Shown: positions 1-64,000 of the stretch, piece by piece
Layout: every line of letters begins with the position of its first letter
Position numbering within the stretch: the stretch's first letter is position 1
DNA from: Clostridium sp. AM33-3
GTDB lineage: Bacteria > Bacillota > Clostridia > Lachnospirales > Lachnospiraceae
Direction of reading: 5' to 3'
Length of the DNA stretch: 64,000 bases
Assembly: GCF_003480315.1 (NCBI RefSeq)
Contig: NZ_QUIV01000004.1
Location: 62,001 to 126,000 of the forward strand
Made by a program: the position numbers and the translations under genes
The notes under the pieces: generated by a model
What the model was told of the DNA's origin: nothing
The model's database searches: none
The model's input: the letters and a program-made list of their open reading frames with translations, nothing else

Positions 1-492
1 TCCGAGTCTGCTTCAGCCGGAGAATTAAACGAGGCTCTGGCCATTCGTGATATGTACGAGGAGGGACTTGTTTTCAGCGAGATTTCTGAGCGCATCCTGA
101 AAATGAGAGATGAGCAGCAGACCTATTTTGTGATCGATACCCTGGAACCTCTCAGAAAGAATGGCCGTCTCACCGGTCTGCAGGCCTTTTTTGCCACGGC
201 ATTGAATATTAAGCCGGTTATGGGAGCGGATCATGGTGTCATCATCAAGCTGGATCAGGCAAGAGGCATCACCAAGGGACTGGCCCGTATGTGCGAGCTT
301 GCCACCAGGCGTGCGGGTAAGCCGGAGGAAAAGCGCGCGGTCATCGCGCATGTGAATTGTCCGGAGCGTGCACTCCAGGTGAAGGCAGAACTGGAAAAGC
401 GCGGGAATTACCGCGAGATCGTGATCACCGGCGCAGCCGGTGTTGCCACGGTGTATGCGGGAGACGGCGGTATTGTCCTGGCGGTCGGTTAA
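1..492 (+). CDS. DegV family protein, C-terminal part (5' end outside window)
   Basis: The reading frame is open from base 1 to a TAA at 490-492, so the window starts inside the gene; 163 codons are visible. The segment with YFVIDTLEPLRKNGRLTG followed by LNIKPVM and a C-terminal ITGAAGVATVYAGDGGIVLAV matches the second half of DegV/FakB proteins. These are two-domain proteins that bind a fatty acid, and FakB members present it to the kinase FakA for phospholipid synthesis. Full members are about 280-290 residues, so roughly 120 are missing. Whether this one works with a FakA partner cannot be told. It is followed by a strong terminator and is separate from the purine genes downstream. Confidence 0.9.
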   Translation, partial: SESASAGELNEALAIRDMYEEGLVFSEISERILKMRDEQQTYFVIDTLEPLRKNGRLTGLQAFFATALNIKPVMGADHGVIIKLDQARGITKGLARMCELATRRAGKPEEKRAVIAHVNCPERALQVKAELEKRGNYREIVITGAAGVATVYAGDGGIVLAVG

Positions 493-580
493 AAAAGAAT
501 TCAGTACTGTGTATAAAATGAAAAAAAGTTAAAAATATCACACAATTTAAAAAATTTCGTGTATAATAGATAACGAAAAG

Positions 581-634
581 AAAACAGGGCGAAGAGGTCG
601 TGGACGCATCCGAATCTCTTCACCCTGTTTTTTT
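581..634 (+). terminator. Rho-independent terminator after the DegV gene
   Basis: A 13-base arm at 584-596 (acagggcgaagag) pairs with 616-628 (ctcttcaccctgt), with a 19-base loop and a run of seven T at the 3' side. The stem is perfect. Confidence 0.9.
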
Positions 635-870
635 CTGTAACTGTTCCGTATGGCTGCAGTTACATTTCTACAGTGTGAGGAAAGTGCAGATCTGCGGCTT
701 TCCCTAAACCCTGTCCGTTCAGGGAGGCCCCCGGAAAAAATGCGGAATGTAATGATGCAAAAAACAAACAAATAGTTAGACGTGTATTGATAAAAATACA
801 GGTTTTTGAAATATGGTATACAATGAGCACAAAAAAGGTAAGGAAAATGAGAAAAAAATATCCAAAACAC

Positions 871-898
871 TTGCATTTCCCTGATAATATGTTATGAT
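871..898 (+). promoter_or_regulatory. Promoter upstream of the xanthine permease
   Basis: TTGCAT at 871-876 and TATGAT at 893-898 are separated by 16 bases, with a TGT just before the -10 (extended -10). The same arrangement occurs before the regulator gene (minus strand, 3315-3343) and before dpaL (11219-11246). It predicts a transcript start near 905, leaving a leader of about 300 bases. Confidence 0.6.
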
Positions 899-904
899 TG
901 AGTT

Positions 905-1206
905 AGCAAAATTATATTTAGCAAAAATAAAAAATAGTAAGGAGGGGAGGCCAGACAAACAGATTTCTGGTGGGGGCCGGGAGTCTTTCTAGATGCTAAA
1001 TACTTGTTTATTCGTTCCTGCACGGTGGGTCCGCGGGATGGCCGCTGACCGTAAAAAACATAAACTGTAAGGCAAGAATCCCATTGCCGCAGGCAAATGA
1101 AATAGATTTTGCAGATTTCGCTTGTGACTGTGAAAATAATAACAGTTGCGTTTTTCTGTGCTTTGGAACAAAACAGCAAGAAATGCTGTCTGGACCTCAA
1201 AAAAGC
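905..1206 (+). promoter_or_regulatory. Long structured 5' leader of the permease gene, type unknown
   Basis: Between the promoter and the likely start codon there is no credible gene, but several helices can be drawn. Bases 915-923 (tatttagca) pair perfectly with 994-1002 (tgctaaata) and enclose a smaller hairpin with ccaga/tctgg arms at about 951-970. Bases 1028-1036 pair with 1042-1050 with one mismatch, and 1071-1075 (ggcaa) pair with 1084-1088 (ttgcc). I looked for the core of the classical purine riboswitch and did not find it. A regulatory RNA is plausible from position and structure, but its class and ligand are not known. Confidence 0.4.
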
Positions 1207-2538
1207 ATGAAGGAGAAAACAAAAGAATTAGGAAACAGCAATGTGTTGTTTGACTTCTACGGGAAGAGACCGGAAATGTCCCAGCTTGTCCCGCTGAGTC
1301 TGCAGCATGTACTGGCAGCTATCGTCGGTGTCATTACACCATCCATGATCATTGCGGGTGTCTGCGGACTGACGGACGCAGAAAAGACCATGATGATCCA
1401 GGCGGCACTGATCTTCACTGCGCTGGCTACGTTTTTACAGCTGTTTCCGCTGTTCCACAAGATTGGCGCAGCACTCCCGGTTATCATGGGTACCAGCTTC
1501 GCATATGTACCGACCCTGACTGCGATCGGCGGTGAATTCGGTATCGGTGCCATCATGGGCGCACAGATCATCGGCGGTATCGTAGCTATTGTATTTGCGA
1601 TTTTCGTAAAGCAGATTCGTAAGCTGTTCCCGGATATCGTAACCGGTACCGTTATCTTTACCATCGGTCTTTCCCTGTATCCGACCGCGATCCGTTATAT
1701 GGCAGGTGGTTCCGGACATCCGGAATTCGGTGGCTTAAAGAACTGGTTCATTGCTCTGCTGACTTTTGCAGTGGTACTGTTCCTGAACAACTTTACTAAA
1801 GGTGTGTTAAAACTGGGTTCTCTGTTTTTCGGTATTATCGTTGGTTATGTAGTATCCCTTTTCATGGGAATGGTAGATTTCACCAATGTTATGAACACGA
1901 CTTCCATTATTGCGTTCCCTCAGCTTATGCATTTCAAGATCGAATTTGCTCCGGCTGCATGCGCATCACTGGCTATCGTATATGCGGTTAACGCAGTACA
2001 GACCATCGGTGACTTAACATCTACTACTGTCGGCGGCATGGACCGTGTGCCGACGGACAATGAGCTTCAGGGCGGTATCCTGGTTCAGGGTGTTGCAAGT
2101 ATCGTGGGTGCGTTCTTTGGAGCACTTCCGACGGCTTCCTACAGCCAGAACGTAGGTATCGTAACCATGAACAAAGTAGTAAACCGCGTGATTTTCGCGG
2201 TATCCGCAGCAGTGCTTCTGATCGCAGGCCTGATTCCTGGTCTGTCCGCAGCACTTACAACCATCCCTCAGTGTGTCATCGGCGGCGCAACTCTTTCCGT
2301 ATTCGCGCAGATCGCAATGACCGGTGTACGCCTGTTCACAAAGGATGGCATGACAGCAAGAAAGACAACCGTAGTTGGTATGTCTGTAGCACTTGGTGTT
2401 GGTATCACCCAGGTATCCGGATGCTTACAGGGACCTGGAATCCCGGCGTGGATCAATACCGTATTTGGAAGTTCGTCCGTGGTAGTGGCAACGATCATGG
2501 CGATCATCCTGAACCTCACCCTTCCGCCGGAAGAGTAA
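1207..2538 (+). CDS. Uracil/xanthine permease, NCS2 family
   Basis: A polytopic membrane protein of about 443 residues, the usual size for nucleobase:cation symporter-2 carriers, which import xanthine, uric acid or uracil with protons or sodium. The N-terminal segment MSQLVPLSLQHVLAAIVG and the later MGTSFAYVPT and PTASYSQNVGIVTMN blocks are family hallmarks, and at least ten hydrophobic spans are visible. The frame stays open upstream to 1084, but the segment before 1207 is hydrophilic and unlike the family. The start at 1207 has no good ribosome site; a GTG at 1243 behind AGGA is an alternative. Its place at the head of the purine cluster suggests xanthine or urate as substrate, which is inference. 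Confidence 0.88.
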   Translation: MKEKTKELGNSNVLFDFYGKRPEMSQLVPLSLQHVLAAIVGVITPSMIIAGVCGLTDAEKTMMIQAALIFTALATFLQLFPLFHKIGAALPVIMGTSFAYVPTLTAIGGEFGIGAIMGAQIIGGIVAIVFAIFVKQIRKLFPDIVTGTVIFTIGLSLYPTAIRYMAGGSGHPEFGGLKNWFIALLTFAVVLFLNNFTKGVLKLGSLFFGIIVGYVVSLFMGMVDFTNVMNTTSIIAFPQLMHFKIEFAPAACASLAIVYAVNAVQTIGDLTSTTVGGMDRVPTDNELQGGILVQGVASIVGAFFGALPTASYSQNVGIVTMNKVVNRVIFAVSAAVLLIAGLIPGLSAALTTIPQCVIGGATLSVFAQIAMTGVRLFTKDGMTARKTTVVGMSVALGVGITQVSGCLQGPGIPAWINTVFGSSSVVVATIMAIILNLTLPPEE

Positions 2539-2564
2539 GGACAGCCGGATGATTTAATGCAAAA

Positions 2565-2600
2565 AGAAAGCCGAACAGTTTTAATCCTGTTCGGCTTTTG
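2565..2600. terminator. Bidirectional terminator between permease and regulator genes
   Basis: Bases 2567-2578 (aaagccgaacag) and 2587-2599 (ctgttcggctttt) form a stem with A-rich and T-rich flanks, so it can end transcription from both converging genes. It overlaps the last codons of the minus-strand regulator. Confidence 0.85.
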
Positions 2601-3255
2601 TTTCCTCGTCTTCGGCTTTGATCTCGTTTAAGTAACTGTAAAGCGTAAATTTTGAAATGCAGAGGACCTGACAGACACGCTGTCCGGACTTGGTAATGAG
2701 AAATGCGCCTGCGTCATTTAGCAGCCGTATGAAGTCAATCTTGTCATCCTTTGTCATGACGGCGGCCGGTTTTCCGATACGCTGGAAGGCCTGCTCAATC
2801 AGCTCATCCAGAAGGTCGCTGACATTCATGGATACGGTCTCAGGACCGGAGGCTTCCGTGTCATCCGCTGCAGTGGCAGTGAAGCTCTGAATGTGGTTTT
2901 GCGCAGCCAGCAGAATCGTGATGTCATAGTTGATGCTTAAAATTCCTATGATCTTACCCTGACTGTTGCGGATGTAGATGGTACTGGACTTCAGAATCTT
3001 TCCGTCCTTTGTTTTTGTTAAATAGGCAAGCTTGTCATGCGTGTGCTTCGCACCGTTCTGCAGGGATTCCAGAACAATATGGGATGGTCCGTCACCGAGC
3101 TTTCTTCCGGTGATGTAGCCATTTTCAATGGCTACAATGGAGTGCTCTACATCGTTGCTCTCCAGATCGTGAATGACGATCTCGCAGTTGGAGCCAAACT
3201 GGGCTGCAAGACCGCGGGCAAGGCGTGTATAAAAATCAATTGCTGTTTTGTCCAT
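2581..3255 (-). CDS. YheO-like PAS-domain transcriptional regulator
   Basis: A 224-residue protein with an N-terminal YheO-type PAS sensor region (FGSNCEIVIHDLESNDVEHS near residue 20, then IYIRNSQGKIIGILSINYDI near 95-110) and a C-terminal helix-turn-helix of the HTH_22 type (DDKIDFIRLLNDAGAFLITK, then CQVLCISKFTLYSYL). Members of this family bind small molecules and act as DNA-binding regulators. It is transcribed divergently from ssnA and convergently with the permease gene, so it is the obvious candidate regulator of the purine cluster. The signal it senses cannot be read from the sequence. A promoter with an extended -10 is visible upstream on the minus strand. Confidence 0.88.
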   Translation of the reverse strand: MDKTAIDFYTRLARGLAAQFGSNCEIVIHDLESNDVEHSIVAIENGYITGRKLGDGPSHIVLESLQNGAKHTHDKLAYLTKTKDGKILKSSTIYIRNSQGKIIGILSINYDITILLAAQNHIQSFTATAADDTEASGPETVSMNVSDLLDELIEQAFQRIGKPAAVMTKDDKIDFIRLLNDAGAFLITKSGQRVCQVLCISKFTLYSYLNEIKAEDEETKAEQD

Positions 3256-3314
3256 GGTTTTCTCCTTTCAAAAAGCAAATCAGTTCATCATACAATTTGT
3301 TTGATGCTGTATTT

Positions 3315-3343
3315 ATCATAACAACTACAGATACAGAATGCAA
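3315..3343 (-). promoter_or_regulatory. Promoter of the PAS regulator gene
   Basis: On the minus strand, TTGCAT (3338-3343) and TATGAT (3315-3320) are 17 bases apart with TGT before the -10. This closely resembles the permease promoter. The same 129-bp gap must hold the ssnA promoter and probably an operator; the near-palindrome catca...tgatg at 3286-3306 is a candidate operator only. Confidence 0.6.
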
Positions 3344-3384
3344 GAAAAAATTAAAAAAACTAATTTATACAAGGAGGTATATTA

Positions 3385-4725
3385 ATGCTGCTTATAGGAA
3401 ACGGTAAAGTAATCACAAGAGACAGCGCAAATCCATACCTGGAGAACGGCGCAGTTGTAACCGATGGTGAGAATATCAAAGAGGTTGGAACCCTGGATGC
3501 CATGAAGCAGAAATATCCGGAGGCTGAGTTTGTAGACGCACACGGCGGTGTCATCATGCCGGGTCTTATCAACGCGCATACCCATATCTATTCCGGACTG
3601 GCAAGAGGTCTTTCCATCGTGGGAAACAATCCGACAAATTTCCTGGAAGTTCTGGAAGGAACCTGGTGGGCAATTGACCGTCAGCTTGATCTGGACGGAA
3701 CCAGAGCCTGCGCATGGGCTACCGTTTTAGACTGCATCCGTGACGGTGTTACCACCATCTTCGATCACCATGCAAGCTTCTGTGAGATCCCGGGATCCCT
3801 GTTTGCGATCCGCGATGTCGTGAAAGAAGCAGGAATCCGTTCCTGTCTCTGCTACGAGGTTTCCGAGCGTGACGGCGAAGAAAAGACTGCACAGAGCATC
3901 AAGGAGAACGCAGACTTCGCAAAGTGGGCCAAAGATGCAGATGACAGCATGATCAAGGCTATGTTTGGCGGACACGCGCTCTTTACGATCTCAGACAAGA
4001 CCTTCGAGAAGATGGTAGAGGCAAACAATGGCATGACCGGTTTTCATATCCATGTAGCTGAGGGTATGAATGATGTCTACGACAGTCTGAGAAACTACGG
4101 CTGCCGTCCGGTAAACCGTCTGCTGTACAACGGCATTCTGGGAGAGAAGACCCTGCTTGGCCATTGCATTCATATCAGCCCGGCTGAGATGGACATCATC
4201 AAAGAGACCGGCACCATGGTGGTCAACAACCCGCAGTCCAACCAGGGCAATGCAGTCGGATGCTCCCCGGTGCTGCAGATGATGGCAAAGGGTATCACCG
4301 TTGGTATGGGTACCGATGCTTATACCCACGATATGTTAGAGAGCATGAAGGCATTCTTAACTATCCAGCGTCACAACGCAATGCTGCCGAACGTAGGCTG
4401 GTGCGAGGATGTGAAGATGCAGTTTGAAAACAACCGTATCATTGCAGAGAAATATTTCGGCAGAACTCTTGGTATCTTAAAAGAGGGAGCCGCAGCCGAC
4501 ATCATCATCATGGATTACAAACCATTCACTCCGTTCTCTGACGAGAATATTGACGGTCATATGATCTTCGGTATGGAAGGCAAGAATTGCCGCACCACCA
4601 TCATTAACGGTAAGGTACTCTACAAAGACAGAGAGTTTGTTGGCCTTGATGAGGAGAAGATCAACGCATGGACCATGGAGCAGAGTAAGAAGCTCTGGGG
4701 TAAGTTAAATCACAGAGTATACTAA
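3385..4725 (+). CDS. ssnA: Putative aminohydrolase SsnA
   Basis: A 446-residue member of the amidohydrolase superfamily (guanine deaminase/chlorohydrolase-like). The TIM-barrel metal ligands are visible: HTH at residues 65-67, FHIH with H223, H260 in LLGHCIH and D311 in MGTDAYTHD. SsnA is typically encoded beside ygfK and xanthine dehydrogenase genes and has been implicated in anaerobic purine or uric acid breakdown in gut bacteria; its precise substrate is not established by sequence. A strong AAGGAGG lies before the ATG. It heads the ssnA-ygfK-ferredoxin-xdh run, all on one strand with gaps of 70-135 bases. Confidence 0.93.
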   Translation: MLLIGNGKVITRDSANPYLENGAVVTDGENIKEVGTLDAMKQKYPEAEFVDAHGGVIMPGLINAHTHIYSGLARGLSIVGNNPTNFLEVLEGTWWAIDRQLDLDGTRACAWATVLDCIRDGVTTIFDHHASFCEIPGSLFAIRDVVKEAGIRSCLCYEVSERDGEEKTAQSIKENADFAKWAKDADDSMIKAMFGGHALFTISDKTFEKMVEANNGMTGFHIHVAEGMNDVYDSLRNYGCRPVNRLLYNGILGEKTLLGHCIHISPAEMDIIKETGTMVVNNPQSNQGNAVGCSPVLQMMAKGITVGMGTDAYTHDMLESMKAFLTIQRHNAMLPNVGWCEDVKMQFENNRIIAEKYFGRTLGILKEGAAADIIIMDYKPFTPFSDENIDGHMIFGMEGKNCRTTIINGKVLYKDREFVGLDEEKINAWTMEQSKKLWGKLNHRVY

Positions 4726-4754
4726 TAAAAACCATATAAAAACTATATAAAATG

Positions 4755-4782
4755 GGAAGCAAGGGTTAAACAAATGGCTTCC
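4755..4782 (+). other. Intercistronic hairpin between ssnA and ygfK
   Basis: ggaagc (4755-4760) pairs with gcttcc (4777-4782) around a 16-base loop. There is no T-tract, so it is unlikely to be a terminator. Confidence 0.35.
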
Positions 4783-4796
4783 GACAGGAGGATAAC

Positions 4797-7790
4797 ATGA
4801 GCGAAATTATGAGACCAATGTCAATCGGCCATCTGATGCACTGGATCATGTCCGAATACGAGCAGAAAAAGAGCATCTTTGGTATTGAGAAGATTGTAAA
4901 GCATGAAAATGGACAGGCACTTCCGATCTACGAAGAGAAGATCGAGTCTCCGTTTGGTCCGGCAGCAGGCCCGAACAGCCAGCTGGCACAGAATATCGTA
5001 GCAGCCTATGTGGCTGGCTCCCGTTTCTTCGAGTTAAAGACCGTTCAGGTGATGGATGGCGCTGACCTTGCGGCATGCATCAGCCGTCCGTGTATCATTG
5101 CAGGCGATGAGTGCTACAACTGTGAGTGGTCTACCGAGCTGTACGTTCCGCAGGCATTTGCCGAGTACGTGAAAGCATGGGTGGCATGTAAGCTGATCGC
5201 AAAAGAGTACAACCTCGGCGATCCGGACGCATTCGTATTCAACATGTCCGTTGGTTATGATCTGGAAGGCATTAAGTCCCCGAAGGTTGACAAGTACATC
5301 AACGACATGATCGAGGCAAAAGATACCGAAGTCTTCAAAGAGTGCATCAACTGGGCATTAGAGCATGTGAACGAGTTCAAGAACGTAGATGAGGAGTATA
5401 TCCGCAACATCAGCTCCAACGTTTCCAACTCCATCACCGAGTCCACCCTGCACGGCTGCCCGCCTGCAGAGATCGAGCGTATCGCAACCTACCTGATCAC
5501 CGAGAAGCACTTAAACACCTTCATCAAGTGCAACCCGACTCTGCTTGGTTATGAGTACGCAAGAAAACGTCTGGATGGCCTTGGATTCGATTACATCGCA
5601 TTCGATGATCATCACTTTGTAGAGGATCTTCAGTGGGCTGACGCAGTTCCGATGCTGCACAGACTGTATGACCTCTGCCAGGAGAAGGGTCTGGAGTTCG
5701 GTGTTAAGATCACCAACACCTTCCCGGTAGACGTAACCAGAAACGAGCTTCCGAGCAACGAGATGTACATGGCAGGACGCGCGCTGTTCCCGTTAAGTAT
5801 CCATGTAGCACGCCTTCTGACCGATGAGTTCCAGGGCAAGCTGCGTATCTCCTACTCTGGCGGCGCAACCATCGAGAATATCAAAGAGCTGTTCGACGCA
5901 GGCATCTGGCCGATCACCATGGCTACCAACATCTTAAAGCCGGGCGGCTATCAGAGAATGAGCCAGATCGCAGACGAACTCATGGAGTGCGGCAGCGAGC
6001 GCTTCTCCGGCGTGAACGTAGCAGCACTGGCAGCCATCGATGACGGCGTAGAGGCAAAGGCTATGTACAGAAAGCCTGTAAAACCGCTTCCGGAGCGCCA
6101 CGTAGATAAGAAGCTTCCGCTGTTCGACTGCTTCAACGCACCTTGCCGTAACGGCTGCCCAATCGAGCAGGATATTCCGGCTTACTTACAGGCTATGGTT
6201 GACGGCGATGCGAAGAAAGCACTCGAGATCATCTTAGAGCGCAACCCGCTTCCGTTCATCACCGGTACCATCTGCCCGCATCACTGTGGCGATAAGTGTA
6301 TGAGAAACTACTATGAGGATACTCTGCACATCCGTGAGACCAAGCTGGCAGCAGCAAGCCAGGCTTACAACGAGATCCTTCCGGCTCTGAAGGCTGAGGG
6401 TTCCGTAGCTGGTAAGAAGGTTGCTGTCATCGGCGGCGGCCCGGCAGGTCTGGCAGCAGCTACCTTCCTGTCCCGCGCAGGCGTAGCGGTAACGGTATTT
6501 GAGCGTAAGGAACAGCTGGGCGGCGTAGTGCGCAACGTGATTCCGGAGTTCCGTATTTCCGCAGATTCCATCGACAAGGATGTAGAGCTGTGCAAGGCTT
6601 ACGGCGCAGAATTCAGACTTGGCACAGAGGTTACCTCTGTGAAAGCATTAAAGGCAGAAGGCTACACCGATGTCATCGTTTCCATCGGCGCATGGAAGCC
6701 GGGCAGATCCCCGTTAGCATACGGCGAAGTAACTGATGCTCTGGAGTTCTTAATGGAGGCTAAGAAGAACGGCGCTTCCATGAACATCGGCAAGGATGTT
6801 GTAGTTCTGGGCGGCGGTAACACCGCCATGGACGTTGCAAGAGCAGCAAAACGTATCCCGGGTGTTGAGAATGTCCGCCTGATCTACCGCAGAACCAAAC
6901 GCTACATGCCGGCAGATGAGGAAGAGTTACAGCTGGCAATTGAGGATGGCGTAGAATTCTTAGAGCTTCTGGCTCCGGTTGGCGCAGAGAACGGAAAACT
7001 GAAATGTTCTGTTATGGAGCTTGGCGCTCCGGATGCTTCTGGCAGAAGATCTCCGGTAGACACCGGCAGAACCGAGGAATATCCGGCAGACACCATCATC
7101 GCAGCAATCGGTGAGACCATCGATACCACTCTGTACGCAGAGCTTGGCGTTGAGATGGATGCAAAGGGCCGTCCGGTTGTAGACGCAAACATGATGACCA
7201 CCGAGGCCGGTGTTTACGCAGTGGGCGATTCCAGAAGAGGACCGGCTACCGTCGTTGAGGCAATCGCAGATTCCGCGAAGGCTGCAGCAGCAATCGCAGG
7301 CATCAGCTACGACAAGTACGCAGAAGAGAACGTTGCAGCAGACGAGAAACTCTACACTGCCAAGAAGGGTGTTCAGAGCAGAGATACCTCCAAGACTCCG
7401 GATGACCGCTGCTTAGGCTGTCCGACTGTATGTGAGGTATGTACCGATGTCTGCCCGAACCGCGCAAATGTGGCAATCCACGTACCGGGCAAGTGCAAAG
7501 CACAGATCATCCATGTAGACGGCATGTGTAACGAGTGCGGCAACTGTGAAGTGTTCTGTCCGTATAAGGGAGGAAGACCTTACAAAGATAAATTCACCTT
7601 ATACTGGAGCGAGGAGGACTTCCTCGACAGCACCAATGAGGGCTTCCTGCCGTTAGAAGGCACCCAGGTTAAGGTTCGTCTGGACGGCAAGGTTGAGACT
7701 ATTGACGTTGCCGGTGAGACTGATCTGTCTGCTGATGCCGTTGCAGTGATCCGCACCGTATTAAAGGATTACGCATATCTGATCCATTAA
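4797..7790 (+). CDS. ygfK: YgfK, putative selenate reductase-type flavoprotein/iron-sulfur subunit
   Basis: A 997-residue protein matching the YgfK architecture. An N-terminal half resembles dihydropyrimidine/dihydroorotate dehydrogenase barrels (about 1-430). It is followed by a cysteine-rich Fer4_20-type linker (CFNAPCRNGCPIEQD near 445, then CPHHCGDKC near 495). An FAD-binding GGGPAGLAAATFLSRAG lies near 546, an NAD(P)-binding GGGNTAMDVARAAK near 668, and a C-terminal ferredoxin part has CLGCPTVCEVCTDVC near 871 and CNECGNCEVFCPY near 908. The layout is like the electron-transfer subunits of glutamate synthase and dihydropyrimidine dehydrogenase. In purine-degrading anaerobes it is required for uric acid use in some species. 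Here it probably exchanges electrons between NAD(P)H, ferredoxin and a purine substrate. It could be the redox partner that the FAD-less dehydrogenase downstream lacks. Confidence 0.93.
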   Translation: MSEIMRPMSIGHLMHWIMSEYEQKKSIFGIEKIVKHENGQALPIYEEKIESPFGPAAGPNSQLAQNIVAAYVAGSRFFELKTVQVMDGADLAACISRPCIIAGDECYNCEWSTELYVPQAFAEYVKAWVACKLIAKEYNLGDPDAFVFNMSVGYDLEGIKSPKVDKYINDMIEAKDTEVFKECINWALEHVNEFKNVDEEYIRNISSNVSNSITESTLHGCPPAEIERIATYLITEKHLNTFIKCNPTLLGYEYARKRLDGLGFDYIAFDDHHFVEDLQWADAVPMLHRLYDLCQEKGLEFGVKITNTFPVDVTRNELPSNEMYMAGRALFPLSIHVARLLTDEFQGKLRISYSGGATIENIKELFDAGIWPITMATNILKPGGYQRMSQIADELMECGSERFSGVNVAALAAIDDGVEAKAMYRKPVKPLPERHVDKKLPLFDCFNAPCRNGCPIEQDIPAYLQAMVDGDAKKALEIILERNPLPFITGTICPHHCGDKCMRNYYEDTLHIRETKLAAASQAYNEILPALKAEGSVAGKKVAVIGGGPAGLAAATFLSRAGVAVTVFERKEQLGGVVRNVIPEFRISADSIDKDVELCKAYGAEFRLGTEVTSVKALKAEGYTDVIVSIGAWKPGRSPLAYGEVTDALEFLMEAKKNGASMNIGKDVVVLGGGNTAMDVARAAKRIPGVENVRLIYRRTKRYMPADEEELQLAIEDGVEFLELLAPVGAENGKLKCSVMELGAPDASGRRSPVDTGRTEEYPADTIIAAIGETIDTTLYAELGVEMDAKGRPVVDANMMTTEAGVYAVGDSRRGPATVVEAIADSAKAAAAIAGISYDKYAEENVAADEKLYTAKKGVQSRDTSKTPDDRCLGCPTVCEVCTDVCPNRANVAIHVPGKCKAQIIHVDGMCNECGNCEVFCPYKGGRPYKDKFTLYWSEEDFLDSTNEGFLPLEGTQVKVRLDGKVETIDVAGETDLSADAVAVIRTVLKDYAYLIH

Positions 7791-7802
7791 GGGTTAACAT
7801 CC

Positions 7803-7835
7803 CGCGGCTGTCTGTGCAGCATGGCAGCAGCCGCG
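7803..7835 (+). other. Intercistronic hairpin between ygfK and the ferredoxin gene
   Basis: A perfect 8-bp stem (cgcggctg at 7803-7810, cagccgcg at 7828-7835) with no T-tract after it. It may be an RNA processing or stability element. Confidence 0.4.
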
Positions 7836-7863
7836 TGGTCATAAAAGGAGTTAGGGATTTCAC

Positions 7864-8403
7864 ATGAAAAGAAAGAAAAACATTGCGGTCGTTCATTGCT
7901 CCGGTGGGGCAAAACAAAACGAGGGGATCGATTTTGCCGCATTACCGAAGGACTGTAACCAGATCCTGGAACAGTATCCGGACGGGATCCACAGCTGCAG
8001 CTACGGCTGTCTGGGCGGCGGAAGCTGCGTGGCTGCCTGCAAGCTGCACGCTCTCACCATCAACGAGAAGGGGGTCGCTGAGGTTGACAGGGATCAATGT
8101 GTCGGATGCGGACTCTGTGTAAAAGCATGTCCGAAGCATCTGATCAGTCTGGAAGCCCCGGAGGGAACTATTCAGCCAAAATGTTCCAATGAGCAGAAGG
8201 CCGCAGATGCAGGAAAGGCCTGCACATCCAGCTGTATCGGCTGTAAGATCTGTGAAAAATATTGTCCGTCCGATGCCATCCATGTGATTGATTTTCATGC
8301 AGTCATCGACCGGGAAAAATGTGTGACGTGCGGTATGTGCGCAACCAAATGTCCGCGTGGTGTCATCCGTGATGCGGACGGAATTTATACAACCGGTTTC
8401 TAA
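7864..8403 (+). CDS. RnfB-like polyferredoxin (4Fe-4S protein)
   Basis: A 179-residue soluble protein with sixteen or more cysteines in four groups. The first is C45/C49/C55/C59 in CSYGCLGGGSCVAAC. The second is C79/C82/C85/C89 (CVGCGLCVKACP). The third is around C120-C134 (CTSSCIGCKICEKYCP), and the fourth is C153/C156/C159/C163 (CVTCGMCATKCP). The first group has the CSYGCLG signature of the RnfB ferredoxin region, but there is no N-terminal membrane anchor. It sits between ygfK and the xanthine dehydrogenase, so it probably carries electrons between them or to another acceptor. That role is inferred from position. The start is preceded by AAAAGGAG. Confidence 0.85.
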   Translation: MKRKKNIAVVHCSGGAKQNEGIDFAALPKDCNQILEQYPDGIHSCSYGCLGGGSCVAACKLHALTINEKGVAEVDRDQCVGCGLCVKACPKHLISLEAPEGTIQPKCSNEQKAADAGKACTSSCIGCKICEKYCPSDAIHVIDFHAVIDREKCVTCGMCATKCPRGVIRDADGIYTTGF

Positions 8404-8409
8404 AACATT

Positions 8410-8450
8410 AATCCGCCGCGGACGTGCAAGTTCGCGGCTTGCGGCGGATT
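8410..8450 (+). other. Intercistronic hairpin between the ferredoxin and xanthine dehydrogenase genes
   Basis: aatccgccgc (8410-8419) pairs perfectly with gcggcggatt (8441-8450); no T-tract follows, although it lies directly after the stop codon. It could reduce read-through partially or stabilise mRNA ends. Confidence 0.45.
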
Positions 8451-8536
8451 CAGAAAGAATTGTTGTCTGTGACAGCCTGCACAGAGCAGTGGCTTTGGGA
8501 AAATGATGCAGACAGCAAAGGAGAAGGAGAAGGATA

Positions 8537-11122
8537 ATGGGAGAAGTTTTTGAGTTTACAGTAAACGGCCAGGTGCAGCGCACCGAAGAGGACAAGCCGC
8601 TGCTCCGTTATCTGCGTGATGATCTGAAGCTGTATTCCGTAAAAGATGGCTGCAGCGAGGGTGCCTGTGGTACCTGTACGATCGTGGTAGATGGCAAGGC
8701 GATCAAGTCCTGTGTGCTGACCACAAAAAGAGCTGTTGGAAGAAACATTCTGACAGTGGAGGGGTTAAGCGATGAGTGGAAGGATGCGTTTGTGTATGCA
8801 TTCGGAGCAGTCGGAGCCGTTCAGTGTGGTTTCTGTATTCCGGGCATGGTGATGGCCGGAACGGCATTATTGCAGAACAATTTAAATCCGACGGAAGAAG
8901 ATGTGAAATACGCGCTGCGCGGAAATATCTGCCGTTGTACCGGATACAAGAAAATTATTGAAGGAATCCTGCTGACAGCGAAGATCCTGCGCGGCGAGGC
9001 TTCCGTCGATGAGGATCTGGAGAAGGGAGATCTGTACGGGGTTGGCCAGAAAGCATTCCGTGTGGATGTCCGCAAGAAGGTATTAGGCTTTGGCAAATAC
9101 CCGGATGATATCGAGCTGGATGGTATGGCTTACGTTTCCGCAGTGCGCAGCAAATATCCGAGAGCCCGTGTCCTGAAGATTGATGCGTCCAAGGCCGAGG
9201 CTCTGCCTGGAGTTTTGGGTGTTCTGACTGCAGCAGATGTACCGAACAACAAAGTTGGACACATTCAGCAGGACTGGGATGTGATGATCGCTGAGGGCGA
9301 TATCACCCGTTGTGTCGGTGATGCTATCTGTCTGGTTGTTGCCGAGACCGAGGATATTTTAAATAAAGCAAAGAAACTGGTCAAAATTGATTATGAGGAG
9401 CTGGAGCCGGTAAGAGGCATTGCGGAGGCAAAGAGAGAAGATGCTCCGAAGGTTCATTCCAAAGGAAATCTTTGCCAGACCCGACATGTGGTGCGAGGCG
9501 ATGCGGCAAAGGCACTGGCTGAGTCCAAATACACTGTTACAAATTCTTTCCGTACTCCGTTTACGGAGCATGCATTCCTGGAACCGGAATGTGCGGTAGC
9601 ATTCCCGTACAAGGATGGCGTTAAGATCTTAAGTACGGACCAGGGTGCTTATGATACCAGAAAAGAGACAGCAATCATGTTTGGCTGGGATCCGGAGCGC
9701 GTTGTGGTGGAAAACCAGCTCATCGGCGGTGGCTTTGGCGGAAAAGAGGATGTTTCCGTACAGCATATCGCAGCATTGGCAGCCTGGAAGTATCAGGTTC
9801 CGGTCAAGGCAAAATTCAGCCGTCAGGAATCCTTATATTTCCATCCGAAACGCCATGCAATGGAAGGAACCTTTACACTGGGCTGTGATGAGAATGGTAT
9901 CTTTACCGGTCTGGATTGTGAGATCAACTTTGATACCGGTGCATACGCATCCCTCTGCGGACCGGTTCTGGAGCGTGCATGTACCCATTCTGTAGGACCA
10001 TACTGCTACCAGAATACCGACATCCGTGGCTATGGCTACTACACCAATAATCCGCCGGCCGGTGCGTTCCGCGGCTTTGGTGTATGTCAGAGTGAGTTCG
10101 CACTGGAATCTCTGATCAATGTTCTGGCTGAGAAGGTTGGTATCACTCCGTGGGAGATCCGTTACCGCAACGCCATTGAGCCGGGCAAGGTGCTTCCGAA
10201 CGGCCAGATCGCAGACTGCTCTACGGCACTCAAGGAAACTCTGGAAGCAGTCAAAGAAGTTTATGAGCAGAATATGGATCATGCCGGAATTGCCTGTGCC
10301 ATGAAGAATGCCGGAGTCGGTGTAGGTCTTCCGGACAAGGGACGCGCGAAACTTGTCATTGAAGATGGTTGCTGCGTGATCTACTGCGCGGCATCCGATA
10401 TCGGACAGGGCTGTCTGACGGTATTCTGCCAGGTTGTATCTGAGACTACCGGGCTGCCGCTCTCCAAAATCCGCAACGCAGTGGCAAATACCGAGAATGC
10501 ACCGGACTCCGGTACGACATCCGGTTCCCGTCAGACCCTGCTTTCCGGCGAGGCGATCCGTGGTGCTTCCACACTGTTGAAAGAGGCCATGGATGAGGCT
10601 GGCGGAGACTTAAGCAAGCTGGAAGGCCGCGACTTCTTCTACGAGTACTTTGAGCCGACCGATAAGCTTGGTGCAGATGTACCGTTCCCGAAGAGCCATA
10701 TCGCATATGGCTATGCAACCCATGTTGTTATTCTGGATAACGATGGAAAAGTCAAAGAGGTTTACGCAGCACATGATTCCGGCAAGGTTGTGAATCCGAT
10801 CTCCATTCAGGGACAGATCGAGGGTGGTGTGCTCATGGGTATGGGCTATGCGCTGACTGAGGACTGGCCGTTGAAAGACTGCGTTCCGCAGGCGAAATAC
10901 GGAACCCTGGGGCTTTTGCGTTCTACACAGATCCCGGACATCCATGCCATCTATGTTGAGAAGAATGAACTTCTTGGTGTGGCATACGGCGCGAAGGGAA
11001 TCGGCGAGATCGCGACCATCCCGACTGCACCGGCTATCCAGGGTGCTTACTATGCAATGGACAGAAAGTTCCGTACTTCCCTTCCACTGGAAGATACGTT
11101 CTACAGAAAGAAGAAGGGTTAA
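8537..11122 (+). CDS. Selenium-dependent xanthine dehydrogenase, fused 2Fe-2S and molybdopterin subunits
   Basis: An 861-residue molybdenum hydroxylase. The N-terminal domain holds two [2Fe-2S] sites: C39/C44/C47/C59 (plant ferredoxin type) and C97/C100/C132/C134 (CGFC...CRC). From about residue 170 comes the aldehyde oxidase/xanthine dehydrogenase a/b hammerhead and the molybdopterin-binding part, with GGGFGGKEDVSVQ and the C-terminal GAKGIGE that holds the catalytic glutamate. The fusion and length fit the selenium-dependent xanthine dehydrogenase family (XdhD-like), which hydroxylates purines and needs labile selenium at the Mo site. No FAD subunit (XdhB/YgfM) is encoded nearby. Selenium genes lie 8 kb downstream. 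A good AGGAGAAGGA ribosome site precedes the ATG. Confidence 0.93.
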   Translation: MGEVFEFTVNGQVQRTEEDKPLLRYLRDDLKLYSVKDGCSEGACGTCTIVVDGKAIKSCVLTTKRAVGRNILTVEGLSDEWKDAFVYAFGAVGAVQCGFCIPGMVMAGTALLQNNLNPTEEDVKYALRGNICRCTGYKKIIEGILLTAKILRGEASVDEDLEKGDLYGVGQKAFRVDVRKKVLGFGKYPDDIELDGMAYVSAVRSKYPRARVLKIDASKAEALPGVLGVLTAADVPNNKVGHIQQDWDVMIAEGDITRCVGDAICLVVAETEDILNKAKKLVKIDYEELEPVRGIAEAKREDAPKVHSKGNLCQTRHVVRGDAAKALAESKYTVTNSFRTPFTEHAFLEPECAVAFPYKDGVKILSTDQGAYDTRKETAIMFGWDPERVVVENQLIGGGFGGKEDVSVQHIAALAAWKYQVPVKAKFSRQESLYFHPKRHAMEGTFTLGCDENGIFTGLDCEINFDTGAYASLCGPVLERACTHSVGPYCYQNTDIRGYGYYTNNPPAGAFRGFGVCQSEFALESLINVLAEKVGITPWEIRYRNAIEPGKVLPNGQIADCSTALKETLEAVKEVYEQNMDHAGIACAMKNAGVGVGLPDKGRAKLVIEDGCCVIYCAASDIGQGCLTVFCQVVSETTGLPLSKIRNAVANTENAPDSGTTSGSRQTLLSGEAIRGASTLLKEAMDEAGGDLSKLEGRDFFYEYFEPTDKLGADVPFPKSHIAYGYATHVVILDNDGKVKEVYAAHDSGKVVNPISIQGQIEGGVLMGMGYALTEDWPLKDCVPQAKYGTLGLLRSTQIPDIHAIYVEKNELLGVAYGAKGIGEIATIPTAPAIQGAYYAMDRKFRTSLPLEDTFYRKKKG

Positions 11123-11218
11123 GCAACCTAATAATAGGAAAAAACAGATTTTTACACATTCTGGTTTCGTGACAGATAAACAAAATGAGAAAAAAATTAA
11201 AAAAAGTTTTGTACATAC

Positions 11219-11246
11219 TTGACATAATGGCAGAATGTGTTATGAT
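11219..11246 (+). promoter_or_regulatory. Promoter of the dpaL-ygeY-ygeW run
   Basis: TTGACA at 11219-11224 and TATGAT at 11241-11246 with a 16-base spacer and TGT before the -10. A direct repeat of caaaaagttt follows in the leader (about 11261 and 11281). The layout resembles the permease promoter. Confidence 0.7.
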
Positions 11247-11306
11247 ATCTATAGAAGCAAACAAAAAGTTTGGAGAAATACAAAAAGTTTGTTAGGAGAA
11301 GAGAAA

Positions 11307-12518
11307 ATGGAGAAAATTCTTTGGGCATTAAACAAGATGCCAAAAAGCGAAGACAAGTGCCTGCCGGTTATGAGCCTTGAAAATATCAAACAGGCACGCG
11401 AGTTCCACAAGAGCTTCCCGCAGTATTCCATCACCCCGCTTGCGAAGCTGGACGGTATGGCTGAGGGCCTTGGCCTTGGCGGTCTGTTTGTAAAAGACGA
11501 GAGCTATCGTTTTGGTCTCAACGCATTTAAGGTGCTTGGCGGTTCTTTCGCAATGGCACGCTACATCGCAAGTGAGATGGGACGCGACGTGTCCGAGATG
11601 ACATATGATTATCTGACCAGTGAGAAATTCCGTGAGGAGTTCGGTCAGGCAACTTTCTTCACCGCTACTGACGGTAACCATGGCAGAGGTGTTGCATGGG
11701 CAGCAAACAAGCTGGGCCAGAAGGCTGTTGTACATATGCCGAAGGGCAGCACCAAGACTCGTTTTGACAACATCGCAAAAGAGGGCGCAAAGGTTACCAT
11801 CGAGGAAGTAAACTACGATGACTGCGTACGTATGGCAGCAGCTGAGGCTGAGGCAACCCCGCATGGCGTTGTTGTTCAGGATACTGCATGGGAAGGCTAC
11901 GAGGAAATTCCGGCATGGATCATGCAGGGCTACGGAAGCATGGCTGGTGAGGCTGCTGAGCAGCTGCGCGAGGTTTCTGTAAACCGCCCGACCCACGTAT
12001 TCGTTCAGGCTGGTGTGGGAAGCCTTGCAGGCGCAGTAGTTGGTTATTTCACCAACCTGTACCCGGAGAATCCGCCGAAATTCGTTGTTATGGAAGCTGG
12101 CGCTGCGGCCTGCCTGTATAAGGGCGCTGTTGCGGGAGACGGTGATCCGCGTATCGTCGGTGGTGATCTTCAGACTATCATGGCCGGACTTGCATGCGGC
12201 GAGCCGAACATCATTGGCTGGGATATCTTAAGAAACCATGTATCCGCATTCGTTTCCTGCCCGGACTGGGTAGCAGCAAAGGGTATGAGAATGCTGGCAG
12301 CTCCGGTTAAGGGCGATCCGAAGGTAATTTCCGGTGAGTCCGGAGCAGTTGGTATGGGCGTGATTTCCACCATCATGGAGGATGATGAATACAAAGAGCT
12401 GCGTGACGCTTTAGAGCTGAACCGCGACAGTAAGGTTCTGATGTTCTCCACCGAGGGTGATACCGATCCGGACAAGTACAAAAAGATTGTCTGGGGCGGC
12501 GAGTATCCGACCGTATAA
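11307..12518 (+). CDS. dpaL: Diaminopropionate ammonia-lyase
   Basis: A 403-residue PLP enzyme of the tryptophan synthase beta fold (YgeX in E. coli, about 398 residues). It cleaves 2,3-diaminopropionate to pyruvate and two ammonia. The PLP lysine is K75 in [13 protein letters not shown], and the phosphate-binding glycine loop is in [14 protein letters not shown]. The frame is open further upstream to 11235, but AGGAGAAGAGAAA before the ATG at 11307 and homology fix the start. In uric acid-degrading anaerobes this gene is a marker of the pathway and probably handles a C3 intermediate of ring opening. ygeY and ygeW follow at once, the same order as in E. coli. Confidence 0.96.
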
Positions 12519-12582
12519 TCCAAAGAAATCACTTCATTACGAACTACAAACAAGAACATATATAATCCAGGAGGGTAAAACA

Positions 12583-13959
12583 ATGGGACTTGATTTTGAA
12601 AAGATCAAACAGGCAGCAGAGGGTTATCGCGCAGATATGACTGCGTTCTTAAGAGCAATGATCTCTCATCCGAGCGAGAGCTGCGAGGAGAAAGAGGTAG
12701 TAGCATGCATCAAAGCTGAGATGGAGAAGTTAAACTTCGATAAAGTAGAGGTTGACGGTCTTGGCAACGTGATCGGATGGATGGGCGAAGGCGACAAGAT
12801 CATCGCAATCGACTCTCACATCGATACCGTTGGTATCGGTAACATCAACAACTGGGAAGCTGATCCGTACGAAGGCTATGAGACCGATGAGATCATCTAC
12901 GGCCGCGGCGGTTCCGACCAGGAAGGCGGTATGGCAAGTGCTGTTTACGGCGCAAAGATCATGAAGGATTTAAACCTCATTCCGGAGGGCTACAAGATCA
13001 TGATCGTTGGTTCCGTACAGGAAGAGGACTGCGACGGTATGTGCTGGCAGTACATCTACAACAAAGATAAAATCGTTCCGGAGTTCGTAATCTCTACCGA
13101 GCCGACCGATGGCGGTATCTACCGTGGACATCGCGGACGTATGGAGATCCGTGTAGACGTGAAGGGCGTTTCCTGCCATGGTTCCGCACCGGAGCGTGGT
13201 TCTAACGCAATCTACAAGATGGCTGATATCATTGCTGACGTTCGTTCCCTGAACAACAACGGCTGTGACGAAGACACCGATATCAAGGGCCTTGTTAAGA
13301 TGCTCAGCCCGAAATACAATCCGGAGCACTACGAGGACGCTCAGTTCCTTGGAAGAGGTACCTGCACCGTTTCCCAGATTTTCTACACCTCTCCGAGCCG
13401 CTGTGCAGTAGCAGACAGCTGTGCAATCTCCATCGACCGTCGTATGACCGCAGGTGAGACCTGGGATTCCTGTCTGGATGAGATCCGTCAGCTGCCGAGC
13501 GTTCAGAAGTATGGCGATGACGTTAAGGTTTCCATGTATATGTATGACCGTCCGTCATGGACCGGTGAAGTATACGAGACCGAGTGCTACTTCCCGACAT
13601 GGATCAACAAAGAGAATGCAGCTCATGTACAGGCTCTGTACGATGCACACGTAGCTCTGTTCGGCGATCATCGTATGGGACCGGACTCCACCAAAGAGCT
13701 TCGTAACCGTCCGCTGATCGATAAGTGGACCTTCTCCACCAACGGTGTTGCTATCCAGGGCCGTTACGGTATTCCGTGCGTAGGCTTTGGCCCGGGTGCT
13801 GAGAGCCAGGCTCACGCTCCGAACGAGATCACCTACAAAGATGACCTTGTAAGATGCGCAGCTATGTATGTAGCAGCAGCAAATCTGTACGATGGTTCCA
13901 AGAAGACCGATGATATTTCCCAGTTCCGTGCAGGCAAGACCAACAACGACATCAAATAA
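12583..13959 (+). CDS. ygeY: YgeY family selenium metabolism-linked M20 hydrolase
   Basis: A 458-residue zinc hydrolase of the M20 (ArgE/DapE/CPG2) group. Metal and catalytic residues are visible: H79 and D81 in DSHIDTVG, D112 in [10 protein letters not shown] and E147-E148 in VQEEDCDG. The family was named for its repeated occurrence with selenium-dependent hydroxylase genes and probably cleaves an amide of a purine-derived intermediate. The E. coli protein is shorter (about 400). Here CAGGAGGG sits before the ATG at 12583; the 42 upstream residues in frame look like untranslated leader. It lies 64 bases after dpaL. Confidence 0.94.
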
Positions 13960-13984
13960 TCATCAGACAATATTTCAGTAGCCG

Positions 13985-14013
13985 GCAGATCAGTGCGGTG
14001 AGCGCTGGTCTGC
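13985..14013 (+). other. Intercistronic hairpin between ygeY and ygeW
   Basis: gcagatcagtgc (13985-13996) pairs with gcgctggtctgc (14002-14013), with two G-U pairs and a 5-base loop, and no T-tract. Confidence 0.45.
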
Positions 14014-14054
14014 ATCAAAAATAATAATTTCTTATATGAAAGAAGGAGATCAAC

Positions 14055-15251
14055 ATGGATAAAGTATTACAGGGTTACATTGACAAACTGAACAAACTGA
14101 ACTTCAAAGATATGTACGAGGGCGATTTCTTCCTGACCTGGGAGAAGACCGATGATGAGATCGAGGCTGTTTTCACCGTTGCTGACGCTCTGCGTTACAT
14201 GAGAGAGCATAACATCTCCACCAAGGTGTTTGAGTCCGGCCTGGGCATCTCCCTGTTCCGTGATAACTCTACCCGTACCCGTTTCTCTTTTGCATCTGCT
14301 TGTAACCTGCTTGGTCTTGAGGTTCAGGATCTTGACGAGGGCAAGAGCCAGATCGCTCATGGTGAGACCGTTCGTGAGACCGCTAACATGATTTCCTTCA
14401 TGGCTGACGTTATCGGTATCCGCGATGATATGTACATCGGCAAGGGCAACAAATACATGCATGACGTAGTAGACGCTGTAACCGAGGGACATAAGGACGG
14501 CGTTCTGGAGCAGAAACCTACCCTGGTTAACTTACAGTGCGATATCGACCATCCGACCCAGTGTATGGCTGATATGCTTCACATCATCAACACCTTCGGC
14601 GGCGTTGAGAACTTAAAGGGCAAGAAGGTAGCTATGACCTGGGCTTACTCTCCGAGCTACGGCAAACCGCTTTCCGTACCGCAGGGCGTTATCGGCCTGA
14701 TGACCAGATTCGGTATGGACGTTGTTCTGGCACATCCGGAAGGATACGAGGTAATGCCGGAGGTTGAGGAAGTTGCACGTAAGAACGCTGAGAAGACCGG
14801 CGGCAGCTTCACCAAGACCAATTCCATGGCAGAGGCATTCAAGGATGCTGATATCGTATATCCGAAGAGCTGGGCTCCGTTCGCAGCTATGGAGAAGAGA
14901 ACCAACCTGTACGCTGAGGGCGATACCGACGGTATCAAGGCTCTGGAGAAAGAACTGCTTGCTCAGAACGCAGAGCACAAAGACTGGTGCTGCACCGAAG
15001 AGTTAATGTCCACCACCAAGGATGGCAAGGCTCTGTACCTGCACTGCTTACCGGCTGATATCAACGATGTATCCTGCAAGGACGGCGAGGTTGAGGCTTC
15101 CGTATTCGATCGTTATCGTACTCCTCTGTACAAAGAGGCTAGCTACAAGCCGTACATCATCGCAGCTATGATCCTGCTTGCAAAACAGCAGTGCCCGCAG
15201 GAGACTCTGGCTAAGCTGGCTGAGAAAGCAACCGAGAGACATATGGCATAA
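14055..15251 (+). CDS. ygeW: Knotted carbamoyltransferase YgeW
   Basis: A 398-residue member of the aspartate/ornithine carbamoyltransferase family. The carbamoyl phosphate loop STRTR is at residues 72-76, HPTQ at 166-169, and LHCLPAD is near 335-340. YgeW proteins form the knotted subgroup, whose substrate is unresolved; it is not ornithine or aspartate in the studied cases. Next to dpaL, ygeY and a carbamate kinase it is expected to phosphorolyse a carbamoyl (ureido) intermediate, giving carbamoyl phosphate for ATP formation. The ATG follows AAGAAGGAG. Confidence 0.95.
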   Translation: MDKVLQGYIDKLNKLNFKDMYEGDFFLTWEKTDDEIEAVFTVADALRYMREHNISTKVFESGLGISLFRDNSTRTRFSFASACNLLGLEVQDLDEGKSQIAHGETVRETANMISFMADVIGIRDDMYIGKGNKYMHDVVDAVTEGHKDGVLEQKPTLVNLQCDIDHPTQCMADMLHIINTFGGVENLKGKKVAMTWAYSPSYGKPLSVPQGVIGLMTRFGMDVVLAHPEGYEVMPEVEEVARKNAEKTGGSFTKTNSMAEAFKDADIVYPKSWAPFAAMEKRTNLYAEGDTDGIKALEKELLAQNAEHKDWCCTEELMSTTKDGKALYLHCLPADINDVSCKDGEVEASVFDRYRTPLYKEASYKPYIIAAMILLAKQQCPQETLAKLAEKATERHMA

Positions 15252-15324
15252 TTTGCCTGTTGTCAGAATAATCTGGTAAATTGGGAAATCCCTTTTTATA
15301 CAACAACCTGCTCAACAAAAGCGG

Positions 15325-15348
15325 TGGCAGTCCTTAAACGGACTGCCA
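15325..15348 (+). other. Intercistronic hairpin between ygeW and arcC
   Basis: A perfect 9-bp stem (tggcagtcc at 15325-15333, ggactgcca at 15340-15348) with a 6-base loop and no T-tract, in a 203-bp gap. Confidence 0.5.
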
Positions 15349-15454
15349 TCACTGCTTCAAAAAGAAAAATGAAAATAGTCCGCGGGGGAAAATCGCAGAT
15401 CCGGTTTGCACAAGGTGCGAGCAGCAGCGAAAGGCGGACATAGGAGATATTGTT

Positions 15455-16396
15455 ATGGGAAAAAGAATTGTAATCGCCCTTGGCGGTAATGCATTGGGAA
15501 ATAATCTGCCGGAGCAGATGATCGCGGTGAAGAAAACTGCTTCCGCAATCGTAGATCTGATCGAGGCAGGCAACGAAGTTGTAATCGCACACGGAAATGG
15601 ACCGCAGGTAGGCATGATCCAGAACGCAATGTCTGAGCTGACCCGTTCCAATCCGGAAAAATACATTCCGTGTCCGCTGTCTGTATGCGTGGCTATGAGT
15701 CAGGGCTACATCGGATACGATCTGCAGAATGCGCTGCGTGAGGAAATGCTGGATCGCGGTATTAATACCGGATGCACCACCATTCTGACACAGGTAGAGG
15801 TAGATGCGAATGATCCTGCTTTCGAAAATCCGACAAAGCCGATCGGCGCATTTATGACAAAGGAAGAGGCAGACAAGCTGGTCAAAGAGAAAGGATATAA
15901 GGTTGTTGAGGACGCAGGACGTGGTTACCGCCGTGTTGTTGCTTCTCCGAAGCCGAAGTCCATCATCGAGATCGACACCATCCGCAGCCTGGTCGAGAAT
16001 GATTATGTCGTTGTTGCATGTGGCGGCGGCGGTATCCCGGTATTCGTAAGCGGAGGCCATCACTTAAAGGGGGCTGCAGCAGTAATCGATAAAGATTTCG
16101 CAGCAGAGAAGCTGGCAGAACAGTTAAACGCAGACTGCCTGATCATTTTAACCGCAGTCGAGAAGGTTGCAGTTCACTTCGGAAAACCGGATCAGGAGTG
16201 GCTGTCTGAGCTTACCCCGGAAACGGCACAGAAGTACATCGAGGCTGGCGAGTTCGCACCTGGATCCATGCTTCCGAAGGTACAGGCAGCAGTTGCTTTC
16301 GCAGAGTCCGCACCGGGCCGTGAGTCCTTAATTACCCTGCTTGAGAAAGCAAAAGATGGTATCAACGGATTAACCGGTACCAGAATTCATCAGTAA
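15455..16396 (+). CDS. arcC: Carbamate kinase
   Basis: A 313-residue amino acid kinase fold protein, the normal length for ArcC/YqeA. The start IVIALGGNALG, the AHGNGPQVG motif, CGGGGIPV near 190 and DKDFAAEKLA near 210 are family signatures. It makes ATP and carbamate (then ammonia and CO2) from carbamoyl phosphate and ADP. It lies between ygeW and the hydantoinase, so it is the likely energy-conserving step of the purine cluster; no arginine deiminase gene is nearby. TAGGAGAT precedes the ATG. Confidence 0.96.
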   Translation: MGKRIVIALGGNALGNNLPEQMIAVKKTASAIVDLIEAGNEVVIAHGNGPQVGMIQNAMSELTRSNPEKYIPCPLSVCVAMSQGYIGYDLQNALREEMLDRGINTGCTTILTQVEVDANDPAFENPTKPIGAFMTKEEADKLVKEKGYKVVEDAGRGYRRVVASPKPKSIIEIDTIRSLVENDYVVVACGGGGIPVFVSGGHHLKGAAAVIDKDFAAEKLAEQLNADCLIILTAVEKVAVHFGKPDQEWLSELTPETAQKYIEAGEFAPGSMLPKVQAAVAFAESAPGRESLITLLEKAKDGINGLTGTRIHQ

Positions 16397-16415
16397 GCGA
16401 ATATTGAAAATAAGA

Positions 16416-16454
16416 TAAGCGCAGGAAAACGGCTTGGCTGTTTTCCTGCGCTTA
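16416..16454 (+). other. Strong intercistronic hairpin between arcC and the hydantoinase gene
   Basis: A perfect 14-bp stem (aagcgcaggaaaac at 16417-16430, gttttcctgcgctt at 16440-16453) with a 9-base loop. It is followed by aaagcc rather than T, so simple termination is unlikely. Confidence 0.65.
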
Positions 16455-16481
16455 AAGCCATATATAGGAGAAGTTTAAACG

Positions 16482-17870
16482 ATGAAAAAAATAATTAAAA
16501 ACGGAATGCTCTGCACCGAGAGTGGTGTATATGAAGCCGATCTTCTGCTGGAAGAAGGCGTGATCCGTGAGATCGGAACCGATCTTCAGGATTCCGGGGC
16601 CGAAGTAGTAGACGCGAAAGGAAAGTATGTACTTCCGGGCGCTGTGGATATCCACACGCACATGGATCTGGATGTAGGAATTGCCCGTGTCATCGATGAT
16701 TTCTATACCGGAACCATTGCGGCAGCCTGTGGCGGAACCACATCCATTGTAGATCATATGGCCTTCGGTCCGCAGAACTGCAGTCTGTGGCACCAGGTAA
16801 AGGAATACCACAGACTGGCCGATGGAAATGCAGTAGTCGACTATGGATTCCACGGTGTATTCCAGCATGTGAACCCACAGGTCCTGGAAGAAATGGGAGA
16901 GATTGCAAAGGAAGAGGGGATCACCAGCTTTAAGGTATATATGACCTACGGCTACGGCCTTGGAGACAGTGATCTGATGCAGATCCTGACCCGGGCAAAG
17001 CAGGATGGCATCCTCATTGCGTCCCACTGCGAGAACGACGGCATCGTCAATTACTGGCGGGAAAAATTTGTCAAAGAGGGACATACCCAGGCAAAGTATC
17101 ATCCGATCAGCCGTCCGGCAGCGGCAGAGGCAGAGGCAGTGAACCGTTTCCTGTATCTGGCCGAGTCCGCAGGAGAGGCACCGGTTTATGTGGTACATTT
17201 ATCCAGTAAGCAGGGCCTGATGGAGGTACGCCGCGCGAAACGCCGTGGTCAGAAGCATTTTGGCGTGGAGACCTGCCCGCAGTACCTGTTTATGACAGAT
17301 GACCGTTACGCAGACGATCAGGAGGGCTTAAAGGCCATTATGGCACCGCCGCTTCGAAAGAAGGATGATAACGAAGCACTCTGGCAGGCCCTGGAGAACG
17401 GAGAGCTGGATGCAGTCGCAACCGATCATTGTCCATTCACCTTTGCAAAGCAGAAACAGCAGGGCGCGAAAGACTTTACCCAGTGCCCGAGCGGAGCGCC
17501 GGGCGTGGAGGAGCGCCTGCCGCTTATGTTCTCTGAGGCGGTGAAGGGAGAGCATCTGACCATTCCGCAGGTGGTACATTACCTGTGCACAAACCCGGCA
17601 AAGATTGCCGGACTGTATCCGAAGAAGGGAACAATCCAGACCGGTTCCGATGCAGACCTGGTACTCATCGATCCGAAGAAGGAATGGACTATCACCACAG
17701 ATAAGATGCACGGAAACGCAGATTATACCTGCTACGAGGGCACGAAGGTGACAGGCGCGATCGAGAAGGTATTTCTGCGTGGAAGAGAGATCGTTACGGA
17801 TGGAAATTTTGTGGGAACACGCGGCGAGGGCCAGTATTTAAAACGAGGAAAGAGCTCTTTGGCAGAGTAA
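16482..17870 (+). CDS. Hydantoinase/dihydropyrimidinase-type amidohydrolase
   Basis: A 462-residue cyclic amidohydrolase. Metal ligands H58 and H60 are in DIHTHMD, the carboxylated lysine is K151 in GITSFKVYMTYG, further ligands sit in ASHCEND and VVHLSSKQG, and the catalytic aspartate is in ATDHCPF. The family opens hydantoin, dihydropyrimidine or allantoin-like rings. The matching gene in the E. coli cluster is called ygeZ or hyuA. In this setting it should open a ring of a purine breakdown product, but the substrate is inferred. TAGGAGAAG precedes the start at a normal distance. Confidence 0.93.
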   Translation: MKKIIKNGMLCTESGVYEADLLLEEGVIREIGTDLQDSGAEVVDAKGKYVLPGAVDIHTHMDLDVGIARVIDDFYTGTIAAACGGTTSIVDHMAFGPQNCSLWHQVKEYHRLADGNAVVDYGFHGVFQHVNPQVLEEMGEIAKEEGITSFKVYMTYGYGLGDSDLMQILTRAKQDGILIASHCENDGIVNYWREKFVKEGHTQAKYHPISRPAAAEAEAVNRFLYLAESAGEAPVYVVHLSSKQGLMEVRRAKRRGQKHFGVETCPQYLFMTDDRYADDQEGLKAIMAPPLRKKDDNEALWQALENGELDAVATDHCPFTFAKQKQQGAKDFTQCPSGAPGVEERLPLMFSEAVKGEHLTIPQVVHYLCTNPAKIAGLYPKKGTIQTGSDADLVLIDPKKEWTITTDKMHGNADYTCYEGTKVTGAIEKVFLRGREIVTDGNFVGTRGEGQYLKRGKSSLAE

Positions 17871-17962
17871 TATGAAATTGGAGTCAGACTCCGGCAGCGG
17901 CAGATGGCCTGGCAGACAGAACAGAAAGCGGGCCGGGGATGAAAGAAAGGAAGCAAAAGAAC

Positions 17963-19129
17963 ATGCAGAATACGGATGCAGTGGCATGGACAAAGAAATT
18001 AGTTGGCATCGAGAGCACAAATCCGGGCAAAGAAGAGTATGAGATTGCCGGATTTCTGGAGCAGGAAATCCGGGCAGTGCTCCCGGAGCGCGGCGAACTG
18101 AAAAAAGATTATACCAGGGAGGGACGTCCGGTCCTGCTGGCAGTCCTTCCGGGTGAGACAAAGGAAGAAATGGTATTGATCTGTCATATGGATACCGTTC
18201 CGGTTGCCGGAGGCTGGACGAAGAATCCTCTGGGCGAGGACGGGGAGAACGGCCGATTTTTCGGCCGCGGTTCCTGCGACATGAAATCCGGTCTGGCCTG
18301 CGCACTGTGTGCGTTTCTGGAAGCTGCGGCACAGATGAAGGAAACCGGCAAGACTCCGAAACGTACCTTAAAGTGGATCGGGACCTGTGATGAAGAGGGA
18401 GATATGACCGGCGCGGAACGAGTGATCGAGCTTGGCTGGGTCACAAAAGACAGCCTGGTGATGGATACGGAGCCGACCGACGGAGAAATCCAGACTGCCC
18501 ATAAGGGACGCTATTGGTTTGAGGTGACTATGCACGGAAAGGCAGCTCACGCCAGCCGCCCGGAGCAGGGCATGGATGCCATTGCCGGCATGGCTTATAT
18601 GCTGGCATCTGCCCGCAATCGTGTGAAAGAGTTGAAGGAAGATGCGTTTCTTGGTAAGTCTACCATTGTCTTTGGTGAGATCCAGGGGGGTGTCCATCCG
18701 TACCAGGTTCCGGCAGAGTGCAAAGTATCAGTGGATATGCGCGTGGTACCGCCATATCATATCGAAGATGTGAAGACACTGCTGGAAGCTGCAGCAGAAG
18801 ACGCGGCAAAGGAAATTCCGGGTCTGAAAGCAGAAATCCGGATCACAGGAAACCGTCCGCCTATCGCACACCACGAGGATGCTGAGATGCTCTCCCGTAT
18901 CAGGACAGCTGTTGAGCAGGAAACTGGAAAAGTACCGGTGGTTTCCGCATTTCCGGGCTACACTGATACGGCCGTGATTGCCGGAACTACCGGAAACTGT
19001 AACTGTCTTTCTTATGGACCGGGTACCCTGGCCATGGCCCACAAAGCGGATGAGTACGTGGATGAGGCAGATATCCGCCGATGTCAGAAGGTATATGAGA
19101 CCCTGCTAAAAGAATGGCTGTGGATGTAA
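17963..19129 (+). CDS. Second M20 family metallohydrolase of the purine cluster
   Basis: A 388-residue ArgE/DapE-type zinc hydrolase with H75 and D77 in CHMDTVP, D106 in GRGSCDMKSG and E144-E145 in CDEEGD. The dimerisation domain follows near residue 180. The start at 17963 is chosen because AAAGGAAG lies about 10 bases before it; an in-frame ATG at 17939 lacks that spacing. It is a different protein from YgeY (only the motif regions agree) and has no counterpart I can name in the E. coli cluster. It might remove an N-carbamoyl or N-formyl group, or act as an unrelated peptidase. The substrate is unknown. Confidence 0.85.
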   Translation: MQNTDAVAWTKKLVGIESTNPGKEEYEIAGFLEQEIRAVLPERGELKKDYTREGRPVLLAVLPGETKEEMVLICHMDTVPVAGGWTKNPLGEDGENGRFFGRGSCDMKSGLACALCAFLEAAAQMKETGKTPKRTLKWIGTCDEEGDMTGAERVIELGWVTKDSLVMDTEPTDGEIQTAHKGRYWFEVTMHGKAAHASRPEQGMDAIAGMAYMLASARNRVKELKEDAFLGKSTIVFGEIQGGVHPYQVPAECKVSVDMRVVPPYHIEDVKTLLEAAAEDAAKEIPGLKAEIRITGNRPPIAHHEDAEMLSRIRTAVEQETGKVPVVSAFPGYTDTAVIAGTTGNCNCLSYGPGTLAMAHKADEYVDEADIRRCQKVYETLLKEWLWM

Positions 19130-19145
19130 TTTACGGATTTAACAG

Positions 19146-19176
19146 TTGGACGGAACAGATCTGTCTGTGCTATGAT
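19146..19176 (+). promoter_or_regulatory. Possible promoter of the selenium module
   Basis: TTGGAC (19146-19151) and TATGAT (19171-19176) are 19 bases apart, with the palindrome acagatctgt at 19155-19164 in the spacer. The spacing is long, so this is tentative. Confidence 0.35.
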
Positions 19177-19208
19177 AAGAAAGGCTGGATTTCAGGAAAG
19201 GAGAAATT

Positions 19209-20243
19209 ATGGCAGGAGGTTTATTTTGCAGCAGCGGCGGCTGCACGGCGAAGCTGGGCCCGGATATTCTGGAACGGGTCTTAAGCCGGATTGAGCGCGG
19301 TGCGGCCGACCCGAATCTGCTGGTGGGCTTTGACAGCAGTGACGATGCGGCAGTCTATCGTGTCAGTGATGAGGTGGCTGTGGTGCAGACGCTGGATTTC
19401 TTTCCGCCGATGCTGGAGGATCCCTATGTGTTTGGCCAGATTGCGGCAACAAATGCGCTGAGTGATGTGTATGCCATGGGAGGAGAGGTCATCAGTGCAT
19501 TGAATATTGTGTGTTTTCCGCAGGATGAAGATCTGAATGTTCTCGGTGAAATCATGCGGGGCGGTTCGGAAAAGGTGGTGGAGGCCGGAGCTGTACTTTG
19601 CGGCGGTCATTCCATCAACGATAAGGATGTGAAGTACGGACTTTCCGTAAACGGTGTTGTGCATCCGGACCGGATCTACAAAAATAACGGCGGCCAGGCA
19701 GGAGATGTGCTGATCCTGACCAAAAAGCTCGGGGTCGGCATCATGAACACTGCAAACCGGGTGGGAGCGGCTTCCAAAGAGGCAATGGCAGAAGCCATCA
19801 CATCCATGACTACGTTGAACAAGTATGCGGCGGCTATCTCAAAAAAGTATACGGTGCATGCCTGTACTGATGTGACCGGATTCAGCTTTCTGGGACATCT
19901 GCATGAAATGCTGGATAAGCGCCTCTGGGCGGTGGTGGATACCCTGAGTATGCCATATATCAAGGAAGCCTATACCCATGCGGAGAATTTTATGATCACG
20001 GCGGCCGGACAGCGCAACCGCAACCACGTTGGAACATTTGTTGATTTTAAGGGTATTCCGTTCTCACTTGAGGAGATTTTATTTGATCCGCAGACCTCGG
20101 GAGGGCTGCTTTTTGCAGTGCCCCAGGAGGAAGGCAAAGCGTTCCGGCAGGAATTAAAAGAGGCCGGACTTCCGGCCCAGATCGTGGGACGGCTCATAAA
20201 ACAAGGGGATGCCGGATTTCAGAAGGAAATCACTGTGCTGTAA
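19209..20243 (+). CDS. selD: Selenide, water dikinase (selenophosphate synthetase)
   Basis: A 344-residue ATP-dependent enzyme that makes selenophosphate from selenide. The N-terminal active-site loop is [14 protein letters not shown], with Cys12 in the catalytic position that is selenocysteine in some species. The second cysteine seen in E. coli is absent, as in many clostridial enzymes. Metal- and ATP-binding DSSDDAAVY (about 43), CGGHSI (about 137) and the C-terminal [13 protein letters not shown] are conserved. AAAGGAG precedes the ATG. It is followed by yedF at a gap of 35 bases. No selA or selB is in the window, so the product may serve the labile selenium cofactor of the hydroxylase, tRNA modification or selenocysteine elsewhere. 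Confidence 0.97.
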
Positions 20244-20278
20244 AAATGTAAATGGATCAGGAAAGAGAGGAAACTGGT

Positions 20279-20887
20279 ATGATAACAGTAGATGCAAGGG
20301 GCGAAATCTGCCCGATTCCGTTAATCAAGGCAAAAGAGGCAATCAAGAACTTAAACGGAGCCGGAACTGTAGAGGTTTTCGTTGATAACGAGATCGCAGT
20401 CCAGAACCTGAAGAAGATGGCGGTTCAGATGGGCTACGGCGTGGAGGCCTCCAAAGAGGAAGAAAAGACCTGGAAGGTGGTTCTTCATGTGAGCGGACAG
20501 GAAAAATCAGCAGAGGAGATCCCTGCAGACCAGTGCCTGGTTCCGGCAAAGAAAAAAACGGTGGTTGCTGTTACAGCAGATCATATGGGAGATGGCAACG
20601 AGGAGCTTGGCAAGGTTCTGATCAAAGGCTTCTTATTTGCCCAGACCCAGCTGGAAACTCTGCCGGATACCATTTTATTCTACAATGGCGGCGCAAAGCT
20701 GACCTGTGAGGGTTCTGACTCCATCGAGGATTTAAAGAAGCTGGAAGAGGCCGGTGTGCAGATCCTGACCTGCGGTACCTGCTTAAATTACTACGGACTG
20801 ACTGAGAAATTAAAAGTCGGCGGTGTTACCAATATGTATGTGATCGCACAGACCATGGCTGAAGCAGACCTGGTTGTGCGGCCATGA
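20279..20887 (+). CDS. yedF: YedF, sulfurtransferase-like selenium metabolism protein
   Basis: A 202-residue two-domain protein. The N-terminal TusA-like domain has C11 in GEICPIPLIKAKEAI. The C-terminal DsrE-like domain begins near residue 90, with ILTCGTCLNYYGL near 165. This fused form is the selenium-linked YedF family found with selD and selenium-dependent hydroxylases, and it is thought to carry or relay selenium. The ATG at 20279 is chosen over one at 20252 because GAGAGG sits 8 bases before it. Its stop overlaps the next start (ATGA). Confidence 0.93.
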   Translation: MITVDARGEICPIPLIKAKEAIKNLNGAGTVEVFVDNEIAVQNLKKMAVQMGYGVEASKEEEKTWKVVLHVSGQEKSAEEIPADQCLVPAKKKTVVAVTADHMGDGNEELGKVLIKGFLFAQTQLETLPDTILFYNGGAKLTCEGSDSIEDLKKLEEAGVQILTCGTCLNYYGLTEKLKVGGVTNMYVIAQTMAEADLVVRP

Positions 20888-22029
20888 TTTATCTGGACAA
20901 TGCGGCCACCTCTCTGCATAAGCCTAAGACAGTTGCCGATGCCGTTTATCAGACTCTGGTTTCCGGGAGCGTAGGCAACGCGGCACGGGGAAGCAATGAG
21001 GCGTCCCTGCAGGCATTGCGTCTGGCTGTAGAGACCAGGAGCTGCCTGGGAGAACTGTTTGGCTATCCGCATCCGAACCAGGTGGCATTTTCCATGAATG
21101 CCACCGACAGCCTGAATATGGCAATTGAGGGACTGCTTGAGCCGGGAGACCATGTGATCACTACCCAGATGGAGCATAATTCCGTGCTGCGTCCTTTGTA
21201 TCGGAAGGAAAAAGAAGGGATAGACCTGACCATCATCCCCTGTGATGAAAAGGGGAGAATGTGTCTGGATGTTCTGGCAGCCAGTATCCGGCCGGATACC
21301 AAAGCGCTGGTCTGTACCCATGCGTCAAATCTGACCGGCAATGTCAATGATCTGGAAAAACTGGGGGCTTTGTGCCGGGAAAACGGCACGTTGTTTCTGG
21401 TAGATGCGGCGCAGTCAGCAGGTCTTCTGCCAATTGATATGGAACAGATGCACATCGATGTGCTGTGTTTTTCCGGGCATAAAGGCCTTCTGGGACCGCA
21501 GGGCATGGGCGGCATCTGCGTGCGTGAAGGTGTGAAGATAAAGCCATTTCGTGTTGGAGGAACCGGAATCCGCACCTTTGATCGAGAACAGCCTGATGAG
21601 ATGCCAACCCTGTTAGAGGCCGGAACCTTAAATATGCCCGGAATCGCAGGACTCCGGGCCGGGGTGGAATACATTCTGGACAAAGGAACCGATGCGATCT
21701 GGCGGCAGGCAGACGCATATGCGAGCGCATTTTATGAAGGCGTAAAGAATTTACCGGGAGTCCGCTTATATGGTGACTTTGACGCGGCGGTCCGGACACC
21801 TGTGGTGACACTGAATCTGAAGGATTATGACTCCGCTGCCGTCGGTGACGAGCTGATGCAGCGGTTTGATATTGCGGTCCGCTCAGGAGGCCACTGCGCG
21901 CCGCTGATGCATCATGCACTTGGAACAGGAACGCAGGGAGCTGTGCGCTTCAGCTTTTCTCATTTTAATACCATGGAAGAAGTGCAGGAGGCTGTAAAAG
22001 CTATGCGGATCCTGGCCTGGGAGGGATAA
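20884..22029 (+). CDS. Cysteine desulfurase/selenocysteine lyase-like aminotransferase class V protein
   Basis: A 381-residue PLP protein of the NifS/SufS type. The internal aldimine lysine is K200 in CFSGHKGLLGPQG; YLDNAATS at the N-terminus and a cysteine near 338 in RSGGHCAPLMH, the likely persulfide/perselenide residue, are visible. It overlaps yedF by four bases and is followed after one base by the DUF3343 gene. The family member found in selD-yedF operons is thought to mobilise selenium or sulfur from (seleno)cysteine. No scaffold genes such as iscU are nearby, which favours a selenium role over general iron-sulfur assembly. Confidence 0.92.
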   Translation: MIYLDNAATSLHKPKTVADAVYQTLVSGSVGNAARGSNEASLQALRLAVETRSCLGELFGYPHPNQVAFSMNATDSLNMAIEGLLEPGDHVITTQMEHNSVLRPLYRKEKEGIDLTIIPCDEKGRMCLDVLAASIRPDTKALVCTHASNLTGNVNDLEKLGALCRENGTLFLVDAAQSAGLLPIDMEQMHIDVLCFSGHKGLLGPQGMGGICVREGVKIKPFRVGGTGIRTFDREQPDEMPTLLEAGTLNMPGIAGLRAGVEYILDKGTDAIWRQADAYASAFYEGVKNLPGVRLYGDFDAAVRTPVVTLNLKDYDSAAVGDELMQRFDIAVRSGGHCAPLMHHALGTGTQGAVRFSFSHFNTMEEVQEAVKAMRILAWEG

Positions 22030-22030
22030 G

Positions 22031-22267
22031 ATGCTGAAAAAAGAACTTCGCCTGATCATCACATTCCGGGATACGGTCATGGCCATCCGTATGGAGAAGG
22101 CCATGAAGGAAGCCGGGCTTCCGGGCCGGATCATCCCACTTCCAGGTGCCATCTCCGCAGGCTGCGGACTATGCTTTATGGCACCGGTAGAGACGAGAAA
22201 AGTGCTGGAACAGGAAATGAAAAGGCAGGATATAATATGGGAACTGATCACAGAGATCATGCTGTAA
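22031..22267 (+). CDS. DUF3343 small protein with CxxC, selenium module
   Basis: A 78-residue protein with the DUF3343 pattern: ITFRDTVMAIRMEKAMK near the N-terminus and a CGLCF motif (C45, C48). Small proteins of this family recur beside selD, yedF and the class V aminotransferase and are suspected selenium or sulfur carriers, which remains unproven. The gene starts one base after the upstream stop, and its end overlaps the next gene by 31 bases. Confidence 0.85.
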   Translation: MLKKELRLIITFRDTVMAIRMEKAMKEAGLPGRIIPLPGAISAGCGLCFMAPVETRKVLEQEMKRQDIIWELITEIML

Positions 22268-23442
22268 AAATTGCCGCGGTGCTGCTTGCGGCGCTGCTCT
22301 CAGGCGGCTGCAGTCATGCTTCGTATGAGAAGATCACAGCTGCGGAGACGGTCGCGGAAACTGCGTCAGATATTGTGCTGGAGACGGAATCTGAAACAGA
22401 ATTCAAAACAGGATCTGAAACAGGATCTGAAACAGAACCTGAAACAGACCGGTTAGAAGAAAACCCTGAAGCTTCTGATTCTGTGGAGCCGGCAGACGGT
22501 TCCATGACCATCCTGTTTTCCGGCGATGTACTTCTGTCTGACCATATTTTAAACGCGTACAGCCGGGCGGGCGGAATCTCAGGAGTGCTGGATCAGGGGT
22601 ATTTGAGCGCAATCCAGTCTGCTGATTATTTTGCAGTCAACGAGGAATTTCCGTTCAGCAGCCGCGGCACCCAGGCACCGGACAAGCAATATACGTTCCG
22701 GCTGGCACCGGAAAAAGTTTCCCTGTTCAAAGAGATGGGGATTGATGCGGTGACGCTGGCGAACAACCATGCGCTGGATTATGGAACGGATGCACTGTTG
22801 GATACCTGTGAAATCCTGGACCAGGCAGGTATTTTGCATACCGGAGCCGGAAAAGATCTGGATACGGCGAAACAGCCGGTCCTGTTTGAGAAAAACGGAC
22901 AGCGGGTGGCGCTGATCGGGGCAACCCGTGTGATCCCGAAGGCAGACTGGGCGGCCACAAAGGGCCATCCCGGAATGCTTTCTTCTTATGAGGTTTCGGT
23001 GGAGCCGCTGCTTGCACAGATTGCGGAGTGCCATGCCTCAGGAGATAAGGTTGTGGTTCTGATCCACTGGGGGATTGAGCGCGATGAGATGCCCCAGGAG
23101 TATCAGAGGGCACTGGCCAGACGTTATATCGATGCAGGAGCAGATCTGGTCATCGGAAGCCATCCGCATGTGCTGCAGGGCATCGAGTATTATAAAGGAA
23201 AGCCGATCTTTTACAGCCTGGGCAATTTTGTCTTTGGAAGCTCGATTCCGAAGACCATGCTGGTACAGGCTGCATTTACCGGAGAAAGTCTGTCATTACA
23301 GCTGATTCCGGGAACTTCATCCGGCGGTTATACCCGCATGCTGACTGATACAGAATCAAAAACACAGTTTTATCAGTATTTGGAGGGGATTTCTTTTGGA
23401 GTCTCTGTGGGAGAAGACGGTATCGTCAGTCCGCAGCCCTGA
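22237..23442 (+). CDS. CapA family lipoprotein (calcineurin-like fold)
   Basis: A 401-residue protein with a lipoprotein signal: positive start, hydrophobic VKIAAVLLAALLSGGC and lipidated C25. A low-complexity acidic linker of SET/ESE repeats follows (about 45-75). The CapA domain begins at MTILFSGDVLLSD, with NNHALDYGTDAL near 170, IHWGIERDEMPQ near 275 and IGSHPHVLQG near 305. CapA/PgsA proteins resemble metallophosphatases and are linked to poly-gamma-glutamate export in some bacteria; no pgsB/pgsC genes are here, so that role is not assumed. The start lies inside the end of the DUF3343 gene. Its 3' end overlaps the converging radical SAM gene by 70 bases. Confidence 0.85.
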   Translation: MGTDHRDHAVKIAAVLLAALLSGGCSHASYEKITAAETVAETASDIVLETESETEFKTGSETGSETEPETDRLEENPEASDSVEPADGSMTILFSGDVLLSDHILNAYSRAGGISGVLDQGYLSAIQSADYFAVNEEFPFSSRGTQAPDKQYTFRLAPEKVSLFKEMGIDAVTLANNHALDYGTDALLDTCEILDQAGILHTGAGKDLDTAKQPVLFEKNGQRVALIGATRVIPKADWAATKGHPGMLSSYEVSVEPLLAQIAECHASGDKVVVLIHWGIERDEMPQEYQRALARRYIDAGADLVIGSHPHVLQGIEYYKGKPIFYSLGNFVFGSSIPKTMLVQAAFTGESLSLQLIPGTSSGGYTRMLTDTESKTQFYQYLEGISFGVSVGEDGIVSPQP

Positions 23443-24392
23443 GTTACGCCCCGTTCTTTGAAGCGCCTGGTGAGCGAGTTGAGCACCAGGCGCTTATTTG
23501 CGCTCCAGAGCGGCGCGATCAGCAGAGCTTTCGGCCCGTCTCCGGTGATGCGGTGAATGACCAGCTCCGGCGGAAGCAGGGACACACAGTCGATGACCAG
23601 ATCAAGATATTCCTCCATGGTCATGACAGGAAAAGGATGCTGTTCATAAACCGTTGCCAGATCCGTGCCTTTTAAGACATGGAGCAGCTGCAGCTTGATG
23701 CCCTGGATATCCTGCTTTGCCAGATAGCGCACGGTCTCTAACATCTTCTCACGGTTTTCGCCGGGGAGTCCCAGGATCACGTGGACAATGGTGTCCAGCC
23801 TTCGCGCACGAAGCCGGGATAATGCGTCGGTGAAGGTGGAGAGCGGATAGCCGCGGCGGATAAAGACGGCGGTATCCTCATGGATGGTCTGCAGTCCCAG
23901 CTCAAGCCAGACCGGCTTTTCCCGGTTTATGCGGGCACACAGATCCAGCACCTCGTCCGGCAGACAGTCCGGCCTTGTGCCGATGGACAGTGCTACAATC
24001 TTGGGGTGACGGATGGCGGCGGTAAACAGTGCTTCCAGGTAAGAGAGCGGTGCGTAGGTGTTGGTATAGGACTGGAAGTAGGCAATGTAGGCATCCGGTG
24101 CGGAACCCATTTTGCGTTTGACACGGGAGATAGCTTCTTCAATCTGCTCATGGACCGCGGTGGTAATCAGGGATGCCTCGTTTTGAGCAGAACAGTCGGT
24201 TTTTAGATTCAGTGATACCGCAAAATCTCCGGAACCGCCCTCACTGCAGAAGATACAGCCGCGTGTTCCAAGTGTTCCGTCACGATTTGGACAGGTCATG
24301 TGCCCATCTAGGGCAATCTTGTAGACCTTCTGTCCGAAGCGGGATTTCATCTCAAAGTTCAAGGTGTGATAGGGGCTGCCGTTCCAGTTCAT
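23373..24392 (-). CDS. YhcC-type radical SAM protein (TIGR01212-like)
   Basis: A 339-residue radical SAM enzyme with the family's spaced cysteines C34, C46 and C49 (MTCPNRDG...GCIFC) that bind the SAM cluster. TIGR01212/YhcC proteins are widespread and recent work links some to tRNA modification, but the substrate here is not shown. The start at 24392 follows AAAGGA about 9 bases upstream; a longer frame to 24476 begins with a segment that has no homologous look. The C-terminal 23 residues are encoded opposite the end of the capA-like gene. Confidence 0.88.
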   Translation of the reverse strand: MNWNGSPYHTLNFEMKSRFGQKVYKIALDGHMTCPNRDGTLGTRGCIFCSEGGSGDFAVSLNLKTDCSAQNEASLITTAVHEQIEEAISRVKRKMGSAPDAYIAYFQSYTNTYAPLSYLEALFTAAIRHPKIVALSIGTRPDCLPDEVLDLCARINREKPVWLELGLQTIHEDTAVFIRRGYPLSTFTDALSRLRARRLDTIVHVILGLPGENREKMLETVRYLAKQDIQGIKLQLLHVLKGTDLATVYEQHPFPVMTMEEYLDLVIDCVSLLPPELVIHRITGDGPKALLIAPLWSANKRLVLNSLTRRFKERGVTQGCGLTIPSSPTETPKEIPSKY

Positions 24393-24490
24393 GAGTGTGA
24401 GTCCTTTCGTATCCGGATATTTCCGGTTTCTTTTCCATACAGTATACCATGCAACCGTAAAAAAACACAGACACACGAAAGAATATTGTA

Positions 24491-24520
24491 TTGTCCGAAA
24501 AACATGCGGTGTGATATACT
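24491..24520 (+). promoter_or_regulatory. Promoter of galK
   Basis: TTGTCC (24491-24496) and TATACT (24515-24520) with an 18-base spacer, 31 bases before the galK start. Confidence 0.5.
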
Positions 24521-24550
24521 GAAAATATGGATATAATGGAGGAGGTTATC

Positions 24551-25840
24551 ATGAACACAGCAAAAACTTTGGAATTGCTGCAATCAGAGGCAGCATATGC
24601 CCGCATGTGTGAGTTATACGGAGCAGAAAAAGCGGAGGAGAATATCCGCCGTTATGGGGAACTGGTGAAGAAATTCCGGGAGAACTTTGGAGAGAACGAT
24701 ATTCTTATGTTCAGCTCACCGGGAAGAACGGAGATCAGCGGAAACCATACCGATCATAATCATGGCAAGGTACTGGCAGGAAGCATTAACCTGGATTGTG
24801 TGGGAATTGCCGCCAGGAATGAATCCAGCAGGGTAAATATCATCAGTGAGACCTTCCAGCAGAAATTTACTATTGATTTAAACGATCTTCAGCCGAGTGA
24901 CAAGAAGGCTGGAACCGTAGATCTGGTGAAGGGACTGCTGAAGGGATTTCAGGAATCCGGCTATGAAGTTGGCGGTTTCGATGCTTATATCACCAGCAAT
25001 GTCATCAGCTCTGCCGGTGTAAGTTCTTCTGCATCCTTTGAGATGCTGCTGTGTTCCATGTTAAACCGGTTCTTCAATGACGGACGCATGGATACCGTTG
25101 CTTATGCCCATATCGGAAAATATGCAGAGAATATGTACTGGGACAAGGCTTCCGGCCTTCTGGATCAGATGGCCTGCGCGGTAGGCGGACTTATTACCAT
25201 TGATTTCCTGGAACCGGCTGCTCCAAAGGTAGAGAAGATTGACTTTGACTTTGCTTCCCGGAATCACAGCCTCATCATCGTGCAGACCGGAAAAGGTCAT
25301 GCAGACTTAAGTGCGGATTATTCTTCTGTTCCGAATGAGATGAAGAAGGTAGCACAGTTTTTCGGCAAGGAGGTCTGCGCTGAGGTAACGGAGCAGCAGG
25401 TCATCGACAATATCCAGGAGGTACGTGCCTTTGCGGGAGACCGTTCCGTGATGCGTGCCCTGCATTTCTTTGAGGAGAACAAGCGGGTCGAGGCAGAGGT
25501 TGCAGCTTTAAAAGAGGGACGATTCGAAGATTTTCTGGCCAATATCACGGCATCCGGAAATTCTTCGTGGAAATGGCTGCAGAACTGTTATACCACAGCC
25601 AGCGTGCAGGAACAGGGAATTTCCATTGCCCTGGCACTTACAGAGCTGTTCATTGCGGAAAAACAGCGTGGTGCATGCCGTATTCACGGAGGAGGATTTG
25701 CTGGCGTGATCATGGCCATGTTGCCAAATAACATCGTGGATGAGTATATTGACTATATCGAGCATGCCATGGGAGCAGGAAGTGCGTACCGGATGAGCAT
25801 CCGGCCCTACGGCGCAGTATGCGTGAATGACATTATCTAA
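24551..25840 (+). CDS. galK: Galactokinase
   Basis: A 429-residue GHMP kinase. The galactokinase signature is present as GRTEISGNHTDHNHGKVL at about residues 58-75, the ATP-binding loop is SSAGVSSSASFE near 163, and HGGGFAGVIMAM is near 380. It phosphorylates galactose at C1 in the Leloir pathway. A GGAGGAGG ribosome site lies before the ATG at 24551, which decides it over an earlier in-frame ATG. It is monocistronic here, with its own promoter and terminator; galT and galE are not in the window. Confidence 0.93.
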   Translation: MNTAKTLELLQSEAAYARMCELYGAEKAEENIRRYGELVKKFRENFGENDILMFSSPGRTEISGNHTDHNHGKVLAGSINLDCVGIAARNESSRVNIISETFQQKFTIDLNDLQPSDKKAGTVDLVKGLLKGFQESGYEVGGFDAYITSNVISSAGVSSSASFEMLLCSMLNRFFNDGRMDTVAYAHIGKYAENMYWDKASGLLDQMACAVGGLITIDFLEPAAPKVEKIDFDFASRNHSLIIVQTGKGHADLSADYSSVPNEMKKVAQFFGKEVCAEVTEQQVIDNIQEVRAFAGDRSVMRALHFFEENKRVEAEVAALKEGRFEDFLANITASGNSSWKWLQNCYTTASVQEQGISIALALTELFIAEKQRGACRIHGGGFAGVIMAMLPNNIVDEYIDYIEHAMGAGSAYRMSIRPYGAVCVNDII

Positions 25841-25874
25841 AACTTTCTTTTTTCGTCAATCTGTGATATGATGG

Positions 25875-25902
25875 CGGGCGGTAGTGATACCGCCCGTTTT
25901 TT
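25875..25902 (+). terminator. Terminator after galK
   Basis: A perfect 9-bp stem (cgggcggta/taccgcccg) with loop gtga and six T. Confidence 0.9.
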
Positions 25903-26003
25903 GTATGATAGGAAATTGCGTCCTATCATACAAAAACGCTCCGCGAGGATGCGCACTCGGCGCAAAGGCAGATGGTTGCCGAAGCAACCGCGCCTCGGCG
26001 CGA
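25902..26003. repeat. Cluster of small inverted repeats between galK and the metallophosphoesterase gene
   Basis: tgtatgatagga (25902-25913) pairs perfectly with 25921-25932. ggttgc/gcaacc with a CGAA loop is at 25974-25989, flanked by GC-rich gcgc-containing segments. The base composition differs from the genes on both sides, and the string looks like a dispersed intergenic repeat. Only one copy is in this window, so the repeat status is inference. Confidence 0.45.
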
Positions 26004-26030
26004 GAATGTGCCAAGGCACATTCTTTTTTT
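26004..26030 (+). terminator. Second terminator-like hairpin before the metallophosphoesterase gene
   Basis: gaatgtgcc (26004-26012) and ggcacattc (26015-26023), then seven T. Lying only 50 bases before the next gene, it may end transcripts that read through the first terminator. Confidence 0.7.
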
Positions 26031-26079
26031 ATTATATTGAGGTATCACTCTGGACGGAAAAGAGGTTTAAGACAGAATT

Positions 26080-27597
26080 ATGAAGCATTACAAAAAGATG
26101 ATGCTCCTGATCTACGGGGCTTTGCTCTTGATCTGCATTGGAATCGTGTGGCTTCTTGGAGCGCTGAACCGGCAGGGCAATACCGGAAATAACCGGGAAT
26201 CTACGGTTCAGGAGGACACCTCTCAGGCAGGCGAAACCCAGAATAAAAATGGAGCATCCGGAACCGAGAATGGAGCCGGTTTGGATGAGACCGGTAATGG
26301 CCTGGATGAATCAGAAGAGTATGAGGCAGAGCATAACACAAAAGAAACAGAGATAGAAGAGAAGCCTTATGAGCCGCCGACTCTGATGCTGGCTTCTGAT
26401 CTTCATTATATGAGCAGCACCACCCACGATGACGGAAAAGCTTTCCGGAGCATGGTGGAGCACGATGACGGCAAGCTTGACCAGTACAGTGACGAGATGC
26501 TTGATACGCTGGTAGAAACGGCGATCGAGAATCATCCGACGGCTCTGGCCCTGACCGGGGACATCACCTTAAATGGTGAGCGGATCAACCATGAACTGCT
26601 GGCTGAGAAGCTGCAGAAGGTTCAGGATGCAGGCATTCCGGTGCTGGTGATTCCCGGCAACCATGATATCCGGAATCAAAACGCAGCCACCTATTTTGGT
26701 GAAAAACGGGAAGAGGCAGAGTATCTGGAAACGGGAGATGACTTTTATGAGATCTATCACCGGTTTGGGTATGACCAGTCTCCGAACCGGGATATGGCAT
26801 CCCTGAGCTATGTGTATCCGCTGGATGCAAAGCACTGGCTTCTGATGATGGATTCCTGTATTTATGATGACGGAAATCATGTGGAAGGGCGTATCAGCGA
26901 GGCAACACTCAAATGGATGGAAGTCCATCTCCGGGTGGCAAAGGAACATGATATTCAGGTGATCGTGCTGGCTCACCACAATTTGCTCCAGGAAAGCCGC
27001 CTGTTCACAACTCAGTGTGAAATGGAGAACGGGCCGGAGGTGACGGCACTGCTGGAGGCGTATCAGGTACCGCTTTATATCAGCGGACATCTGCACGTAC
27101 AGCGGATCCGGGAGCATGTAACAGGTCCGGGGCTGGAAGATGTGCAGAATGGTATCCATGAAATCGTGCTGAGTCCGTATTCCTTCCCCGGAAATCAGTA
27201 CGGTATGCTGAGCTGGGACCTGGACGATACTATGACGTTTGAGACCCGGCATGCGGACGTGGCAGCATGGGCAAAGACACAGGGATCGAAAAATCCGGAA
27301 TTGCTTAATTTTGCGGACTGGTCTTTACAGTATGGAAAATCTGTGATCCGGGAGCAGGTGAAGCAGACCATTACTCTGGTGCCGGATGATCTGAAGGAAA
27401 AGATGGCATCCCTGTATGCAGATCTATACTTCCCCTACTGCCTGGGTGAGGCAGTGCCATGGAGTGATGCAAAGCAGACCTCGGCCTACACTTTGTGGCA
27501 GCGCGTGGACCCGAAGGGAAAGAAGTTTAAGGAGATGCAGAGTATGGCAGAGGACAGTCGTGTGGCAAGACAGAGCTGGAACAGTGCCGGCAGTTAA
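26080..27597 (+). CDS. Membrane-anchored metallophosphoesterase
   Basis: A 505-residue protein with one N-terminal transmembrane segment (LLIYGALLLICIGIVWLLGA, no lipobox). A low-complexity Asn/Glu/Thr-rich linker runs to about residue 95, followed by a calcineurin-like phosphoesterase domain. The metal motifs appear in order: ASDLHYM near 106, TGDITLNGE near 158, PGNHDIRN near 193, LAHHNLL near 300 and SGHLHVQR near 335. The catalytic domain should face the outside of the cell. The natural substrate is unknown. It stands alone between two terminator-like structures and a 168-bp gap. Confidence 0.85.
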   Translation: MKHYKKMMLLIYGALLLICIGIVWLLGALNRQGNTGNNRESTVQEDTSQAGETQNKNGASGTENGAGLDETGNGLDESEEYEAEHNTKETEIEEKPYEPPTLMLASDLHYMSSTTHDDGKAFRSMVEHDDGKLDQYSDEMLDTLVETAIENHPTALALTGDITLNGERINHELLAEKLQKVQDAGIPVLVIPGNHDIRNQNAATYFGEKREEAEYLETGDDFYEIYHRFGYDQSPNRDMASLSYVYPLDAKHWLLMMDSCIYDDGNHVEGRISEATLKWMEVHLRVAKEHDIQVIVLAHHNLLQESRLFTTQCEMENGPEVTALLEAYQVPLYISGHLHVQRIREHVTGPGLEDVQNGIHEIVLSPYSFPGNQYGMLSWDLDDTMTFETRHADVAAWAKTQGSKNPELLNFADWSLQYGKSVIREQVKQTITLVPDDLKEKMASLYADLYFPYCLGEAVPWSDAKQTSAYTLWQRVDPKGKKFKEMQSMAEDSRVARQSWNSAGS

Positions 27598-27675
27598 AAA
27601 CCGGAAAATCATACAATAATAATATTGTAATTGAGCCAGTCAGAATAGTGTTTGTTTTTCAGATGGGAACGAGTT

Positions 27676-27706
27676 ATAGTCTCTCTGGCAGACAGGAGAG
27701 ATTATG
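27676..27706 (+). other. Leader hairpin upstream of the YitT-family gene
   Basis: tatagtctctc near 27675-27685 pairs with gagagattat(g) near 27696-27706, including G-U pairs. No T-run follows, so it could be a leader structure rather than a terminator. The palindrome acaataataatattgt at 27613-27628 lies further upstream. Confidence 0.35.
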
Positions 27707-27765
27707 ACCCGTGACTGTGATGGTATTGAACAGTTACGGATTTTTGCAGAATTTGGGGGAGAATT

Positions 27766-28635
27766 ATGGCTACACAGCAGATTGAAGATCCGGTTAAACG
27801 TAAGATTGCGGAATACGCACTGATCACCGTGAGCATCTGGATCATGGTCGTTGGAATTTATTTTTTTAAGTTTCCGAATAACTTTTCTTTTGGCGGCGTT
27901 ACGGGCTTTTCGTCCGTGGTCAGCAGACTGACCGGCATGAATGCCAGTGACTTTACGTTCATAGTGAACACAGGACTTCTGGTCATGGGCTTTTTATTTT
28001 TGGGAACCGATGTTGGCATTAAGACGGTATACGCCAGCATGCTGATGTCCTTCAGCTTAAGCGCCCTGGACCGCTTTGTTCCGTTAGCAGGAACCATTAC
28101 CGACCAGCCGATGCTGGAACTGATCTTTGCAATCTTCCTTCCGGCCGTTGGATCCGCAGTTTTATTTAACATCGGAGCGTCCAGCGGTGGTACCGATATC
28201 ATTGCCATGATCTTAAAGGCACATTCCAGCATGAATATCGGAACGGCACTTCTGGTGGTGGATATTACCTCTGTGGTTATGTCCTTTTTTGTATTCGGAC
28301 CGACTACCGGACTGTATTCCTCGCTGGGACTGATGGCGAAGTCCCTGGTAATTGACGGTGTCATCGAGAATATCAACCTTTGTAAATGCTTTCATATCAT
28401 CTGTGATGATCCGGATCCGATCTGTGATTTCATCATCCGGGAGTTAAACCGCAGTGCCACTGTTTACAAGGCACAGGGCGCTTTTTCCCATCACAGCAAG
28501 ACCGTTATTATGACAACCATGAAACGCAGTCAGGCCGTGCACCTGCGCAACTACATCAAGAAAGTGGAGCCGACCGCATTCATCCTGATCTCCAACTCCA
28601 GTGAGATCATCGGCAAGGGATTTTTAAGTAATTAA
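27766..28635 (+). CDS. YitT family membrane protein (DUF161 and DUF2179)
   Basis: A 289-residue protein with five or six hydrophobic segments in the first 210 residues (for example NFSFGGVTGFSSVVSRLTG and IGASSGGTDIIAMIL), typical of the YitT family. The soluble C-terminal DUF2179 domain has YKAQGAFSHHSKTVIMTTM. Members are common in Firmicutes, often in several copies. Transport of a small solute is suspected but not shown. GGGGGAGAA lies before the ATG. It is not clearly linked to either neighbour. Confidence 0.88.
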   Translation: MATQQIEDPVKRKIAEYALITVSIWIMVVGIYFFKFPNNFSFGGVTGFSSVVSRLTGMNASDFTFIVNTGLLVMGFLFLGTDVGIKTVYASMLMSFSLSALDRFVPLAGTITDQPMLELIFAIFLPAVGSAVLFNIGASSGGTDIIAMILKAHSSMNIGTALLVVDITSVVMSFFVFGPTTGLYSSLGLMAKSLVIDGVIENINLCKCFHIICDDPDPICDFIIRELNRSATVYKAQGAFSHHSKTVIMTTMKRSQAVHLRNYIKKVEPTAFILISNSSEIIGKGFLSN

Positions 28636-28735
28636 ATACAGCATGAAAATGAGAAGACCACAGTAGTTTCCGGAAAGAAGCCACGGTGGTTTTCTGGCAT
28701 ATAATAGAGAAAAGAAGAATACTGGAGGAAGGAAG

Positions 28736-29533
28736 ATGGCAGACAACAATCCGCAGCTTCAATCCGTGGATCGGTTTCAGAAAGCATATATAGAACAGGA
28801 AAAATATCATGAGAGAAAAGTCAGAACCATAAGAGTCATGATCCTGGTGCTGTTTCTCGCCCTGTGGGAGCTCTGTACAAGACTGGATATGGTGGATGAT
28901 TTTATATTCAGCTCGCCGTCCAGAGTCTTTTTTTGTTTCCGGAAGATGGTGCTGGATGGCAGCATCTTTTCCCATATCGGCATCACACTGTTCGAAACGA
29001 TTGTCAGCTTTCTGATTGTTACGATAATCGGAATTTCGGCAGCAGTCCTGCTGTGGTCCAGCCGGAGTGCATCGGAAATCCTGGAGCCGTATCTGGTGAT
29101 GCTAAACAGCCTTCCAAAGTCCGCTCTGGCTCCTATGCTGATCGTGTGGATGGGAAGTCATGTGCATACCATCATCGCGGCGGCGGTTTCCGTAGCTGTG
29201 TTCGGCTCAATCCTGACGCTGCAGTCCGGATTTTCCTCTATGGATCCGGATCAGATCCGGTTGATCTATACTCTTGGAGGAACGAAGAAGGATGTGCTCA
29301 CAAAGGTATTATTGCCTGGCTCTGTGCCTCTGATCTTGAGCAATATGAAGGTCAATGTGGGACTGTGTCTGGTGGGGGTGATCATCGGAGAATTCCTGGC
29401 GGCAAGGAGAGGACTTGGTTATCTTATTATTTATGGCAGCCAGGTTTTTCAGCTGGACTGTGTCGTGTTATCCATCGTGCTTCTGTGCCTTTTTTCGTCC
29501 CTGTTTTATCGGATGATTGCCGGAAGGGAATGA
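28736..29533 (+). CDS. ABC transporter permease, SsuC/TauC-type, without partners
   Basis: A 265-residue inner membrane component with about six membrane spans and the cytoplasmic EAA-type loop (LIYTLGGTKKDVLTKVLLPGSVP near 170-195) that contacts the ATPase. It belongs to the nitrate/sulfonate/taurine or thiamine-precursor uptake type. No ATPase or binding-protein gene is adjacent; a YitT gene lies before it and a LacI gene after it. Its substrate is therefore unknown. GGAGGAAGGAAG precedes the ATG, and a strong terminator follows. Confidence 0.85.
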   Translation: MADNNPQLQSVDRFQKAYIEQEKYHERKVRTIRVMILVLFLALWELCTRLDMVDDFIFSSPSRVFFCFRKMVLDGSIFSHIGITLFETIVSFLIVTIIGISAAVLLWSSRSASEILEPYLVMLNSLPKSALAPMLIVWMGSHVHTIIAAAVSVAVFGSILTLQSGFSSMDPDQIRLIYTLGGTKKDVLTKVLLPGSVPLILSNMKVNVGLCLVGVIIGEFLAARRGLGYLIIYGSQVFQLDCVVLSIVLLCLFSSLFYRMIAGRE

Positions 29534-29547
29534 TATGGTGGGACAGA

Positions 29548-29587
29548 GGAAGCCCTTTATTTCTGTGAAATAAAGGGCTTCCTTTTC
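29548..29587. terminator. Terminator after the ABC permease gene
   Basis: A perfect 16-bp stem (29548-29563 with 29567-29582), 3-base loop, then ttttctct. Confidence 0.92.
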
Positions 29588-29658
29588 TCTGAGTTTGATG
29601 TTAAAATATCGGCTGACATAGTAAAAAAAGAAAAATTGTGCATAATTACAAAAAACCG

Positions 29659-29709
29659 TTTACATTTCATGGTTTGTATGTTAATATCATATATGTAATC
29701 GGTTTCCTA
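29659..29709 (+). promoter_or_regulatory. Promoter and cre-like operator of the LacI-type regulator gene
   Basis: TTTACA (29659-29664) and TAATAT (29682-29687) are 17 bases apart. TGTAATCGGTTTCC at 29694-29707 matches 13 of 14 positions of the cre consensus TGWAANCGNTNWCA. A half site (ccgtttacat) overlaps the -35. This suggests autoregulation, CcpA control, or both. Confidence 0.55.
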
Positions 29710-29736
29710 AAATGGAAGCGAAAGAGGACGTTTTAA

Positions 29737-30765
29737 ATGAATATTAAAGAACTGGCTAAGCGTGCAGGCGTTTCTTCTGCCACAGTTTCAAGAGTGCTGA
29801 ATAACTCTGGATATGTAAAAGAAGAAACACGAAAAAAGGTGCTGGAAGCGGTGGAGGAGTATCATTATGTTCCCAGTGCGATCGCGCGGAACTTAAGTAT
29901 TAATGACAATCCGAGTATTGGCGTGATCATTCCGGATATTGAAAATGAGTTCTTTTTTAAGGCCATCAGCGGAATCGGTGAAATTGCGGACAGCTATCAC
30001 TACAACATCGTATATTTCGGAACGAATGAGACCCTAGGCAAAGAACATGAGTTTTTGAATGCAGCGATCAGCCAACGCCTGAAGGGCGTGATCATTGCGC
30101 CGGTCTCCCAGCTGGATACGGTTACAAAGGACAGTCTGCTCAAGCTGGAAGAATCCGGCATCCCGGTTGTCCTTATCGACCGAGATATCCGGGGAGCACG
30201 CTTTGATGGGGTGTTTGTTGATAATTTTGGCGGAGCGTATGACGGCGTGGAGGCACTGATCCAGAATGGCCATAAAAAGATCGCTGTGATTGCCGGACCA
30301 GGCACTTCGAAGCCCGGAAAAGAGCGACTTCAGGGATATCGGCAGGCCATGGAGGATGCAGGGATCCCCGTACGGGAAGAATATGTTGCCTATGGGGATT
30401 TCAAGAGTGAGAAAGCCTATGAGTCAACAAAGTATCTGCTTGAACAGCAGGATCCGCCGACAGCAATCTTTTCATCCAACAATGAATCAACACTCGGGTG
30501 CTTAAAATATCTGACCGAGAAAGGCATGGTGCCAGGACGGGAGATCGCACTTTTGGGGTTTGATGATATCGAAACATTGAAAGTCATTGATTACAGGCTG
30601 TCTGTGGTGGAGCGTGATGCAAGACAACAGGGAATGGAGGCTATGAAGCTTCTCATGGAATGCTTTGCAGACAGTAAGAACCGGCAGCGCGGAAAAAGGA
30701 TTCTGGTTCCGTATCGGGTCATTCTGCGAGGATCAGAAAAGAGTACGGAAGAAATGTGTATGTAA
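29737..30765 (+). CDS. LacI family regulator of the ribose/deoxyribose operon
   Basis: A 342-residue repressor. The N-terminal helix-turn-helix and hinge are clear (IKELAKRAGVSSATVSRVL at 3-21, then IARNLS), followed by a periplasmic-binding-protein-like sugar domain with IGVIIPDIENEFF, a DRDI pocket segment and GFDDIETLKV. It is followed 80 bases later by deoC and rbsKDACB, so RbsR is the natural label. Because deoC is the first controlled gene, the inducer could be a deoxyribose- or ribose-derived compound. Palindromic operators lie at its own promoter and before deoC. Confidence 0.9.
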   Translation: MNIKELAKRAGVSSATVSRVLNNSGYVKEETRKKVLEAVEEYHYVPSAIARNLSINDNPSIGVIIPDIENEFFFKAISGIGEIADSYHYNIVYFGTNETLGKEHEFLNAAISQRLKGVIIAPVSQLDTVTKDSLLKLEESGIPVVLIDRDIRGARFDGVFVDNFGGAYDGVEALIQNGHKKIAVIAGPGTSKPGKERLQGYRQAMEDAGIPVREEYVAYGDFKSEKAYESTKYLLEQQDPPTAIFSSNNESTLGCLKYLTEKGMVPGREIALLGFDDIETLKVIDYRLSVVERDARQQGMEAMKLLMECFADSKNRQRGKRILVPYRVILRGSEKSTEEMCM

Positions 30766-30780
30766 GATGCACATTTTTCT

Positions 30781-30809
30781 TTGAAACAATATGTAACCGG
30801 TTACATACA
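30781..30809 (+). promoter_or_regulatory. Promoter of the deoC-rbs operon with perfect palindromic operator
   Basis: TTGAAA (30781-30786) and CATACA (30804-30809) are 17 bases apart. The 18-base perfect palindrome tatgtaaccggttacata at 30790-30807 fills the spacer and reaches into the -10. Its core TGTAACCGGTTACA fits the cre consensus at every position. The LacI-type regulator encoded upstream, CcpA, or both could bind it and block transcription. Confidence 0.75.
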
Positions 30810-30844
30810 GAAGGAGAAATATTTATTATAAAGGAGAGGGTATT

Positions 30845-31480
30845 ATGAACTTAAATCGCATGATCGATCACACAATGTTAAAGGCAGACGCAACAAAGGA
30901 AACCATCATCCGTTACTGCAGAGAAGCGAAGGAGCATGAGTTTGCATCTGTCTGCGTAAATACCTGCTTTGTTCCGCTGGTGGCTGACGAGTTAAAGGGC
31001 AGTGAAGTAAAGACCTGCTGTGTGGTTGGTTTTCCGTTGGGAGCCATGCTGACGACAGCCAAGGCTTTTGAGGCATCTGAAGCAGTAAAAGCCGGAGCCG
31101 ATGAAGTGGATATGGTTATCAATATCAGTGCACTGAAAGATAAAGATGATAACTACGTGGAAGATGATATCCGTGCAGTGGTTGAAGCATCCAAAGGCGC
31201 AGTTGTAAAAGTGATTATTGAGACATGCCTCCTTACTGATGAGGAGAAGGTTCGGGCGTGCGAATTATCTGTAAAAGCCGGAGCGGATTTTGTAAAGACT
31301 TCAACCGGATTTTCCACCGGTGGTGCTACTGTGGAAGACGTGGCATTGATGAAAAAGACCGTTGGCGAGCGTGCAAAGGTAAAGGCGAGCGGCGGTATTC
31401 GCACACCGGAGGCGGCAAAGGCTCTGGTAGAAGCAGGCGCGGACCGGATCGGTGCCGGAAATGGAATTGTGTTGCTGTAG
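30845..31480 (+). CDS. deoC: Deoxyribose-phosphate aldolase
   Basis: A 211-residue class I aldolase, the typical bacterial length. It splits 2-deoxyribose 5-phosphate into glyceraldehyde 3-phosphate and acetaldehyde. The Schiff-base lysine is K151 in [14 protein letters not shown], with the helper lysine K180 in VKASGGIR and D89 in ADEVDMV. AAAGGAGAGG precedes the ATG. It is the first gene of the operon, ahead of a ribokinase-like gene and the ribose transporter. That order implies that the operon can handle deoxyribose as well as, or instead of, ribose. Confidence 0.96.
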
Positions 31481-31516
31481 CAGTTTGGGGATAAAAAGGA
31501 AAGAAGGAGACAGCTT

Positions 31517-32446
31517 ATGGGGAAGAAAACAGTTGTATTTGGAAGCTTTGTTGTGGATCTGATGGGAAGAACCCCGCATCTTCCGGCAGCAGGAGAAACC
31601 GTAAAAGGAACCGTATTCAAAATGGGACCGGGAGGAAAGGGATTCAACCAGGGCGTAGCTGCTCATAAAGCCGGAGCCGATGTGACCATGGTAACAAAGC
31701 TTGGCCGGGATACTTTTGCTGATATTGCATTAAATACCATGAAGGAGCTTGGCATGAAGCAGGACCGTATCCTGTATTCAGATGATACCGAGACAGGCTG
31801 TGCGCTGATCATGGTAGATGAAAATACCAGTCAGAACGAGATTGTAGTGATTCTGGGTTCCTGCAATACGATTTCTGATGCGGAGGTAGATTCTCTGGAG
31901 GATCTGCTGGATGGCTGTGAATATATGCTGACCCAGCTGGAAACGAATGTATCTTCGGTAGAGCGCATTGTGGATATTGCCTGCAAAAAGGGTGTTAAGG
32001 TTATCTTAAATACTGCGCCGGTACAGCCGATCAGTGATGAACTTCTCAGCAAGGTTGATCTGATCACACCGAATGAGGTAGAGGCAGAAATCCTGACCGG
32101 TGTGAAGGTTGACAGTGAAGAAGCGGCAGATAAAGCAGCTGAGTGGTTTTTCGGCAAAGGAGTAAAACGAGTGCTGATTACTCTGGGGGGCAGAGGTGTT
32201 TACATCAACACCGGAGATAAAAAAGGAATTATCCCGGCTTATAAGGTTAATGCAATTGATACAACAGGTGCCGGAGATGCCTTCAATGGAGGACTTCTGG
32301 CGGCACTGGCCGAGGATAAGGATATCTGGGAGGCAGCAGATTTTGCGAATGCGCTGGCTGCATTATCTGTTCAGAAAATCGGAACGACACCATCTATGCC
32401 GGTCAGAAGTGAAATCGATGACTTTTTAAATGCACATAAAAAATAG
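31517..32446 (+). CDS. rbsK: Ribokinase family sugar kinase
   Basis: A 309-residue PfkB-family kinase. The N-terminal GSFVVDLMGRTPHLP and GGKGFNQGVAAHKAGA, and the C-terminal anion hole and catalytic base DTTGAGDAFNGGL (near 250), are ribokinase-like. It phosphorylates ribose at O5; with deoC in the same operon a deoxyribokinase activity is equally possible. GGAAAGAAGGAG precedes the ATG, and 12 bases separate it from rbsD. Confidence 0.93.
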   Translation: MGKKTVVFGSFVVDLMGRTPHLPAAGETVKGTVFKMGPGGKGFNQGVAAHKAGADVTMVTKLGRDTFADIALNTMKELGMKQDRILYSDDTETGCALIMVDENTSQNEIVVILGSCNTISDAEVDSLEDLLDGCEYMLTQLETNVSSVERIVDIACKKGVKVILNTAPVQPISDELLSKVDLITPNEVEAEILTGVKVDSEEAADKAAEWFFGKGVKRVLITLGGRGVYINTGDKKGIIPAYKVNAIDTTGAGDAFNGGLLAALAEDKDIWEAADFANALAALSVQKIGTTPSMPVRSEIDDFLNAHKK

Positions 32447-32458
32447 GGGGAAGAAATT

Positions 32459-32857
32459 ATGCTGAAAACTGGAATTTTACATCCGCAGCTGGCAAGAGTG
32501 CTCGCGGAACTGCGTCATAAGGATACACTGGTGATCGGAGATGCAGGACTTCCGATTCCGAAAGGGGTGGAGCGCATCGATCTTGGATGGAGACCGGGAG
32601 ATCCTGCCTATCTGGATGTACTGGAGGAAATCTTAAAATATATTGTGGTTGAAAAAGCTACCTTTGCGGATGAGGCACTCCGTGTAACGCCAGAGTTTCA
32701 TGAAAAGGCAAAGGCGCTTCTTCCGGCGGAACTTCCGGTGGAGTATATTCCGCATACAGAATTAAAAGCCAGAAGCGCAAACGCGAAAGCAATCATTCTT
32801 ACGGGAGAGTTTACAGGCTATACTAATGTAATCCTTACTGCAGGCTGCGCTTATTAG
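32459..32857 (+). CDS. rbsD: D-ribose pyranase
   Basis: A 132-residue RbsD/FucU-type protein. The N-terminal MLKTGILHPQLARVLAELRH, the catalytic histidine at about residue 20 and GDAGLPIPKGVERIDL are conserved. It interconverts the pyranose and furanose forms of the sugar so the kinase receives its substrate. The gene follows rbsK by 12 bases and precedes rbsA in the standard order; GGGGGAAG lies upstream. Confidence 0.95.
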   Translation: MLKTGILHPQLARVLAELRHKDTLVIGDAGLPIPKGVERIDLGWRPGDPAYLDVLEEILKYIVVEKATFADEALRVTPEFHEKAKALLPAELPVEYIPHTELKARSANAKAIILTGEFTGYTNVILTAGCAY

Positions 32858-32883
32858 TGCAAGAAACCCGAAGGAGGCGGAAA

Positions 32884-34386
32884 ATGGGGGATCGTGTTAT
32901 ATTGCGCCTGGAGGATATTGTTAAGACATTCCCGGGCGTAAAGGCTTTGGATGGGGTAAAGCTTGATGTGAAAGAGGGGGAGGTTCATGCGCTCTGCGGG
33001 GAGAACGGAGCCGGCAAATCAACCCTGATGAAGATCATTGCAGGCGCGCAGGGCTATACCTCCGGTCATATGTACATCAATGACCAGGAGGTGGTATTCC
33101 ATTCAACCAAGGAAGCGGAAAAAATGGGGATTGCCATGATCTATCAGGAATTTAATATGGTTCCTGAGCTTTCTGTGGCAGAGAATATGTATCTTGGCAG
33201 ACTGCCGAAAACACAGCTTGGGGTGGTTGACTGGAAAAAGCTTTATCAGGATGCGGATGAGGTTTTGAAAAAGCTCGGCTTAAAATTTGACTGCCGCAAT
33301 AAAGTAAAGAATTTGTCGGTAGCAGAATCGCAGATGACGGAGATCGCAAAATGTCTGACGATCGGTGCAAAGGTTATTATCATGGATGAGCCAACTGCGG
33401 CACTGACAGATGAGGAAATTCAGATTTTATTCCGGATCATTGCGGAATTAAAGGCAAAGGGAATTTCTATTTTGTACATATCACACCGTATGGATGAAAT
33501 TTTCCGGATTTCAGATCGGCTGACCGTATTCCGGGATGGAAAATACATTGCGACAAAAGCAATCGGAGAAACCGATTATGATGATGTGGTTTCCATGATG
33601 GTAGGACGGAGTGTGACCAACCTTTATCCGAAACGAAATTATGAAAAACAGGATGTTGCGATGGAACTTCGCAATGTAACCGGAAAGGGAGTACACGGTG
33701 TCAGCTTAAAGCTGCACAAAGGAGAAATTCTTGGTGTGGCAGGACTTCTTGGCTCCGGAACGATCGAACTATCCAAAATCGTATATGGTGCACTGCCGAT
33801 GACGGATGGGGAAATTATCATCAATGGAGAGAAAAAAGATTGTTCCTCACCACGAAAAGCTTTAAAAGCAGGTATCGGGTTTGTCTCAGATGACCGTAAG
33901 CAGGAGGGACTGGTCCTGATCCGTAATATCCGGGAAAATATTTCCATGTCGTCTCTGGATAAGATCAGCAATGGTCTGTATCTGAATAAGGCAAAAGAAA
34001 CAGAAAATATCAATGCAGAGGTAAAGCGCCTGAATATCAAGATCAGCAGTCCGGCTCAGCTTGCCGGAAAGCTGAGCGGCGGAAACCAGCAGAAAGTTGT
34101 ATTCGCAAAGGTACTGGAGGCAGATCCGTCCATACTGATTCTGGACGAGCCTACCCGTGGTGTCGATGTGGGCGCAAAGGCAGAGATTTATCAGATTATG
34201 GATGAACTGACAAAGCAGGGAAAGAGCATTATTCTGATCTCAACGGATCTGCCCGAGGTGATCGGCATGAGTGACCGCGTGGTGATCATGCGTGAGGGAT
34301 ATACCGTTCTGGAAATTGATAAGTCAGAGATGAATCAGGAAAAAATATTAGCCTATGCGTCAGGAGGAGTCAGTGAAAATGAATAA
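32884..34386 (+). CDS. rbsA: Ribose ABC transporter ATP-binding protein
   Basis: A 500-residue protein with two ABC domains, as in other sugar importers of the CUT2 type. The first has GENGAGKSTLMK near residue 40 and IIMDEPTAAL near 165. The second has a degenerate A-loop region (VAGLLGSGTIELSK), a full signature KLSGGNQQKVVFAK near 400 and LILDEPTRGVDVG near 420. AGGAGG lies before the ATG at 32884; an upstream in-frame start at 32857 is disfavoured. It works with RbsC and RbsB at the membrane. Confidence 0.95.
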   Translation: MGDRVILRLEDIVKTFPGVKALDGVKLDVKEGEVHALCGENGAGKSTLMKIIAGAQGYTSGHMYINDQEVVFHSTKEAEKMGIAMIYQEFNMVPELSVAENMYLGRLPKTQLGVVDWKKLYQDADEVLKKLGLKFDCRNKVKNLSVAESQMTEIAKCLTIGAKVIIMDEPTAALTDEEIQILFRIIAELKAKGISILYISHRMDEIFRISDRLTVFRDGKYIATKAIGETDYDDVVSMMVGRSVTNLYPKRNYEKQDVAMELRNVTGKGVHGVSLKLHKGEILGVAGLLGSGTIELSKIVYGALPMTDGEIIINGEKKDCSSPRKALKAGIGFVSDDRKQEGLVLIRNIRENISMSSLDKISNGLYLNKAKETENINAEVKRLNIKISSPAQLAGKLSGGNQQKVVFAKVLEADPSILILDEPTRGVDVGAKAEIYQIMDELTKQGKSIILISTDLPEVIGMSDRVVIMREGYTVLEIDKSEMNQEKILAYASGGVSENE

Positions 34387-35332
34387 GAAAAAATTAATCA
34401 ATCAGATTAATATCTACCGCTCCGTGTTGATCCTTCTTGTGATCTGTGTATTTGCAACGATTTTGTCTCCAAGCTTTTTGAGTGTGACAAACCTGTTCAA
34501 TGTTTTTAAGCAGATCACGGTAGCGGGAATTGTCGGATGCGGTATGACATTTGTAATTTTAACCGGTGGTATTGACCTTTCCGTTGGCTCTATTCTGGGA
34601 TTATCCGGTGTACTGGCCTCCGGTGTGCTGGCATCGACCGGCAATACGGCTGTGGCTGTCGCAGTATCCCTGACAGTCGGTATTGCCTGCGGTGCAGTGA
34701 ATGGATTTTTCGTATCTGTCTGTGGTATCCCGCCGTTTATTTCTACCCTTGGTATGATGACGTTGCTTCGCGGTGTGATTCTTGTATACACAAAAGGCTC
34801 GCCGATTCCGATCAAATCAGATGCCTACAAGTTCTTTGGTAAAGGCAGTATCGCAGGAATCCCGGTGCCGGTCATCATCCTCATCATTGTATTCTTATTG
34901 GCACATTATATCCTCACTCAGACCTCCTACGGGCGCAGTGTGTATGCGGTGGGCGGAAACCGCGAGGCAGCGCGTCTTTCCGGTATCCGGGTAAAAACCA
35001 GTGAGTTTCTGGTATATACCTTAAATGGTCTGATGTGTGGTATGGCAGGACTGATCCTGACAGCACGTCTTGGATCTGCGCAGTCCACAAGCGGAACAGG
35101 TATCGAGATGGATGCCATTGCAGCTGTTATTCTTGGGGGAACCAGCTTAAGCGGTGGTGTCGGATTCGTGCTTCCGACGGTAGTCGGCGCGATGATCATG
35201 GGTATTATTGATAACATCCTGACCCTTATGAACGTAAATCCGCATGCAACCAATATTGTGAAGGGTGCGGTGATCTTAATTGCAGTACTGGTGGACAAGA
35301 AGGTGAAGGATCTGTCTGCAAAGGCTGAATAA
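34379..35332 (+). CDS. rbsC: Ribose ABC transporter permease
   Basis: A 317-residue membrane protein of the BPD_transp_2 family with eight or more hydrophobic spans. MTFVILTGGIDLSVGSILG near 65 and AVGGNREAARLSGI near 205 are hallmark blocks, and the second contacts the ATPase. The ATG at 34379 overlaps the rbsA end by 8 bases and follows AGGAGGAG; a GTG two codons earlier is also possible. Substrate is assumed from the operon. Confidence 0.95.
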   Translation: MNKKKLINQINIYRSVLILLVICVFATILSPSFLSVTNLFNVFKQITVAGIVGCGMTFVILTGGIDLSVGSILGLSGVLASGVLASTGNTAVAVAVSLTVGIACGAVNGFFVSVCGIPPFISTLGMMTLLRGVILVYTKGSPIPIKSDAYKFFGKGSIAGIPVPVIILIIVFLLAHYILTQTSYGRSVYAVGGNREAARLSGIRVKTSEFLVYTLNGLMCGMAGLILTARLGSAQSTSGTGIEMDAIAAVILGGTSLSGGVGFVLPTVVGAMIMGIIDNILTLMNVNPHATNIVKGAVILIAVLVDKKVKDLSAKAE

Positions 35333-35380
35333 AAGGTGTAAATATCCCTGCGGGGAAAAATAAAAAAGGAGAATGTATTT

Positions 35381-36394
35381 ATGAGAAAAAGAATGGGAGC
35401 AGCTTTTATGGCAATGGCAATGGTGTGCGCAGGTGTGACTGCATGTAGTTCAGGAGCCAGTGCACCGGCAGCAACAAAGGCAGAGAGCAAAGCAGAGGAG
35501 AAAGCCGACGAGAGTAAGGAAGAGACAGGCGGAGAGAAGAAGGATGGTTACGTGATCGGACTTGCAATGAATACGCAGACAAACCCGTTCTTCGTAGATG
35601 TAAAAGATGGTGTTCAGAAAGCGGCAGATGAGCATGGTATTGAGCTTTACATCACTGATGCACAGGATGATCCGACTATCCAGATGAAGGATGTGGAGAA
35701 TCTGATCACGAAGAATCCGGACGCGATCATCATTGACACCTGTGATTCTGATGCAATTGTTTCTTCGATTGAGGCATGCAATGAGGCTGGCATTCCGGTA
35801 TTTACCATGGACCGTGAAGCAAACGGCGGCGACGTTATTTCCCATATCGGTTACGATGCGATCAAATCCGGCAAACTCGCAGGTCAGTTCTTAGTAGATT
35901 CCCTTGGTGGAAAAGGAAAGATCGTTGAGCTGCAGGGTATTATGGGTACCAATGTTGCACAGCAGCGTTCAGAAGGTTTCAATTCGGTAATTGCTGAGAA
36001 TCCGGATATGGAAATCGTTGCATGTCAGGTTGCTGATTTTGACCGTGCAAAAGCTATGAGTGTTATGGAGAACATTCTGCAGGCAAATCCGGAGATTGAC
36101 GGATTATACGCTGCAAATGATGAGATGTTATTAGGTGCTCTGGAGGCTATGGATGCCGCAGGCAGGACTGCTGATATCGTTAAGGTTGGCTGTGATGCCA
36201 TCGATGATACTCTGGAGGCAATCAAAGATAAACGTGTGGAAGCAACCATCGCAGAGCCGCCGTTCTTCCTTGGTAAAGCAATTCTGAACACTGCTTATGA
36301 TTATCTTGAGGGCAAAGAGGTTGAAGCTCACGTTGTTCTGGATAATCAGCTTGTTACCCAGGATACCGTTGACAGTCTGGTAACAAAAGAGTGA
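35381..36394 (+). CDS. rbsB: Ribose-type ABC transporter substrate-binding lipoprotein
   Basis: A 337-residue lipoprotein. The signal peptide ends in GVTAC, with lipidated C22. A charged Glu/Lys/Ala linker (about 25-50) leads to a periplasmic-binding-protein fold of the ribose/galactose type (GYVIGLAMNTQTNPFFVDVK, then DTCDSDAIVSSIEAC and LYAANDEMLLGALEAM). It captures the sugar for RbsA/RbsC. It is the last gene of the operon, as often in clostridia, and a hairpin follows. Confidence 0.93.
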   Translation: MRKRMGAAFMAMAMVCAGVTACSSGASAPAATKAESKAEEKADESKEETGGEKKDGYVIGLAMNTQTNPFFVDVKDGVQKAADEHGIELYITDAQDDPTIQMKDVENLITKNPDAIIIDTCDSDAIVSSIEACNEAGIPVFTMDREANGGDVISHIGYDAIKSGKLAGQFLVDSLGGKGKIVELQGIMGTNVAQQRSEGFNSVIAENPDMEIVACQVADFDRAKAMSVMENILQANPEIDGLYAANDEMLLGALEAMDAAGRTADIVKVGCDAIDDTLEAIKDKRVEATIAEPPFFLGKAILNTAYDYLEGKEVEAHVVLDNQLVTQDTVDSLVTKE

Positions 36395-36448
36395 TCAGAC
36401 ACATTAAGATTCCCAACAGAATAAAGGCTCAGATCTAAATGGAACGCA

Positions 36449-36475
36449 GGGCTGCCGGACTTGGACCGGCGGCCC
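36449..36475 (+). terminator. Putative terminator of the rbs operon
   Basis: gggctgccgg (36449-36458) pairs with ccggcggccc (36466-36475) with one G-U pair; the T-tract is weak (tgttgt). Confidence 0.6.
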
Positions 36476-36522
36476 TGTTGTGCTGTGCGCCCTGTGCGCA
36501 CGCTTCAAATAGAGGTTTTTTC

Positions 36523-36551
36523 TTGTTCCGTTCTGCGGCTTGTGTTATCAT
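36523..36551 (+). promoter_or_regulatory. Promoter of holA
   Basis: TTGTTC (36523-36528) and TATCAT (36546-36551) with a 17-base spacer, 30 bases before the holA ATG. Confidence 0.5.
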
Positions 36552-36580
36552 AAGGTAAAACGGAATGGGAGATACATGCA

Positions 36581-37558
36581 ATGCAGACATTAAACCAGGA
36601 TATCAAAACAGGGGAATTCAAACAGATCTATCTTTTATACGGGGAAGAGGCATTTTTAAAGAATAGCTACAAGAACCGCTTAAAAGAAGCCATCATCGGA
36701 GACGATACCATGAATTTTGCCCGCTTTGAGGGAAAGGGACTGGATGTGGACGAGCTGATCCGCCTCGCGGACACCATGCCGTTTTTTGCGGAGCGCCGTC
36801 TGATCCTGGTGGAGGACAGCGGCTTTTTTAAGAGTGCGTCGGATGCCCTGGTGCAGTATCTGCCATCCATGCCGGATACCACCATCCTGCTGTTTGTAGA
36901 AACGGAAGTGGATAAGCGGAACCGTCTTTATAAGAAAGTAAAGGATATGGGATATGCGGCAGAGTTAAACCGTCAGGACAGTGCCCAGCTCGCAAGATGG
37001 GCCGGCGGAATTCTTACGCGGGAGCAGAAGAAAATCACGAAGCATACGATGGAGCTGTTCTTAAGCATGGCGGGAGATGACATGGAAAATATCCGCATGG
37101 AACTGGAAAAGCTCATCAGCTATACCCTGGGCCGGGAGGTCATCACCGATGAGGATGTCCTGGCGGTCTGCACGGTGCAGGTGACAAACCGCATCTTTGA
37201 GATGGTGTCGGCCATTGTGAACCGGCAGCCCAGAAAGGCGATGGATCTTTATGAAGATCTTCTGACATTAAAAGAGCCGCCCATGCGTATTCTGTTCCTG
37301 ATCGCAAGACAGTTCAATCAGCTGCTGCAGGTAAAGGATCTGATGGGAAAAGGTATGGATAAGGGAACCATTGCTTCTAAATTGAAGATGCAGCCTTTCG
37401 TAGTCGGAAAGACCATGCCGCAGGCCAGGCAGTTTGGCAGAGAACAGATCCTTTCCTATGTGGAGTTCTGCGTGGAGACAGAGGAAGCGGTAAAGAGCGG
37501 ACGGCTGCAGGACCGGCTGGCAGTGGAGCTTCTGATCACCAGAGAATATAATAGTTGA
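36581..37558 (+). CDS. holA: DNA polymerase III subunit delta
   Basis: A 325-residue clamp-loader subunit. The N-terminal IYLLYGEEAFLKNSYKNRL and a following MNFARFEG match the HolA family, with a P-loop-like fold lacking a Walker motif, and the C-terminal collar segment has FLIARQFNQLLQVKDL. It opens the sliding clamp during loading. In many Firmicutes this gene sits near rpsT and gpr; here it is between the rbs operon and lgt. Confidence 0.92.
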   Translation: MQTLNQDIKTGEFKQIYLLYGEEAFLKNSYKNRLKEAIIGDDTMNFARFEGKGLDVDELIRLADTMPFFAERRLILVEDSGFFKSASDALVQYLPSMPDTTILLFVETEVDKRNRLYKKVKDMGYAAELNRQDSAQLARWAGGILTREQKKITKHTMELFLSMAGDDMENIRMELEKLISYTLGREVITDEDVLAVCTVQVTNRIFEMVSAIVNRQPRKAMDLYEDLLTLKEPPMRILFLIARQFNQLLQVKDLMGKGMDKGTIASKLKMQPFVVGKTMPQARQFGREQILSYVEFCVETEEAVKSGRLQDRLAVELLITREYNS

Positions 37559-37682
37559 TTTTTTTTCCCTTTGATTGTAGCATATTATCTATGCGGAGTT
37601 TGTCGAACAAAGTCGCACGAATCTGTTTGCCTTTGCCAGAGATCCGCGTTAAAATATAAACAGCATCGAAAGGAGAACGACA

Positions 37683-38546
37683 ATGAACGGAGCAGACATC
37701 CGTTTTGTACATCTTGGAATTACGATCAATCATCTGAAAAGCAGTATTTCAGTATTCGGATTCCGGATTGCGTTTTATGGCATCATCATCGGAATCGGAA
37801 TGCTGGCAGGGCTGTGGATCGCCCAGTCAGATGCAAAGCGCAGAGGGCAGGACCCGGAGCTGTATCTGGATTTTGCACTATACGCGATCATATGTTCCAT
37901 TATCGGTGCAAGATTGTATTATGTGATTTTTGAGTGGGACTATTATAAGAACAATCTACTGCAGATTTTTAACCTGAGAGCCGGCGGTCTTGCTATCTAT
38001 GGTGGCGTCATTGCGGGAGCCATCACCATGATCGTCTACACACGGATGAAAAAAGTATCCTTTTTTTCCATGGCTGACACAGGTGTGCTTGGACTGGTTA
38101 CCGGTCAGATCATCGGCCGGTGGGGAAACTTCTTTAACTGCGAGGCATTTGGCGGCTATACAGACAGTCTGCTGGCCATGCGGATCAGACGGGCTCTGGT
38201 GAATGATAATATGCTGAATGCAGATGTTCTGAACCACAGAATTGTGGAAAACGGGGTGGAATATATTCAGGTGCACCCCACCTTTTTTTACGAGTCCTGC
38301 TGGAATTTGTGCCTTTTACTCTTTATGCTGTGGTTTCGCAGATATAAAAAGTATGATGGACAGATGCTCTGGATTTATTTGTTTGGTTATGGGATAGGAC
38401 GTTTCTGGATCGAGAGCCTGCGTACAGACCAGCTGATCCTGTTCGGAACCGGACTTCCGGTATCTCAGGCGCTCTCCCTGGTCCTGATCCTGGTGGCAGC
38501 AGGAAACCTGATCTGGAGAGGATATCGGCACAGACAGAAAACCTGA
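37683..38546 (+). CDS. lgt: Prolipoprotein diacylglyceryl transferase
   Basis: A 287-residue membrane enzyme with about seven spans. The Lgt signature is visible as GQIIGRWGNFFNCEAFGG near residues 137-154; YGGVIAGAI and the C-terminal GRFWIESLRTDQL also fit. It moves diacylglycerol from phosphatidylglycerol to the lipobox cysteine of prolipoproteins, such as the CapA-like and RbsB proteins in this window. AAAGGAGAACGACA precedes the ATG. Confidence 0.94.
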   Translation: MNGADIRFVHLGITINHLKSSISVFGFRIAFYGIIIGIGMLAGLWIAQSDAKRRGQDPELYLDFALYAIICSIIGARLYYVIFEWDYYKNNLLQIFNLRAGGLAIYGGVIAGAITMIVYTRMKKVSFFSMADTGVLGLVTGQIIGRWGNFFNCEAFGGYTDSLLAMRIRRALVNDNMLNADVLNHRIVENGVEYIQVHPTFFYESCWNLCLLLFMLWFRRYKKYDGQMLWIYLFGYGIGRFWIESLRTDQLILFGTGLPVSQALSLVLILVAAGNLIWRGYRHRQKT

Positions 38547-38652
38547 CAGCAACAAAGCCATGACAAAGACGCAAAATCAAGCCATAAAACATGTCGCAGT
38601 ATTGTTATGATGCACCTTGCACCATCTGACAACTGGAAGGAGAAAAGCAGAC

Positions 38653-38808
38653 ATGGAAATTTCCAAGGAGGAACTGGTTGTGTGTATTGAGCGTGCCAGA
38701 AAGAAACTGGATGGCAGTATTGCGAACAAAGACGATTATCGCTATATTTATGAAAACAGCATAGCGCTTGACCGCCTGCTTGAGATATACATCAGCATGG
38801 AATATTAA
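38653..38808 (+). CDS. Spo0E-like aspartyl-phosphate phosphatase peptide
   Basis: A 51-residue protein predicted to be two helices. The C-terminal part NSIALDRLLEIYIS carries the Spo0E-family pattern S-x-x-L-D-x-L-[IL]-x-x-Y, and an N-terminal helix IERARKKLDGSI fits as well. Spo0E proteins dephosphorylate the sporulation regulator Spo0A. GAAGGAGAAAA lies before the ATG at 38653; the 12 upstream residues in frame are probably not translated. It is followed by a terminator. Confidence 0.75.
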   Translation: MEISKEELVVCIERARKKLDGSIANKDDYRYIYENSIALDRLLEIYISMEY

Positions 38809-38845
38809 TGAAAAGATTCTTAACAAAGGTTTAACATCCATTCCG

Positions 38846-38887
38846 GAAGGGTGTCCACAAAAGAAGTGTGGATATCCTTCTTTTTTT
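38846..38887 (+). terminator. Terminator before mraZ
   Basis: gaagggtgtccaca pairs with tgtggatatccttc (two G-U pairs), 7-base loop, then a run of T at 38881-38887. Confidence 0.85.
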
Positions 38888-38931
38888 GACGATAATTCCT
38901 GGATTTTCCAGTCGTTTTTGTTAAAAAAAAC

Positions 38932-38960
38932 TTGCTATTTTCTTACGCATGTACTAAACT
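38932..38960 (+). promoter_or_regulatory. Promoter of the dcw cluster
   Basis: TTGCTA (38932-38937) and TAAACT (38955-38960) with a 17-base spacer. The transcript would start near 38967, inside the repeats described next. Confidence 0.6.
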
Positions 38961-38967
38961 TAGAATA

Positions 38968-39015
38968 CAAGTGGTGGAAAGTGGCACAAAGTGGTTTGAA
39001 ATGGTACAAAAGTGG
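38968..39015 (+). promoter_or_regulatory. MraZ operator: repeated AAAGTGG boxes
   Basis: AAAGTGG occurs at 38978, 38988 and 39009, with close variants at 38968 (caagtgg) and 38999 (aaatgg), so five boxes at 10-11 base steps on one DNA face. Repeats of this sequence are known MraZ binding sites in other bacteria. They lie just downstream of the promoter, which fits repression by the first gene product. Confidence 0.8.
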
Positions 39016-39056
39016 CATATGTGGGTGCCAGATGACAGGGTAACAGGTGATTGATT

Positions 39057-39482
39057 ATGTTCATGGGTGAATACAATCATACAGTGGACGCGAAGGGAAG
39101 ACTGATTGTCCCTTCCAAATTCAGAGAACAGCTTGGAGACGAATTCGTTGTAACGAAAGGGCTCGATGGCTGTTTATTCGTCTATGAAAACACCGAATGG
39201 AAAGCTCTGGAAGAAAAGCTGCATGCCCTGCCTCTTACCAATGCAAACGCACGAAAGTTTTCACGCTTTTTTCTTGCGGGTGCTACTACCTGTGAAGTAG
39301 ACAAACAGGGACGGATTTTGCTGCCGGCTGTTTTAAGGGAGTTTGCCAAGATCGATAAAGACGCAGTGTTAGTCGGCGTAGGAAGCCGGATTGAGATCTG
39401 GAGCAGAGATAATTGGAATCAGTCAAACACCTACGACGACATGGAAGAAATTGCAGAAAATATGGAGGGTCTTGGAATTTAA
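39057..39482 (+). CDS. mraZ: Transcriptional regulator MraZ
   Basis: A 141-residue protein with two AbrB-like repeats, each with the DAKGR / DKQGR turn: [20 protein letters not shown] at the N-terminus and [19 protein letters not shown] near 80. MraZ forms a ring that binds repeats before its own operon. The start at 39057 gives the usual MFMGEYNH N-terminus; an upstream TTG would add two residues. The matching AAAGTGG boxes are immediately upstream. Confidence 0.95.
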
Positions 39483-39483
39483 G

Positions 39484-40419
39484 ATGGCATTTGAGCATAA
39501 ATCAGTATTACTGTATGAAACGGTTGACAGCCTGAACATCAGGCCGGACGGTATCTATGTGGATGGAACCCTGGGCGGAGGCGGACATGCCTATGAGGTC
39601 TGCAGACGGCTGGGAGAACATGGACGCCTGATCGGCATCGACCAGGATGCAGACGCGATCGCGGCGGCCACCAAACGCCTGGAGCCGTTTGCGGACAAGG
39701 TTACGGTGGTACGAAGCAACTATGAGAATATTGCTTCGGTCCTTCATGAGCTTGGTATTGAGAAGGTGGACGGCATTTATCTGGATCTGGGAGTTTCCTC
39801 CTATCAGCTGGATACTGCTTCCCGGGGCTTTACCTACCGGGAGGATGCGCCGCTGGATATGCGTATGGACCAGCGGAATACCCAGACGGCAGCAGATATT
39901 GTGAATACCTATAGCGAGATGGAACTTTACCGGATCATCCGTGATTATGGAGAGGACCGTTTTGCCAAGAATATTGCCAAGCACATTGTGCGGCAGCGTC
40001 AGGAAAAGCCTTACGAGACGACCGGAGAACTCATTGAGACCATAAAGGCCGCAATTCCGGCCAAAATCCGGGCAACGGGAGGTCACCCGGCCAAGCGTAC
40101 GTTTCAGGCAATCCGCATTGAGCTAAACCATGAGCTGGATGTATTAAACTGCTCCATCGATACCATGATTGACCTCCTGAATCCGGGAGGACGGTTAAGC
40201 ATTATTACCTTCCATTCGCTGGAAGACCGGATCGTGAAAAAACGCTTCCGGGACAATGAAAATCCCTGCATCTGCCCGCCGGAATTCCCGGTATGCATGT
40301 GCGGCAGAAAGAGCAAAGGCACTGTGATCACAAGAAAACCCATCGTGCCGGGGGAAGAAGAATTAGAATACAACAAGCGCTCGAAGAGTTCCAAGCTTCG
40401 GGTATTTGAAAGAGCATAA
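39484..40419 (+). CDS. rsmH: 16S rRNA m4C1402 methyltransferase RsmH (MraW)
   Basis: A 311-residue SAM-dependent methyltransferase. The SAM motif is [15 protein letters not shown] near 25-40; [10 protein letters not shown] near 100, [16 protein letters not shown] near 112 and [16 protein letters not shown] near 240 are all family blocks. It methylates N4 of C1402 in 16S rRNA. The ATG follows the mraZ stop by one base, with GGAGGG inside the mraZ end. Confidence 0.96.
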
Positions 40420-40461
40420 ATAAAAGAGAATCTTACGTAAGAGAAAAAAGGAGGAATGAGT

Positions 40462-40935
40462 ATGGCTTCGCACAGAGCAGCAAACCAGGGCTATGTGTAC
40501 GGAACTGCAGCCAGAAATATGGCAGCAGAGAGGGAACGCACAAGAAAGCAGAGAGTGGTGCAGTACCGCCAGGATATGAGCCATACTGTCAGAAAAAATC
40601 AGGAAAAGGCACTTCAGATGAATCTGCCGTACGTGATCATGCTGACACTGGCAGCAGTCTGCGCGCTGTATATCTGTATCGGGTATCTGCATGTGCAGTC
40701 CTCCATGACCGCAAAGATCCACAACATTGAGACGCTGGAGCAGCAGCTGGAGCAGCTTCGCTCTGAGAACGATGCGCTGCAGACCCGCATCAATACCGAT
40801 ATGGACCTGGATCACATCTACAAGGTAGCTACAGAGGAACTTGGCATGGTATATGCCAACCGTAATCAGGTGTTATTATATGATAAAACGGAAAGCGAGT
40901 ATGTAAGACAATATGAGGACATCCCAAAACACTAA
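40462..40935 (+). CDS. FtsL-like septum protein
   Basis: A 157-residue protein with a basic cytoplasmic N-terminus, one membrane segment (YVIMLTLAAVCALYICIGYL near 55-75) and a short coiled coil outside (IETLEQQLEQLRSENDALQ). Size, topology and place between rsmH and the PBP gene fit FtsL, which joins FtsB/DivIC and FtsQ in the divisome. The sequence is too variable to name it with certainty. AAGGAGG lies seven bases before the ATG at 40462, so that start is preferred to the ATG two codons earlier. Confidence 0.75.
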   Translation: MASHRAANQGYVYGTAARNMAAERERTRKQRVVQYRQDMSHTVRKNQEKALQMNLPYVIMLTLAAVCALYICIGYLHVQSSMTAKIHNIETLEQQLEQLRSENDALQTRINTDMDLDHIYKVATEELGMVYANRNQVLLYDKTESEYVRQYEDIPKH

Positions 40936-40948
40936 TCAGGATTCAAGG

Positions 40949-43258
40949 ATGGGGGAGAAGCGAAGATCCGGTGCACGCCGGATCTTCACGAGATATATGC
41001 AGGAAAAGCTGGCGATCACAGTTATTGTGATTACGCTGGCTTTGTTTGCGTTAATCTATGTGTTGTATCACATCATTACCACAAAGCAGGACAGCTACAA
41101 CCAGATCGTGCTGTCCCAGCAGCAGTATGACAGCCGTGTGCTGCCGTACCGGCGGGGCGATATCGTAGACCGCAACGGCACATATCTGGCAACTACGGAG
41201 AAGGTATATAATCTGATCATTGACCCGAAGCAGATCATGTCGGCGGAAACAGATTATCTGGACGCAACGGTCACGGCACTTGTCACGGTGTTTGATTATG
41301 ATGAGACTGAGATGAAAAATCTGATCCGGGATAATTCCGGAAAGGCGTATCTGCGTTATGCGAAACAGCTTTCCTATGACCAGAAGGAAGCGTTCGAACA
41401 GTACCAGTCTGATACCAATAAGGCCAATGCCAAGGTGGATTCAAAGGCCCGTGTCAAGGGAATCTGGTTTGAAGATGAATTTAAACGGATCTATCCTTAT
41501 AATTCCCTGGCCTGTAATGTGATCGGCTTTGCGACCAGCGATGGCGGCACGGGAAACGGCGGTATTGAACAGTCCTATAATGATTCACTGGTAGGTACCA
41601 ATGGCCGGGAATATGGTTATCTGAATGATGATTCCAACCTGGAACGTGTCATCAAACCGGCAGAGAACGGAGATACGATAGTGTCCACAATTGATGTGAA
41701 TATCCAGAACGCAGTGGAAAAGCGCATCAATGAGTGGATGTCAGATCCGGGTTCCGAGCATATCGGCGTTATGGTTATGAATCCCAACAATGGTGAAGTC
41801 CTGGCTATGGCTAACAATAGCATGTTTGATCTGAATAACCCGAGGAGCGCAGCAGACAGCTGCAGTGAAGAAGAATTGCGGACATACGGATTAAAGGAGG
41901 CTATGCAGACGTATAACCGCCAGCATAAGAAAACAGATGGCAGCACCATCACCACCGATCAGGTCCCGGAGCATTACTCAGCAGATGAGATTCGTTCTTT
42001 TGGCCTTCAGGTAGCCTGGAACCAGAAATGGCGGAATTATGATATCAGTGATACCTTTGAGCCTGGTTCTCCGTCCAAAATCTTTACGGTTGCGGCAGCT
42101 CTGGAGGAGGGTGTGATCTCTCCGAATGATACCTTCTATTGCGATGGCTATCAGGAGGTGGCGGGACATCAGATTAAGTGTACAGCCTTTCGGAAGGGCG
42201 GACATGGTATGCTGACTGCGGCGGAGGCCCTGATGGTTTCCTGCAATGATGCCATGATGCAGATTGCGGCCAAGATGGGAGCAACCACGTTTACCCGCTA
42301 TATGACAGCCTTTGGGTTTGGCCAGAAGACCGGTATCGACCTGCCGGGTGAGGCAGATGCGAAGGGACTGGTGCGAAGTGCCAGCGAGATGAACTCTGCG
42401 GACCTGGCGACCAACTCCTTCGGACAGAACTATAACTGTTCCATGATCCAGATGGCGGCAGCCTACTGCTCTGTGATCAACGGAGGCTCTTATTATGAGC
42501 CTCATGTGGTAAAGCAGATCTTAAATGAACAGGGTTCCGTGGTGAAGGAAGTAAAACCGAAACTGGTCCGGGAAACAGTATCCGAGTCGACCAGCAACTT
42601 TATCAAGGATGCGCTGTTCCGCACAGTTTCTGAGGGAACCGGTAAGGCAGCGGCTGTAGAAGGCTATGAGATTGCCGGAAAGACTGGTACGGCAGAGAAA
42701 ATTCCGCGTTCCGCGAAGAATTATCTGCTTTCCTTCTGTGGCTTTGCGCCGGCTTACGATCCGCAGGTGCTGGTGTACGTAACGATAGATACTCCGCACG
42801 TGGAGGATCAGCCGCACAGTACTTATGCCAGCGGGGTGTTCTCAAAAATCATGGGAGATATTCTTCCATATCTGAATGTATTCCCATCTGTAGACTTTGA
42901 GACACAGCAGAATGAGGCGGCTGCGCAGCTTCCGGAGGCAGAGGGTATCACTGACAACAGCGGGCTGACTTCAGAAACTGAGACACCGGAAGAGCCGAAG
43001 GTATATGAGACCGAAGAATATATTGAGCCGGGTGATGATTCTGATCTGCCGGAGGATGTGCCGGAGAGTACAGAAGACGGAGAGAATGGAGGCAGCTATG
43101 TGCTTCCGCCTCAGACGGTTTCGGAGACATCTGCTTCGGAGAACAGTAACGGAAGCGAAGAGACTTCTGCAAAGACGGCAGATCAGAACGAGACAGGCGC
43201 GCAGGAAAACCAGCCGGAGCGGGAAACCATGAGTGAAACATCTGCTGCAGAAGAATAA
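40949..43258 (+). CDS. Class B penicillin-binding protein (FtsI/PbpB-like) with acidic tail
   Basis: A 769-residue transpeptidase with an N-terminal membrane anchor (LAITVIVITLALFALIYVLY), a dimerisation domain (RRGDIVDRNGTYLATT) and a transpeptidase domain. Active-site motifs are S374-P-S-K377, S431-C-N433 and K578-T-G580, so it should be active. A long tail from about residue 655 to the end is very rich in Glu, Ser and Thr and has no known domain. The insertion between residues 280 and 350 is also longer than usual. The start at 40949 is chosen over 40913, which lacks a ribosome site. It probably builds septal peptidoglycan with FtsW. Confidence 0.9.
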   Translation: MGEKRRSGARRIFTRYMQEKLAITVIVITLALFALIYVLYHIITTKQDSYNQIVLSQQQYDSRVLPYRRGDIVDRNGTYLATTEKVYNLIIDPKQIMSAETDYLDATVTALVTVFDYDETEMKNLIRDNSGKAYLRYAKQLSYDQKEAFEQYQSDTNKANAKVDSKARVKGIWFEDEFKRIYPYNSLACNVIGFATSDGGTGNGGIEQSYNDSLVGTNGREYGYLNDDSNLERVIKPAENGDTIVSTIDVNIQNAVEKRINEWMSDPGSEHIGVMVMNPNNGEVLAMANNSMFDLNNPRSAADSCSEEELRTYGLKEAMQTYNRQHKKTDGSTITTDQVPEHYSADEIRSFGLQVAWNQKWRNYDISDTFEPGSPSKIFTVAAALEEGVISPNDTFYCDGYQEVAGHQIKCTAFRKGGHGMLTAAEALMVSCNDAMMQIAAKMGATTFTRYMTAFGFGQKTGIDLPGEADAKGLVRSASEMNSADLATNSFGQNYNCSMIQMAAAYCSVINGGSYYEPHVVKQILNEQGSVVKEVKPKLVRETVSESTSNFIKDALFRTVSEGTGKAAAVEGYEIAGKTGTAEKIPRSAKNYLLSFCGFAPAYDPQVLVYVTIDTPHVEDQPHSTYASGVFSKIMGDILPYLNVFPSVDFETQQNEAAAQLPEAEGITDNSGLTSETETPEEPKVYETEEYIEPGDDSDLPEDVPESTEDGENGGSYVLPPQTVSETSASENSNGSEETSAKTADQNETGAQENQPERETMSETSAAEE

Positions 43259-43310
43259 AAAGATCCGGATATCTCATACAATAGAATAATGACTGCTTTA
43301 AGGAGCTGGT

Positions 43311-45083
43311 ATGGGAATGCTAAAACTGCTGTCTGTGCAGCATGGAAACCACAGCACGTTCCTGACGCATCACCGGAAGCGGATAGCCGTCCTGTTTGGC
43401 CTGCTGTGTTTTTGTATGGCAGGGCTGACTGGGCGGCTTGTGTTTCTTATGCTGTACCGGGCGGACCATTACAGTGAGATGGCAGAAGAGCTGCATCAGC
43501 GGGAACGTTCAATCAAGGCGGCCAGAGGCCGGATCCTGGATCGAAATGGAACGGTGATCGCAGCCAACCGGACTGTCTGCACCATTTCCGTGATCCATAA
43601 CCAGATTAAAAATCCGGAGACAGTCATTCAAAGTCTCTGTGAAATTTTGGGGACAGAGGAGGATTCTGTCCGGAAAAAAGTGGAAAAACGCAGCTCCCGT
43701 GAAATCATCCGTACGAATGTGGATAAGGAGACTGGCGACCGGATCCGGGAATTGCATCTGGCAGGCGTGAAGGTGGATGAGGATTACAGGCGTTCCTATC
43801 CCTTTGACAGTCTTGCTTCGAAGGTGCTTGGTTTTACCGGAGGAGATAATCAGGGAATCATTGGCCTGGAGGCTGCATATGAATCCATCTTAAAAGGAAA
43901 GAACGGAACTATCCTCACTATGACGGATGCGGCCGGAGTGGAGCTGGAAAATGCGTTTGAGGAGCGGATCGAACCAGTGGCCGGGGCAGATCTATACCTG
44001 AGCCTGGATGTAAATATCCAGCAATATGCTGAACAGGCGGCACTTACGGTTATGGAACAAAAAAGCGCAAAACGGGTGTCTGTTATTGTCATGGATCCTC
44101 AGAATGGGGAAATCCTGGCAATGGTCAATGTACCCGAATTTAATCTCAACGATCCGTTCACATTAAATACAGAAGAGACAGCAGTGCTTTCGGCAAAGGA
44201 AAAACAGAAACGCCTGAATCAGATGTGGAGAAATCCATCCATCAATGATACCTACGAGCCTGGGTCTACCTTTAAGATCATTACTGCGGCAGCAGGCCTG
44301 GAGGCTGGTGCTGTGGCTCTGACAGACCGGTTTTCCTGCCCTGGCTTTCGGGTTGTGGAGGACCGGAAGATCCGTTGCCACAAGGTGGGCGGACATGGAG
44401 AGGAGACCTTTCTGCAGGGGGCCATGAACTCCTGCAATCCGGTGTTCATCGATGTGGGACAGCGTCTTGGCATTGACCGGTACTGTCAGTATTTTGAACA
44501 GTTCGGACTGCGGGAGAAAACCGGTATCGATCTGCCTGGAGAAGCCTCCACCATCATGCACAAAAAAGAAAACATGGGGCTGGTGGAGCTGGCCACAGTC
44601 TCCTTTGGCCAGTCTTTTCAGATTACGCCCATTCAGCTGATCACCACGGCAGCATCCATTGTGAATGGAGGCGTGCGGATTACACCTCATTTTGGCGTGA
44701 AGGCAGTGGCGGCGGATGGAAGCTTTCTCCATAGGTTTTCTTACCCGGAGGGAAAACGGATCCTTTCGGAGGAGACCAGCAAAACCATGCGTTACGTGCT
44801 GGAACAGGTGGTGGCGGAGGGCAGCGGAAAAAAGGCGGCGGTGTCAGGCTTTCACATAGGCGGAAAGACAGCTACCTCTGAAAAATTGCCGCGAAGCCTG
44901 AAAAAATATATTTCTTCCTTTGTGGGCTTTGCACCGGCGGACGATCCGCAGGTGATCGCTCTGATCACCATTGATGAGCCTCAGGGCATCTATTATGGCG
45001 GAACCATTGCAGCTCCTGTGATCGCGGATATTTTTCAGAACATTCTGCCGTATCTGGGGATCCGGCGAGAGAGCCATTTTTAG
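43311..45083 (+). CDS. Second class B penicillin-binding protein, SpoVD-like
   Basis: A 590-residue transpeptidase with an N-terminal anchor (VLFGLLCFCMAGLTGRLVFL), the ARGRILDRNGTVIAANRT dimerisation motif and a transpeptidase domain. Motifs are S319-T-F-K322 and S374-C-N376. The third motif reads K519-T-A521 instead of KTG. No PASTA domain is present. It is close to the SpoVD/FtsI group, and two tandem class B genes before mraY resemble the pbpB-spoVD pair of bacilli, so a spore-cortex role is likely but inferred. AAGGAG lies just before the ATG. Confidence 0.85.
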   Translation: MGMLKLLSVQHGNHSTFLTHHRKRIAVLFGLLCFCMAGLTGRLVFLMLYRADHYSEMAEELHQRERSIKAARGRILDRNGTVIAANRTVCTISVIHNQIKNPETVIQSLCEILGTEEDSVRKKVEKRSSREIIRTNVDKETGDRIRELHLAGVKVDEDYRRSYPFDSLASKVLGFTGGDNQGIIGLEAAYESILKGKNGTILTMTDAAGVELENAFEERIEPVAGADLYLSLDVNIQQYAEQAALTVMEQKSAKRVSVIVMDPQNGEILAMVNVPEFNLNDPFTLNTEETAVLSAKEKQKRLNQMWRNPSINDTYEPGSTFKIITAAAGLEAGAVALTDRFSCPGFRVVEDRKIRCHKVGGHGEETFLQGAMNSCNPVFIDVGQRLGIDRYCQYFEQFGLREKTGIDLPGEASTIMHKKENMGLVELATVSFGQSFQITPIQLITTAASIVNGGVRITPHFGVKAVAADGSFLHRFSYPEGKRILSEETSKTMRYVLEQVVAEGSGKKAAVSGFHIGGKTATSEKLPRSLKKYISSFVGFAPADDPQVIALITIDEPQGIYYGGTIAAPVIADIFQNILPYLGIRRESHF

Positions 45084-45154
45084 TTGATTATTCAAACGAA
45101 AAGACGTATACTTATGAATATGTCAAAAATACATAAGGAATTTAGGAGAGTATC

Positions 45155-46123
45155 ATGATTAACGAAACTATTCTTGCGATCATCATCGCATTTGCAGTCA
45201 GCGCGATCCTCTGCCCGATCGTGATCCCGTTTCTGCATAAGCTGAAATTCGGGCAGCAGGTCAGGGAAGACGGACCTCAGGCACATTTAAAAAAGCAGGG
45301 AACACCGACCATGGGCGGTCTGGTATTCCTGACTGCTGTAGTGATCACATCCCTGTTATATATTCGCGATTATCCGCGCATCATTCCGGTGCTGTTCATG
45401 ACCGTGGGCTTTGGCGTTATCGGCTTTCTGGATGATTACATCAAGATCGTGATGAAGCGTTCAGAGGGTTTAAATCCGGTTCAGAAGCTGATCGGACAAT
45501 TTATCATCACCGGCATTTTTGTATACTACCTGGTGTGCTCAGGTGAGGTTGGCACTTCCATGCTGGTACCATTTACCGGCGGCTTTGAGCACGGACTTTA
45601 TCTGAATCTTGGTTTTCTGTTTATTCCGTTTGTATTCTTCGTGGTTCTCGGAACCGATAACGGCGTGAACTTTACCGATGGTCTGGATGGTCTTTGCACC
45701 AGTGTGACCATTTTGGTGGCAACATTTTTAACCATTATTTCCATTGGAGAAAACAGCGGCATCAGCCCGATCACCGGAGCGGTTGTAGGCAGCCTGCTTG
45801 GTTTTTTGCTGTTTAATGTTTATCCGGCAAAGGTATTTATGGGCGACACCGGCTCCCTGGCTCTGGGCGGTTTTGTATCAGCCAGCGCATTCATGATGCA
45901 GATTCCGCTGTTCATCCCCATCATTGGTTTGATCTACCTGGTGGAGGTGCTGTCAGTTATCATGCAGGTGTCTTATTTTAAGGCGACTCACGGAAAACGC
46001 ATTTTCCGCATGGCGCCGATCCATCATCATTTCGAGCTGGGCGGTTGGTCTGAGACCCGGGTGGTCGCAGTCTTTTCCATTGTTACCGCTCTGCTTTGTC
46101 TGGTGGCATACTTAGGATTATAA
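45155..46123 (+). CDS. mraY: Phospho-N-acetylmuramoyl-pentapeptide transferase
   Basis: A 322-residue membrane enzyme with ten expected spans. It makes lipid I from UDP-MurNAc-pentapeptide and undecaprenyl phosphate. Family blocks are KKQGTPTMGGLVFL near 48, FLDDYIKIV near 93, TDNGVNFTDGLDGL near 167 and MGDTGSLALGG near 230, which hold the catalytic aspartates; the C-terminal HHHFELGGWSE is also typical. AGGAGAGTATC precedes the ATG. Confidence 0.97.
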   Translation: MINETILAIIIAFAVSAILCPIVIPFLHKLKFGQQVREDGPQAHLKKQGTPTMGGLVFLTAVVITSLLYIRDYPRIIPVLFMTVGFGVIGFLDDYIKIVMKRSEGLNPVQKLIGQFIITGIFVYYLVCSGEVGTSMLVPFTGGFEHGLYLNLGFLFIPFVFFVVLGTDNGVNFTDGLDGLCTSVTILVATFLTIISIGENSGISPITGAVVGSLLGFLLFNVYPAKVFMGDTGSLALGGFVSASAFMMQIPLFIPIIGLIYLVEVLSVIMQVSYFKATHGKRIFRMAPIHHHFELGGWSETRVVAVFSIVTALLCLVAYLGL

Positions 46124-46147
46124 TCGGAAGAACAGGAGGTATATGAG

Positions 46148-47503
46148 ATGAGTCAGAAAGTATTAGTGGCAGGTACCGGCAAGAGCGGTATCGCAGCAGC
46201 AAAGCTTCTTCTTGCCATGGGCGGTGAGGTCGTGCTTTATGACGGCAACGACAAACTGGATCCGGAGAAGATCAAAGAAAATTTTGAGGAAGACGCAAAG
46301 GTTACCGTTGTTCTGGGAGAGCTTACCAGACCGGATCTGTTAGGCGTAGAGCTTTCCATCATCAGTCCGGGCATTCCGCTGGATGCTCCGTTTGTACCGG
46401 TACTGGATGAGGCCAAAATCCCGATCTGGAGTGAGATCCAGCTGGCATACCATGTGGCAAAGGGTAGGCTGATCGCCATTACCGGAACCAACGGAAAGAC
46501 GACTACAACTGCATTGACCGGTGCTATCATGAAGACATTTTTCAACGAGGTGTTTGTGGTAGGAAACATTGGCATTCCGTATACCGATGTGGCCCTGGAC
46601 ACGACCGAAAAGTCTGTGACCGTGGCGGAGGTTTCCAGCTTCCAGCTTGAGACCATCATGGATTTTCATCCAAATGTCAGCGCTATCCTGAACATCACGC
46701 CGGATCACTTAAACCGTCACGGAACCATGGAAAATTATATCGAAGTGAAAGAGCGTGTGGCGGTCAACCAGACAGAGGATGACTGCATTGTGCTGAATTA
46801 CGATGACAAGGTACTGCGCGAGTTTGGCGAGAAGAAGGATCTGAAACCGAAGGTCATCTTCTTCTCCAGCACCCAGGCCTTAAAAGAGGGCATGTACTTA
46901 GACGGTGACATGATGATCTATGCACATGACGGCAAAAAAGAGGAAGTCTTAAACGTAAAGACGGATATGCAGCTTCTCGGCAAGCACAATCACGAGAATG
47001 TCATGGCAGCAGTAGCCATGAGCATCCGCATGGGCGTGCCGATGGACCTGATCCGAAAAGCAGTAAAGGAATTTAAGGCCGTTGAGCACCGTATCGAGTT
47101 TGTTCTGGAGCGTTCCGGAGTCCGTTACTACAACGATTCCAAGGGAACCAACCCGGACGCAGCGATCCAGGCAATCCGAGCCATGCCGGGACCGACTGTC
47201 CTGATCGCAGGCGGCTATGACAAGCACAGTGAATACGATGAGTGGATTGAAGCATTTGGCGATAAGGTAAAATACCTGGTGCTGATCGGTCAGACCCGCG
47301 ACAAGATTGCGGAGTGTGCAAGAAGCCACGGCTTTACGGATATCATGTATGCAGAGGATATGCCAGAGGCAGTACGTGTCTGTGCTGCTTATGCCAATGC
47401 GGGAGATAATGTGCTTCTGTCTCCGGCCTGCGCAAGCTGGGGAATGTTTGACAACTACGAGCAGCGCGGCGAAATTTTCAAGGAATGCGTAAGAAACCTG
47501 TAG
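46148..47503 (+). CDS. murD: UDP-N-acetylmuramoyl-L-alanine--D-glutamate ligase
   Basis: A 451-residue Mur ligase that adds D-Glu in the cytoplasm. The ATP loop is TGTNGKTTTTALTG near 117; NITPDHLNRHGTMENY near 181, and the C-terminal NDSKGTNPDAAIQAI and GGYDKHSEYDEW fit MurD. AGGAGGTATATGAG precedes the ATG, and 24 bases separate it from mraY. murE and murF are not in the cluster. Confidence 0.97.
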   Translation: MSQKVLVAGTGKSGIAAAKLLLAMGGEVVLYDGNDKLDPEKIKENFEEDAKVTVVLGELTRPDLLGVELSIISPGIPLDAPFVPVLDEAKIPIWSEIQLAYHVAKGRLIAITGTNGKTTTTALTGAIMKTFFNEVFVVGNIGIPYTDVALDTTEKSVTVAEVSSFQLETIMDFHPNVSAILNITPDHLNRHGTMENYIEVKERVAVNQTEDDCIVLNYDDKVLREFGEKKDLKPKVIFFSSTQALKEGMYLDGDMMIYAHDGKKEEVLNVKTDMQLLGKHNHENVMAAVAMSIRMGVPMDLIRKAVKEFKAVEHRIEFVLERSGVRYYNDSKGTNPDAAIQAIRAMPGPTVLIAGGYDKHSEYDEWIEAFGDKVKYLVLIGQTRDKIAECARSHGFTDIMYAEDMPEAVRVCAAYANAGDNVLLSPACASWGMFDNYEQRGEIFKECVRNL

Positions 47504-47513
47504 GAGGATTGGT

Positions 47514-48647
47514 ATGGCAAAGAAAAACCGGCCAAAACGGTTTTATGATTACAGTCTGTTGTTCTGTATCATATTTCTGTCGGTGTTCGGACTGGTCATG
47601 ATCTACAGCGCCAGCTCCTACACGGCACAGTTAAAATACAACAATGCCGGTTATTTCATGATGCGCCAGCTTAAGATTGCGGCAGGAGGTCTGGTCCTGG
47701 CTTTGTTCATCTCCAAACTGGATTATCACTGGTATGCGAAATTTTCCATCTTCGCGTATATGTTGTCTTATGTGCTGATGATCGCTGTTACTCTGGTGGG
47801 TAAAGAGGTAAACGGCAAAAAGCGGTGGCTGGGCGTAGGCTCCCTGAGCTTCCAGCCGACCGAGTTTGTAAAGATAGCCCTGATCATTTTCCTAGCCGTG
47901 CTGATCACCCGGATGGGCGCAAAGGTCAATGAATGGAACAATATGTTCCGGGTTATGGGGCTGGCCATTCCGATTGCCGGCATTGTAGCGGCAAACAACT
48001 TAAGCTCCGGTATCATCATCATGGGAATTGCCTTTGTGATGCTGTTTGTGGCCTGTAAAAAGCAGTGGCCATTTTATGCCTGCGGAGGTCTGGCGATGCT
48101 TGCAGTCGTCACGGCCGGTCCACTGGCAATTTTTCTTGAGAAGATCAAGCTCCTGAAGCCGTATCAGCTGAGCCGTATCCATGTATGGCTGTCTCCGGAG
48201 AGCTATCCGATGGATGGCGGATACCAGGTGCTCCAGGGACTTTATGCCATCGGCTCCGGCGGTCTGTTTGGCAAGGGACTGGGCGAGAGTATCCAGAAGA
48301 TGGGCTTTGTGCCGGAGGCACAGAATGATATGATTTTTTCGATCATCTGTGAGGAACTTGGATTGTTCGGAGCTGTTTCCGTCATCCTCATCTTCCTGTT
48401 TATGATTTACCGGTTCATGCTGATCGCGAATAATGCGCCGGATCTTCTGGGTGCCCTGATCGTGGTAGGCGTTATGGCCCATATCGCGATCCAGGTCGTT
48501 TTAAATATCGCAGTAGTAACCAACACGATTCCGAATACGGGAATCACGCTGCCCTTTATCAGTTACGGGGGCACGTCGGTACTGTTTCTGATGATGGAAA
48601 TGGGCATGGTACTTGGCGTATCCAATCAGATCCGGCTGGAACGGTAA
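47514..48647 (+). CDS. ftsW: Peptidoglycan glycosyltransferase FtsW (SEDS family)
   Basis: A 377-residue polytopic protein with about ten spans. GLVMIYSASSYTAQL at the N-terminus, KKRWLGVGSLSFQPTEFVKI near 103 and the C-terminal NTIPNTGITLPFISYGGTS are SEDS signatures. It polymerises lipid II at the septum together with a class B PBP, here presumably the product of one of the two genes upstream. AGGAGGATTGGT precedes the ATG. Confidence 0.95.
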   Translation: MAKKNRPKRFYDYSLLFCIIFLSVFGLVMIYSASSYTAQLKYNNAGYFMMRQLKIAAGGLVLALFISKLDYHWYAKFSIFAYMLSYVLMIAVTLVGKEVNGKKRWLGVGSLSFQPTEFVKIALIIFLAVLITRMGAKVNEWNNMFRVMGLAIPIAGIVAANNLSSGIIIMGIAFVMLFVACKKQWPFYACGGLAMLAVVTAGPLAIFLEKIKLLKPYQLSRIHVWLSPESYPMDGGYQVLQGLYAIGSGGLFGKGLGESIQKMGFVPEAQNDMIFSIICEELGLFGAVSVILIFLFMIYRFMLIANNAPDLLGALIVVGVMAHIAIQVVLNIAVVTNTIPNTGITLPFISYGGTSVLFLMMEMGMVLGVSNQIRLER

Positions 48648-48721
48648 AACAGAAAAAACAGATATGCAGACTGCAGGAACCGATGGTTCCCAGGGTACAT
48701 AAGATATAAAAGAAGGAATTC

Positions 48722-50008
48722 GTGAAAATTGTGTGCGGGAGGGAACGTGGTTTGTCGGTGCTTCGGATAGAAGGATCATACAGTCTGGACGGAATCATCA
48801 AAATACAGGGTTCCAAGAATGGGGTGCTGCCGGTTATGGCAGCATCTCTTCTTCATAACGGAACCACGGTACTGGAGCATGTCCCCAAAATACAGGATGT
48901 TTTCTGTATGTTGGGGATTTTGAACGCTTTGGGGGCAGACTGTCGGATGGAGGAAAACCGTCTGGTGATTTCGGCAGTATCTCTGAGCGGATCCAGGATC
49001 CCGGAGATACTGGCCGGACAGATGCGATCTTCGGTCATGCTTCTTGGACCGCTGCTTGCACGTCTTGGACAGGTGGAGACCAGTCTGCCGGGGGGCTGCC
49101 GCATTGGCAGACGACCGGTGGATCTGCATTTTCTGGGATTAACGGCACTGGGGGCTTCGGTGGAAAAACAAAATGGCATGATCCGGGCAGTCTGCCCATC
49201 TGGCGGACTGAGCGGAGCCAGAATCCATCTTCCATATCCAAGTGTAGGAGCTACGGAAAACATCCTGATGGCAGCTGCCGGGGCCAGAGGCGAAACGGTT
49301 CTGACCGGGGCAGCCCGGGAGCCGGAAATAGAAATTCTGTGCGGCTTTTTGCGTGCCATGGGTGTCAGGGTGGAGGGCGAAGGCACTTCCGTGATAAAGA
49401 TCCGCGGAACATCCACATTTGAGGATACCAGCTTTTTTATTCCGGGAGACCGGATCGTGGCAGGAACCTATCTGGGAGCGGTGCTGTGCGCAGGCGGCCG
49501 GGTGTTTCTGGAACAGGCTCCGGCTGGTCATATGGAGCGGACCATTGAGACAGCCCGGCAGATGGGGGCCACGGTGGAAAGTTTAGAAGAGGGAATCCGG
49601 GTATCCATGCGTGGGCGCCCGCATCCGATCCGTCTTGAGACCGGACCTTACCCGGAGTTCCCCACAGATATGCAGTCTGTGATGATGGCTGCAGCCTCCA
49701 TTGCGGATGGAACCTCAAGGATTCAGGAGAACGTATTTGAAAACCGTTTTTGCGCGGCAAAAGAATTGCAGAAACTTGGGGCACATATTATAATAGAAAA
49801 CAAACTTGCGGTTGTGGATGGTGTGAATGCCTTAAAAGGCACCCGTATGGCGGCAGAAGACCTGCGCGGAGGTGCTGCGCTGGCGGTGGCTGCACTTGCT
49901 GCTGACGGAACCAGTTTTCTTGACGGGTATGAGCATATCAGCCGCGGCTACGAGGATATCCGCAGTGACCTGGCGGGAGCCGGGGCGCGTATCAGCCTGA
50001 TCGGCTGA
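48722..50008 (+). CDS. murA: UDP-N-acetylglucosamine 1-carboxyvinyltransferase
   Basis: A 428-residue EPSP-synthase fold enzyme, the first committed step of peptidoglycan synthesis and the fosfomycin target. The substrate lysine is in KIQGSKNGVLPV near residue 32, and the catalytic cysteine is present in SLPGGCRIGRRPVDLH near 123, so it should be fosfomycin-sensitive. The GTG at 48722 has AAGGA upstream. A GTG at 48758 would give an N-terminus nearer to the family standard and is a real alternative. murA in place of murG/murB between ftsW and ftsQ differs from the Bacillus order. Confidence 0.9.
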   Translation: MKIVCGRERGLSVLRIEGSYSLDGIIKIQGSKNGVLPVMAASLLHNGTTVLEHVPKIQDVFCMLGILNALGADCRMEENRLVISAVSLSGSRIPEILAGQMRSSVMLLGPLLARLGQVETSLPGGCRIGRRPVDLHFLGLTALGASVEKQNGMIRAVCPSGGLSGARIHLPYPSVGATENILMAAAGARGETVLTGAAREPEIEILCGFLRAMGVRVEGEGTSVIKIRGTSTFEDTSFFIPGDRIVAGTYLGAVLCAGGRVFLEQAPAGHMERTIETARQMGATVESLEEGIRVSMRGRPHPIRLETGPYPEFPTDMQSVMMAAASIADGTSRIQENVFENRFCAAKELQKLGAHIIIENKLAVVDGVNALKGTRMAAEDLRGGAALAVAALAADGTSFLDGYEHISRGYEDIRSDLAGAGARISLIG

Positions 50009-50046
50009 AGCAGCGGATGCGTCAGGAGGATAGGAGAAAAGAACAG

Positions 50047-50775
50047 ATGGAATATGGATCAGGCAGGAAGAAAACAGTGATCCTGGCTGTGGTGGTACTT
50101 CTGCTGATTGCAGTTATGGCGGGAATATGCTTGATCAAGCTGAAGGAGATCACTGTGACAGGCAATGAAAAATATACGGATGAACAGCTGATCAGTCTGG
50201 TTTTTCCGGACGATGTAAGCCGCAGTACGGTATTTACTTATCTGCGGGAGCACTTTGGAAAACATGAGAAGATTCCGTTTGTGGAGGATTACAAGCTGGT
50301 GTTTAAGGGACCGTCACGTGCGGAGATCATTGTCTACGAAAAGAGTGTGGTGGGCTATGTGTCCTATATGAGCAGTTATATGTATTTTGATAAGGACGGT
50401 ATCATCGTGGAAAGTGCCAGCAAAAAGCTCCCTGGCATTCCCTGGATCACAGGACTGAAGTTCGGTCATATCGTCCTTTACCAGAAGCTTCCTGTGGAAA
50501 GCGACCGCATATTTGAGGAAATCTTAAATCTCACGCAGATTCTTTCTATTTATGGACTGAGTGTGGACAAGATTCAGTACAATAGCATTGGAGATGCGAC
50601 TCTTTATATGGGAGATATTGAGGTGATCCTGGGAAACAGTGCCGGGCTCAATGGCAAGATCGCAGAGCTTGGAGATATGCTCCCGCAGCTGGAAGGAAAA
50701 AGCGGTACCCTGTATCTGGATACTTACGATGAGACCAAGACAAATCCCATGTATACCTTCAAACCGAGGGGATAG
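50047..50775 (+). CDS. ftsQ: Cell division protein FtsQ/DivIB
   Basis: A 242-residue bitopic protein. After a short basic N-terminus comes a membrane helix (VILAVVVLLLIAVMAGICLI near 12-31), then a POTRA-type domain (LKEITVTGNEKYTDEQLISL near 33-52) and a beta domain. The size is that of FtsQ/DivIB, which links the divisome parts outside the membrane. TAGGAG lies 10 bases before the ATG at 50047; the earlier ATG at 50017 has no site. Confidence 0.85.
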   Translation: MEYGSGRKKTVILAVVVLLLIAVMAGICLIKLKEITVTGNEKYTDEQLISLVFPDDVSRSTVFTYLREHFGKHEKIPFVEDYKLVFKGPSRAEIIVYEKSVVGYVSYMSSYMYFDKDGIIVESASKKLPGIPWITGLKFGHIVLYQKLPVESDRIFEEILNLTQILSIYGLSVDKIQYNSIGDATLYMGDIEVILGNSAGLNGKIAELGDMLPQLEGKSGTLYLDTYDETKTNPMYTFKPRG

Positions 50776-50803
50776 TTTTTTGGGCTCATTGCGAAAAAAA
50801 CGG

Positions 50804-50832
50804 TTGATATTTTTATGGAAATCACCTATAGT
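50804..50832 (+). promoter_or_regulatory. Promoter of ftsZ
   Basis: TTGATA (50804-50809) and TATAGT (50827-50832) with a 17-base spacer, about 80 bases before the ftsZ start, allow ftsZ to be expressed apart from the upstream cluster. Confidence 0.6.
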
Positions 50833-50910
50833 ATTACATAGACTAGTTTTTTATATGATATTACAAAAATGTTACATAAGGCCAATGAAAGAAGTTAAGG
50901 AGGAATTATC

Positions 50911-52152
50911 TTGTTAGAGATTAAGATAAATGAAGCGGAGAACTCCGCGAAAATCGTTGTGATCGGTGTCGGCGGTGCCGGCAACAATGCAGTAAACCGC
51001 ATGGTAGATGAGAATATTGCGGGTGTGGAGTTCATTGGCATCAACACAGATAAACAGGCGCTGCAGTTCTGCAAGGCTCCGACTGCCATGCAGATCGGTG
51101 AGAAGCTGACCAAGGGCTTAGGCGCTGGCGCAAAGCCGGAGGTTGGACAGAAGGCAGCAGAGGAGAGCTCAGAGGAAATCGCACAGGCTATCAAGGGTGC
51201 TGACATGGTGTTTGTCACCTGCGGTATGGGCGGCGGTACCGGTACCGGTGCAGCTCCGGTTATTGCAAAGATCGCAAAAGACATGGGCATTCTGACTGTT
51301 GGTGTTGTAACCAAGCCGTTCCGTTTCGAGGCAAAGGCACGTATGAGCAACGCACTGTCCGGAATTGAAAACTTAAAGGCAAGCGTGGACACCCTCATCG
51401 TAATTCCGAATGACAAACTTCTTGAAATCGTTGACCGCAGAACTACCATGCCGGACGCATTAAAGAAGGCAGACGAAGTTCTTCAGCAGGCAGTACAGGG
51501 TATTACCGACCTGATCAATGTACCTGGCCTGATCAACCTTGACTTCGCAGATGTTCAGACTGTCATGACCGACAAGGGCATCGCTCATATCGGCATTGGC
51601 CATGCCAAGGGTGATGATAAGGCGGTTGAGGCTGTAAAGCAGGCAGTAGCAAGCCCGCTGTTAGAGACCACCATCGAGGGCGCTACCCATGTTATCATCA
51701 ATATTTCCGGCGATATCAGCCTGATCGAGGCAAACGAGGCTGCAAGCTATGTTCAGGAGCTGGCTGGAGATGACGCAAACATCATCTTTGGTGCTATGTA
51801 TGACGAGAACGCTCAGGATGAGGCAACCATCACCGTTATCGCAACTGGTCTGGATGCTCACGCAAGCACTCCGGTTAACAAGGCTATGGCTGAGTTTGGC
51901 AGCTTTAAGCCGAAAATGCCATCCGGCTTAAACTTAAACACCCAGAGCCGCACCGCTGCTGCTGAGGCAGGTGCAACTGCACCGAAGGCTGCACCGCAGC
52001 TGCATGCTCAGGCTCCGACTGTAAAGCCGGTTCAGACGCAGGCTGTACAGCAGGCAGCTTCCACACAGGCTGCTGCACCGAGTCAGGGTTCTTACCGTCC
52101 GTTAAACCAGACTCAGATCAATATCCCGGATTTCTTAAAGAATAAGAGATAA
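50911..52152 (+). CDS. ftsZ: Cell division protein FtsZ
   Basis: A 413-residue tubulin-like GTPase that forms the division ring. [13 protein letters not shown] near 22, the tubulin signature [16 protein letters not shown] near 105 and the T7-loop [14 protein letters not shown] near 204 are complete. A 75-residue Ala/Gln/Pro-rich linker ends in IPDFLKNKR, the conserved C-terminal peptide that binds partners. The start codon is TTG after AAGGAGGA. ftsA is absent, so another anchor (SepF, not in the window) is expected. Confidence 0.97.
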
Positions 52153-52171
52153 TCCATCTTTCAAACAAAAT

Positions 52172-52217
52172 CGACAAAGACAGAAAACCAGATTTGGCTT
52201 TCTGTCTTTTTTTGTCG
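52172..52217 (+). terminator. Terminator after ftsZ
   Basis: cgacaaa-gacagaaa (52172-52186) pairs with tttctgtc-tttt-tttgtcg (52199-52217); the T-run lies in the right arm. Confidence 0.75.
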
Positions 52218-52245
52218 TTCAAAAATACGGATTGTTTCTGTCAGA

Positions 52246-52278
52246 TTGACAAAATTTTTCCTTCGGAATGATTATAAT
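52246..52278 (+). promoter_or_regulatory. spoIIG-type promoter of spoIIGA-sigE with 21-base spacer
   Basis: A perfect TTGACA (52246-52251) and a perfect TATAAT (52273-52278) are separated by 21 bases. The Bacillus spoIIG promoter, activated by phosphorylated Spo0A, also has consensus hexamers with a long (22-base) spacer. Spo0A-box-like sequences (tgtcgtt at about 52213, tgtcaga at 52239 and ttgacaa read on the other strand) lie at and before the -35. Confidence 0.7.
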
Positions 52279-52343
52279 GGGGAACATGAGCAGTGAGAAT
52301 GATTATCAGCGTAATGCTCATGCTGGCAGGAGGACATGGTAGC

Positions 52344-53147
52344 ATGACAGAAACACTGTATCTGGATCTGTTTTTTCTGGTGAATCTGTCCGCAGATCTG
52401 TATTTGCTGTTTCTTACCGGGATGATTTTGCGGGAGCCGGTAAGGAGACGAAAAGGACGGTTGTTTCTTGGGGCGGCTGTGGGGGCCGCAGTCGGATGTG
52501 TCCTGGTATTCTTTCCCAAACTTCCGCTTCCGGTTTGGATTCTTCTGGAACTTGCAATCCCGGCCCTGCTGATGACGCAGGTGGCTTTTGGCCGCTGCAG
52601 CCTTTTAGAAACATTGCGGCGGGTTACCGTACTGGGGCTTACAGCGGTTTTAAGCGGCGGTGTATTTGCAGCGCTGGAAGCGACGAAACGTGCCTGGGAG
52701 CTGACACCCTGGACTTTCCGGGAGTTTGGACTTGCACTCAGCGCAGCGGGAGGAATGCTTTGGACGGGAACAGTGTTCCTTAAGAATGGAATAACGTTGC
52801 GAAGCAGTCTGTATGAAGTGACGCTGCATTACCAGGGAAAACAGAAAACAGTTCTGGCACTGTTGGATACAGGAAATCAGCTGTATGAGCCGTACGGTCA
52901 CCAGCCAGTCCATATTCTGGAAAAGAATGCCTGGCCGGAGTTTCCTGAACCGGTTTTCAAGGTGATTTATATTCCCTTCTGCTCAGTAGGAAATGAACAC
53001 GGGATTCTGCCTGCCGTCCGCATGGAAAGGATGGAAGTGCGGCAGCGGGGAGAGAAAATCCGTGTGCTGGAGCACCCGTGGGTGGCGATCAGTGAAACAC
53101 CGTTATCTGTACGGCATCAATACGAGATGCTTCTGCATGGAGAATGA
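52344..53147 (+). CDS. spoIIGA: Sigma-E processing peptidase SpoIIGA
   Basis: A 267-residue membrane aspartic protease. Five hydrophobic spans fill the first 145 residues, followed by a soluble domain with the catalytic D175 in ALLDTGNQLYEP. It cleaves the pro-peptide of sigma-E in the mother cell once activated by SpoIIR. AGGAGGA lies before the ATG at 52344; the frame is open to 52293, but the extra residues are not supported. sigE follows 26 bases later. Confidence 0.92.
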   Translation: MTETLYLDLFFLVNLSADLYLLFLTGMILREPVRRRKGRLFLGAAVGAAVGCVLVFFPKLPLPVWILLELAIPALLMTQVAFGRCSLLETLRRVTVLGLTAVLSGGVFAALEATKRAWELTPWTFREFGLALSAAGGMLWTGTVFLKNGITLRSSLYEVTLHYQGKQKTVLALLDTGNQLYEPYGHQPVHILEKNAWPEFPEPVFKVIYIPFCSVGNEHGILPAVRMERMEVRQRGEKIRVLEHPWVAISETPLSVRHQYEMLLHGE

Positions 53148-53173
53148 TAAGATAGGACCGGGAGGATGGAAAA

Positions 53174-53914
53174 ATGATCATGAAAGTTTCAGTACCAAAT
53201 CGTTTTCAGTTTAAGGCAGTTTCTTCCTTTACCACAATGCTGTGGCAGAAAAAGGGTGAAGTCCATTATATCGGCGGGGCAGATATTCTTCCGCCTCCTC
53301 TGGAAAGCAAAAGAGAAGCGGAAATGATCTCCCGGTTGGGAACTGAAGGGGAGAAGGAAGCCAGAGCTCTTTTAATTGAGCATAATCTGCGGCTTGTAGT
53401 GTATATAGCAAAGAAGTTTGATAATACGGCGGTGGGAGTGGAAGATCTGATCTCAATCGGCACCATCGGACTGATCAAGGCCATCAACACATTTAATCCG
53501 GAGAAAAATATCAAGCTGGCCACCTATGCATCCCGCTGCATTGAGAATGAAATCCTCATGTACCTGCGCCGCAGCAGCAAGATGAAGGCGGAGGTATCCA
53601 TTGATGAACCGCTGAATGTGGACTGGGATGGAAATGAACTGCTGTTGTCGGATATTCTCGGAACAGATGATGACATAATCTACCGGGGACTGGAGGATGA
53701 GACGGAACGCCAGCTGTTAAAATCTGCGATCGACCGCCTGAGCCCACGGGAGAAAACGATTGTTGAGCTGCGTTACGGATTAAAGAATGCGGAGGATGAA
53801 GAGATGACGCAGAAGGAAGTGGCAGACCGCCTGGGAATTTCACAGTCCTATATCTCACGTCTGGAAAAGAAAATCATGAAACGTCTGAAAAAGGAAATTG
53901 TCCGTTTTGAGTAA
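53174..53914 (+). CDS. sigE: RNA polymerase sporulation sigma factor SigE
   Basis: A 246-residue sigma-70 family factor for early mother-cell transcription. The N-terminal pro-segment ends near [16 protein letters not shown], the conserved region around the SpoIIGA cleavage site. Region 2 ([16 protein letters not shown], then [20 protein letters not shown]) and region 4 ([15 protein letters not shown], then [13 protein letters not shown]) are intact. GGGAGGA precedes the ATG. sigG, which follows sigE in Bacillus, is not here. Confidence 0.96.
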
Positions 53915-54929
53915 TCTGCTGGTCTGGGTGTTAAGAGGACTTCTGGCGCTGTGCCTGCAGCTTCGATATCCGGCAGTGCGGTTTCAAAAAGAAGAATCCG
54001 TGCGGAAAGATCCGGCTTATGCGGTTTACGAGACATACAGGTATGCGTACGAGCGGTACGGATACCTGTTTTCCTATGCGGAGAAAACAGAAGAAAAGGA
54101 AAATACCGCTTCGGATGGAACAGAAGCGGTGCAGGCCGGTGCCGAAAACATGCTTTCTGCAGCATCCCTGGCCCGCCTTCAGGACTATGACTATCTCATG
54201 AAGCAGTATTTCAGCGTGCATGCTTCCACCACGGCAGAACGCAGCCTCATGAAGGCGGAGAGGCTTCTGGAAACCGATGTAGGACTGACGAAAAATCCGG
54301 ATGAGCCTCAGATCCTGATATACCACACCCATGCCAGCGAAACCTATGCGGATTATGGACCGCAGAATACGGACGCGGATGTAGTGGGAGCCGGAACCTA
54401 TCTGACAGAGCTGCTGCGTCAGCGTGGCTGGAATGTGATCCATGACACTACAGCCTATGACCGGAAAGAAGGAAAGCTGGAACGCAGCCGTGCCTATACT
54501 TATGCCCTGGAAGGCGTGCAGGGGATTTTACAGACACATCCGACGATCGAGGTTGTGCTGGATCTGCACCGGGACGGTGTGGCAGATTCGGTGCGGCTGA
54601 CGGAGAATATCAATGGAAAGCCTACGGCCCAGATCATGTTTTTTCAGGGTATGAGCCGCACGCCGGAGGGCGAGATCGCTTATCTGCCCAATCCGCATCT
54701 GCAGGAAAACCTTGCCTTTTGTTTTCAGATGCAGCTGGCCTGTGGACGATATCCGGGATTTGCAAGGAAAATTTACCTGAAGGGGCTGCGCTACAACCTG
54801 CACCTGCGGGGCAGATCTTCTCTGATCGAGGCCGGAGCCCAGACCAACACGAAAGAGGAGGTGTGGAATGCCATGGAGCTGTTGGCAGAGGTGGTGGATA
54901 CGGTGCTCGATCCGGTGACGCAGAAATAG
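53907..54929 (+). CDS. spoIIP: Stage II sporulation protein P
   Basis: A 340-residue cell-wall hydrolase with an N-terminal hydrophobic segment ([18 protein letters not shown]). The SpoIIP amidase domain has the zinc histidine and glutamate in YHTHASETY near 145, LDLHRDGV near 215 and [12 protein letters not shown] near 315. It thins septal peptidoglycan during engulfment with SpoIID and SpoIIM. There is no ATG at the expected end; a TTG at 53907 (11 bases after AAGGA) or 53898 is likely. It overlaps the sigE end by 8 bases, which ties it to the sigE transcript. Confidence 0.88.
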
Positions 54930-54972
54930 ACATGCAGGAATTCACACATGCAGAAACCACAGCGATACGCTC

Positions 54973-55001
54973 TTGCAAGGAACCTGAAAAAATGATATCA
55001 T
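54973..55001 (+). promoter_or_regulatory. Promoter of lepA
   Basis: TTGCAA (54973-54978) and TATCAT (54996-55001) with a 17-base spacer, 49 bases before lepA. A second TTGACA at 55008 may be another -35. Confidence 0.45.
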
Positions 55002-55049
55002 AATAAATTGACAAACTAGACCTTATACGTTATTGGAGGAAATAAATAC

Positions 55050-56864
55050 ATGGCATCAATGGACCAAAGCAAGATCCGCAACTTCTGTATCATCGCCCAT
55101 ATCGACCACGGCAAATCTACTCTGGCTGACCGTATCATCGAGATGACCGGCCTTCTGACCAGCCGCGAGATGCAGGCACAGGTACTCGATAACATGGATC
55201 TGGAGCGGGAGCGTGGCATTACCATCAAGTCCCAGGCTGTCCGCACCGTCTACCATGCAAAAGACGGAGAAGAATATATTTTTAACCTGATCGATACTCC
55301 GGGTCATGTAGACTTTAACTACGAGGTGTCCCGAAGCCTGGCCGCCTGTGACGGCGCAATCCTTGTGGTGGATGCTGCACAGGGGATTGAGGCCCAGACC
55401 CTGGCAAATGTGTATCTGGCATTAGATCATGACCTGGATGTATTCCCGGTCATCAACAAGATTGATCTGCCAAGTGCGCGCCCAGACTGGGTTGCGGATG
55501 AAATCGAGGATGTGATCGGCATTGAGGCCCATGACGCGCCGCGCATTTCCGCAAAGACAGGACTGCATGTGGAAGATGTGCTGGAAGCAATCGTTCACAA
55601 GGTCCCGGCTCCGGTGGGAGACCCGGAGGCACCTCTGCAGGCCCTGATCTTCGACTCTCTGTACGACCCGTACAAGGGTGTTATCGTATTCTGCCGTATC
55701 AAAGAGGGAACCGTAAAGAAAGGTACGCTGGTGCGCATGATGGCAACAGGAGCACAGGAAGAGGTGGTTGAGGTTGGTTACTTCGGTGCAGGCCAGTTTA
55801 TTCCGTGCGATGAGCTGAGTGCCGGCATGGTTGGCTACATCACAGCCAGCATCAAGAACGTGAAAGATACCCGCGTGGGTGATACCATCACTGACGCGAA
55901 CCGTCCGTGCGCAGAGCCGCTTCCGGGCTACAAGAAGGTAACCTCCATGGTTTACTGCGGCCTGTACCCGGCAGATGGAGCAAAGTACAACGATCTGCGG
56001 GATGCTCTGGAAAAGCTGCAGTTAAATGATGCCTCCCTCTTCTTTGAGCCGGAGACCTCCATTGCCCTCGGTTTTGGCTTCCGCTGCGGATTCCTGGGTC
56101 TTCTGCATCTGGAAATCATTCAGGAGCGTCTGGAACGTGAGTACAACCTGGATCTGGTTACCACGGCTCCGGGTGTAGTATACCGTGTTCATAAGAAAAA
56201 TGGTGAGATGATCGAGCTGACCAATCCGTCCAACCTGCCGGATCCAACCGAGATCGAGTACATGGAGGAGCCGATCGTCAGTGCGGAGATCATGGTTACC
56301 ACCGAGTTTGTAGGCGCTATCATGACCCTGTGTCAGGAACGCCGCGGTATCTATCATGGCATGGAATACATTGAGGAGACGAGAGCGCTCTTAAAATACG
56401 ATCTTCCTCTAAATGAGATCATTTACGATTTCTTTGATGCACTGAAGTCCCGCTCCAGGGGCTATGCGTCCTTTGATTATGACATGAAGGGCTATGAGAC
56501 TTCTGAACTGGTGAAGCTGGATATTCTCATCAACAAGGAAGAGGTGGATGCCCTGTCCTTCATCGTGCATGCGGATTCTGCCTACGAGCGCGGCAGAAAG
56601 ATGTGCGAGAAGTTAAAGGAGGAGATTCCGCGCCATCTGTTTGAGATCCCGATCCAGGCAGCGGTGGGCGGTAAGATCATTGCCCGCGAAACGGTTAAGG
56701 CAATGCGTAAGGATGTCCTGGCGAAGTGCTACGGCGGTGATATCTCCCGTAAGAAAAAGCTTCTGGAAAAACAGAAAGAAGGAAAGAAACGGATGCGTCA
56801 GGTGGGCAATGTAGAGATCCCGCAGAAGGCATTCATGAGTGTTCTGAAATTAGACGATGAATAA
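55050..56864 (+). CDS. lepA: Elongation factor 4 (LepA)
   Basis: A 604-residue translational GTPase. The P-loop [14 protein letters not shown], switch [14 protein letters not shown] and NKIDLP motifs sit in the first 130 residues, and the C-terminal LepA-specific domain ends in [20 protein letters not shown]. It binds stalled or maturing ribosomes. GGAGGAAATAAATAC precedes the ATG. Its stop overlaps the hemW start by 8 bases, the arrangement common in Firmicutes. Confidence 0.98.
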
Positions 56865-58074
56865 ACGAGAACTGGAACTTTATATTCACATTCCCTTCTG
56901 TGCCCGCAAGTGTGCCTACTGTGATTTTTTGTCCTTTGCGGCGCCGGAGAGGGTGTATCGGGACTATATGGACAAGCTGATGGAAGAAATCTGCGGTCAG
57001 GGTCCGAATTTTCAGGAGTATCGTGTGTCCACGATCTTTGTGGGCGGCGGTACTCCGTCGCTGCTTCCGGCAGATCTGATCATGGAACTGTTTGCCACAC
57101 TGCATGAGAACTTCGATATTTCTCTGGATGCAGAGATTACCATGGAGGCCAATCCCGGCACGCTTACCATGGAAAAGCTGGAGGTGTACCGTCAGAGCGG
57201 CGTAAACCGTTTAAGCATCGGTCTGCAGTCTGCGGACGATAAGGAACTGAAATATTTAGGCAGGATTCATTCCTACGACTCTTTTTTAAAGAGCTATCAG
57301 CGTGCAAGGCAGGCGGGATTTCAGAATATTAATATAGATCTGATGTCTGCCCTGCCGGGACAGGATGTGCATTCCTGGAAAAATACCTTAAAAAAGGTCA
57401 TGATGCTGAGACCGGAACATATTTCCGCTTACAGCCTTATCATTGAAGAGGGGACCCTGTTTTATGAGCGCTTCGGCGAGCCGCAGGGAAGCTGCGCCTG
57501 TGGAGCACAGACGGCAGCAGAAGTAGCAGCCCGCGCGGCAGTCATGACGCTGCCGGATCTTCCGGATGAGGATACGGACCGGGAGATGTACCATCTGACC
57601 AGGGAGATGATGGCAGCGCACGGTTATGAGCGTTATGAAATTTCCAATTATGCGAAGAAAGGTTATGAATGCCGTCACAATACCGGCTACTGGACCGGTG
57701 TGGAGTATCTGGGGCTCGGTCTTGGCGCTTCCTCCTATACCTACGGCTACCGCTATCATAATACCGAAGACCTGCAGGAATATCTTTCTTTAAACCTCTA
57801 TGAGGGCGGAGCCGCAGCACGTGACATAGAGGAACTTACTCTGGAAGACAAGATGGAAGAGTTTATGTTTGTGGGCCTTCGCATGATGAAGGGGGTATCC
57901 GGAAGTGAATTTCTGGACCGCTTCGGGCAGAATATGTGGAATGTATATGGTGATGCCTTAAAAAAACTGGAGAAGCAGGGACTCATTGAGGTGGAGGCGC
58001 CTGTGGTCCGGCTGACTGAGCTTGGAATCGATGTCAGCAATGTGGTCTTAAGTGAATTTTTGCTGGACCGATAA
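56857..58074 (+). CDS. hemW: Radical SAM family heme chaperone HemW
   Basis: A 405-residue radical SAM protein. The cluster cysteines are C15, C19 and C22 in [11 protein letters not shown], followed by [11 protein letters not shown] near 66 and the HemN-type C-terminal domain ([19 protein letters not shown]). The arrangement is that of HemW (a haem chaperone) and not of coproporphyrinogen oxidase HemN, which has extra N-terminal residues. The family insertion with [17 protein letters not shown] near 210-225 is unusual and may be lineage-specific. Whether the organism makes haem is not shown. Confidence 0.9.
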
Positions 58075-58212
58075 CTGACGGTTTTTCTTAAGGATTTGTT
58101 TCCTTGTTCTTTCTGGACTCCTTTGCTATACTGTTTATAAATATAATGGTAAATAAAGGAATGCGGGAATGTGAAAACAACCCGTTTGGAAAGACATCCG
58201 GGAGGGACTGGA

Positions 58213-59484
58213 ATGCTGATACGAAAGAATACAGATCAGGCGTCAGGAAAGCTGCGCCTGAGATTACAGCGGGCGGTGTGCCTGCTGGCGGTGTGTCTGC
58301 TGCTTGTACAGACTGGCATGCTTACTGTCCTGGCCGCACCGGTGGCATCGGTGATCCGATCCGATGAACTGCGGGGAGTATGGATCTCCTATCTGGACTG
58401 GGAAAAAATGCCGGCCGATCAGGAAGCCTTTAAGCGGGAGGTCGACAAGATGCTGGACCGCTGTGTGGAATTGAAGATGAATGCGGTATTCGTGCATGTA
58501 CGCCCGGATGCGGATGCCATGTATCCGTCATCGTACTTTCCGTGGTCCCGTTTTGTGACGGGAACCCAGGGACATAACCCTGGCTATGATCCCTTTGCGA
58601 TCTTTGTAAAGACAGCTCATAATAAAGGACTGCAGATTCATGCCTGGGTTAATCCGTACAGGGTGACCGGATATCACAATACCTGGGAGCAGGTTTCGGA
58701 GCAGAATCCGGCGAAAAAATGGCTGACGGATGGAAATCCGTCCAATGACCGCTGGGTGTTAAAGCAGAATGGCGCCTATTATTTCAACCCGGCCATTCCT
58801 CAGGTACGGGAACTCATCATCAATGGTGTGCGGGAGATTGCACAGAAATATACGGTAGACGGTATTCACTTTGATGATTATTTTTATCCTGAGGTGGATA
58901 ACAGCAATGAAAGCCGTTGGTTTGATAAGCCGGAGTACGATGCCTCCGGCAGCAGCTTAAGCATAGCCCAGTGGAGAAGGGAAAATGTCAATGAGCTGAT
59001 CCGCGGTGTTTACCGTGCAGTGAAGGAAGCGCGCCCGTCCGCACAGTTCGGAATCAGCCCGGAGGGCTATGTGGAGCATCTGCGCAGTGACAACCGCCTG
59101 TTTGCGGATGTTGACGTCTGGCTGTCCCATGACGGCTATGTGGATTACATCATGCCGCAGATTTACTGGGGCTTTGAACATCAGCTGTCTAACGGCAGCC
59201 CGGCACCGTTTGCCTTTGAAAACAATTTAAAGACCTGGATCAGCCTGGTGAAAAGGGGTCATGCAAAGCTATACATCGGACTGGCCATGTATAAGGCCGG
59301 AAGCAACGCAAGAGATAATACCGGAATTCCGGAGTGGAAACGATATGACGATATTATCAGCCGTCAGGTGGAAGCAGGGCGGGCAAGCGGTTCGGTATCC
59401 GGTTACTGCTTCTACGAATACAGTTCGTTCCAGGACGAAGCCTGCCAGAAGGAAGTGCGGAATCTGATGAAGGTATTTCGGTAA
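58213..59484 (+). CDS. Secreted family 10-like glycosyl hydrolase (DUF187 group)
   Basis: A 423-residue protein with a signal peptide (AVCLLAVCLLLVQTGMLTVLA, likely cleaved near APVA) and one barrel domain. RGVWISYLDWEKM, HAWVNPYRVT and DGIHFDDYFYP (with the DD pair) match the DUF187/GHL10 lipoprotein-like glycosidase group found in Firmicutes. The substrate is not known. The start at 58213 follows GGGAGGGA; a GTG at 58171 in frame would bury the signal peptide. It ends before a short terminator. Confidence 0.86.
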   Translation: MLIRKNTDQASGKLRLRLQRAVCLLAVCLLLVQTGMLTVLAAPVASVIRSDELRGVWISYLDWEKMPADQEAFKREVDKMLDRCVELKMNAVFVHVRPDADAMYPSSYFPWSRFVTGTQGHNPGYDPFAIFVKTAHNKGLQIHAWVNPYRVTGYHNTWEQVSEQNPAKKWLTDGNPSNDRWVLKQNGAYYFNPAIPQVRELIINGVREIAQKYTVDGIHFDDYFYPEVDNSNESRWFDKPEYDASGSSLSIAQWRRENVNELIRGVYRAVKEARPSAQFGISPEGYVEHLRSDNRLFADVDVWLSHDGYVDYIMPQIYWGFEHQLSNGSPAPFAFENNLKTWISLVKRGHAKLYIGLAMYKAGSNARDNTGIPEWKRYDDIISRQVEAGRASGSVSGYCFYEYSSFQDEACQKEVRNLMKVFR

Positions 59485-59488
59485 GAGC

Positions 59489-59507
59489 CGGAGCACAGCT
59501 CCGTTTT
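59489..59507 (+). terminator. Short terminator after the glycosyl hydrolase gene
   Basis: cggagc/gctccg with a 3-base loop, then four T. Confidence 0.6.
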
Positions 59508-59558
59508 GCATGAACAAATAAAGCGTTTTCGGAACGCTCAGATCAAAGGAGAAGAGAG

Positions 59559-60083
59559 ATGAAAAAGTTAGAGGAGTATGTTGTAAGCATTCCGGATTTT
59601 CCGGAGCCGGGAATCATTTTCCGCGATGTTACTTCTATCCTGCAGGATGCAGACGGACTGGCACTGGCCATAGACAGCATTCGTGAAATGGTAAAAGATC
59701 TGGATTACGATGTTGTGGTAGGACCGGAATCACGAGGATTTATCTTTGGTGTGCCGGTTGCCTACGCAGAGCACAAGAGCTTTGTACCGATTCGTAAGAA
59801 GGGCAAGCTGCCGCGTGAGACCATTACAGCAAAATATGATCTGGAATATGGCTCAGCTGAGATTGAAATCCACAAAGATGCCATCAAACCGGGACAGAAG
59901 GTTGTTGTGGTAGATGATCTCATCGCTACCGGCGGCACCACCGAGGCCATCATCAGCCTGATCGAGCAGCTGGGCGGTGAGGTCGTAAAGCTCTGTTTCG
60001 TGATGGAACTTGCAGGCTTAAAAGGCAGGGAGCGCCTTGCCGGATACAAGGTAGAGTCTGCAATCATTTACGAGGGCAAATAA
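59559..60083 (+). CDS. apt: Adenine phosphoribosyltransferase
   Basis: A 174-residue purine salvage enzyme that makes AMP from adenine and PRPP. IPDFPEPGIIFRDVT at the N-terminus, GPESRGFIFGVPVAY near 53 and the PRPP loop VVVVDDLIATGGTTE near 113 are complete. AAAGGAGAAGAG precedes the ATG. A 678-bp gene-free stretch full of inverted repeats follows. Confidence 0.97.
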   Translation: MKKLEEYVVSIPDFPEPGIIFRDVTSILQDADGLALAIDSIREMVKDLDYDVVVGPESRGFIFGVPVAYAEHKSFVPIRKKGKLPRETITAKYDLEYGSAEIEIHKDAIKPGQKVVVVDDLIATGGTTEAIISLIEQLGGEVVKLCFVMELAGLKGRERLAGYKVESAIIYEGK

Positions 60084-60113
60084 AAATTGAGTTACAAAGC
60101 TGAATAAAGGTCC

Positions 60114-60282
60114 GGAAGTGAAAGAGACCGCCTTCCTCTATTTTCACATATCGTTGTTTGCTTGCTCTCGCTAACACGCGTTCGCCTGTGTCGGATTGAC
60201 ATCCGCCACATTCGGACGTGTGTGCTCAAGATGCAAACACCTGATATGCTGAAAATCCCGGAAAGCGATCTCATTCACTTCC
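60114..60282. repeat. Large imperfect inverted repeat A
   Basis: ggaagtgaaagaga (60114-60127) pairs with tctcattcacttcc (60269-60282) with a mismatch. Inside, 60141-60161 pairs imperfectly with 60233-60255, over a GC-rich core. The full hairpin would be about 170 bases. Confidence 0.65.
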
Positions 60283-60343
60283 TGCTGTATTGGCTTCGCT
60301 ACAAAAAATAATAGCTACAGGCTATATTAACTCTGCCATAAAA

Positions 60344-60417
60344 AAACGCAGCCAGAACGCTACTATCGTATAAAAGCCAGATTACAGGCTTTCGTCAGCA
60401 ACGTTCTGGCTGCGTTT
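60344..60417. repeat. Inverted repeat B, perfect 16-bp arms
   Basis: aaacgcagccagaacg (60344-60359) and cgttctggctgcgttt (60402-60417) are perfect complements, with an inner aaagcc/ggcttt hairpin. An A-run precedes and a weak T-rich stretch follows, so it might also terminate transcription. Confidence 0.8.
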
Positions 60418-60443
60418 ATTATCGTAGAATAACCAATACAGCA

Positions 60444-60643
60444 GAAGGTTCGGTCAGACTATACAGAATCAGCAGATGCGTTGGAATTTTCTTCATGCGC
60501 GAGCATAGCGCCAGACCGGAGACCCTTGTCTGAGTGCGCAAAGCGCACGAGTTTGGGGCGCAGGTCTGGCAATAGGCGGCGGAGCGAATGAAGTACAAAA
60601 TTTCACAGCATCTGCTGATTCTGTATAGTCTGACCGAACCTTC
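60444..60643. repeat. Inverted repeat C, perfect 36-bp arms with nested stems
   Basis: The 36 bases at 60444-60479 are the exact reverse complement of 60608-60643. Between them lie further nested stems: cttcat (60491-60496) with atgaag (60588-60593), gccagacc (60510-60517) with ggtctggc (60563-60570), and gtgcgc/gcgcac with an AAA loop at 60534-60548. Together they give a nearly continuous 200-base foldback. Confidence 0.92.
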
Positions 60644-60764
60644 GGACCTTATGTGGTTACGTCTCAATATTGCAATATTCGCTCTTGTGGCAGTTCTGGA
60701 AATGCAGTATAATTATATTAATTGTGCCATATTTTACGGCATAAAACTAACGTGAGGTGAAATG

Positions 60765-61553
60765 ATGTTAATATGGGTCTTCACTGCGGCGGCAGTGCTC
60801 TGCCTGGTGTATTACGGTGTCATTGTGCTGTACGCGGGCTTTGGTACTTCCTTTGCTGTGTTATGGCTTCTGATCGGCGGATTTTTCGGAGCTACGGCTG
60901 CCGGGATCCACTTTTACCAGAAATATCCGGAGCGCATGCCGCTCTGGCTCCCTGTATCCTTTGTGACCTTATGCGCCTCCGGCCTGATGATCATTCTGGT
61001 GACACAGATCCTGATCTTTGGGCGTATTCCGGCCACGGCAGAGCCATCTCTGGATTACGTGATCGTACTGGGGGCCAAGGTGAAGCCAGATGGAAGCTTA
61101 AGCAAAACATTAAAGCTCCGTCTAAATAAGGCGCTGGAGTATGCAGAGGAGAATCCGGAAACCATGTTGGTGCTCTCTGGTGCGAAGGGAGATGCAGAGC
61201 CGTGTTCCGAGGCAGAGGCCATGGAGGCTTATCTCCTGGGACAGGGGGCGGCTGCAGATCATCTGCTGAAGGAGGAACAGTCCTTCAGCACGGTGGAGAA
61301 TCTTGCCTACAGCAGGGTGATGATTGAAAAAAGAGAAGCGCTGCTTAACAGAAAGCCGGTTCCGGCACGTCAGCCGCGTATCGGCATCATTACCAGCAAC
61401 TTTCACCTGTGCCGGGCAGGCATGATCGCGAAAAAGCAGAATTACGGTACGGTCTATGGCATTGCATCGGAGGCCGACAAAGTGCTGCTGCCGCATTTCT
61501 CCCTTCGTGACGGCATTGCCTTATTAAAAGACCGCCTGATGGGAAACCTGTAA
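60765..61553 (+). CDS. YdcF family (DUF218) membrane protein
   Basis: A 262-residue protein with three N-terminal membrane spans (about 1-85), then a DUF218 domain: LDYVIVLGAKVKPDGSLS near 105, LVLSGAKGDAEPCSEAEAM near 145, EEQSFSTVENLAYS near 180 and IGIITSNFHLCRAGMIAKK near 217. Members include SanA/YdcF proteins with roles in the cell envelope; the function here is unknown. GAGGTGA lies just before two adjacent ATG codons (60762 and 60765), so the start is uncertain by one residue. Confidence 0.88.
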   Translation: MLIWVFTAAAVLCLVYYGVIVLYAGFGTSFAVLWLLIGGFFGATAAGIHFYQKYPERMPLWLPVSFVTLCASGLMIILVTQILIFGRIPATAEPSLDYVIVLGAKVKPDGSLSKTLKLRLNKALEYAEENPETMLVLSGAKGDAEPCSEAEAMEAYLLGQGAAADHLLKEEQSFSTVENLAYSRVMIEKREALLNRKPVPARQPRIGIITSNFHLCRAGMIAKKQNYGTVYGIASEADKVLLPHFSLRDGIALLKDRLMGNL

Positions 61554-61648
61554 TCTATAAAATATAGAAAAACAAGACAGAATAAAAGACAGACAAAGTT
61601 ACCGTTCATGCCGAAAATATCAAACGGTAACCGGAAAGGAAAATACGC

Positions 61649-64000
61649 ATGAGTCAGCTGGAAGCAATCAAAAAACTGGATGCCTACCGCGTGGTAGAGC
61701 ATAAAATGATCGAGGAGATGCAGTCGGAAGGCATTGTGCTGGAGCATATGAAGACAAAAGCCAGACTGTTTCTGGTATCCAATGATGACGAGAACAAGGT
61801 ATTCTGTATCGGATTCCGCACGCCGCCGGACAATGACTGCGGACTGCCGCACATTCTGGAGCACAGCGTGCTCTGCGGCTCCGATAAGTTCCCGTTAAAG
61901 GATCCGTTTGTAGAGCTGGTAAAGGGGTCATTAAATACCTTCTTAAATGCCATGACCTATCCGGATAAGACTGTGTACCCGGTGGCAAGCTGCAACGATA
62001 AGGACTTCCATAACCTCATAGATGTCTATATGGATGCTGTGCTGCATCCGAATATCTATAAGGAAGAGAAAATTTTCCGCCAGGAAGGCTGGCATTATGA
62101 GCTGGAGAGCAAGGATGCGCCACTCATCTACAACGGTGTTGTATACAATGAGATGAAGGGCGCGTATTCTTCTCCGGAGAGTATTCTGGATAGCGTGACC
62201 CAGAAAACCTTATTCCCGGATACCTGCTACGGCAAAGATTCCGGCGGTGACCCGGTATATATCCCGGAGTTGAGCTATGAGAAATTCCTGGATTTCCACA
62301 AAACCTATTATCATCCGTCCAACAGCTATATTTATCTGTACGGCAACATGGATATGGCTGAGAAGCTGACCTGGCTGGATGAGGAATATTTAAGCCACTA
62401 TGAGGAGCGCCAGGTAGATTCCCGAATCCGGGAGCAGAAGGCATTTGAAGCTCCGGTAGAGCGCGAATTTTCTTACTCCATTACAGAGGGGGAATCCGAG
62501 GAGGACGCAACCTATCTTTCCATCAACACGGTTGTCGGTGATGACCTGGATCCGAAACTGTATGTGGCATTCCAGATCCTGGAGTATACTCTGCTGGATG
62601 CACCGGGGGCGCCGCTGAAGCAGGCCCTGATCGATGCAGGTATAGGCAAGGACATTCTGGGCGGTTATGAGAGCGGCATTCTTCAGCCGTATTTTTCCGT
62701 AATTGCCAAGGATGCCAATAAGGAACAGAAGGGCGAATTCCTGGCTATTGTGAAGGGAACCCTGCGCAAGCTGGCAGATCAGGGTATCAACCGTAAGAGC
62801 CTGCTGGCCGGCATGAACTATTTTGAGTTTAAGTACCGCGAGGCAGATTACGGTTCTGCACCAAAGGGCCTGATGTACGGCCTTCAGTGCCTGGACAGCT
62901 GGTTATACGACGGAGATCCAATGACTCATCTCTGCTATCAGGAAACCTTTGATTTCCTGAAGAAAGAGGTGGAGAATGGATATTTTGAACAGCTCATCAG
63001 AGATTACCTGTTGGACAATCCGTTTGAGGCTGTGATCGTGGTGGCACCGGAGAAGAACCTGACAGCCAAAGAAGATGAAAAGCTTGCAAAAAAGCTGGCA
63101 GACTATAAAGCCTCCCTGTCCGAGGAGCAGCTGGAGGAGCTGGTCGCTGCAACGGGAGAGCTGAAGGAGTATCAGGATACTCCTTCCACTCCGGAGATTC
63201 TGGCAAAGATCCCGCTCTTAAAACGGGAAGACATAGATAAGAAAGCAGAGACCTTCTGCTGGACGGAAAAGGAAGAGGCTGGTATCAAGGTGCTGCATCA
63301 CAACTTCTTCACCGCCGGGATCGGCTATCTGAAGGTACTGTTTAACACGGAAGTGCTGCCGCCTGAGGACCTTCCGTATGCAGGTCTTTTAAAATCCATT
63401 CTGGGTTCCGTGAGCACAGAGCATTACAGCTATTCAGATCTGACCAGTGAGATTCACTTAAACAGCGGAGGTGTGGATTTCTCTGTGACCTCTTATGCAA
63501 ACCTGGAGAAGCCGGAGCAGTTTACCGGAGCCTTTGTGGCAAGCATCCGTGTGCTTTATGACAAGCTGGACTTTGGCTTTACCATGCTGGAGGAGATCTT
63601 GAACCATTCGGTATTTACGGATGAGAAGCGTCTGGGCGAGGTGATTCAGGAAACCCGCTCCCGCGCGAAGATGAAGCTGGAGAATGCGGGACATAGCACC
63701 GCAGTATCCCGTGCAACCTCTTATTTCTCTGCAACTGCTTACTACAACGAACTGACCGGCGGTACCGCATATTATCATTTCCTGGAACAGCTGGAGAAGG
63801 ATTACGCTGCAAAGAAGGGGGAGATCATAGCCAGACTGCAGGAGGTAAGTAAAAAGCTCTTTACCCGCGCCAACATGCTGGTGAACTACACTGCAGATGA
63901 CAAGGGCTATGAGAAGCTTCCTGAGACCTTAAAGCTTCTGGCAGATCAGCTGCCGCAGGGGAATGGTGAGAAGTATGCTTTCACCCATCCGGTTAAGAAT
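61649..64000 (+). CDS. M16C family zinc metallopeptidase (presequence protease-like), 3' end outside window
   Basis: The frame starts with ATG at 61649 behind GAAAGGA and is open to the last base, 784 codons. Complete family members are about 970 residues. The inverted zinc motif HxxEH is H68-I-L-E71-H72, with the third ligand E168 in YNEMKGAYS. The second half of the protein lies in the M16C-associated and inactive domains. The family degrades peptides (insulinase/PreP/CYM1 group) in the cytosol or, rarely, outside. No signal peptide is visible. Confidence 0.93.
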   Translation, partial: MSQLEAIKKLDAYRVVEHKMIEEMQSEGIVLEHMKTKARLFLVSNDDENKVFCIGFRTPPDNDCGLPHILEHSVLCGSDKFPLKDPFVELVKGSLNTFLNAMTYPDKTVYPVASCNDKDFHNLIDVYMDAVLHPNIYKEEKIFRQEGWHYELESKDAPLIYNGVVYNEMKGAYSSPESILDSVTQKTLFPDTCYGKDSGGDPVYIPELSYEKFLDFHKTYYHPSNSYIYLYGNMDMAEKLTWLDEEYLSHYEERQVDSRIREQKAFEAPVEREFSYSITEGESEEDATYLSINTVVGDDLDPKLYVAFQILEYTLLDAPGAPLKQALIDAGIGKDILGGYESGILQPYFSVIAKDANKEQKGEFLAIVKGTLRKLADQGINRKSLLAGMNYFEFKYREADYGSAPKGLMYGLQCLDSWLYDGDPMTHLCYQETFDFLKKEVENGYFEQLIRDYLLDNPFEAVIVVAPEKNLTAKEDEKLAKKLADYKASLSEEQLEELVAATGELKEYQDTPSTPEILAKIPLLKREDIDKKAETFCWTEKEEAGIKVLHHNFFTAGIGYLKVLFNTEVLPPEDLPYAGLLKSILGSVSTEHYSYSDLTSEIHLNSGGVDFSVTSYANLEKPEQFTGAFVASIRVLYDKLDFGFTMLEEILNHSVFTDEKRLGEVIQETRSRAKMKLENAGHSTAVSRATSYFSATAYYNELTGGTAYYHFLEQLEKDYAAKKGEIIARLQEVSKKLFTRANMLVNYTADDKGYEKLPETLKLLADQLPQGNGEKYAFTHPVKN

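Follow-up and report, generated by a model that had tools for sequence, protein, structure and literature searches.

A probable nest of palindromic hairpins beside apt in Clostridium sp. AM33-3 includes a member of a dispersed hairpin superfamily of Lachnospiraceae

The window, a 64,000-nucleotide stretch of a contig from Clostridium sp. AM33-3, belongs to the Lachnospiraceae, a family of common gut bacteria, and contains a gene-free stretch flanked by apt (59559–60083, plus strand) and a DUF218/ydcF-type gene (60762–61553, plus strand). The block at 60107–60650 within this stretch consists of three abutting hairpins, H1, H2 and H3, closed by an 8-bp stem, AAGGTCCG/CGGACCTT, pairing at 60107/60650. 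An earlier note had described three successive inverted repeats with 8-base ends in a gene-free region, and its coordinates hold. The window has six inverted repeats whose arms reach 20 nt and lie no more than 400 nt apart; four of them, including the three longest, fall inside the block. Folded as RNA, the 544-nt block reaches −279.6 kcal/mol, compared with an average of −152.0 for shuffled sequences (z −20.0); the corresponding DNA values are −162.3 and −70.9 (z −19.6), and none of 100 shuffles folds as well in either form. The impression that foldback density is far above that of the remaining window is borne out for the length of the inverted repeats, but not for the stability of 200-nt windows taken every 100 nt, as four outside the block fold better than the best inside it (−81.7); windows of this size split H3, whose 211 nt intact give −126.2. 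Short perfect inverted repeats also occur at 16416–16454, 25898–25936 and 29547–29583, and are probably terminators. A single ORF of 80 or more codons overlaps the block (82 aa, minus strand, 60419–60667), and its product has no Pfam match.

H1 (60107–60282, no strand assigned) comprises the outer arm AAGGTCCG and a left arm, a core that resembles a hairpin in genome G228, and a right arm; its arms pair flush for 9 bp from 60114/60282 and are 82% complementary over 33 nt. H2 (60283–60443, likewise unstranded) lies between the right arm of H1 and H3, has arms that pair flush for 12 bp at 60282/60444, and encloses an inner hairpin (60341–60420) with a called terminator-like site on each strand. 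H3 (60444–60643, plus strand) has perfect 36-bp arms, flush at 60444/60643 and 94% complementary over 47 nt, around a conserved core at 60467–60622 of the form GAGCATAGCG ... GTCTGAG-hairpin-CGAGTTTG ... ATAGGCGGCGGAGCGAA. The seven bases that follow, GGACCTT (60644–60650, unstranded), would be the last of the H1 right arm, parted from 60282 by H2 and H3, and when they are joined to 60282 the H1 stem extends to 16 bp with zero mismatches. The 8-bp repeat thus most plausibly represents the outer end of the H1 stem, split by H2 and H3, and the simplest reading of the layout is that both of these sit within the right arm of H1. This lends no support to the proposal of a single composite element bounded by an 8-base terminal repeat, as the repeat reads as part of the H1 stem and the whole block was found nowhere else: the BLAST search suggested in the note, run with the block against 397 Lachnospiraceae genomes, gave only weak partial matches, at eight places in six genomes; those at L014, L015 and L018 are apparently chance matches.

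Weak BLAST matches to the centre of H3 in other Lachnospiraceae led to a common pattern: GAGCATAGCG is followed by one strand of a stem, by CTGTYTGAG and by an apical hairpin, after which come CGAGTTTG, the second strand of the stem and ATAGGCGGCG-AGCGAA. The gapped motif GAGCATAGCGN{12,42}GTYTGAG occurs at 25 places in 12 of the 397 genomes, against two matches, one in each of two genomes, for a reversed-motif control. Reading of the sequences left 22 true copies in nine genomes, the other three places (L148, L156 and L158) being dropped by eye as coding-like sequence in which the fold is absent. Searches of phages and plasmids with the block gave no match at E 0.01; in viral contigs the H3 motif occurs in 83 stretches, none of which carries both downstream motifs, and the H1 pattern has no match.

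Alignment of 14 copies, including the H3 of the window (alignment A3), contains 34 pairs, 21 of which show changes on both sides. With the structure derived from A3 itself, 95.3% of 473 cells are paired, compared with 77.6% in shuffled alignments and 35–49% when the partner is slid, and the covariation was equalled in none of 500 shuffles on four measures and in one of 500 on a fifth. By our own count, 18 of about 451 core pairs (~4%) are G-U, and the internal loops and the apical loop of the core are conserved. A covariance model built from 13 copies with the H3 of the window left out (R3) recovers H3 at 60467–60622 with 74.4 bits and an E-value of 1.8e-16, its sole match in the 64-kb window up to E 10. 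H3 is therefore a member of a dispersed hairpin superfamily of Lachnospiraceae.

A core with conserved secondary structure could denote a structured RNA family, a small RNA or UTR element whose core binds a protein or ligand and whose helices are kept paired by selection on the RNA, and the earlier note had listed a structured-RNA locus among its options. The strong covariation and the conserved internal and apical loops favour this, and selection on structure could also keep the arms paired; against it, there is no Rfam family. None reaches the gathering (curated) threshold in the window, and a looser Rfam search of the block and eight loci returned unrelated sub-threshold matches, bar two tRNA genes beside one copy.

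The genomic distribution of the copies also bears on this question. Genome G288 carries at least 33 copies (model R2), all on one 2.86-Mb contig, while only seven of the 23 genomes of its genus have any copy at E 0.001, the other six having one to three each; such abundance in a single genome, with few copies in relatives, speaks against a structured RNA. The nearest ORFs around the 33 copies are, relative to the element, forward-forward in 17 cases, reverse-reverse in eight, convergent in five and divergent in three. The commonest placement is therefore co-directional with both neighbours, as would suit an RNA, but 16 of the 33 copies depart from this forward co-directional arrangement. ORFs longer than 147 aa contain no copy; seven copies are spanned by ORFs of 73–147 aa, all on the minus strand of the element and probably due to chance, and in six others an ORF of at least 70 aa overlaps part of the element. 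Four copies appear damaged by eye, two being without the inner hairpin, one truncated, and one minus its right arm. At L204 (G288 C1:2608921–2609067), what stands in place of the right arm is, in our reading, similar to the end of an IS3-family insertion sequence.

One of the G288 copies separates accC from accD. Model R3, run on this locus in 14 genomes, gave one match, that in G288, and no copy was found up to E 1 in the accC–accD region of the 13 other genomes compared, all of the same genus; in the nine nearest relatives the two genes nearly touch. As the proteins are only 61–71% identical in these nine, and less so in the other four, the relatives are distant, and insertion rather than loss is favoured on grounds of parsimony. 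The empty sites that the note had proposed as a sign of mobility are thus represented by one filled site and 13 loci without the element, at this evolutionary distance. In the likely genus of the window, the ydcF regions compared are ~66–83% identical between species, so empty sites were judged by gene order only, in the genus of G288.

Two explanations in which the hairpins owe their palindromy to their sites can be weighed here. That they are ordinary terminators, or intergenic hairpins arisen in place, finds some encouragement in the two terminator-like sites called within H2, but a homologous core at many sites and in many genomes, and a copy between accC and accD, leave this explanation scarcely credible, and for H3 the copies elsewhere refute it. 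Alternatively, the core might insert into pre-existing palindromes such as bidirectional terminators, whose sequence would then supply the arms. Terminator-like hairpins are seen by eye on both sides of some G288 copies, whereas no palindrome was seen by eye in the accC–accD junctions of the 13 relatives, and the helices are near-constant in length with a weak consensus across copies, making such targeting very improbable.

LepA of the window is 94% identical to that of genome G178, a member of the family of Extibacter muris (G001), Lachnospiraceae, and the genus of G178 is taken to be that of the window. When two regions of G414 served as DNA queries, nine of 24 genomes of this genus (G406, G414, G415, G416 and G420–G424) had matches inside the element, whereas those in G403 and G418 were confined to flanking sequence. 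A first covariance model, R1, was insensitive, reporting a copy in one of the 24 genomes compared with nine by the DNA queries, and first-look numbers of 229–233 in G420 and 163–181 in G415 are candidates that are not counted as copies. A k-mer census of 400 kb of G420 revealed 24 long palindromes, 23 of them shorter than 400 nt, and R3 gave 17 matches at E ≤0.05, one of them partial, in the same 400 kb; if that density holds, the genome would carry about 200 copies over its 5.1 Mb. The multiple copies that the note had named as support for mobility thus exist for the H3 family, in G288 as in G420, and its dispersal is well supported. The flanks of the 23 G420 palindromes, read by eye, show no consistent target-site duplication.

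At least three types can be told apart by eye: alpha, mostly of 190–270 nt, beta, of 200 nt, and gamma, of 166 nt. Model R3 recognises both alpha and beta copies, with 18 of 20 matches in 14 loci at E ≤0.001, which places the two in one superfamily with H3. The gamma type starts and finishes with CTAG, lacks the core motif, and is represented by G420 C1:131574–131739, C2:49017–49182 and C2:71319–71484, two of these copies lying 136 and 14 nt from an alpha element. Palindromes in G420 are clustered, nine neighbouring pairs being less than 400 nt apart, and one locus (L337, C1:175310–176103) forms a nested palindrome of 794 nt, with an alpha element in the middle and inverted beta elements on either side, which folds almost completely. 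The nest of three hairpins in the window therefore has parallels in a relative. Two copies in G414 have arms of 39 and 40 bp which differ in sequence by eye, and the 36 perfect base pairs of H3 fit this habit of long, locus-specific arms.

The arms were compared in 33 alpha copies, 22 from G420 and 11 from six other genomes, for which both core anchors were required, favouring intact copies. When every copy is set to the offset that suits it best, pairing extends to 1375 of 1452 arm positions (94.7%). In the 26 copies that share one common offset with at least 39 of 44 positions paired, a selection that raises the own-arm figure, each copy's arms are 96.5% complementary to one another, against 74% identity (gapped) to the left arms of other copies; the seven excluded copies have 44, 43, 42, 40, 37, 33 and 32 of 44 positions paired at their best offset. 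In mid-arm, the contrast within the 26 copies rises to 99.3% own against 73% between copies. An ungapped comparison of the variable block in 27 copies gives 99.5% against 58.6%, the between-copy figure being partly lowered by one-base shifts, and the gapped values are preferred. The core, by comparison, is 91.7% identical between alpha copies of standard length. When 86 pairs of closely related copies, whose left arms differ at 1–12 sites, were examined, 706 differences were both-sided and 167 one-sided, although these comparisons share copies and are not independent. Changes in one arm are thus matched in the other. The sequence GGTNCG(C/G) is found within 75 nt on the right in 30 of the 33 copies and on the left in one.

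The 1144 arm cells of the 26 copies comprise 1104 Watson-Crick pairs, eight G-T pairs and 32 mismatches, so that wobbles make up only 0.7% of the 1112 arm pairs. This is low, as a selected RNA should often pass through G-U pairs, which it would tolerate and which the core does contain. Taken with the distribution of the copies, the scarcity of wobble leaves a structured RNA family unlikely, even though the conserved secondary structure of the core, the part of that proposal that has stood, is real.

Matched arms could also be kept identical in place, independently of movement, by template switching during replication or by gene conversion (quasi-palindrome correction), with hairpins being re-perfected and lengthened where they lie. 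Template switching is named as a mechanism for the concerted evolution of palindrome arms in a discussion of such repeats (PMC6649704), and G288 offers some evidence of a local process. By eye, the arms of its copies show a weak consensus between copies, yet pair within each copy, and outer complementarity, measured 36–160 nt from the core, reaches a score of at least 45 in six of 33 copies compared with 12 of 1056 cross-copy pairs; at the same score, the controls gave none of 33 in direct orientation and none of 990 pseudo-centres. The outer complementarity therefore involves locus-specific sequence in some copies. In-place correction leaves dispersal unexplained, although it could act together with movement, and as the whole explanation it is judged distinctly improbable.

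Relatives of the other two hairpins are few. H1 has one in a single genome of 387, G228 (L022 2874–2958/L270; 75% over 87 nt, E 7.8e-08), the long arms of which also contain AGGTCCG, as at the outer end of the window's block. A relationship of H1, read on the reverse strand, to H3 is suggestive by eye, but was set aside as model R2 gives only 5.8 bits (E 8.3). H2 has no relative among the loci examined. With one outside relative for H1 and none for H2 among these loci, the mobility of both rests on analogy, and they may be mobile by comparison with H3. The window's YdcF protein is 98–99% identical to three database proteins and 84% identical to one from Clostridium sp. AF27-2AA, and in G178 apt is followed by a different gene, without the block, with ydcF on a separate contig, so that gene order differs at this point. 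The gene after apt in G178 looks by eye like a cobalamin methyltransferase gene.

Together, these observations make it probable that non-autonomous mobile elements, palindromic and non-coding, lie nested in the block, and that those of the H3 type move as single-stranded hairpins with recopying of an arm. Of the options raised by the earlier note, a nested set of such elements fares best; for H3 this is upheld by its many dispersed copies, their clustering in a relative and a filled site set against 13 without the element, and it is extended to H1 and H2 by analogy. H1 (60107–60282 with 60644–60650) would have been present first, H2 and H3 arriving later inside its right arm. Each element may be envisaged as a conserved apical core with internal loops, carried on long helices whose sequence is free and whose pairing is kept. 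Dispersal, damage, nesting and the accC–accD case point to present or past movement of the elements, and the conserved loops and apex on free helices suggest that a folded single strand is recognised, as in the IS200/IS605 and REP systems. On this model the element would travel as a folded single strand that is identified through its internal loops, and, as no protein-coding gene is apparent in the elements, a mobilising machine encoded elsewhere would have to act. A crude search for HUH-type motifs by regular expression, covering the window and the examined loci except L065–L147, gave three matches, none convincing, and found no RAYT or transposase. The matched changes suggest that one arm templates the other, either during movement, which is preferred, or by template switching in place; if one arm were read off the other while the element is copied or a gap is filled, each change would become matched in both. 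More tentatively, the elements may exemplify a class of mobile DNA in which a hairpin rebuilds one arm in each round, so that the arms drift yet match, only the protein-recognised loops are conserved, and elements prefer to land in one another, giving rise to giant nested palindromes.

Dispersed hairpin repeats are common in bacteria, and what the H3 family adds is a clear-cut pattern open to test: arms that change in step and hardly ever contain wobble pairs. Such a pattern could separate recopying of arms at the DNA level from selection at the RNA level. In some genomes the density of the family is sufficient to reshape intergenic regions, and trouble for genome assembly is to be expected. 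No description of it was found in the open-licence literature, and it has no match in Rfam.

Among known systems, prokaryotic MITEs are similarly small, non-coding, strongly folding and dispersed, going by excerpts of an account of MITE features (PMC10969869). H3-type elements are likewise short, non-coding, multi-copy and intergenic, the ORF overlaps in G288 aside, and differ in that the arm ends of the G288 copies share only a weak consensus. ERIC, YPAL, Bcr1 and other stem-loop repeat families differ in sequence and host, and replacement of arms with pairing kept is not among the features given in the excerpts describing them. The perfect inverted repeats of Nematomorpha mitochondria have comparably long perfect arms, and template switching is discussed as a possible means of their maintenance, with mention of active maintenance in bacterial genomes; unlike the H3 family, they lie in protein-coding sequence, and the relevant sections describe no dispersed family with a shared core (PMC6649704). 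As to possible enzymes, a survey of Y1 transposases reports that the IS200 subclass is strongly represented in Clostridia and that the other subclasses are sparse, with co-occurrence in Cyanobacteria, Bacteroidetes and Proteobacteria (PMC6006769). According to another paper, how even REP sequences spread is poorly understood (PMC8266576).

The nearest parallel is to REPINs, and the H3 family is probably best regarded as a set of non-autonomous mobile hairpins akin to REPINs, in which the second arm would be copied anew from the first. REPINs, doublets of REP sequences associated with RAYT (TnpA-REP) proteins, are thought to use RAYTs for their movement, and like the elements described here they are extragenic, high-copy, symmetric and gene-free hairpins. 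In the GI doublets, a less conserved spacer separates two conserved 16-mers, with 71 bp from the first residue of one to that of the other; in the H3 family, by contrast, it is the apex and internal loops that are conserved and the helices below that vary, over a total of roughly 150–300 nt. No REP unit with a GTAG-type foot stood out when the H3-family alignments were read. The hairpin with compensatory changes on both sides that characterises REPIN/RAYT systems is found in the H3 family as well.
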